From the NCBI GenBank assembly GCA_028408675.1, contig JAOOLH010000009.1, positions 1 to 33,173 of the forward strand: DNA of 33,173 nucleotides. Direction: 5' to 3'. The stretch comes from Prochlorococcus sp. AH-716-K03 (GTDB lineage Bacteria; Cyanobacteriota; Cyanobacteriia; PCC-6307; Cyanobiaceae). The notes beneath the pieces were generated by a model. That model worked only from the letters and a program-made list of their open reading frames with translations, did not search any database and was not told the origin of the DNA. Numbering within the stretch: the first letter of the stretch is position 1; every line of letters starts with the position of its first letter. The position numbers and the translations under genes are program-made. Below, one piece after another: positions 1 to 33,173 of this stretch.

Positions 1-1287
1 GAAAAATATAGAAAAACCTTCTATATTGGAGTAAAAGAAGATCCTTTTGATGAAGAATATTTTAGCAATTTTGATGTAGGATTTGACCTGGACGAAGAAG
101 GTTATCGAATTTTATCAAGTAAAATAATCGTTGAAGAGGTTGAAAGCGAGGATCATCAGATATCCCTAGTTGAGGTAAAACAAGTTGCCGATGATGCTCA
201 AATAGGTGATACGGTCGTTTTAGATGTCACTCCAGAAAAAGAGGATTTTGGCAGAATGGCTGCCTCAACTACTAAGCAAGTTTTGGCTCAAAAGTTGAGA
301 GACCAACAAAGAAAAATGATTCAGGAAGAATTCGCGGATTTAGAAGATCCTGTTTTAACAGCAAGAGTTATAAGATTTGAAAGGCAATCTGTCATTATGG
401 GTGTTAGCTCAGGTATCGGCAGGCCTGAAGTAGAAGCAGAACTTCCCAAAAGGGATCAATTACCGAATGATAACTATAGAGCCAATGCAACATTTAAAGT
501 ATTTCTTAAAGAAGTTAGTGAAATAGCTAGAAAAGGTCCTCAACTCTTTGTAAGTAGAGCTAATGCTGGTTTGGTAGTGTATTTATTTGAAAATGAAGTT
601 CCTGAAATTCAAGAAGGCACTGTCAAAATTGTTGCAGTATCAAGAGAAGCAAATCCTCCTTCAAGAGCGGTTGGACCAAGAACGAAGGTTGCTGTTGATA
701 GTATTGAAAGAGAAGTTGATCCCGTTGGTGCTTGCATTGGATCTAGAGGAGCAAGAATTCAACAAGTAGTTAATGAATTAAGGGGAGAAAAGATAGACGT
801 TATCAAGTGGTCATCTGATCCTATTCAATATATATTGAATTCTTTGAGCCCTGCAAAAGTTGATCTTGTCAGGCTTGTTGATCCAGAAGGACAACATGCC
901 CATGTTTTGGTTCCCCCTGATCAATTAAGTCTTGCTATAGGGAGAGAAGGTCAGAATGTACGTCTAGCAGCTAGATTAACTGGTTGGAAAATAGACGTTA
1001 AAAATTCCCATGAATATGATCAGGAAGCAGAAGATGCTGTGGTAGCAGAATTAATTATTCAAAGAGAGGAAGAGGAAAATCTCCAAAGAGAAGCAGAACG
1101 TAGATTGGAGGCAGAGCAAGCAGCAAGAGCTGCAGAAGATGCAAGATTAAGGGAACTTTATCCTCTTCCAGAAGATGAGGAAGAATATGGGGATGAATCG
1201 TTCAATGAAGAAAATCTTTCAGAAAACGACCCAATAGAAAACGTCAAAGAAGATGAACTATTGTCTACAGAGGAGAAAACACGGTGA
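1..1287 (+). CDS. nusA: Transcription termination/antitermination factor NusA (5' end outside window)
   Basis: NusA binds RNA polymerase and nascent RNA and modulates pausing, termination and antitermination. The frame is open from base 1, so the N-terminal polymerase-binding domain is cut by the window edge and the ATG at 256 is an internal methionine. Visible parts in order: the end of the N-terminal domain, an S1-type segment (about 355-600), KH1 with the GACIGSRGARIQ signature (about 727-765), KH2 with LAIGREGQNVRLAARL (about 931-980), and a Glu-rich tail from about 1020 with coiled-coil character. The acidic repeats typical of enterobacterial NusA are replaced by this simple acidic tail, as is usual in cyanobacteria. 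The stop overlaps the GTG of the next gene, so nusA-ylxR-infB is the classic operon. Identity is very secure; only the start is unknown. Confidence 0.97.
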   Translation, partial: EKYRKTFYIGVKEDPFDEEYFSNFDVGFDLDEEGYRILSSKIIVEEVESEDHQISLVEVKQVADDAQIGDTVVLDVTPEKEDFGRMAASTTKQVLAQKLRDQQRKMIQEEFADLEDPVLTARVIRFERQSVIMGVSSGIGRPEVEAELPKRDQLPNDNYRANATFKVFLKEVSEIARKGPQLFVSRANAGLVVYLFENEVPEIQEGTVKIVAVSREANPPSRAVGPRTKVAVDSIEREVDPVGACIGSRGARIQQVVNELRGEKIDVIKWSSDPIQYILNSLSPAKVDLVRLVDPEGQHAHVLVPPDQLSLAIGREGQNVRLAARLTGWKIDVKNSHEYDQEAEDAVVAELIIQREEEENLQREAERRLEAEQAARAAEDARLRELYPLPEDEEEYGDESFNEENLSENDPIENVKEDELLSTEEKTR

Positions 1288-1544
1288 TACAGAAATCTCC
1301 TGTTATGCGTAAATGTATTTCATGCAGGACAACTTTTGATAGAGATAATCTTTTTAAGATTACTAATGATCATAAGTTAGGAATAATGTTTAACCAAGGC
1401 ATGGGTCGTTCTGCTTACATTTGTAAATCAAAAAAGTGTTTCACAAATTCTAAACTTAAAAAAAAGCTTCAAAAAGCTCTAAAAGGCATTTCAAATCCTG
1501 ATTTTTTTGATATTTTTGAAAGGGAAATTGCAAACTACAAATAA
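1284..1544 (+). CDS. ylxR: YlxR family (DUF448) RNA-binding protein
   Basis: Small basic protein of the YlxR family, classically encoded between nusA and infB. The family has been described as nucleic-acid binding or as a regulator; no specific role can be read from the sequence. The signature is at the N-terminus: MRKCISCR followed by a Phe-Asp-Arg and a Leu-Phe-Lys segment, then a GRSAYIC stretch around residues 43-49 and a Lys-rich C-terminal half. The start is a GTG that overlaps the nusA stop by four bases; an AGGAG at 1271-1275, eight bases upstream, supports it. An ATG seven codons later (1305) is the alternative and would also keep the whole signature. Its position and translational coupling to nusA make the family call firm. 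Confidence 0.9.
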   Translation: MIQKSPVMRKCISCRTTFDRDNLFKITNDHKLGIMFNQGMGRSAYICKSKKCFTNSKLKKKLQKALKGISNPDFFDIFEREIANYK

Positions 1545-1615
1545 CAATCCCAAAAGGGCATATAATTAAAATTATATTCTTTTAAAATTCCAAAAAAGAG
1601 TAACAATTAGACGAA

Positions 1616-4600
1616 ATGACTATCAGCGATAAAATCAGAGTTTATGAACTTTCCAGAGATTTAAAACTGGAAAATAAAGATATACTGGATGCTGCTCAAA
1701 AACTTTTAATATCAGTTAAGAGTCATAGCAGTTCAATAAGTCTAGAGGACGCGAAAAAAATTAAAAATCTTTTAAATAATAAAGGTTCTGGTAAAAAGAT
1801 TCTCTCTGTTAGTAAATCTACATTTAAAACAAAAGCTGAAAAACCAAAGAATATTAATAATCAAAAAGAAGAGACCAAAACTCCTACAATTAACTTACAT
1901 CAGGAAAAGTCCTCTAAAGAAAGTTTAAATAAAAAACCCCTTTTGATTAAGCCAGTAAATAAAGCAGAAAATTCAATAATTAGCTCAAATAAAAAAAATT
2001 CAAATAAAATCCAGAATCCTCAACCTCCTACTATTATTTCTAACCTCAAATCTCAATCAGCTTCCAATACTCAAAATAAAAGTAATAATTCAATCAAAAC
2101 AAAAACGAATCTAAAAGACAAAAAAGAGCAAACGTTTAATCAAGACAAAAAGGCTCTGAACAATCCTTTAAAACCAGCTACTAAAATTCCTGTAAAGCCA
2201 CCTATTCAACTAATTGAAAAACCTAAAAATTTAGCTAATAGCAATAGAGAAGTAATTATTAACAAAAATAGTACTCCTATAAATCAAAAACTTAAACAAT
2301 CAAACAGATTTGAAAAGGTTAATCAAAATAATCCTCTTAAAAAGAATTTAAATAATCCTCGTGTTAAAAATACACCTGAACTTGTTGGAGCACCTATTAG
2401 AAGAGAAGATCCGAAAATTAATTCAAAGAAGCAAAATTACAACAGCAATCAATTTTCATCAAATACAAAAATTACTCCAAATAGACCAGGTATTACTAAC
2501 AGACAAAATCCTAATAAGCCAGTTGATAACATAAATGGTATTCCAAATAGACCAGGAGTTCCAAATAGACCAGGGACTCCAAATAGACCAGGTAGAGATG
2601 GGTCCTATAGACAAGGTCAGGGAACACCAAATAGACCAGGGGCTCCAAATAGACCAGGTAGAGATGGGTCCTATAGACAAGGTCAGGGAACACCAAATAG
2701 ACCAGGGGGTCCAAACAGGCCTGGTGGAGGCGGGTCTTATAGACAACAGGGGGCACCAAATAGATCAGGGGCTCCAAATAGACCAGGTGGAGGCGGGTCC
2801 TATAGACAAGGCGAATTTAACAGAGCTGGTTCCAAATACAACAATCAAAATCCTTCAGGAATCAGGAAGCCGGTAGCACCTAATGAGCTGATGCAGCTTC
2901 AAAAAACGAATACATCAGATAAAGACAAACTTAATAGATCTAATGTTGACAAGCAAAAAGAGTCGCTTAAGCAGAAGGCAAAAGCACCTAACAATCGTTT
3001 AAATGCATCGCCTACAACTAAAAAACCACCACATAGATCATTTACAAACAACTCTAAAAAACCTGGCAGAACAGATTGGGACGATAGTGCAAAGCTGGAA
3101 GCATTAAGAAGTAAAAACCCCCAGAAACAAAGACAAAAAGTTCATATTATTGGCGAGAATGATGATTCATTGACCTCTGAGACCAGCGGTTACTCAGGAG
3201 AGAAAGTTTCAATACTATCAGCTAGTTTGGCTCGTCCAAAAAAAGAAAAATCTGAAGAGCCAAAATTACAAAAAGCTTCACGACAATTCAAGAAAAAGAA
3301 AAAAGAGACAACTAGGCAAAGACAAAAGAGAAGAGCTATGGAACTAAGAGCAGCTAAAGATGCAAAACAAGTAAGACCTGAGATGATAATTATACCCGAA
3401 GATAATTTAACAGTTCAAGAATTAGCTGATAAGCTCAGTCTTGAGAGTTCTGAAATAATAAAGTCTCTTTTCTTTAAAGGCATTACAGCTACAGTTACCC
3501 AATCACTTGATTTGGCAACTATTGAAACTGTAGCTGAAGAATTTGGAGTCCCTGTTTTGCAAGATGATGTGGAAGAAGCTGCCAAGAAAACAGTAGATAT
3601 GATTGAAACTGATGATAAAGAAAATCTTATTAAAAGGCCTCCTGTGGTTACAGTAATGGGTCATGTTGACCATGGTAAAACAAGTCTTTTAGATTCCATA
3701 AGAGAATCCAGGGTAGCATCAGGAGAAGCAGGTGGAATAACCCAGCATATAGGAGCTTATCAAGTTGAATTCGAGCACGAATCAAAAACAAAAAAACTAA
3801 CTTTTCTTGATACTCCAGGCCATGAAGCATTTACCGCTATGCGTGCAAGAGGTACAAAAGTTACTGACGTAGCTGTACTTGTTGTAGCAGCAGATGATGG
3901 TTGTAGACCACAAACACTTGAAGCTATTAGTCATGCAAGAGCCGCAAAGGTGCCAATAGTGGTAGCTATAAATAAAATTGATAAAGAAGGAGCTTCTCCA
4001 GATAGAGTTAAACAAGAATTATCTGAGAAAGATTTAATTGCAGAAGACTGGGGAGGAGACGTTGTAATGGTTCCAGTAAGCGCTATCAAAAAACAAAATA
4101 TTGATAAATTACTAGAGATGATCTTATTGGTTGCTGAAGTTGAAGATCTCCAAGCAAACCCATCAAGATTAGCTAAAGGGACTGTTATTGAAGCACATTT
4201 AGACAAAGCTAAAGGTCCTGTTGCAACTTTATTAGTCCAGAATGGAACATTAAAAGCTGGCGATGTTTTAGCGGCAGGTTCAGTACTTGGAAAAATTAGA
4301 GCAATGGTTGATGAACATGGTAATAGAATTAAGGAAGCTGAACCTTCATGTCCAGTAGAGGCACTTGGATTTAGCGAAGTTCCAACAGCAGGTGATGAAT
4401 TCGAAGTTTATCCAGATGAGAAAACTGCTAGAGCGATTGTCGGAGAGAGAGCTACTGATGCAAGAGCAACAAAATTAGCCCAGCAAATGGCATCTAGAAG
4501 GGTGAGCTTATCATCTTTATCTACCCAAGCAAATGATGGAGAACTTAAAGAATTAAATCTAATTCTTAAAGCAGATGTCCAAGGTAGTGTAGAAGCAATA

Positions 4601-5161
4601 TTAGGTTCACTAGAACAATTACCAAAAAATGAGGTCCAAGTTAGAGTACTTCTCTCTGCTCCAGGTGAAATAACGGAAACTGATATAGATCTTGCTGCTG
4701 CTTCTGGCTCAGTAATAATAGGATTCAACACTTCATTAGCTTCTGGCTCCAAAAGGGCTGCTGATGCAAACGATGTTGACATAAGAGAATATGAAGTTAT
4801 CTATAAACTCCTAGAAGATATCCAATCAGCCATGGAAGGATTACTTGAGCCTGATCTAGTAGAGGAATCCTTAGGTCAAGCTGAAGTAAGAGCGACTTTT
4901 GCTGTTGGTAAAGGAGCTATCGCAGGATGTTATATACAAAACGGTAAGCTGCAAAGAAATTGTTCTCTAAGAATACTTAGATCAGATAAGGTAATTTTTG
5001 AAGGTAATTTAGATTCTCTTAAAAGATCCAAAGATGATGTAAAAGAAGTGAATACAGGTTTTGAATGTGGAGTCGGGTGCGATAAATTTTCAAATTGGAA
5101 TGAAGGAGATATAATTGAGGCATTTAAATTTGTAACTAAAAAAAGGACTTTAAATAAATAA
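1616..5161 (+). CDS. infB: Translation initiation factor IF-2
   Basis: GTPase that delivers initiator fMet-tRNA to the 30S subunit and promotes 50S joining. Residues 1-55 form a first IF2_N domain. They are followed by a long, low-complexity Asn/Lys/Pro-rich linker to about residue 590, a second IF2_N domain (about 595-660), and the G domain with GHVDHGKT at 682-689 (G1), DTPGH at 732-736 (G3) and NKID at 786-789 (G4). The C-terminal beta-barrel, domain 3 and fMet-tRNA-binding domain continue to residue 1181. The protein is long because of the linker, which contains almost four copies of a 22-residue Pro-Asn-Arg-Pro-Gly unit (about residues 316-399). Long N-termini are usual in cyanobacterial IF-2. 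The 71-base gap after ylxR shows no clear Shine-Dalgarno sequence. The antisense open frames at 2459-2777 are shadows of the repeat. Confidence 0.98.
2561..2811 (+). repeat. 66-bp in-frame tandem repeat in the infB linker
   Basis: Four successive units begin at 2561, 2627, 2693 and 2756 (spacing 66, 66 and 63 bp), each starting ccaaatagaccagg. The first two differ by very few bases; the third and fourth swap Arg-Asp for Gly-Gly in the Gly/Ser/Tyr part. Each unit encodes two Pro-Asn-Arg-Pro-Gly boxes followed by a Gly-Ser-Tyr-Arg-Gln box. The last copy is partial. Shorter copies of the box also lie upstream near 2477 and 2542. All length changes are multiples of three, so the reading frame is kept. 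Confidence 0.93.
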
Positions 5162-5166
5162 TTTGC

Positions 5167-5406
5167 TCAATCCTCTTTGTTTCTATCAAGGTATAATAAG
5201 AGAGTAAAAAAGGCACAAGCTCCTACTTGTATTAAAAGATTGTTTTGCTGGATTTCATAACCATTAGCAATTTTCAAAATCATTATGAAAAGTCCTAAAA
5301 AAGCTGAACCTGTAAAGGCTATCCATAATACTCTTCTTAAACCTTTAAAAGGAGCCTGAGACTCCTTAAGTAATTTTTTTTTTAATTCAGGATCAATTTT
5401 TGACAT
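5167..5406 (-). CDS. DUF3493 family small membrane protein
   Basis: A 79-residue protein with a charged N-terminus (Asp-Pro-Glu-Leu-Lys-Lys), an APFKGLRR motif around residues 18-25, and two hydrophobic segments (about 27-47 and 55-74) separated by a short Asn-rich loop. This matches DUF3493, a family of cyanobacteria and chloroplasts; plant members include proteins linked to photosystem II accumulation, but no function is proven for this one. It converges on infB with only five bases between the two stops, and its start faces the tRNA-Thr gene. The family call rests on recognising the APFKGLRR region and the topology. Its role in thylakoid biogenesis is inference from the family. Confidence 0.72.
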   Translation of the reverse strand: MSKIDPELKKKLLKESQAPFKGLRRVLWIAFTGSAFLGLFIMILKIANGYEIQQNNLLIQVGACAFFTLLLYLDRNKED

Positions 5407-5460
5407 TAATTATTTCAAATATAAAATTAATTCTATATTAAAATTTCAAAATTTTATATT

Positions 5461-5532
5461 GCCGGTATAGCTCAGCGGAAGAGCAACTGTCTCGTAAACA
5501 GTAGGTCATTGGTTCAATTCCGATTATCGGCA
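5461..5532 (+). tRNA. trnT: tRNA-Thr (anticodon CGU)
   Basis: A full cloverleaf of 72 bases. The acceptor arm GCCGGTA pairs with TATCGGC with one G-U pair. The D stem is GCTC/GAGC. The anticodon stem ACTGT/ACAGT encloses the loop CTCGTAA, giving anticodon CGT (reads ACG, threonine). The T arm is ATTGG/CCGAT around TTCAATT. The discriminator base is A and no CCA is encoded. It is a stand-alone gene between the divergent DUF3493 gene and the glycosyltransferase at 5559. Confidence 0.95.
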
Positions 5533-5558
5533 TTTAGATTTCATATATTATCAATTTC

Positions 5559-7112
5559 ATGATTGAAGGAAATAAGATTTTCAAAAAAATTGTTAAATTT
5601 TTTCTCTTTATTCCTCTTATTTTCTATTTTGGGAAAAGAAGTTATATAGCTTTTGACGAAGGATTCTATGCTCTACAAGCTAGATGGATACTAGAAAAAG
5701 GTAACTGGATAATTCCTTTATGGTGGGACGATTATGTTTTGGACAGAACAAATAGTTTACAAATTTTAATCGCAAAATCACAAGAAATATTTGGAAAAAA
5801 CATGTTCGCCGCATATTTACCCACAACAATTGCAGCAATATTAATGTTATTCATAACTTATAAATTACATGAAGAATTTTTTGGTAAAAATCATGCAATC
5901 TTTTCTCCACTAATACTTTCTACAACATATTTATGGTTTGACTACTCTCATTTAGCTACACAAGATCTTATTTATTCTTGCTTAGTAACTATTGGAGTAT
6001 TTTCCTTAGTAAAAATAAAAACAAATAAAAACAAATTCTATATTTTAATTTTTGGTACTTGGATAGGTTTAGCTTTTATGATGAAGACTTTTCTTGTAAT
6101 TGTTCCTCTAGCAGCACTCTCACCATATTTTTTTACAAAAAAAGATTTATGTATAACAAAATTCTTTTGGCTTGGATTAATAATTGGGTTTATTCCATAT
6201 TTTTTATGGGCTTATTATGCAAATTCTTATTTAGATCAGAATATTATCTTTTACTTGTTTGGGAAATTTAGAAACCTTTCAAATAAAAACAATTTTACAA
6301 ATCCTTTTTATTATTATTTTTGGAATATACCAATAACATTCTTACCCTGGAGCATTTTCTCTATCGTAGGTTTAGTATCGAACACTTTGCAAGATAAAAA
6401 TAAGAAATTAGTTTTAACTTATTTTCCACTAATTTTAATATTCATAATAAGTATTTTTTCTACAAAAACACCGTATTACCCTCTACAAATATCTTCAATA
6501 CTATCTTTAAATGCATATATTGGTATTAAATATTTACTCAATTCAAAGAGATATAAATCTAAAGTTATTTTTATAACTTCAAAATTAATTCCTCTATTGA
6601 TCATTTGTTTGGTTTTTGCATATTTAGTTTTCTTCAAAAGTACCGTAAATTTCAATTTAAAAGAAAATATCTCTATAGTTTTAGGATTAATATCATTTGC
6701 CATAGCTTGGTCTTTTATAAAATACAAAAGCAAAATCAAAGATATTTTTATTACTTTAATTATTGGTCCCTACCTATTAACATCCTTACTATTGCAGTCA
6801 GGTTTATTTACAGATCGATCAAGAGAATTAAGAGAAACTATGGAATATTTATCTTCATTAGATATTCTCAAGAATCAAGTCATTATGGTTGATAAAAGTA
6901 ATAGTGGAGAGGTAAAAGCACAGTCAAAAATTATAAGAATTTCTTTACTAACCCCAAATTTAGGAGAAAGTGTTAACAGCATAAAGGATCTAAACGAATC
7001 AGATTTAGCATGGTCCACCTTGTCTTCAAAGGAACTATATGAAAATTACTCATATCAAATCATTTACGATAAAGAAATTTTATCTCCTTGGAAATTAATC
7101 AGAAAGAATTGA
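5559..7112 (+). CDS. ArnT/PMT-like integral membrane glycosyltransferase
   Basis: A 517-residue polytopic membrane protein of the ArnT/dolichyl-phosphate-mannose protein mannosyltransferase superfamily (GT-C fold, GT83/GT39-like). After a first membrane span (about residues 10-25), the first external loop carries the acidic pair Asp33-Glu34 in FDEGFYALQARWILEKGNW, the catalytic-loop signature of this group. About ten further hydrophobic segments follow, then a soluble tail of roughly 100 residues. Known members move a sugar from a polyprenyl-phosphate carrier to lipid A or protein outside the membrane; the acceptor here is unknown. It starts 26 bases after the tRNA and is followed after 41 bases by a GT2 enzyme, suggesting a shared envelope-glycan task. 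It looks even richer in A and T than the infB coding region. The superfamily is solid; the substrate is not. Confidence 0.8.
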   Translation: MIEGNKIFKKIVKFFLFIPLIFYFGKRSYIAFDEGFYALQARWILEKGNWIIPLWWDDYVLDRTNSLQILIAKSQEIFGKNMFAAYLPTTIAAILMLFITYKLHEEFFGKNHAIFSPLILSTTYLWFDYSHLATQDLIYSCLVTIGVFSLVKIKTNKNKFYILIFGTWIGLAFMMKTFLVIVPLAALSPYFFTKKDLCITKFFWLGLIIGFIPYFLWAYYANSYLDQNIIFYLFGKFRNLSNKNNFTNPFYYYFWNIPITFLPWSIFSIVGLVSNTLQDKNKKLVLTYFPLILIFIISIFSTKTPYYPLQISSILSLNAYIGIKYLLNSKRYKSKVIFITSKLIPLLIICLVFAYLVFFKSTVNFNLKENISIVLGLISFAIAWSFIKYKSKIKDIFITLIIGPYLLTSLLLQSGLFTDRSRELRETMEYLSSLDILKNQVIMVDKSNSGEVKAQSKIIRISLLTPNLGESVNSIKDLNESDLAWSTLSSKELYENYSYQIIYDKEILSPWKLIRKN

Positions 7113-7153
7113 TAAGTTTATATTAAAATTATTTTGATTAAAAATAAAATTTA

Positions 7154-8245
7154 ATGAAATCTTTAAATACATGGAATCTGTCAAACGATAACCTTCACAA
7201 ATTATTTAAAGACAATAATGAATTCGTTTCTCTTAAAGTTAGAGGTAACACTTGGGAACCGATTACAAGATGGCTTAAATTAGATTCTAGGATATTTAAA
7301 GGTACGACAAACAAAGCTAGAATTACCTTATGTGATATTGAATCATTAGCAGAAATATATAACTATAGATCTATAAGATGGAAAGCGAAAAAATTAACGC
7401 CAATACCAACTAAATTAATTCCTAAATTTATAAAAAATACTTTACGAAAAGTACCAATAATTAAGCAACTTGCTTTTGAAATAGAAATTATATTTTATAA
7501 ATATCGCGAAAAATCTCGCGATCATTTGATTTCAATAGTTATTCCAGCAAGAAATGAGGCGGGCAATAGAGAACTTTTTATAGAAGCTTTAAATAAATTC
7601 AAACAAATACCTAATAAAATAGAAATAATATTTGTAGAAGGAAACAGCGAAGATAAAACTTTTCAAATGCTTGAAAAGCTAACTAAAGATTTCTCCAGTA
7701 CCTTTAAAATATCCCTTTTAAAACAAACATCTAAGGGTAAGAAAAATGCTGTTGTTGAAGGTTTTAATATTTCATCTGGTGAAACTCTAGCAATTATTGA
7801 TAGTGACTTCACAGTAGATATCAATGACAGCATTAATGCAATAATGGAATCAACAAAAAATGAAAATATACTAATTAATTGCTCTCGAACAACATTTCCA
7901 ATGGAAAAAGATGCTATGAGATGGGCAAACTATATCGGCAATAGGTGCTTTGCTATATTTTTATCTATATTGATAAATAAACCAATTTCTGATTCACTAT
8001 GTGGGACAAAGGTTTTCTCGAGGAAGTTTTTCAAGTTGATGAAAAATAATGGTAGTTGGGAATCTAAATCAGATCCTTTTGGTGATTTTACGATAATTTT
8101 TGAAGCAGCTAATAATAATATCAAAATCTTAAATTACCCTGTCAGATATTATGCAAGGAAATCTGGAGCACCAAATATATCAAGATGGATTGATGGTATA
8201 AAACTTCTTAAGGTATGTTGGAAATATATGATTTCAGACATATAG
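7154..8245 (+). CDS. GT2 family glycosyltransferase with unusual N-terminal extension
   Basis: The catalytic GT-A domain starts at residue 127 with SIVIPARNEAGN and continues with an EGNSEDKT segment (162-169) and the metal-binding DSD at 216-218, so the nucleotide-sugar site is intact. The C-terminus has a CGTKVFSR segment and an RYYARKSGAPNI segment typical of this subgroup. The first ~125 residues are not part of the GT2 fold. They include ESLAEIYNYRSIRWKAKK and a linker with PIPTKLIPKF, which resemble what I remember of the joint between a methyltransferase domain and a GT2 domain in fused proteins; here almost all of the upstream domain would be missing. No membrane spans are obvious. 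It probably works with the membrane transferase just upstream. Family is sure; acceptor and donor are unknown. Confidence 0.8.
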   Translation: MKSLNTWNLSNDNLHKLFKDNNEFVSLKVRGNTWEPITRWLKLDSRIFKGTTNKARITLCDIESLAEIYNYRSIRWKAKKLTPIPTKLIPKFIKNTLRKVPIIKQLAFEIEIIFYKYREKSRDHLISIVIPARNEAGNRELFIEALNKFKQIPNKIEIIFVEGNSEDKTFQMLEKLTKDFSSTFKISLLKQTSKGKKNAVVEGFNISSGETLAIIDSDFTVDINDSINAIMESTKNENILINCSRTTFPMEKDAMRWANYIGNRCFAIFLSILINKPISDSLCGTKVFSRKFFKLMKNNGSWESKSDPFGDFTIIFEAANNNIKILNYPVRYYARKSGAPNISRWIDGIKLLKVCWKYMISDI

Positions 8246-8349
8246 TAAAAAAAAGAGTTTAAATTTTTCAGAATTAAATTTATAAAATTCACACAAAGGG
8301 TAATAAAATAGTTAGATTCAAGAGACGAGAAAATAATTAAATCCCTTTT

Positions 8350-9969
8350 ATGGAATTTAAGTTTCCCTTTAAGAAAACAAAAAAAAATTCCTCTCGAGAA
8401 TCTTACAATAAAGTTCTTGTAGTTAGACTTCCTTGCAACCCAATATTTCCAATAGGTCCTATATATTTAGCAGACCATATTCATAAGTGTTTCCCAAAAA
8501 TAGAACAACAATTTATTGATTTAGCAATAGTACCTTCAAATAATCTTTCTAAATATTTAGAAAGAAAAATTGATCAATTCAGACCTCATATGATTATTTT
8601 TTCTTGGAGAGATATACAAATTTATGCCCCAGTTGATGGGAGAAGCGGCAACCCTTTACAGAACTCTTTTGAAGTCTTCTACTCAAATAACATTTTAAAA
8701 AAAATTAGAGGTGCCTGGGGAGGTTTAAAGTTAATAACATCCCATTATGAAGAAATAAATAGAAATACCTCATTAGTAAAGAGAGGACTCAGTAGAGCTC
8801 AAAAATACAATAAATCAGTAAAAGTGATTGTAGGGGGAGGTGCTGTCAGCGTTTTCTACGAGCAGTTGGGTAATTTATTACCAAAAGGTACAGTAATTTC
8901 TGTTGGAGAGGGTGAAAACCTTCTTGAAAAGATTATTAAAGGAGACTCTATTTTAGAAGAAAGATGTTATCTTGCTGGACAAAAACCCAGGAATAAACTC
9001 ATACATGAACAGCCATCAGGAACTATTAAAACAGCTTGCAACTATAAATATATTAAATCTATTTGGAGTGAGTTCGATTGGTATATAGAGGGTGGTGATT
9101 ATTATGTAGGAGTTCAAACCAAAAGAGGTTGCCCTCATAATTGTTGTTTTTGTGTTTATACAGTTGTAGAAGGCAAAAAAGTTAGAGTTAATCCCGTAAA
9201 TGAGGTTATCAAAGAGATGAAGCAACTTTATGAAATGGGAGTTAGAGGTTTTTGGTTTACTGATGCTCAATTTATCCCGGCAAAGAAAAATATACAGGAT
9301 GCGAAACTGCTTCTTCAAGCTATAAAAGATCAAGGTTGGAATGATATTAATTGGGCTGCATACATTAGAGCAGACAATATTGATCGCGAATTAGCTCAAT
9401 TAATGGTTGACACAGGAATGAGTTATTTTGAAATAGGTATTACATCAGGATCCCAAGAGCTAGTTAGGAAAATGAGGCTTGCATATAACCTTAAAACGGT
9501 ATTAGAAAATTGCAGAATGCTTGTAGATGCAGGTTTTAGAAATCATGTTTCAGTCAACTACTCATTCAATGTTTTTGATGAAACCCCAAATACAATTCAA
9601 CAGACCATTGCTTATCATAGAGAGTTAGAAAATATATTTGGAAAAGGTTTAGTAGATCCAGCTATATTTTTTATAGGTTTACAACCACATACTTTTTTAG
9701 AAAAGTACGCACTAGAAAACAATATTTTAAAACCTAATTACAATCCGATGAGTATGATGCCATGGACAGCCAGAAAACTTTTATGGAACCCTGGCGCTCT
9801 GGGTAAAAAACTTGGAGAGGTATGTCTAGAAGCCTTTGATAATAAAGATGACGAATTTGGGAAAACAGTTATTAATATTTTAGAACGAGATTATGGTAAA
9901 TCATCATTAGACGATTCTTTAAAAGTTCGAAAACTATCTGAAAGAAAGCTTACCGCATCAAAAGTATAA
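8350..9969 (+). CDS. B12-binding domain / radical SAM protein (BchE-like superfamily)
   Basis: A 539-residue enzyme with an N-terminal cobalamin-binding-like region (about 18-200; it holds PIGPIYLADHIHK and a glycine-rich VIVGGGAV), followed by a radical SAM domain. The 4Fe-4S motif is Cys261-x3-Cys265-x2-Cys268 in RGCPHNCCFC. Later hallmarks are FWFTDAQF and a GITSGSQELVRKMR segment. This architecture is shared with BchE and related methylases and cyclases. I recall cyanobacterial members carrying the label 'photosystem II high light acclimation radical SAM protein', but this sequence alone does not prove such a role. The gene stands alone, 104 bases after the GT2 gene and facing clpS across a 36-base gap. 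Fold and chemistry class are secure; substrate is unknown. Confidence 0.82.
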   Translation: MEFKFPFKKTKKNSSRESYNKVLVVRLPCNPIFPIGPIYLADHIHKCFPKIEQQFIDLAIVPSNNLSKYLERKIDQFRPHMIIFSWRDIQIYAPVDGRSGNPLQNSFEVFYSNNILKKIRGAWGGLKLITSHYEEINRNTSLVKRGLSRAQKYNKSVKVIVGGGAVSVFYEQLGNLLPKGTVISVGEGENLLEKIIKGDSILEERCYLAGQKPRNKLIHEQPSGTIKTACNYKYIKSIWSEFDWYIEGGDYYVGVQTKRGCPHNCCFCVYTVVEGKKVRVNPVNEVIKEMKQLYEMGVRGFWFTDAQFIPAKKNIQDAKLLLQAIKDQGWNDINWAAYIRADNIDRELAQLMVDTGMSYFEIGITSGSQELVRKMRLAYNLKTVLENCRMLVDAGFRNHVSVNYSFNVFDETPNTIQQTIAYHRELENIFGKGLVDPAIFFIGLQPHTFLEKYALENNILKPNYNPMSMMPWTARKLLWNPGALGKKLGEVCLEAFDNKDDEFGKTVINILERDYGKSSLDDSLKVRKLSERKLTASKV

Positions 9970-10005
9970 AAGTAATCTAAATTTGAATAATGGGTGATAT
10001 GTTAA

Positions 10006-10320
10006 TTATTCATCCTTTTCAATTGAACTCGAGATCCCTTTCGATTTTAAAGATTCTGAATAAAATTCAGCTGGTTCAAGATCACACACTATTACTAAAC
10101 CAACACCACTATTATGAGCCTCAAGCATAATAGAAATAGCATCTTGCTCACTTAATTGCGGTACTACTTCTCTTAAAGCAATAGTGACGTACTCCATGGA
10201 ATTAACCGGGTCATTATGGAGTAAAACTTTATATTTTGGCGATTTATTTTTTAACGCTGCTGTTTTTTTTTCCAGCACTGCTGCGTTATTATTCCCATTT
10301 TCTAGCTTTATAGATGACAT
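10006..10320 (-). CDS. clpS: ATP-dependent Clp protease adaptor ClpS
   Basis: ClpS binds the N-domain of the Clp ATPase and hands over N-degron substrates. The 104-residue protein has a disordered N-terminus (about 1-28) and the ClpS core with KVLLHNDPVNSMEYV (about 31-45), an acidic helix, and the SIMLEAHNSGVGLVIVCDLEPAE segment in which the conserved histidine and Asn-Asp form the N-degron pocket. Length and motif order match the family. It lies 39 bases downstream of dapL on the same strand and may be cotranscribed, although the two functions are not linked. Cyanobacteria can have two ClpS paralogues; which one this is cannot be told here. Confidence 0.93.
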   Translation of the reverse strand: MSSIKLENGNNNAAVLEKKTAALKNKSPKYKVLLHNDPVNSMEYVTIALREVVPQLSEQDAISIMLEAHNSGVGLVIVCDLEPAEFYSESLKSKGISSSIEKDE

Positions 10321-10359
10321 TACATTTAGAATTTAAATTACTAGTAAATATACTAGTTA

Positions 10360-11586
10360 TTATATATTAATTATTTGCTTCATAGCATTAATTACATTCT
10401 TTCTTGAGTTAAAAGCAGATAATCTAAAATAACCCTCTCCTGCTAACCCAAACCCACTTCCTGGCGTCCCAACCACATTAGCTTTTTCAAGTAAATAATC
10501 AAAAAAGTCCCAAGAAGTCATATTGGCTGGTACTTTGATCCAAACATATGGAGCATTATCACCTCCATACACTTTGAAACCAGCACTTCTTAGCTTATTT
10601 TGCATTATTTTTGCATTTTCCATATAAAAATCAATTAAAGAATTAATTTCTTTTTTTCCTTGCGAAGAATATACCGCTTCAGCTCCCCTCTGAACAATAT
10701 AACTTACTCCATTAAATTTAGTACATTGACGCCTATTCCATAAAGGCCATAAATTAATCTTATCCCCGTTCGAATTTTGTCCCGATATATTTTTAGGTAC
10801 TACTGTATAAGCACATCTAACTCCAGTAAATCCTGCATTTTTTGAAAAAGATCTAAATTCTATAGCACAATTTTTTGCTCCATCTATCTCATATATTGAA
10901 TGAGGAATATCTTTATCTTGAATAAAAGCTTCATAAGCTGCATCAAAAAGAATTAAAGAATTATTTTCGTTTGCGTAGTCAACCCATTTTTTCAATTCTT
11001 TTTTAGTGATTGTTGCCCCAGTTGGATTATTTGGAAAACAAAGATAAACAATATCAACTTTATTTTTGGGAACTTCAGGTAGGAAATTATTATCTTCATT
11101 AATCGCTAAATATGATAATCCTTGATAAGTACCATTTTTTAGTGTTTCTCCCGTTCTACCAGTCATCACATTACTATCAACATAAACAGGATAAACAGGA
11201 TCTGTTACGGCAATTAAATTATCATCACCAAGAATATCTAAAATATTGCTGCTATCGCACTTTGAACCATCTGAAACAAATATTTCTTCCGCTGAAATTT
11301 GACAACCTCTTGAAATAAAATCATTTAAGGAGATTTTCTCCCTAAGCCATCCATAACCTTGTTCTGGACCATAACCTTTAAATCCGTTATTTGTTCCCAT
11401 TTCGTTTATAGCTTTACTCATTGCATCAATACAAGCTTTAGGTAACGGCTCCGTTACATCCCCTATTCCAAGTTTAATAACTTCCAAACCACTATTGGCT
11501 TGAGTATACTTGTTAACTCTTTTTGAAATTTCAGGGAATAGATATCCTGCTTTGAGTTTCAAATAATTTTCGTTTACTTTTACCAC
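10360..11586 (-). CDS. dapL: LL-diaminopimelate aminotransferase
   Basis: PLP enzyme that converts tetrahydrodipicolinate directly to LL-diaminopimelate, the short route to lysine and peptidoglycan diaminopimelate used by cyanobacteria and plants. The 408-residue protein shows the DapL N-terminus [17 protein letters not shown], the [10 protein letters not shown] motif (41-50), the [15 protein letters not shown] motif (71-85), the substrate-binding PNNPTGA (185-191), and the Schiff-base Lys249 in [13 protein letters not shown]. The C-terminal arginine is in the FRLSAFNSR segment. Translation starts at GTG (complement of 11584-11586); no ATG precedes the conserved block. The 297-base gap upstream is shared with divergent rne. 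Confidence 0.95.
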
Positions 11587-11883
11587 TTTAAAAATTAAAG
11601 GCTAAATTTATTTAACAATAATAGATCAAAGTGCTTAAGCGGGAATTAGATGTTATTATGATTATGGTTATGATTTAATTATAGAAATAGTCATAGCTAT
11701 TTAATCAATTAAAAATCGATTGAAAGTCGTCCAAACTTAAATATTTAGCAAGTTAATCTGCTACTAATTATTTTAAAAAATCTAATAAGCTAACAATCAA
11801 GAAAATGTTAGTGAATAATTAAAAACTAAATTATTTACTTTTTTTCGATTCTCAAAAATTCAAAACATACTTAAATTTTTTAT
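11587..11883. promoter_or_regulatory. Divergent dapL/rne intergenic region with long rne leader and U-rich tract
   Basis: About 297 bases without a credible gene, unusually long for this compact genome. A TTATGAT-like element occurs in slightly varied copies at about 11652-11675 and supplies several possible -10 boxes; if they serve rne, the leader would be about 200 bases. Close to the start codon there is a T-rich tract (11831-11853) with seven consecutive T at 11839-11845. RNase E often controls its own mRNA through the leader, and from memory, in Prochlorococcus MED4 a U-rich rne 5' element was linked to self-cleavage and to its bypass during cyanophage infection. Promoter positions here are inference. 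Confidence 0.5.
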
Positions 11884-13704
11884 ATGTCTCAGCAAATCAT
11901 AATAGCTGAGCAGGCGCGTATTGCAGCACTACTCACAGATGATCGAGTTGATGAATTAATCGTCGCACAAGGTCAATATCAAATCGGCGATATCTTTTTA
12001 GGAACAGTTGAAAATGTTCTTCCGGGAATTGATGCTGCCTTTATAGATATTGGAGAAAGTGAAAAAAACGGTTTTATTCATGTATCAGATCTAGGTCCAC
12101 TAAGATTAAAAAAAGGTGTTGTAGGAATTACTGAACTTCTTGAGCCAAAACAAAAAGTTCTTGTTCAAGTAATGAAAGAACCTACTGGAAATAAAGGACC
12201 AAGACTTACTGGCAATATCTCATTACCTGGAAAATATTTAATATTGCAGCCTCATGGACAAGGAGTCAATATTTCCAGGAAGATAAACACGGAGACTGAA
12301 AGAAGTCGTTTAAGAGCACTAGGCGTTTTAATTAAACCGCCCAGTACAGGATTATTGTTTCGAACAGAAGCTGAACAAATCAAGGAGGAATTGCTTATTG
12401 AAGATTTAGAAAATTTAATTCAGCAGTGGGATCAAGTATTAAGAATTTCAGAGACTGCTCATCCACCAAATCTCATAAATAGAGATAAAGATTTTTCATT
12501 GAAAATTTTGAGAGACTGTATCAAATCATCAACTAATAAGATTATAATTGACAACAAATCAGCACTTGAGAAAGCAAAAGACTTTTTAGTTAATAATGAT
12601 CAAGATGTGGATCTAGTTTTCCATAATAATGAAGCAAATGAACATATTTTAGAAAAATATCAAATTAATAAAACAATACAAAAGGCACTTCAGCCAAGAG
12701 TAGATTTACCTTCAGGAGGATATATAATTATCGAGCCTACAGAAGCTCTAACAGTAATTGATGTTAATTCTGGTTCTTTTACAAGATCAGCCAATTCAAG
12801 ACAAACTGTTTTATGGACTAACTGCGAAGCCGCTATTGAAATTTCCCGGCAAATGAAATTGAGAAATATTGGGGGGGTTTTAGTTATAGATTTTATAGAT
12901 ATGGAATCTCGAAGAGATCAATTTCAATTACTTGAACAGTTTACTTTAGCTATTAAAGATGATTCTGCAAGACCTCAAATAGCACAATTAACTGAATTAG
13001 GTTTAGTAGAATTAACAAGAAAAAGGCAAGGTCAAAATATATATGAATTATTTGGCCAAAAATGCAACACTTGCAATGGATTAGGTCATTTAGAAAATTT
13101 ACCAAATTATCAAAATTCTAATTTAGAAACAAATCAAGCTACAAATAAATCATACAAATTAAATAATACAAAGTTTCCAGAGTTAGAACCACTGCAAGTA
13201 AGTGAAAATCAAGAAAAGATAGTAAAAAAAGAGTTACCAATCTCCAAAAATTTAAATAAAGAAGATGACTATTCTAAAAAGAAAGAAAACTCTAATGAAA
13301 TAATTAATACAAATAATATAAAAGAAAAAAAAGTAATTACAGTTGACCTAAGTAATGATGAAAAACTTGTTTACAGTCAACTAGGTATTAATCCATTAGT
13401 TAAATTAGGGAAAGAATATTTAACTAATAATAATTTGGTACGTTTGGAAGATCGAAATAACAACGAAAAACAATTGGGTTTGGAGAATAATAAGAAATCA
13501 AAACATAAAGTTTCCAGTAAAAAATCAAATAAAAAAACCTCAATTTCAAATTCAATAGAGAATTTTGAAATGGATGAGTCAAAAGAAGTTGATTCCGATA
13601 ATAAATTTGCCCAAAAAACAAGTGAGGAAGAGAAAATAGAAATAACCGATGGAATTGATAATTCAAGACGAAAAAGAAGAAGGTCTTCTGCAAGTATTGA
13701 ATAA
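11884..13704 (+). CDS. rne: Ribonuclease E (short cyanobacterial type)
   Basis: Endoribonuclease that starts mRNA decay and processes structured RNAs. The 606-residue protein has the RNase E/G catalytic core (about 1-410): S1 domain (about 35-115), 5'-sensor/RNase H-like parts, and the DNase I-like domain with metal ligands Asp293 (VIDVNSGS) and Asp336 (VIDFIDM). The zinc-link cysteines are Cys394 and Cys397. Residues after 410 are a Lys/Asn/Glu-rich disordered tail, ending in RRKRRRSSA (595-603), nearly the Arg-rich nonapeptide known in cyanobacteria to recruit PNPase. There is no enterobacterial scaffold domain for enolase or helicase. The last 56 bases overlap rnhB in another frame. The start at 11884 is the only one that keeps the conserved first residues ([13 protein letters not shown]). 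Confidence 0.96.
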
Positions 13705-14278
13705 ATTTCCAGAGATAGGAATTGACGAAGTAGGTCGTGGAGCAGTATTTGGACCTGTATTTTCAGCTGCTGTAGTTCTTAATGAAAAAAATGGATTAGC
13801 TCTCAAGAAATTGGGAGTTAAGGATAGTAAAAAATTAACTTCCAAAAAAAGAAATTTCCTTTTACCAAAAATTATTGCATTATCATCAGATTATAGTTTT
13901 GGGCAGTCTTCAGTACGAGAAATAGATCAATTAGGAATAAGATATGCGACCGAGCTTTCAATGATTAGAGCTATTAAAAAGTTAAAAGATAATCCATCTC
14001 AACTGATAATAGATGGTCCATTATCTTTAAGACTTTGGAATGGTCAACAAAGAAATATAATTTCAGGCGATTCCAAATTTACCTCGATTGCGGCTGCAAG
14101 CATTATCGCAAAAGTAACACGTGACTTTTTAATGGAAGAATTAGAAAAAAAATACCCTGGCTATTTTATATTTAAAAATAAAGGCTATGGTACTAAAGAA
14201 CATTTTTCAAGTCTTAAAACAAATGGAATAACTAATCTGCATAGGAAAAGTTTCTTGACTAAATTAAAATCCATTTAA
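13649..14278 (+). CDS. rnhB: Ribonuclease HII
   Basis: Removes misincorporated ribonucleotides and RNA primers from RNA-DNA hybrids. The catalytic acids are visible: Asp26 and Glu27 in GIDEVGRG, Asp122 in IIDGP, and Asp159 in AKVTRD. The substrate-sensing GRG motif and the C-terminal GYGTKEH segment are also present. At 209 residues it has family length. The ATG at 13649 lies inside rne and gives a 56-base overlap. The only other plausible start that keeps the catalytic motif is a TTG at 13697, which would shorten the N-terminus by 16 residues and nearly remove the overlap. Either way it is translated as part of an rne-rnhB unit. The 3' end overlaps the convergent DUF1997 gene by 15 bases. 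Confidence 0.93.
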
Positions 14279-14800
14279 TTTACACCAATGTATAAAATCT
14301 TTGATTAATTGTTGCTGAACTCTAGATTTTATTCCTAATAAAATTCCATTAAGTACTGAATGGCCCGTAGATTCCAAAATTTTCTTTGGCACAAGTTTCA
14401 AAAGAGGAGGTTGACTTACAGAGACACCAAGAAGTGCTTCACCTTCTAGTCCATTATCAGTTGCCTCCAAGTTGGCTTTTAAAATTAAATTAAAATCTTC
14501 TATTATCCCTAAACCATCTAACTTACTATCAAGCGCACTCATTTTTAAAACACCCTCTTTATTCTCAACTGCAATTGATACAACAGGATTAACATCTAAT
14601 TGAAAAACCCTGAAACTTGTTACAGTATACTTATACTTACCCTCCCCTTCAGGTTCTAATTTATTGGGGTCTAGCATTGCTCCAACAACTCTTTCTTCCT
14701 CCAAAAGATACTTAGAAAGATATTCTTTATTCTTTGTTACAGAGAGCTTAAGTTTCTGTTTAGCATCAAAAGCTAAAAGCATTTTTCTATATACCCCCAA
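14264..14800 (-). CDS. DUF1997 family protein
   Basis: A 178-residue soluble protein with an [11 protein letters not shown] beginning, a long beta-rich middle ([51 protein letters not shown]) and an amphipathic C-terminal helix region ([24 protein letters not shown]). This matches my memory of DUF1997, found in cyanobacteria and plastid-bearing eukaryotes; the pattern suggests a lipid- or ligand-binding beta-fold, but the function is unknown. Translation could start at 14800 or six codons later at the second methionine. It overlaps the end of rnhB (15 bases, convergent) and is divergent from pheA across 35 bases. Confidence 0.68.
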
Positions 14801-14835
14801 TGCTTATTTGATCTCTTTTTTTCTTACATTTAATC

Positions 14836-15681
14836 ATGCGCAAACAAGTTGCATATTTAGGCCCTGAAGGGACATACGCAGAAAAAGCAGCTCATATTTT
14901 ATCAAAGCTTTCAAATTTTGAGTCACCTTTATTTGTACCATGTAACGGGCTATATTCGGTTATTAAATCGATAGCCTACAACAATTGTGATGCAGCTATA
15001 GTACCCATAGAAAACTCTATTGAAGGAGGAGTAACAACTACTTTAGACGCACTTTGGAAATTTTCTGATATTAATATCAATAAAGCAATTGTTTTACCAA
15101 TAAGTCATGCATTAATAAGTGATGGAGAAATTTCAGGGATATCTGAAGTTCTTTCTCATCCACAAGCTTTAGCCCAATGTTCAGAATGGTTATCTGAGAA
15201 TCTTCCGGAGGCGATAACTTTATCAACAAATTCAACTTCAGAAGCTGTAAAAATGGTAAAGGGTAGTTCATTTAGAGCAGCTATTGGATCAAAATCTCTT
15301 ATTGCAATAGAAGGACTTAAAGAATTAGCATTCCCTATTAATGATGTTCCTGGGAATTGCACAAGATTTGTTCTATTGAGTAAAGAATCAATTACCGGGA
15401 AAGCTAATATTGCTAGTTTTGCATTCTCATTACTCTCAAATAATCCTGGGGCTTTGCTAGAAGCTTTAAATTATATTGCAGAATTAGGATTCAATATGAG
15501 CAAAATAGAATCGAGGCCTTCTAAAAGAGAACTCGGGGAATATATTATATTCGTTGATGTTGATATCAATCCTAATACAAATATAGATTCCTTTTGTAAA
15601 TTAAAGAAAAAGTTAAAACCCTTATGTGAAAATTTAGTTGATTTTGGCTGTTATTTATCTGAAAAGATTAATTTAGAATAA
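14836..15681 (+). CDS. pheA: Prephenate dehydratase
   Basis: Converts prephenate to phenylpyruvate in phenylalanine synthesis. The 281-residue monofunctional enzyme opens with VAYLGPEGTYAEKAA, followed by VPIENSIEGGV (about 56-66), a SHPQAL segment and the TRF segment in NCTRFVLLS (about 174-182), which carries the catalytic threonine-arginine. A C-terminal ACT domain (about 190-275) contains NPGALLEAL and the ESRPSKRELGEYIIFVDV strand, expected to bind phenylalanine for feedback inhibition. There is no chorismate mutase domain, as usual in cyanobacteria. Its stop codon directly abuts the stop codon of the convergent methyltransferase gene, with no base between. Confidence 0.96.
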   Translation: MRKQVAYLGPEGTYAEKAAHILSKLSNFESPLFVPCNGLYSVIKSIAYNNCDAAIVPIENSIEGGVTTTLDALWKFSDININKAIVLPISHALISDGEISGISEVLSHPQALAQCSEWLSENLPEAITLSTNSTSEAVKMVKGSSFRAAIGSKSLIAIEGLKELAFPINDVPGNCTRFVLLSKESITGKANIASFAFSLLSNNPGALLEALNYIAELGFNMSKIESRPSKRELGEYIIFVDVDINPNTNIDSFCKLKKKLKPLCENLVDFGCYLSEKINLE

Positions 15682-16617
15682 TTAACCTCTACATTTGAAG
15701 ACTCCAAATTCCATTAACCCTTTTTTAAAAGCCCAATCCATTAACAATATTGTAGGGATTTCTCTTATGGACTTTACTATCGCTCCTGGACCAAGAGATA
15801 AAATTGCATTTGGCCTTCTCATGCCTTCAAATATTGAGTCAAACCAAGATGGATTTGTATAGTAATTCCATTTATCAGATATGACTTGACCTGAACTATT
15901 TTTACTATTAATAAGAATTGTACTAAATTCATTGATACTCATAAATTTAGGATGTGCCCATTGTTCTAGTAATTGTTTTAAGATTATTTTTTCAATTATT
16001 GATGGAGGCTGAATTTTCAAATCTCTAGAATTCCAATCAGCCAGGGCTAAGTATCCTCCAGGTCGTAAAACTCTTAACATTTGATCTGCAAATTTAGTTT
16101 TGTTTTGCATATGGGCTCCTGCCTCAACACTCCAAACTCCATCAAATGTCCCATCTTCAAATTTCAACTCCAATGCATCCATAACTTTAAATTTACATTT
16201 AGTTGTACAAAGGGTAAGTTCTGTAGCTCTTTTTACTTGAGCTGGACTAATAGTTATTCCAGTAACATTAAATCCATAATAATCTGAAAGAATTCTAGAG
16301 CTTCCACCTATTCCACAACCTACATCCAAAACCCTAGAGCCTCGGGGCAATTTATCTAGACCACTCCAACTAACTAACTCATGAACAAATTGTACTTTGG
16401 CCTCTCTAAAATCAGTATTTTGATTTGGATGATAGAAACCTAAATGTATATGTTCTCCCCACAATCTTTCTAGTAATTTATCTTGAGTCCATGAATCATA
16501 AGCTGAAGCTACCGTTCCAGAAGATTTATATTTTCTAGGATTTATTCTCCAAAGAATTAAATAGGAAAATAATAAAATTAATATTATAAGAATAGGAGAT
16601 ATTAGAAATGCGGGCAT
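15682..16617 (-). CDS. MPBQ/MSBQ methyltransferase (tocopherol and plastoquinone pathway)
   Basis: SAM-dependent methyltransferase strongly resembling the Synechocystis enzyme Sll0418, which methylates 2-methyl-6-phytyl- and 2-methyl-6-solanyl-benzoquinone. Features: one N-terminal membrane anchor (about residues 5-24), a conserved VASAYDSWTQDKLLERLWGE block, GEHIHLGFYHP, SAM motif I VLDVGCGIGGSSR (96-108), VTGITISPAQVKRATEL, and WSVEAGAHM. The C-terminal SIREIPTILLMDWAFKKGLMEFG segment also matches. Length (311) is right. Action at the thylakoid or plasma membrane is expected. It begins directly after the stop codon of the Lon-domain gene (no intervening base), so it sits at the end of the str operon and may be translated by coupling. 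Which of the two quinones dominates in this organism cannot be told from sequence. Confidence 0.87.
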   Translation of the reverse strand: MPAFLISPILIILILLFSYLILWRINPRKYKSSGTVASAYDSWTQDKLLERLWGEHIHLGFYHPNQNTDFREAKVQFVHELVSWSGLDKLPRGSRVLDVGCGIGGSSRILSDYYGFNVTGITISPAQVKRATELTLCTTKCKFKVMDALELKFEDGTFDGVWSVEAGAHMQNKTKFADQMLRVLRPGGYLALADWNSRDLKIQPPSIIEKIILKQLLEQWAHPKFMSINEFSTILINSKNSSGQVISDKWNYYTNPSWFDSIFEGMRRPNAILSLGPGAIVKSIREIPTILLMDWAFKKGLMEFGVFKCRG

Positions 16618-17274
16618 TTAGTTTTCTTTAGTATCAGGGAAGCTTTCTTTTAGAGCTGTTCTGGCTGCTAATTGTTTTCTAGTATGATCTAACATTTCAA
16701 ACTCCCTTTGCAAACGTGTATAGGTATTCCTCTCCTCTAAAAGTCTCTGCTGTTCTTCAGCTACCGGACCTCCTAAATGAGCGCCAATCCAAAAAGATAG
16801 TTCCATAGGGTTTTCAGGCAACTTTTCAGGGAGAATTTTTTGAGAGTTGGTTAATTTACTAGTTAATTTAACTACATCATTTAATGCTTCAGTAACTGAA
16901 TCTCTTAAAACATCTAAACTTTGAAGATTTTCAATATTTTCGTCAGTGATCCAACTAACCATAGCTGAGCAATAAGGTGTCGAACGTACAATTTCTAAGA
17001 CTTGAAATCTTTGTTGTCCCAAGGTAACTATATTACTCCTGCCATCTTCAGCTGTTTGATGTTTAATTATTTGAGCACAACAGCCGACATTAGCCATACT
17101 CTTGGTATTAGGATCCCATTTAATTACCCCAAACATCGAGTCCGATTCAAGTACGGATTTAAGCATTATTCTGTATCTTGATTCAAATATGTGCAGCGGT
17201 AGAACTTCTTGAGGGAAAAGAACAACTTCTGGCAGAGGGAATAATGGTAATTCCCTTACTGAAAGCTCTCCCAT
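16618..17274 (-). CDS. LON peptidase N-terminal substrate-binding domain protein
   Basis: A 218-residue stand-alone version of the N-terminal domain of Lon protease. It opens with LPLFPLPEVVLFPQEVLPLHIFESRYRIML, the classic LonN start, and continues with an FGVIKW strand, the GCCAQIIK segment and a TLGQQRFQVLEI strand, then a helical C-terminal half with a coiled-coil end (ERNTYTRLQREFEMLDHTRKQLAA). There is no AAA+ ATPase and no Ser-Lys peptidase dyad, so it cannot be a protease; such proteins are thought to bind protein substrates, but the role is unproven. It lies 56 bases after rpsJ and directly before the MPBQ methyltransferase. Confidence 0.88.
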   Translation of the reverse strand: MGELSVRELPLFPLPEVVLFPQEVLPLHIFESRYRIMLKSVLESDSMFGVIKWDPNTKSMANVGCCAQIIKHQTAEDGRSNIVTLGQQRFQVLEIVRSTPYCSAMVSWITDENIENLQSLDVLRDSVTEALNDVVKLTSKLTNSQKILPEKLPENPMELSFWIGAHLGGPVAEEQQRLLEERNTYTRLQREFEMLDHTRKQLAARTALKESFPDTKEN

Positions 17275-17330
17275 TTAAACCTCTAACATTTAATTTAATT
17301 TTAGTAAATTTAAGTTCTATTCGGGCTTAC

Positions 17331-17651
17331 TTATAATTTGACTTCTATGTCTACACCGCTAGGAAGATCTAACTTCATTAAAGCATCAATAGTTTTTGCA
17401 GATGGACTATAAATATCAATTATTCTTCTATGAGTTCTGGTCTCGAAATGCTCTCTCGAATCCTTATCTACATGAGGAGATCTTAAAACACAATAAATTT
17501 TTCTTTTGGTGGGTAATGGAATAGGACCTATAGCTGAAGCAGATGTAGTATCTGCTGTTTGAATTATTTTATCGCAAGACAAATCTAGCATTCTTCTATC
17601 AAATGCTTTTAATCTTATCCTAATTTTTTGTTGTGCAAGTGTAGCTGTCAT
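17331..17651 (-). CDS. rpsJ: 30S ribosomal protein S10
   Basis: S10 is a small-subunit head protein and the NusE partner of NusB in antitermination. The 106-residue protein shows [14 protein letters not shown], the long loop around [34 protein letters not shown], and the C-terminal RRIIDIYSP and [12 protein letters not shown] strands. Length is typical. An AGAGG on the minus strand about 13-17 bases upstream of the ATG is a weak ribosome-binding site. Here rpsJ is the last ribosomal gene of the str operon, downstream of tuf, as in other cyanobacteria. A strong hairpin lies between tuf and rpsJ, so its level may differ from the upstream genes. Confidence 0.97.
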
Positions 17652-17677
17652 AAGTTTAAATTAACCTCTTTGTAAAA

Positions 17678-17700
17678 GGGTTATTGAAAATCAATAACCC
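17678..17700 (-). terminator. Strong hairpin between tuf and rpsJ (partial terminator, attenuator or processing site)
   Basis: A perfect 10-bp inverted repeat: GGGTTATTGA at 17678-17687 and TCAATAACCC at 17691-17700, with a three-base centre. In the direction of the operon it is followed by TTTTACAAAG, so only four U. That makes it a candidate for partial termination or RNA processing, not a full stop, since rpsJ and further operon genes follow 27 bases later. Confidence 0.65.
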
Positions 17701-17759
17701 ATTTATATTATTTAATTATTTTAGATTATCAAAGGTAAACTTCGTCAAATCAAATAAAA

Positions 17760-18959
17760 TTATTGAATAATTTTAGAAACAACTCCAGCTCCAATAGTAC
17801 GACCACCTTCCCGAATAGCGAAACGCATTCCTTGTTCAATAGCTACTGGACAAATTAACTCTCCAGTCATTTTTATCCTGTCACCTGGCATTACCATTTC
17901 CACATTGGCACCATCGTCAGATGTAAATGCAGTAATTTGACCAGTCACGTCTGTTGTTCTTATATAAAATTGAGGTCTGTAACCAGCGAAGAAAGGAGTG
18001 TGTCTTCCCCCCTCTTCTTTCTTGAGGACATAAACTTCTCCTTCAAACTTTGTATGAGGAGTAATAGAACCTTTCTTAACAAGGACCATGCCTCTCTCAA
18101 TATCTTCTTTTTGCACTCCACGTAACAGAAGTCCAACATTATCTCCTGCCATACCTTCATCAAGAAGTTTACGGAACATCTCAACACCAGTAACAGTTGT
18201 AAGTCTTGTATCTCTTATACCTACTATTTCAACTTCTTCTCCAACTTTGACTTTACCTCTTTCTATTCTTCCTGTCGCGACTGTTCCTCTACCAGTAATA
18301 GAGAAAACATCTTCAATTGCCATCAAAAATGGTTTGTCTATTTCTCTTTCAGGTTCAGGGATACTGGCATCAACTGCCTTCATTAATTCTTCAATTTTAG
18401 ATTCCCAAGTAGAATCTCCTTCTAAAGCTTTTAATCCTGAAACTTGAACGATGGGTATATCATCTCCTGGAAAATCGTAACTATCGAGAAGTTCTCTTAT
18501 CTCCATTTCAACAAGTTCAATGATTTCTTCATCATCTACCATGTCACATTTATTCAATGCAACAACTAAAGCAGGCACTCCAACTTGTTTTGCTAAAAGA
18601 ATATGCTCTTTTGTTTGAGCCATTGGACCGTCTGTTGCAGCACAAACTAAAATTGCACCATCCATTTGAGCAGCACCAGTGATCATATTTTTTACATAAT
18701 CAGCATGACCCGGGCAATCAACGTGGGCATAATGTCTGCCTTCAGTTTCGTATTCAACGTGGGCAGTATTAATAGTTATGCCACGTTCTCTTTCTTCTGG
18801 AGCACCATCAATGTCTCCATAATCTTGAGCTTGTGCTTGACCTTTTTTAGCTAGAACATTTGTAATAGCAGCAGTCAGGGTTGTTTTTCCATGATCAACA
18901 TGGCCGATAGTACCTATGTTGACATGTGGTTTGTTCCTTTCGAACTTCTCGCGAGCCAT
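17760..18959 (-). CDS. tuf: Translation elongation factor Tu
   Basis: GTPase that brings aminoacyl-tRNA to the ribosomal A site. At 399 residues it has the usual length. Visible motifs: GHVDHGKT at 19-26 (G1), the switch I ERERGITI segment, DCPGHADY (G3), NKCD (G4), and the beta-barrel domains with [13 protein letters not shown] and the C-terminal [15 protein letters not shown]. Start at ATG (complement of 18957-18959), 43 bases after fusA. The 108-base gap before rpsJ carries a strong hairpin. There is no other tuf copy in the window. Confidence 0.99.
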
Positions 18960-19002
18960 TTGAATTAAAGAATCGAGGGTTAAAGAGTGTTTAGTTTAGA
19001 GA

Positions 19003-21078
19003 TCAGGAGTTGCCCTGATTCTTGGAAATGATAGCTTCAGCAACATTACGAGGAACTTCCTCATAATTTGCGAACTCCATTGAGAATATACCCCGACCTT
19101 GAGTCATTGATCGGAGTTGAGTGGCATAACCGAACATTTCGGCTAAGGGCACTTTGGCCTGTACTTTAGACAATCCATCATCGACAGATTGTCCTTCGAC
19201 TTGACCTCTCCTTGAAGAGAGATCTCCAATTACAGATCCAAGAAAATCATCAGGACTTTCGACCTCGACTTTCATCATAGGCTCTAACAGGACAGGATTG
19301 CATTTTTTAACCCCATCTTTAAAAGCCATTGAACCTGCAATTTTGAAGGCCATTTCAGATGAGTCTACATCGTGGAACGAACCATCGACTAGTGTTACTT
19401 TTACATCAATCAGCGGATAACCGGCAAGAACCCCTGATTCACAGGTTTCTTTCATTCCATTTGAGGCTGGTCCAATGTATTCTTTTGGAACTGTTCCACC
19501 CACAATTTTATTAACAAATTCAAAACCTTTACCAACTTCAGCAGGCTCCATTTCAATAACTACATGTCCATATTGCCCTTTACCTCCCGTTTGTCTTGCA
19601 TATTTACCTTCACCCTTAGAACTTGATCTAATTGTTTCTCTATATGAAACTTGAGGGGCACCAATATTTGCCTCAACTTTAAACTCTCTCAACATCCTAT
19701 CTACAAGTATTTCTAAATGCAATTCCCCCATACCAGCTATAACTGTCTGGTTCGTCTCTTGATCAGTACTTACCCTAAAGGTTGGGTCTTCTTCAGATAA
19801 GGCTTGTAAAGCCTTAGACAGTTTCTCCATATCGCCTTTAGTTTTTGGTTCTACAGCAACTGATATAACAGGTTCGGGGATAAATAAAGTTTCTAAAACT
19901 ATTGGGTCATCGGTATTACATAAAGTGTCCCCTGTTGTTGTATTCTTCAAGCCCAAAACAGCACCTAAATCTCCCGCTCTTAATTCATCAACTTCTTCCC
20001 TTTCATCAGCTTTTAAGATAACTAATCTTGAAATTCTCTCTTTTGCATCCTTAGTAGAATTCATAACATAACTTCCTTTAGAAAGCACTCCAGAATACAT
20101 TCTTACAAAAGTTAGTTTTCCATAAGGATCTGACATCACTTTGAAAGCTAGTGCACTAAAAGGAGCATTATCATCGGAAGGCCTCACATCTTCTTTACCA
20201 TTTGGCAAAACACCTTGAATTGGTTTCACGTCAATTGGAGCTGGTAAATAATCAACTACTGCATCTAGTACTAATTGAACCCCTTTATTTTTAAACGCTG
20301 ATCCACATAAAACAGGAACTAAACCATGATTGAGAACTCCATCTCTAATCCCTTTTTTTAATTGATCTTCAGTTAATTCTCCCTTATCCAGAAATATTTC
20401 AATTAGTTCTTCATCATTTTCTGCGACACTTTCCATTAATTTGCTTCTCCATTGCGATGCTTCATCTTTCATGTCATCTGGTATTGGAGCTTCTTCAATA
20501 TCAGTTCCTAAATCATTTTTATATAAATAAGCCTTATTACTTACTAAATCGATAATTCCTGAAAGATCACCTTCAGCTCCTATTGGAAGTTGAATAGGAA
20601 AAGCATTTGCTTTGAGACGATCTTTAATTTGTTGATTAACTTTTAAAAAATCTGCTCCTGTTCTATCCATCTTATTGACGAAAACCATTCTTGGAACAGA
20701 GTATCTATCGGCTTGTCTCCAAACAGTCTCAGACTGTGGCTGAACTCCTCCTACCGCACAAAATACAGCTATAACTCCATCTAAAACTCTCATTGATCTT
20801 TCAACTTCAATTGTAAAATCAACGTGGCCAGGAGTATCAATAATATTAATTCTATGATCTTGCCAACTTGTAGAAATAGCAGCAGCTGTGATAGTAATTC
20901 CTCTCTCCCTTTCTTGGGCCATCCAATCTGTTACTGCAGCACCATCATGTACTTCTCCGATTTTGTGAACAACTCCTGAATAAAAAAGGATTCTTTCAGT
21001 AGTAGTTGTTTTACCAGCGTCAATATGAGCGGCTATACCTATATTCCTTACTCGTTCAAGGGGAAAGTCGCGTGCCAA
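19003..21078 (-). CDS. fusA: Translation elongation factor G
   Basis: GTPase that drives translocation on the ribosome. The 691-residue protein has AHIDAGKT at 17-24 (G1), ERERGITI in switch [10 protein letters not shown] (G3), and NKMDRTG (G4), then domains II-V, including RGQVEG and the [12 protein letters not shown] segment of domain V. The start codon is TTG (complement of 21076-21078): a GGAG lies eight bases upstream (complement of 21087-21090) and the encoded [15 protein letters not shown] fits the family N-terminus, so this start is well supported. It sits between rpsG (104-base gap with an AT hairpin) and tuf in the str operon. Confidence 0.98.
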
Positions 21079-21117
21079 GGTTAAAACTCCAAATAAAATG
21101 AATTGCTAAATAGCTTT

Positions 21118-21139
21118 AGTTTATTTAATCAAATAAACT
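21118..21139 (-). other. AT hairpin between rpsG and fusA
   Basis: AGTTTATTT at 21118-21126 pairs perfectly with AAATAAACT at 21131-21139 around a four-base loop. A second, shorter pair (GTTTA at 21143-21147 with TAAAC a few bases later) lies beside it on the rpsG side. No U-run follows in the direction of transcription, so a terminator is unlikely; an mRNA processing or stability element is possible. It ends about 28 bases before the fusA ribosome-binding site. Confidence 0.5.
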
Positions 21140-21182
21140 TTCGTTTAATAATAAACTAAATAAGGACCATTTTGGGTCGAAA

Positions 21183-21653
21183 TTAGTATCTGTAGTGAGC
21201 AAAAGCCTTATTGGCTTCTGCCATTTTATGAGTATCTTCTCTCTTCTTAACTGCGCTGCCAGTTTCATTAGCTGCATCCATTAATTCACCCGCTAATTTT
21301 TGTGACATACTCTTTCCATTTCTTCCTCTTGAAAAAGTAACAAGCCATCTTAGTGCCATAGCAGTTCCTCTTTCTTGACGAACTTCCATAGGAACTTGAT
21401 AAGTAGCACCTCCAACTCTTCTAGCTCTAACTTCTACTAAAGGGGTTGCATTCTTTACTGCAGTTTCAAATAACTCAACAGCATTTCCACCCGTTCTCTC
21501 ACTAATTAAAGAGAAAGCATCTGATAATATTTTTTGTGCAGTAGATTTTTTACCATGTTTCATCAATCTAGAAATCATCATTGAGGCAAGACGACTATTA
21601 AATTGGGGATCTGGTAAAACCGGTCTTTTTACTGCTGCATTACGACGTGACAT
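21183..21653 (-). CDS. rpsG: 30S ribosomal protein S7
   Basis: Primary 16S rRNA-binding protein that nucleates the small-subunit head; in E. coli it also represses the str operon. The 156-residue protein begins [22 protein letters not shown] and has the conserved MKHGKK segment, [14 protein letters not shown] and the C-terminal [19 protein letters not shown]. It lies 28 bases downstream of rpsL. No E. coli-like S7 operator can be recognised in that short gap, so the control may differ. Confidence 0.98.
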
Positions 21654-21681
21654 TTAAAAAAAATAATAGATGTTGAAAAAA

Positions 21682-22059
21682 TTAATCATTTTTAGGAGCT
21701 TTTGCTCCGTATTTAGACCTGGATTGACGTCTATCTTTGACTCCAGCAGTATCTAAAGTTCCTCTTATTATATGATATCTCACTCCTGGCAAATCTTTAA
21801 CTCTTCCTCCCCTCAGCAAGACTACGGAGTGTTCCTGAAGGTTATGTCCAATTCCTGGAATATATGCGGTAACTTCAAATCCTGAAGTTAATCTAACTCT
21901 GGCAACTTTTCTTAAGGCAGAATTAGGTTTCTTAGGAGTAGATGTATAAACTCTTGTACAGACTCCTCTTCTCTCTGGGCAAGATTTCAGTGCAGGAGAT
22001 TTTGTTTTTCTTGTCAGACGTTTTCTTTCTGATCCAATTAATTGGGAAATGGTCGGCAT
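21682..22059 (-). CDS. rpsL: 30S ribosomal protein S12
   Basis: Decoding-centre protein and first gene of the str operon. The 125-residue protein shows [21 protein letters not shown], the streptomycin-site loop [15 protein letters not shown] and the second conserved loop with [10 protein letters not shown]. The C-terminus is RSKYGAKAP plus three residues. The operon promoter should lie in the 192-base gap shared with gltB; on the minus strand a TATGAT about 35 bases upstream is a possible -10 box, a weak call. Confidence 0.98.
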
Positions 22060-22251
22060 CTATATTTATAAATAAAATACATATCAAAATATCATAACCT
22101 TTTACGAGTCATAACTAAAGTATTTTTGATTTTTTTAATTTTAAATGAAATTTAAATTTGTTTAGTAATTCTTCATTATTTTTTGCTTTGTATTTTGATA
22201 TTGATTTTTATAATAGTAATAAATAAAATTTCTTATATAGTTAAATAATCT
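22060..22251. promoter_or_regulatory. Divergent rpsL/gltB promoter region
   Basis: Very AT-rich 192-base gap between two divergent, highly expressed units. On the plus strand TATAAT at 22209-22214 is a good -10 box for gltB, giving a leader of about 30 bases; no convincing -35 box is at the right distance. I looked for the NtcA pattern GTA-N8-TAC expected for a nitrogen-assimilation gene and found none in this gap. The overlapping antisense open frame (22162-22392) is a shadow of gltB. Confidence 0.4.
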
Positions 22252-25200
22252 ATGCGAGAGAGTATCAAAAGACCTAACGAGCCATATCAAGATAGTTATT
22301 CTCCTAATGGAATTATTGGAGAGAAAGATGCTTGTGGTGTAGGCTTCATTGCAAATATTGATGGCAAAGAAAGTAATTGGATACTTAAGCAATCTTTAAA
22401 AGGGCTTAATTGTATGGAGCATAGGGGAGGATGTGGAGGAGATAGTGATTCCGGTGATGGAGCAGGGATTTTGTGTTCAATTCCATGGACTTTTTTAGAA
22501 AGAGAATTTAATTTGAATACTAAAACCTTAAATAAACGGGGTTTAGGGATGATTTTCATGCCAAATAATGAATTAAAAGTTAAAGAATCAAGACTTATAT
22601 GTGATGAAGAAGCAAAAAAATTAAATTTCAAAGAAACTTTTTGGAGAAATGTACCGGTAAAAAATGAAAGATTAGGATTTTTAGCAAAAGCAAACGTACC
22701 ATTTATAAGTCAATGGGTCGTTTGTATCGAAGAAAATGATATTAGAGATATTGAAATGCTCTTATTTCAATTAAGAAAAAGAATCGAGAAAAGGATAAGA
22801 AATAGTACAAAAAATGCCGTTGGGGAATGTGAATTCTATTTCGCATCACTGAGTTCCAAAACAGTTGTTTACAAAGGCATGGTTAGATCTGAAGTTTTAT
22901 CAGAATTTTACGAAGACTTAAAGAAAGAGGATTTTAAAGTTTCTTTCTCTGTTTACCATCGAAGATTTAGCACAAATACCTTACCAAAATGGCCACTTGC
23001 CCAGCCTATGAGATTTCTAGGTCATAATGGAGAAATCAATACCCTTTTAGGCAACATTAATTGGGCGAAAGCATCGGAAAAACATATCGATGAGTTTTGG
23101 GGAGAGCTGTCTCATGATATTAAGCCAATAGTAGATATAAAAAAAAGTGATTCATCAAATCTTGACGCAACTCTAGAAATTAATATTCGTTCAGGCAAAC
23201 CAATAACTGATTCTTTATTGAAACTTGTTCCAGAAGCATTTCGAGATCAACCAGAACTTGAACACAGAGAAGATATTAAATCTTTTTATCAATATTCCGC
23301 TTCACTCCAAGAAGCTTGGGACGGTCCTGCTTTATTAGTATTTGCAGATGGAAATTTTGTTGGAGCGACACTTGATAGAAATGGTTTAAGACCTGCAAGA
23401 TATTCAATTACAAATGACGGGTTTGTGATAATGGGTTCAGAGACAGGTGTAGTAGATATTGAAGAAAACAGAATTATTGAAAAAGGACGTTTAGGGCCAG
23501 GACAAATGCTTGCAGTAGACTTTTCTCAGAACAAAATTTTAAGAAACTGGGAAGTTAAATCAGAAGCTGCAAAAAGAAAAGACTATAAAAATCTACTTCA
23601 AAAAAGAATCGTAAAACTCAAAAAAAATGAATGGTCTAATAAAATTAATTTAAAAGATATTGAATTACTTCAACAGCAAACTGCTTTTGGTTTTTCCTCA
23701 GAAGATAATGACCTCATTCTTGATTCAATGGCTTCTCTTGCTAAAGAACCAACATATTGTATGGGTGACGATATACCGTTAGCAGTGCTCTCTTCAAAGC
23801 CTCACATTTTATACGACTATTTTAAACAAAGATTTGCGCAAGTTACCAATCCTCCAATAGATCCTTTAAGAGAAAAATTAGTAATGAGTTTAGAGATGCA
23901 TTTAGGTGAAAGATGCTCTCCCTTCGAACATAATGATATTAGGCCTTTTATTCATTTGAAGAGTCCAATTATTAATGAACAAGAATTAATTTCATTAAAA
24001 GAATCAGAAATTAAATCAAAAACTATTTCAAGTTTATTTAATATTGAGGAAGGAATAAAAGGATTTGAAACAAAATTAGATGATATTTGTAAAGTAAGCG
24101 AGAAAGCAATAAATGAAGGCTGCTCTTTAATAATCGTTTCTGACAGAGGAGTTAGTTCGAAACAAAGTTTTATTCCCCCTTTATTAGCTGTAGGTGCAAT
24201 TCATCATTATCTTCTTAAAAAAGAAATAAGATTAAAAGCTTCATTAATTATTGAAACTGGTCAATGTTGGAGCACACATCACTTAGCATGTTTAATTGGT
24301 TATGGAGCAAGCGCTGTATGCCCTTGGTTAACACTTGAATCTGGAAGACATTGGCTACAACATCCAAAAACTCAAAAACTTATAGATAGTAAAAAAATCA
24401 ATCCACTATCAATAAATGACGTTCAGGAAAATATTAAAAAAGCTTTAGAAGATGGATTAAGAAAAATACTTTCAAAAATAGGTATATCCCTTTTATCTAG
24501 TTACCATGGTGCTCAAATATTTGAAGCTGTAGGTATTGGTTCTGACTTAATAAAAATAGCTTTTGATGGAACAACAAGTCGAATTGCAGGGATCACGCTT
24601 AAAGAACTTGCGAATGAATCACTATTAATTCATACCAAAGCCTTTCCAGAAATAGATTTAAAAAAATTAGAGTTTCTAGGATTTGTTCAATTTAGAAATA
24701 ATGGGGAATATCATTCTAATAATCCTGAAATGTCAAAGGTTTTACATTCCGCTCTAAAGCAAGGACCAGGCTACGATCATTTTGAAACTTATAAAACACT
24801 TATTCGAAATAGGCCAATTACCTCATTAAGAGATTTACTTTCAATTAACTCCACAAGAAAAAGTATCCCCATAGATAAAGTTGAAAGTGTTGAATCAATA
24901 TGTAAAAGGTTTTGTACCGGAGGTATGAGCTTAGGAGCATTATCAAGAGAAGCTCATGAAGTATTAGCTGTTGCAATGAACAGAATTGGCGGTAAAAGTA
25001 ATAGCGGGGAAGGTGGCGAAGACCCTGCTCGTTTTAATGTATTAAATGATATTGATGACAATACTCAATCGGCAATATTACCATCTATAAAAGGGCTAGA
25101 AAATGGAGACACTGCTTGCTCAGCTATTAAACAAATAGCCTCTGGAAGATTTGGGGTTACTCCAGAATATCTAAGAAGTGGGAAGCAACTTGAAATAAAA

Positions 25201-26817
25201 ATGGCTCAAGGTGCTAAACCAGGCGAAGGTGGCCAATTACCAGGACCAAAAGTCGATTCATATATTGCAAAGCTTAGAAACAGTAAACCAGGAGTAGCCT
25301 TAATATCTCCTCCCCCACATCATGATATTTATTCTATTGAAGACTTAGCTCAGTTAATTCATGACTTGCACCAAGTACATCCAAAGGCGAAGGTAAGTGT
25401 AAAACTTGTTTCTGAAATTGGTATTGGTACTATCGCTGCTGGAGTTAGCAAAGCGAATGCTGATGTAATACAAATTTCTGGACATGATGGAGGTACTGGA
25501 GCTTCACCTCTAAGTTCTATTAAACATGCTGGCTTACCTTGGGAATTAGGTGTTGCAGAAGTCCATAAATCACTAATGGAAAATAATCTTAGAGGGAGAG
25601 TCCTTTTGAGAACTGATGGGGGACTAAAGACAGGATGGGATGTTGTAATCGCAGCTCTTTTAGGTGCGGAAGAATTTGGCTTTGGTTCAGTAGCAATGAT
25701 TGCTGAAGGCTGCATAATGGCGCGTGTTTGTCATACAAATAAATGTCCTGTGGGTGTAGCTACTCAAAAAGAAGAATTAAGAAAAAGGTTTAAAGGTTTA
25801 CCTGAAAATGTAGTAAACTTTTTCTTATATATTGCTGAAGAAATAAGACAAATAATGAGTAGTATTGGTGTCTCTAATATGGAGGAATTGATTGGGAATC
25901 AGGAATTTCTTACAGCAAGAGATATTAATCTTCCAAAAACTGCAAATATTGATCTTAGTTCTCTAATTAACAAAGAAGCTCAACATATAGATAGGTCATG
26001 GTTAAAGCATTCTAAGACTGCGCATACTAATGGATATGTATTGGAGGATAAATTTTTGTCTGATAATGAATTCATGAATTCTATTAAGAATCATGGGAAC
26101 TTAATTAAAGAAATAGAAATCAGGAACACTGACAGAAGTGTATGTGCAAAAATATCAGGAGAAATTGCAGCACTTTATGGAAATAATGGATTTAATGGTG
26201 AACTAAATCTGAATTTCAAAGGGTGCGCAGGACAGAGTTTTGGTGCTTTTTTATTAAAAGGTATGCATATCCAATTAATTGGAGAAGCTAATGATTATGT
26301 TTGCAAAGGAATGAATGGTGGTGTACTTACTATTGTTCCTCCACGAGTAGATGAGAAATCTTCAGAGCAAGTAATATTGGGTAATACATGTCTTTATGGA
26401 GCAACAGGTGGCAAGTTATTTGCTTTAGGTAAATCCGGAGAAAGATTTGCCGTTAGAAATAGTGGAGCCACTGCCGTCACAGAGGGTTCTGGAGACCATT
26501 GTTGTGAATATATGACTGGTGGCAAGATAGTAATTTTAGGTTCAACAGGAAGAAATATTGGAGCTGGAATGACTGGTGGAATAGCTTTTATACTTGACGA
26601 AAATAATGATTTAGAAAATAAAGTTAATAAGGAAATAGTCAATATCCATAAAATATCTAACCTAAAGCAGGAAGAAATTTTATTAGGAATTCTCAGTGAA
26701 TATCAAGAAAAAACAAAGAGTCTAAAAGCATCCAAAATAATCAATAATTGGTCTAATTTTAGAGGAACTTTTAAAATAGTTGTTCCTCCTAGTGAAGAAG
26801 AAATGCTTGGTTTATAA
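22252..26817 (+). CDS. gltB: Ferredoxin-dependent glutamate synthase (Fd-GOGAT)
   Basis: Makes two glutamates from glutamine and 2-oxoglutarate with reduced ferredoxin, the main ammonium-assimilation step together with glutamine synthetase. At 1521 residues it is full length. An N-terminal class II amidotransferase domain starts at Cys28 in DACGVGF, exposed after removal of a 27-residue propeptide. Then come the central domain, the FMN-binding synthase domain with GEGGEDPARF, GAKPGEGGQLPG and SGHDGGTGASPL, and the 3Fe-4S cysteines Cys1154, Cys1160 and Cys1165 (CIMARVCHTNKCPVG). The C-terminal beta-helix has GGVLTIVPP and repeated GxxGG motifs. No small NADPH-dependent subunit gene is adjacent, consistent with the ferredoxin type. 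Some annotators use glsF or gltS for this gene. A YciI-like gene follows after nine bases. Confidence 0.97.
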   Translation: MRESIKRPNEPYQDSYSPNGIIGEKDACGVGFIANIDGKESNWILKQSLKGLNCMEHRGGCGGDSDSGDGAGILCSIPWTFLEREFNLNTKTLNKRGLGMIFMPNNELKVKESRLICDEEAKKLNFKETFWRNVPVKNERLGFLAKANVPFISQWVVCIEENDIRDIEMLLFQLRKRIEKRIRNSTKNAVGECEFYFASLSSKTVVYKGMVRSEVLSEFYEDLKKEDFKVSFSVYHRRFSTNTLPKWPLAQPMRFLGHNGEINTLLGNINWAKASEKHIDEFWGELSHDIKPIVDIKKSDSSNLDATLEINIRSGKPITDSLLKLVPEAFRDQPELEHREDIKSFYQYSASLQEAWDGPALLVFADGNFVGATLDRNGLRPARYSITNDGFVIMGSETGVVDIEENRIIEKGRLGPGQMLAVDFSQNKILRNWEVKSEAAKRKDYKNLLQKRIVKLKKNEWSNKINLKDIELLQQQTAFGFSSEDNDLILDSMASLAKEPTYCMGDDIPLAVLSSKPHILYDYFKQRFAQVTNPPIDPLREKLVMSLEMHLGERCSPFEHNDIRPFIHLKSPIINEQELISLKESEIKSKTISSLFNIEEGIKGFETKLDDICKVSEKAINEGCSLIIVSDRGVSSKQSFIPPLLAVGAIHHYLLKKEIRLKASLIIETGQCWSTHHLACLIGYGASAVCPWLTLESGRHWLQHPKTQKLIDSKKINPLSINDVQENIKKALEDGLRKILSKIGISLLSSYHGAQIFEAVGIGSDLIKIAFDGTTSRIAGITLKELANESLLIHTKAFPEIDLKKLEFLGFVQFRNNGEYHSNNPEMSKVLHSALKQGPGYDHFETYKTLIRNRPITSLRDLLSINSTRKSIPIDKVESVESICKRFCTGGMSLGALSREAHEVLAVAMNRIGGKSNSGEGGEDPARFNVLNDIDDNTQSAILPSIKGLENGDTACSAIKQIASGRFGVTPEYLRSGKQLEIKMAQGAKPGEGGQLPGPKVDSYIAKLRNSKPGVALISPPPHHDIYSIEDLAQLIHDLHQVHPKAKVSVKLVSEIGIGTIAAGVSKANADVIQISGHDGGTGASPLSSIKHAGLPWELGVAEVHKSLMENNLRGRVLLRTDGGLKTGWDVVIAALLGAEEFGFGSVAMIAEGCIMARVCHTNKCPVGVATQKEELRKRFKGLPENVVNFFLYIAEEIRQIMSSIGVSNMEELIGNQEFLTARDINLPKTANIDLSSLINKEAQHIDRSWLKHSKTAHTNGYVLEDKFLSDNEFMNSIKNHGNLIKEIEIRNTDRSVCAKISGEIAALYGNNGFNGELNLNFKGCAGQSFGAFLLKGMHIQLIGEANDYVCKGMNGGVLTIVPPRVDEKSSEQVILGNTCLYGATGGKLFALGKSGERFAVRNSGATAVTEGSGDHCCEYMTGGKIVILGSTGRNIGAGMTGGIAFILDENNDLENKVNKEIVNIHKISNLKQEEILLGILSEYQEKTKSLKASKIINNWSNFRGTFKIVVPPSEEEMLGL

Positions 26818-26826
26818 AGTTAATGT

Positions 26827-27117
26827 ATGCCTATTTTTATTAAGACTGAACTTATAAAAAAAAAATACTTAATTCAAAAAAATATAAGAAAAAAATTTAT
26901 CAATGAACATATCAAATGGATAGAAAGTTTAAGGAGAAAAGGGATAAATATCAAAAGCGGGTTTTTAGTTGATGAATTAAAACAATCAGGAGCTGGCGGG
27001 TTACTAATTCTTGAAATTGGAACTTATAAAGAGGCGCTAGAAATTATAAAAACCGATCCGATGATAAAAAATAATGTAGTTGAATGGCAATTAAATGAAT
27101 GGATCAATATAAATTAA
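26827..27117 (+). CDS. YciI-like (YCII domain) protein
   Basis: A 96-residue protein with the YCII-type alpha/beta pattern: an early FIKTELIKKKYLIQKNI strand-helix, a HIKWIESLRRKGI segment with the family histidine position, a hydrophobic SGAGGLLILEIGTYKEALEII middle and an acidic-to-Trp end (DPMIKNNVVEWQLNEW), where the DP is characteristic. The family is ferredoxin-like in fold; a few members act on small aromatic or chlorinated compounds but most have no known activity. It starts nine bases after gltB and is very probably translated from the same mRNA. A link to glutamate synthase is suggested only by position. It converges on lipA with a 12-base gap. Confidence 0.72.
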   Translation: MPIFIKTELIKKKYLIQKNIRKKFINEHIKWIESLRRKGINIKSGFLVDELKQSGAGGLLILEIGTYKEALEIIKTDPMIKNNVVEWQLNEWININ

Positions 27118-27129
27118 TAAAGAGTTTAA

Positions 27130-28023
27130 TTATCTTGGAAACTTTTTCATGAGTTTCTGAATCTCTTCAGCATGATAACTACTACGAGTTAAAGGAGAAC
27201 TAACAACTTGCATAAAACCTAATTCATTTTCTCCAAATAATTTAAAATAATTAAATTTCGAAGGGGTAACAAATCTTTGGACCTGTAAATGTTTTGGACC
27301 TGGAGATAAGTATTGTCCAATAGTAACTATATCTACATCATTTTTTCTTAAATCCATTAGAAGATTTAAAACTTCATCATCCTTTTCTCCTAATCCCAAC
27401 ATAAAGCCAGATTTTGTATAAACACTTGGAAAATATTCTCTCGTTCTTTTAAGTAATTCTAAAGTTCTTTGATAATTTCCTTGTGGTCTTACTTTCCTAT
27501 ACAAATCTTGGACAGTTTCAATATTATGATTTAAAACATTTGGTTTAGAATCTAAAATCTTTTCAAGTGCTGACCACTTACCACATAAATCTGGAATTAA
27601 TAATTCAATAGTTGTTTCAGGAGATTTTTTTCTAACTTCCGAAACACATTTATAAAACTGCGAAGCTCCACCATCTCCTAGATCATCCCTATTAACAGAG
27701 GTAATCACAACATGTTTAAGTTTCATTCTAAAAACAGCCTCTGCCAAACGATCAGGTTCTGTTGGGTCTAAATCTCTCTTGGATCTATCAAAATCAATAT
27801 CACAATATGGACATGCTCTAGTACAACCTGGACCCATAATTAAAAAAGTTGCAGTCCCACTAGCAAAACATTCTCCAATATTAGGACAGCTTGCTTCTTG
27901 ACATACAGTATTTAATTTTAAATCACTCAACAAATTTGCAGTATTACCTATTCTCTCAACTTGAGGTGCTTTTACTCTTAACCAGTCAGGCTTCGTAACT
28001 GCATTGTCAGAAGTATTAGTCAA
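27130..28023 (-). CDS. lipA: Lipoyl synthase
   Basis: Radical SAM enzyme that inserts two sulphurs into octanoyl groups on lipoyl-dependent enzymes. The 297-residue protein has the auxiliary-cluster cysteines Cys41, Cys46 and Cys52 ([12 protein letters not shown]) and the radical SAM cluster Cys67-x3-Cys71-x2-Cys74 (CTRACPYC). It also has [16 protein letters not shown], the NHNIETV segment, and the C-terminal RSSYHAEE, whose serine ligates the auxiliary cluster. The start is TTG (complement of 28021-28023), with an in-frame TAA three codons upstream, so no earlier ATG is possible. Cyanobacteria often have two lipA-like genes; this one looks fully functional. Confidence 0.95.
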
Positions 28024-28108
28024 ACTAATTTATTCAATCCAATCATCCCTAATTTTAATCAAAATTATGTAACTTTACTATTTTTATTTACTTCACTAAG
28101 GAAATTAA

Positions 28109-28156
28109 ATTACTAATTAAATCTAAAAGTAATTTAAATATTACTTATATAGTAAT
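28109..28156. repeat. Four alternating ATTACT/AGTAAT half-sites
   Basis: ATTACT at 28109-28114, AGTAAT at 28128-28133, ATTACT at 28140-28145 and AGTAAT at 28151-28156. The middle pair forms a 7-bp palindrome (AAGTAAT and ATTACTT around ttaaat); the last pair is spaced by five bases. This looks like a multi-site operator, but the AT-rich background makes chance matches likely, so the call is modest. Confidence 0.4.
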
Positions 28157-28315
28157 TTAGAATTTTTTTAATATTTTCCCGCAAAAACTAATAATATAAT
28201 AAACTAACCGTTCTAATAACATTAATTATGACAATATCAAGAACGTTATTTTTAGTACAGTTTTAAAACAGTGTCATGCCCTGATAAATAATTAATTAGG
28301 TTGATAATATTACAA

Positions 28316-28321
28316 TATAAT
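28316..28321 (+). promoter_or_regulatory. Candidate -10 box for the recombinase-like gene
   Basis: A perfect TATAAT lies 10 bases before the GTG at 28332. Transcription from it would start about four bases before that codon, giving an almost leaderless mRNA. That makes either leaderless translation from GTG or use of the later TTG at 28383 possible. Confidence 0.35.
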
Positions 28322-28331
28322 GTTCTAAAAA

Positions 28332-29006
28332 GTGTTTTTTTCACTTGTATTTGATACAGTTAAAACTATATGTATTAAAACATTGGCTTTTAAATTTAAA
28401 AGAAAACGTTTTCTTTTATCTGAAAAAAATAAAAAATGTAAATCTATCGGATATGCAAGGGCTATCGATAGTGAATTTGATTATTTAAAAGAACAAATAA
28501 ATTGCCTAAAAAATGAGGGTTGCAGTTTAATATTTTCTGAAATCATAAATTTAGATGAAGAAATAAAACCCGAACTTATAAAAGCTTTTAATTATTTGTC
28601 AAAAGGAGATGAATTAGTCGTTACGAAACTAGATCGAGCATTTTCTAATAGAAATGAATGTATAAAAACAATTCATAAACTCTTGAATAATGATATAAAG
28701 TTGAGGACTTTATCTGGTTTTTTATCTCCCAAACATTCATCAGAGATATCTTTGTCAGTCTTTAATATTTTATATGAGTTAGATAATTTAGATAATGAAT
28801 CCTTGGGAGAGAGGAAAAAAGAACTTATTTTGCAAAGAAGATTAAATGGAAATAATTTAGGTGGCAGACCGAAAATTAGTCCTTTAAAAGAATCACTAGT
28901 GATGAGATTACGTAATGAAGGTTGCTCATATAGATCAATTAGAACTCAAACGGGAATTGCTTTATCAACAATTAGAAGAATAATTTTAGATGGTGAAGCT
29001 AGCTAA
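28332..29006 (+). CDS. Serine-recombinase-like protein, catalytically degenerate, with intact DNA-binding helix-turn-helix
   Basis: The protein resembles the resolvase/invertase family along most of its length: GYAR at 40-43, GDELVVTKLDRAFS at 92-105, the long ISLSVFNILYEL helix, GERKKELILQRRLNGNNLGGRPK (159-181), then a helix-turn-helix at about 184-217 (LVMRLRNEGCSYRSIRTQTGIALSTIRRII). Aligned by eye on gamma-delta resolvase, the catalytic serine (Ser10) corresponds to Ile45, Arg45 to Lys79, and Arg71 to Ser105, whereas Arg8, Asp67 and Arg68 are kept. Strand cleavage is therefore unlikely. The start is GTG; there is no ATG before the conserved block, and a 39-residue basic, hydrophobic extension precedes it (next candidate TTG at codon 18). 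The frame is otherwise uninterrupted. A small gene follows after one base. I infer a DNA-binding role. Confidence 0.7.
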   Translation: MFFSLVFDTVKTICIKTLAFKFKRKRFLLSEKNKKCKSIGYARAIDSEFDYLKEQINCLKNEGCSLIFSEIINLDEEIKPELIKAFNYLSKGDELVVTKLDRAFSNRNECIKTIHKLLNNDIKLRTLSGFLSPKHSSEISLSVFNILYELDNLDNESLGERKKELILQRRLNGNNLGGRPKISPLKESLVMRLRNEGCSYRSIRTQTGIALSTIRRIILDGEAS

Positions 29007-29007
29007 T

Positions 29008-29220
29008 ATGAATAAAAAAGATCTTGAATACCTGATTAAAGAAAACCTTAAAGATACTGCATTGCGTATTCACGAATTAGATAATAAAGATAGAAATAGT
29101 TTAATAGCTGAATACAAAGAATGGATTCTGAATGACTTGAATTTTGATGAGGTTATGATGTTACCCTACGAAGCCTATACAAATAAATTAGATAGGGATT
29201 TCTTAGATGATTTAAATTAA
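29008..29220 (+). CDS. Small acidic protein of unknown function, downstream partner of the recombinase-like gene
   Basis: A 70-residue protein rich in Asp, Glu and Leu, with no cysteines and no membrane span. It looks fully helical (DLEYLIKENLKDTALRIHELDN, then NSLIAEYKEWILNDL) and ends in DRDFLDDLN. I do not recognise a family. I chose the ATG at 29008, one base after the recombinase stop; an ATG at 28990 in the same frame would overlap the upstream gene by 17 bases and is less likely. The tight spacing implies cotranscription and coupled translation. It is separated by two bases from the convergent beta-lactamase-like gene. Its acidic, helical nature would suit a protein-protein partner, but that is conjecture. 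Confidence 0.6.
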   Translation: MNKKDLEYLIKENLKDTALRIHELDNKDRNSLIAEYKEWILNDLNFDEVMMLPYEAYTNKLDRDFLDDLN

Positions 29221-29222
29221 TA

Positions 29223-30122
29223 TTAAACAAAATTATTATTATATTTGAAAACAGCCTTTGCTATTTCGGGAAATAAAGTCTCATCCTTAACGTATTTTTC
29301 TCCATTACCAAAAACAACTAATAAAGTTTGTAATGAGTCATTATTAACCCACCAAGCTGCATCATGTCTCGCTCGTGACATCAGACCTGCTTTACTCCAG
29401 AAATTTATATTCTCTGGTAATCCCTCTCCTAAAAAACCATATACTTGGTTAAGAGGATCCTTATTAAGAACATTCTTATTTAAATTTCTTTTTAAAAAAC
29501 TTCTTAAATTTAAATTATCTGTTTGATAATCAAGTTTTATCATTATCTCCTCCAAAATCCTCGCAGCTGATTCGGTTGTCATCATATTTCTATTTTTGTT
29601 TTCAGTTCCATAAAATTCTTTTTCTCGACCAAATGGTCCATCTTCCCATGTTTTTTGGCAACAATTTATTTCATTTAATTCATTCCAATTAAGCTCTTTT
29701 AACCAGTCATTAATTATTGACCTTTGATATTTCCAATTCTCCCAAGTATTCCCTTCTATACAGGGACCACTTGTAGTCCCAGTGATTAAATCAATTAAAA
29801 AACTTGTAGCATCATTACTAGAGAAAAAAAGCATTTTATATGCTGCATCACTTATTTCTTGGCTTAATAATATTTTTTTTGTTTTAATCCATGAGTATGC
29901 AGCAAGCCCATAAACTAGCTTTACGATACTTGCAGGATAAATTAGTTTTTTATTATTAATTCCAAATCCAAATCCTTTATGTATATGATTTTTTTCATTT
30001 TTATAATTGATCCAAGTTATTGCGATATCATTCTTTAAATTTTCTCTATTTTTAGAACAAACTCTGTCTAAAATATCGTTTAGGGCTAAACCCATTTCTT
30101 CTTGTAAATAATAAAAAGACAT
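29223..30122 (-). CDS. Beta-lactamase-like (class A fold) serine hydrolase
   Basis: Numbered from the longest frame (ATG at 30137), the serine-hydrolase motifs of penicillin-interacting enzymes are present: Ser70-x-x-Lys73 (PASIVKL), a Ser-x-Asn at 106-108 (SSND), and Lys249-Ala-Gly (WSKAGLMS), a KTG box with Ala in place of Thr/Ser. GFLGEGLPENINFWSKAG fits the strand before the KTG box. No signal peptide or membrane anchor is visible, so it may act in the cytoplasm or be exported by an unusual route. It probably hydrolyses a peptide or beta-lactam-like bond; true resistance activity is not shown. I chose the ATG at 30122, which avoids overlap with the divergent NlpC/P60 gene; the alternative at 30137 adds five residues and a 12-base overlap. 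Confidence 0.78.
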   Translation of the reverse strand: MSFYYLQEEMGLALNDILDRVCSKNRENLKNDIAITWINYKNEKNHIHKGFGFGINNKKLIYPASIVKLVYGLAAYSWIKTKKILLSQEISDAAYKMLFFSSNDATSFLIDLITGTTSGPCIEGNTWENWKYQRSIINDWLKELNWNELNEINCCQKTWEDGPFGREKEFYGTENKNRNMMTTESAARILEEIMIKLDYQTDNLNLRSFLKRNLNKNVLNKDPLNQVYGFLGEGLPENINFWSKAGLMSRARHDAAWWVNNDSLQTLLVVFGNGEKYVKDETLFPEIAKAVFKYNNNFV

Positions 30123-30125
30123 TTT

Positions 30126-30881
30126 ATGAAAGAACATATAGACCCTCTCTCACTATTTAAGCAAACTAATTTTTCAAACACTATTTGGTGGAAAGTAAAA
30201 ATTAATATTTCTGGATATCAAAATGAAAGTAAGACTAATTTAGTGACAGAAATATTAAAAAATAGAATTTTTAGACTAATTTATCCAAATTTTTATCAAA
30301 GTAAAAAAATATTATCGAGAATTTTAGTTCAATTTTATGAAGATGGCTATATCTGCTGGATTGATTTGCAAAATTTATCAATTGAAAAATTTAATTCTAA
30401 AAACAGTTTTGTCGAAATTGATGAAGCATCTATACAAAAAAAAATTCCATTGATACTTAATTGGATAAAAGATAAATCTAAATTAAAAAATCAATATCTT
30501 TGGGGTGGTACATTAGGACCAAATTTTGACTGTTCTGGCTTAATTCAAACGGCTTTTTTACATCATGAAATTTACATACCTAGAGATTCATATCAAATAA
30601 AAAGTTTTTGTAGGCATCTTTTCAATTTCAAAGAAAATAATAAATCAATTAAAAAAGGAGATATTTTATTTTTTGGAAACAACAATAAATGCGATCATGT
30701 TGGAATTTATAAAGGAGATGGACTTTATTATCATAGTTCCGGTAAAGATTACGGAAGAAATGGTATAGGAGTAGACACTTTAAAAAATACTAAAGATAAA
30801 ATTTCTCTACATTATCAATCAAAGCTTATTTCTGCAGGAAGAATCAATAGATCATACAGATGGAATAAATCTATCAGATAA
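30126..30881 (+). CDS. NlpC/P60 family cysteine peptidase with SH3-like N-terminal part
   Basis: Cell-wall endopeptidase of the C40 family, expected to cleave gamma-D-glutamyl-diaminopimelate bonds in peptidoglycan stem peptides. The catalytic triad is visible: Cys136 in GPNFDCSGLIQ, His191 in CDHVGIYKGDG and His203 in YYHSSG. The YLWGGT segment before the cysteine is typical. The N-terminal ~100 residues form beta strands like the bacterial SH3 domain of cyanobacterial members. No signal peptide is seen, as for related cyanobacterial enzymes thought to act on cytoplasmic turnover products. It is divergent from the beta-lactamase-like gene, their start codons only three bases apart. Confidence 0.85.
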   Translation: MKEHIDPLSLFKQTNFSNTIWWKVKINISGYQNESKTNLVTEILKNRIFRLIYPNFYQSKKILSRILVQFYEDGYICWIDLQNLSIEKFNSKNSFVEIDEASIQKKIPLILNWIKDKSKLKNQYLWGGTLGPNFDCSGLIQTAFLHHEIYIPRDSYQIKSFCRHLFNFKENNKSIKKGDILFFGNNNKCDHVGIYKGDGLYYHSSGKDYGRNGIGVDTLKNTKDKISLHYQSKLISAGRINRSYRWNKSIR

Positions 30882-30933
30882 CATTTTATTTAAAAACTGA
30901 CTATTGAGAATATGATTTAGTTAAATAATGAAA

Positions 30934-31533
30934 TCAACCAGTAGTCCAAATATTTTTAACAATTGGCATTATGGAATCTAGATGGAGAGTTCCTACAAGA
31001 AGCCATGCAAAAACAGCTCCACCACAACCACCTAACCAAAAACCGCTTGTAAAATCGGCCCAGCCTGTTCTAGTAAACAAGTCTGAAGGAGGATTATATA
31101 CAGTGGCGTCTGGAGGCTGAACATTAGGAGCTTTTCCAGGAGCATTATAAAGAACCAAAAGCCCTGTTAATATGTGAACAGCACCTATTGTTGCAAGAAG
31201 CCCTGCTGTTAATGCAAAATCAGAATTTCTTAACGGACCAGTCATAGAAAAAGGACCATATAAGAGATATCCAAATGCTGCTCCAGTTTCTAAACCTCTA
31301 AAATTTGGAGAAATCCCTTCTCTATAAAAAGGCAAATTATTTATTAATGCCTTTGTAAAGTAACCACTATTAACAGGTGTTTCAAGATTTCCAACACATG
31401 GATCTGAAACTGGTTTAACAGCCCATTGATTTGCAATACCAATGTCATTTGGCTGAACAGAATTATCTATATATTTTTCATCAAATTTAATAGAACTTGT
31501 TGATTCTGAGAATGATTTTTGAAAGTCGCTCAT
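30934..31533 (-). CDS. psaL: Photosystem I reaction centre subunit XI (PsaL)
   Basis: Thylakoid membrane subunit that joins photosystem I monomers into trimers or tetramers and binds chlorophyll. The 199-residue protein has the diagnostic block around [20 protein letters not shown], the [30 protein letters not shown] span and the C-terminal [20 protein letters not shown] span. The N-terminus, about 40 residues longer than in freshwater species, matches what I recall for marine picocyanobacteria. It follows psaI by 28 bases on the same strand. Confidence 0.97.
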
Positions 31534-31561
31534 TTTTAATAAAAGTGTAATTTGAATTTAT

Positions 31562-31675
31562 TTAATCAGTAGCTGTAATCAATCTTCCAATTAATACAAG
31601 AAATACTGCTGGGGTTACTAGACAAATCAATGGGACAAAGATTGATGGTAGGAACGTCGAAAAATCAGATGGCAT
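31562..31675 (-). CDS. psaI: Photosystem I subunit VIII (PsaI)
   Basis: A 37-residue single-span membrane protein. Translation from the ATG (complement of 31673-31675) gives MPSDFSTFLPSIFVPLICLV, then TPAVFLVLIGRLITATD. The FLPSIFVPL(I/V)... start and one hydrophobic span are the PsaI signature. It sits directly in front of psaL, as in other cyanobacteria, and helps anchor PsaL to photosystem I. It was too short to be called by a long-frame scan. A TTAC...TTAC pair 49-62 bases upstream is too weak to be named an HLR1 box. Confidence 0.93.
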   Translation of the reverse strand: MPSDFSTFLPSIFVPLICLVTPAVFLVLIGRLITATD

Positions 31676-31767
31676 AATCTATTAAAGATCTTTGAACACT
31701 TTAGTATTTAAAGGGCAAATAGTGTTACTTTTATTACTGGATGATATAAAAATTATTAACTTTATAT

Positions 31768-32157
31768 ATGCTCAATTTTCTCTCAATAGTTTTCATCATT
31801 TTAATAATATTTTTTATAGTTATTTTCAAGAGAAAATATATATTTAATACCTTTAATAAAAAGAAATTATATCCAATGAAAGAAAAACATAATAAAAATA
31901 ATAATATGACTTCTTCAACAAAAAAATATACTCATTATCAAGATAGTTCTAATAAGTACTCAGAGTTTTATAAAAGAAAACTAAGAGAAAAAATGAATAA
32001 CCTTTTTAATGGTTCAGCAGAAGATAAATTGAAGGCCTTAAATTTAGCAGAGGAATTAGCCGATAAATCTACATTACCCATACTCAGACGAGGTTTAAAA
32101 GATATAAATCCACAAATAGTGGAACTTTCAGCTTCACTTATAGCAAAATTCAAATAA
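31768..32157 (+). CDS. Small membrane-anchored protein with HEAT-like C-terminus
   Basis: A 129-residue protein I do not recognise by name. Residues 1-22 form a hydrophobic anchor (LSIVFIILIIFFIVIF) followed by a basic patch that should face the cytoplasm, a low-complexity Lys/Asn/Ser region (about 23-65), and an alpha-helical pair at about 80-129 (SAEDKLKALNLAEELADKSTLPILRRGLKD, then PQIVELSASLIAKF) that resembles a single HEAT-type repeat. Such repeats bind proteins; phycobilisome lyases use them, but no such role can be claimed here. It is divergent from psaI (92-base gap) and convergent with the GT2 gene, with five bases and a shared hairpin at the junction. An internal ATG at codon 37 would remove the anchor; the first ATG is preferred because of the clean membrane segment. 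Confidence 0.62.
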   Translation: MLNFLSIVFIILIIFFIVIFKRKYIFNTFNKKKLYPMKEKHNKNNNMTSSTKKYTHYQDSSNKYSEFYKRKLREKMNNLFNGSAEDKLKALNLAEELADKSTLPILRRGLKDINPQIVELSASLIAKFK

Positions 32158-32189
32158 AAAATTCAGTTATTCTTTTTAGTTTGAATTTT
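32145..32189. terminator. Bidirectional hairpin at the convergent gene junction
   Basis: AAAATTCAAA at 32145-32154 pairs with TTTGAATTTT at 32180-32189. Inside it TAAAAA (32155-32160) pairs with TTTTTA (32173-32178), leaving one bulged G and a 12-base loop. The whole stem of about 16 pairs spans both stop codons. Being AT-only it is weak as a classic terminator, but its position between two converging genes fits a shared end or RNA-stability element. Confidence 0.45.
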
Positions 32190-33125
32190 TCTAATCCTGT
32201 AAATTGGTCTGTTTTGACTTTCATGATAAGTTCTCATTAAAAGTTCGCTTAATAAGCCAAAACTAAATAATTGAACTCCTGCGATTCCTAGTATTAAAGC
32301 AAACATAAGCAAAGGTCGATTACCTATATCTTCACCTAGAATTTTTATAATAAATAAGTAAGATGTCATTCCAAGACTAATTAAAATACTTATAATCCCA
32401 ACGAAACCGAATCCATACATTGGTCTTGTTAAAAATTTAGTCATAAACCAAACTGTAAACAAATCCATTAAAACCCTAAAAGTTCTATCAATACCATATT
32501 TACTAGAACCGTATTTTCGACTTCGATGATTAACTTTAATTTCTTTAATTTTAGCTCCTTCAATTTTTGCTAATACAGGTAAAAACCTATGAAGTTCGCC
32601 ATATAGTTTTATATCATCTAATATCTCTTTTTTAAAAGCTTTTAGTGAACAGCCATAATCATGCAACTTTAAACCTGTAACATTGGCTATTAACTTATTT
32701 GCAATTGTTGATGGTATACGTCTATTTATTAATTTATCTTTTCGATCGTATCTCCATCCGCAAATTAAATCATAGCCATTATTTATATGTGAAATTAATT
32801 TCGGGATATCATTTGGATCATTTTGCAAGTCTCCATCTAAGGTAATTATCACTTCTCCATTAGAATTATCAAAACCTGCTGCCATTGCTGCTGTTTGTCC
32901 GTAATTCGTTCGAAGTGAAATAACTGATAATTCCTTAATCTTGATAGTTAATTCATCTAATACATTTGAAGTTGTATCTTGAGATCCATCATTTACGACT
33001 ACTATTTCAAAATTTAATTTATTAAAAAGCATCACATTTAAAACTTCATCTAATAAATATCCAATACTCTCGCTTTCATTAAAAACAGGGATAATAATAG
33101 AAATTAACTGATTAGTATTTGTCAT
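32163..33125 (-). CDS. Polyprenyl-phosphate glycosyltransferase, GtrB/DPM type (GT2)
   Basis: A GT2 enzyme that transfers a hexose from a nucleotide sugar to a polyprenyl-phosphate carrier on the inner face of the membrane. The catalytic domain has ISIIIPVFNESESI (8-21), VVVNDGSQD (42-50), the metal-binding LDGDLQNDP (96-104) and a YGCSLKAFKKEI segment. Two membrane spans at the C-terminus (about 233-265 and 272-300) are the GtrB/DPMS topology. It can supply lipid-linked sugar to an ArnT/PMT-type transferase such as the one at 5559, but the two genes are 25 kb apart and the link is inference. It converges with the HEAT-like gene, five bases away. The last 48 bases of the window hold no gene. 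Confidence 0.85.
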   Translation of the reverse strand: MTNTNQLISIIIPVFNESESIGYLLDEVLNVMLFNKLNFEIVVVNDGSQDTTSNVLDELTIKIKELSVISLRTNYGQTAAMAAGFDNSNGEVIITLDGDLQNDPNDIPKLISHINNGYDLICGWRYDRKDKLINRRIPSTIANKLIANVTGLKLHDYGCSLKAFKKEILDDIKLYGELHRFLPVLAKIEGAKIKEIKVNHRSRKYGSSKYGIDRTFRVLMDLFTVWFMTKFLTRPMYGFGFVGIISILISLGMTSYLFIIKILGEDIGNRPLLMFALILGIAGVQLFSFGLLSELLMRTYHESQNRPIYRIRKIQTKKNN

Positions 33126-33173
33126 ATAAGTATCGATTAATAATCTTCTAATTTTAACTTAAATTAGAACAAT

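Follow-up and report, generated by a model that had tools for sequence, protein, structure and literature searches.

A serine recombinase homologue without its catalytic serine at a conserved Prochlorococcus locus: a probable DNA-binding protein with candidate sites at its own promoter

The serR gene, its start codon and its operon

Within the window, by which we mean the whole 33,173-nucleotide stretch of Prochlorococcus DNA analysed, the frame 28332-29006 is open and contains a gene that we here name serR (Table 1). Residue numbers of its product follow the frame used in an earlier, sequence-only reading of this DNA, in which GTG 28332 is codon 1. That reading had described a resolvase-type frame, and database searches agree: the frame matches the Pfam family Resolvase (PF00239) over residues 39-174 with an E-value of 2.9e-12, PDB chains of a DNA invertase, Sin and Tn3 resolvase with E-values of 1.5e-11 to 7e-5, and PHROG 125, "DNA invertase", with an E-value of 1.6e-25. 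An AF2 model of SerR, predicted with a wider alignment as input, has a pLDDT of 75.3; an earlier model based on 37 close relatives was of low quality (pLDDT 53). The best structural match to the modelled catalytic domain is that of Sin (Z 15.2, rmsd 1.7 over 96 residues), and Tn3 and gamma-delta resolvase structures are also retrieved (5cy2, Z 14.7; 5cy1 and 1gdt, Z 14.4), with an rmsd to 5cy2 of 9.5 over 170 residues because the domains are oriented differently. The model contains a resolvase-fold N-terminal domain, a long E helix at residues 120-155 and C-terminal helices at 167-206 (pLDDT about 80-90), and a helix-turn-helix (HTH) with a GRP-type arm was found at the C-terminus, the GGRPK motif and the HTH columns being invariant or nearly so. 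Sequence and predicted fold alike place SerR among the small serine recombinases of the resolvase/invertase kind. Named loci with close serR relatives (best 80 of 182) come from records labelled Prochlorococcus or "uncultured Synechococcaceae", the strains MIT 9107 and MIT 9314 being represented.

Table 1. Features of the serR locus, with positions in the window
Feature	Position	Strand	Remarks
Half-site GTTCTAATAAC	28210..28220	+	Half-site search; aligned over 21 genus loci
Conserved element with inverted half-site (AGAACGTTATT...)	28239..28260	+	Genome pattern search
Candidate operator TGTTCTAAAAAGTGTTTT	28321..28338	+	Contains GTG 28332; pattern search of genus genomes
Extended -10 promoter-like element TTGATACAGT	28351..28360	+	31-34 nt 5' of the start codon in 66/68
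serR	28383..29006	+	207-aa resolvase-fold protein without catalytic serine; TTG start
Former catalytic domain	28434..28760	+	Alignments and residue counts
Ser10 position	28464-28466	+	Ile45
Arg45 position	28566-28568	+	Lys79
Arg71 position	28644-28646	+	Ser105
GGRPK arm and helix-turn-helix	28851..28988	+	Nearly invariant columns; dN/dS 0.02-0.05
sp76	29008..29220	+	Encodes 70 aa; downstream partner in the likely operon; ATG close behind the serR stop

The start previously placed at GTG 28332 was rejected. All 68 orthologues in the genus carry an NTG at aligned codon 18 (65 TTG, 2 GTG and 1 ATG; displaced by a one-codon gap in L051 and L052), in 20 of them the reading frame is interrupted by a stop between the GTG position and codon 18, and the GTG itself lies inside a conserved promoter element. 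Judging from these alignments, residues 1-17 of the longer frame are probably not protein. Because of the universal NTG and the upstream stops, the gene was therefore taken to begin at the TTG. Downstream, the ATG of sp76 falls 0-4 nt past the serR stop codon in each of the 68 genus genomes (1 nt in 64 of them). Searches of Pfam, NCBIfam and PHROG assigned the sp76 product to no family above the cut-off; some of these genomes encode weaker relatives of it at other places.

Active-site residues and selection on the two domains

The sequence-only reading had assigned Ile45, Lys79 and Ser105 to the positions of Ser10, Arg45 and Arg71, and alignment confirms all three replacements. Tyr6 (Y41), Arg8 (R43), Asp67 (D101) and Arg68 (R102) are kept in the SerR of the window. 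Across 68 genus genomes, which include the window's own and which, being related, do not give independent counts, the Ser10 position is Thr in 47, Ile in 19, Ala in 1 and Ser in 1, and the Arg45 position is Lys in every one. Arg71 is retained in 2/68, Tyr6 and Arg8 in 68/68, and Asp67 and Arg68 in 67/68 each, so that two of the four active-site arginines (Arg45 and Arg71) are replaced in nearly all members of the genus. The named loci (best 80 of 182) give a similar picture, with T in 52, I in 22, S in 4 and V in 2 at the Ser10 position and K in 80/80 at the Arg45 position. In L021 and in the four named loci with a serine at the Ser10 position (among the best 80 of 182), Arg45 is still Lys. 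The loss of Ser10 and Arg45 in the genus is nearly fixed.

In the alignment, the loop following R43 is one residue longer in SerR than in Sin, and a shifted serine, Ser47, was therefore tested as a substitute, a possibility that the sequence-only reading had raised. Residue 47 is a serine in 10 of the 68 genomes. When the search for a conserved substitute was widened to residues 44-49, any serine at all was present there in just 15/68, and a substitute nucleophile of this type was rejected.

These residues bear on whether SerR is still a recombinase, either using Thr or another nucleophile or remaining active in the few strains with a serine (1/68 genomes, 4/80 named loci). Such a reading draws on the Thr or occasional Ser at the Ser10 position and on the retention of Arg8, Asp67 and Arg68. 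It has to contend, however, with the Ile found in 19 genomes, the window's among them, with the Lys that replaces Arg45 throughout both samples, with the survival of Arg71 in only two genomes, and with a gene order that is constant, no inversion at the locus having been seen in the 68 genus genomes. We judge it very unlikely that SerR still recombines DNA; its sequence predicts no strand cleavage or recombination. SerR is homologous to the serine recombinases and is not classed here as a working member, because two of the defining features tested, the catalytic serine and the full set of active-site arginines, are not preserved.

Selection was estimated as dN/dS by the NG86 (Nei-Gojobori) method on 67 of the 68 genus rows, L051 being omitted. 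The overall value for serR is about 0.2, not near 1, with 0.018-0.047 in the HTH and 0.20-0.31 in the former catalytic domain. Over residues 39-218 the estimate is 0.20 in pairs with dS of 0.05-0.3 and 0.16 in pairs with dS of 1.0-1.5; the corresponding values are 0.31 and 0.20 in the catalytic domain (39-140), and 0.018 and 0.034 in the HTH (174-218). The E helix of SerR lies at 0.16-0.39. Clades of relatives with intact catalytic residues have values of 0.02-0.11 in the catalytic domain, 0.06-0.37 in the E helix and 0.03-0.07 in the HTH, based on sets of 1 to 17 pairs, some of one to three. For the neighbouring genes the values are 0.08-0.09 (lipA), 0.14-0.18 (sp76) and 0.17-0.19 (bla-like). 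The catalytic domain of SerR is relaxed though not free, and the HTH is its most constrained part; the DNA-binding end had been described as well preserved, and this holds even with the Pfam model HTH_7 retrieved below the cut-off (E 0.09).

The relaxed catalytic domain, with its dN/dS above that of the intact clades, is what would be expected of a decaying relic whose function is fading and which is intact in appearance alone. Against this, the gene occupies the same place, in the order lipA-serR-sp76-bla-nlpC, in 66 of the 68 genus genomes (of the two exceptions, L087 starts at the contig edge and L051 is without lipA), its 207-aa frame has no internal stop in any of the 68 orthologues, and selection has been retained over the whole protein and above all in the HTH. 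Of the 266 genus genomes, 210 also contain a match to the family (83 of the 87 good ones), counts obtained with a paralogue as the query and including some other family members. Within the genus, the dN/dS values and the synteny largely refute decay of serR, as the sequence-only reading had anticipated in stating that this did not look like simple decay, and we regard the relic as extremely improbable.

Half-sites and a candidate operator upstream of serR

Upstream of serR in the window, half-sites of the form GTTCYR lie at 28210, 28241 and 28322. Across 67 loci of the genus (L087 omitted), the 230 bp upstream of the gene contain 1.99 such half-sites on average, versus 0.38 in 1,006 other windows of those loci, and two or more are present in 43/67 upstream regions versus 52/1,006 other windows. 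Means by genus subgroup range from 1.76 to 4.0, compared to 0.16-0.22 in shuffled sequences (66 loci; L051 and L087 omitted). With up to 3 mismatches allowed, the conserved element containing the inverted half-site has matches in 25 of the 60 genomes searched; each of these 25 belongs to this genus, and 2 have a second, 3-mismatch match elsewhere. The reversed control yielded 2 matches in the 60 genomes.

The 3' end of the candidate operator lies 16 nt ahead of the -10 hexamer, so that the operator would cover the -35 region. The pattern TGTWCYAWWAAGTGTKTT, derived from these same promoters, occurs in 147 of the 266 genus genomes, exactly once in each and never twice, with 0/266 for the reversed-pattern control, and in the genomes compared (a subset of the 147) it precedes serR. 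The other 119 genomes have no exact match, and many of them are incomplete. Half-site enrichment together with an operator beside an extended -10 points to likely binding sites at the gene's own promoter, as in Tn3 TnpR. The suggestion that the neighbouring motifs are the protein's own sites is thus supported by their enrichment and conservation.

A broad regulator or nucleoid protein acting through many weak sites would fit the strong constraint on the HTH, and half-sites this short might recur. Yet when up to 2 mismatches were allowed in the window's own genome, 12 operator-like matches were retrieved versus 18 for the reversed control, the sole exact match being the serR promoter, and no more than one exact site per genome was found across the 266, a statement that holds for patterns of the tested stringency. 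At that stringency many genomic targets were rejected, and we consider a broad role quite improbable. The occurrence of the promoter pattern at most once per genome makes a local autoregulator, as far as pattern searches can indicate, more likely than an architectural protein or a broad regulator. The sequence-only reading had proposed a former recombinase turned into either a DNA-binding regulator or an architectural protein; residue loss, selection on the HTH, synteny and the half-sites support the DNA-binding protein, and the count of one pattern per genome speaks against the architectural or broad role.

Relatives with and without catalysis, and a likely role for SerR

Among 62 loci read outside the genus, 44 encode a full or near-full catalytic set (YRSRDRR in 38 and YRSRSRR in 6), and none has the lipA-sp76-bla neighbourhood within the stretch fetched. 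Identity of the genus SerR to these intact relatives (for example L047 and L064) averages 71% over the HTH and 33% over the catalytic domain (12 genus × 44 intact rows). GTTCYR half-sites are also found upstream of intact relatives (29 loci in the shuffle comparison; 44 in the 26-bp profile and other-window comparisons). Many of these have repeats GTTCCAATAAGG...TGTTCGGTTG just upstream, leading into an extended -10, and 42/44 have a site above the cut used. Within the fetched stretches of the 44 loci, the full site occurs at the own promoter alone, except in L043, which has one more on the opposite strand at a distance of 3 kb. A 26-bp profile of the intact relatives' sites gave modest scores on the genus promoters, the real score being reached by 16% of shuffles on average, and the half-sites are therefore common to the genus and the intact relatives, while the full site is not.

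Other genera of the family also contain copies in which catalytic residues are lost and the DNA-binding end is preserved. For ten non-genus loci with several losses, identity to the intact ones is 74% over the HTH and 41% over the catalytic domain. Upstream half-sites number 1.83, versus 0.36, in twelve non-genus loci whose catalytic residues are changed (nine have no Ser10). Nine loci (L062, L067, L068, L114, L116, L124, L127, L128 and L130) partly share one neighbourhood, comprising an AIR-synthase-like gene, a gene for a 470-aa protein without a Pfam match and a 3'-5' exonuclease gene. Ser10 is missing in seven of the nine; L114 and L124 retain it and have lost other residues. The intact copies L043, L121, L066 and L056 adjoin members of the same AIR-synthase-like/exonuclease neighbourhood, and because one neighbourhood is occupied by intact copies in some genera and by catalysis-lost ones in others, this suggests that recombinase catalysis was lost in place in some lineages.

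A tree of 72 rows was built by a quick method, with 12 of the 68 genus rows representing the genus and the truncated or broken L057 and L069 dropped; 30 of its 69 inner branches are open and long branches meet, making it weak at depth. Parsimony on this tree requires a minimum of 6 state changes, "dead" being defined as the loss of Ser10, Arg8 or Arg68. Two separate losses of the serine are firm, one in the genus clade and one in L031, which lies within a supported intact clade. L040 and L108, within another supported intact clade, have kept the serine and lost other residues. The Ser10-less L049, L062, L067, L068, L116, L127, L128 and L130 sit on long branches with unsure joins.

Two loci on viral contigs match the HTH alone, and the viral contigs yielded no match to the alignment of intact relatives. 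Similar to phage DNA invertases such as Gin and Pin in its PHROG 125 assignment and its matches to 126 phage records (28-30% identity in the 20 rows listed), SerR differs from them in lacking the catalytic serine and in having no invertible segment in sight. Neither the phage records nor, among the matches listed, the plasmid records include one of at least 60% identity. The window's own genome also encodes a distant resolvase/invertase-type frame of 196 aa (L438, C1:114283-114879, minus strand; 28% identity), which retains GYFRCS and LSRLSR; the frames around it look phage-like.

Intact relatives do occur within the genus, close relatives of L064 (68-100% identity) being present at 9 places in 8/266 genus genomes, and the three with residues read are YRSRSRR. 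With an HTH nearly identical to that of intact relatives and half-sites in common with them, SerR might serve in trans at their res-like sites as an accessory or opposing subunit, aiding the synapse or blocking the sites. Such relatives are rare in the genus, however, whereas SerR is widespread, and the full site differs between the two; a role of this kind is, in our view, unlikely.

The best explanation, and one we hold to be probable, is that SerR is a recombinase turned into a catalysis-free DNA-binding protein that most likely autoregulates its two-gene operon. SerR dimers would bind GTTCYR half-sites through the C-terminal HTH without cutting, and bound SerR would cover the -35 region beside the extended -10. 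The serR-sp76 operon would thereby be held at a set level, most likely through repression, for which Tn3 resolvase offers a precedent; an operator over the -35 region could also serve activation. As described in PMC7157771, binding of TnpR at res autoregulates tnpR and tnpA of Tn3. SerR would thus perform the second job of Tn3 resolvase, regulation of its own promoter via res, with the first job gone. Similar to Tn3 and gamma-delta resolvase (TnpR) in its predicted fold, its C-terminal HTH and the placement of its putative sites near its own promoter, SerR differs in the replacement of Ser10, Arg45 and Arg71 and in its location at a conserved chromosomal locus with one operator and no transposon seen around it. 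A structure described by its title as a serine recombinase-DNA regulatory complex (2r0q) has been solved, which we take to be Sin at site II without cutting. Sin retains its active site and performs both jobs, in contrast to SerR, whose catalytic residues are lost.

Transposases that have lost their activity and been retained as host regulators are known. Within the open-licence literature, outside which most subscription journals lie, we found no report of serR or of a serine recombinase that had lost catalysis and been retained as a regulator, nor any precedent for a catalysis-lost serine recombinase retained across a whole abundant ocean genus. The label "resolvase" or "recombinase family protein" would exaggerate the activity of such a gene. 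A wider idea, which we offer as speculation and think unlikely, is that cyanobacteria of this family repeatedly convert recombinases in place to catalysis-free binders with their sites kept, and that the standing copy of this genus also silences the sites of related recombinases; if true, retained specificity would let SerR occupy those sites and keep the related recombinases silent. The existence of intact and catalysis-lost relatives with common half-sites permits a direct test of the passage from a cut-and-join enzyme to a plain DNA-binding protein.
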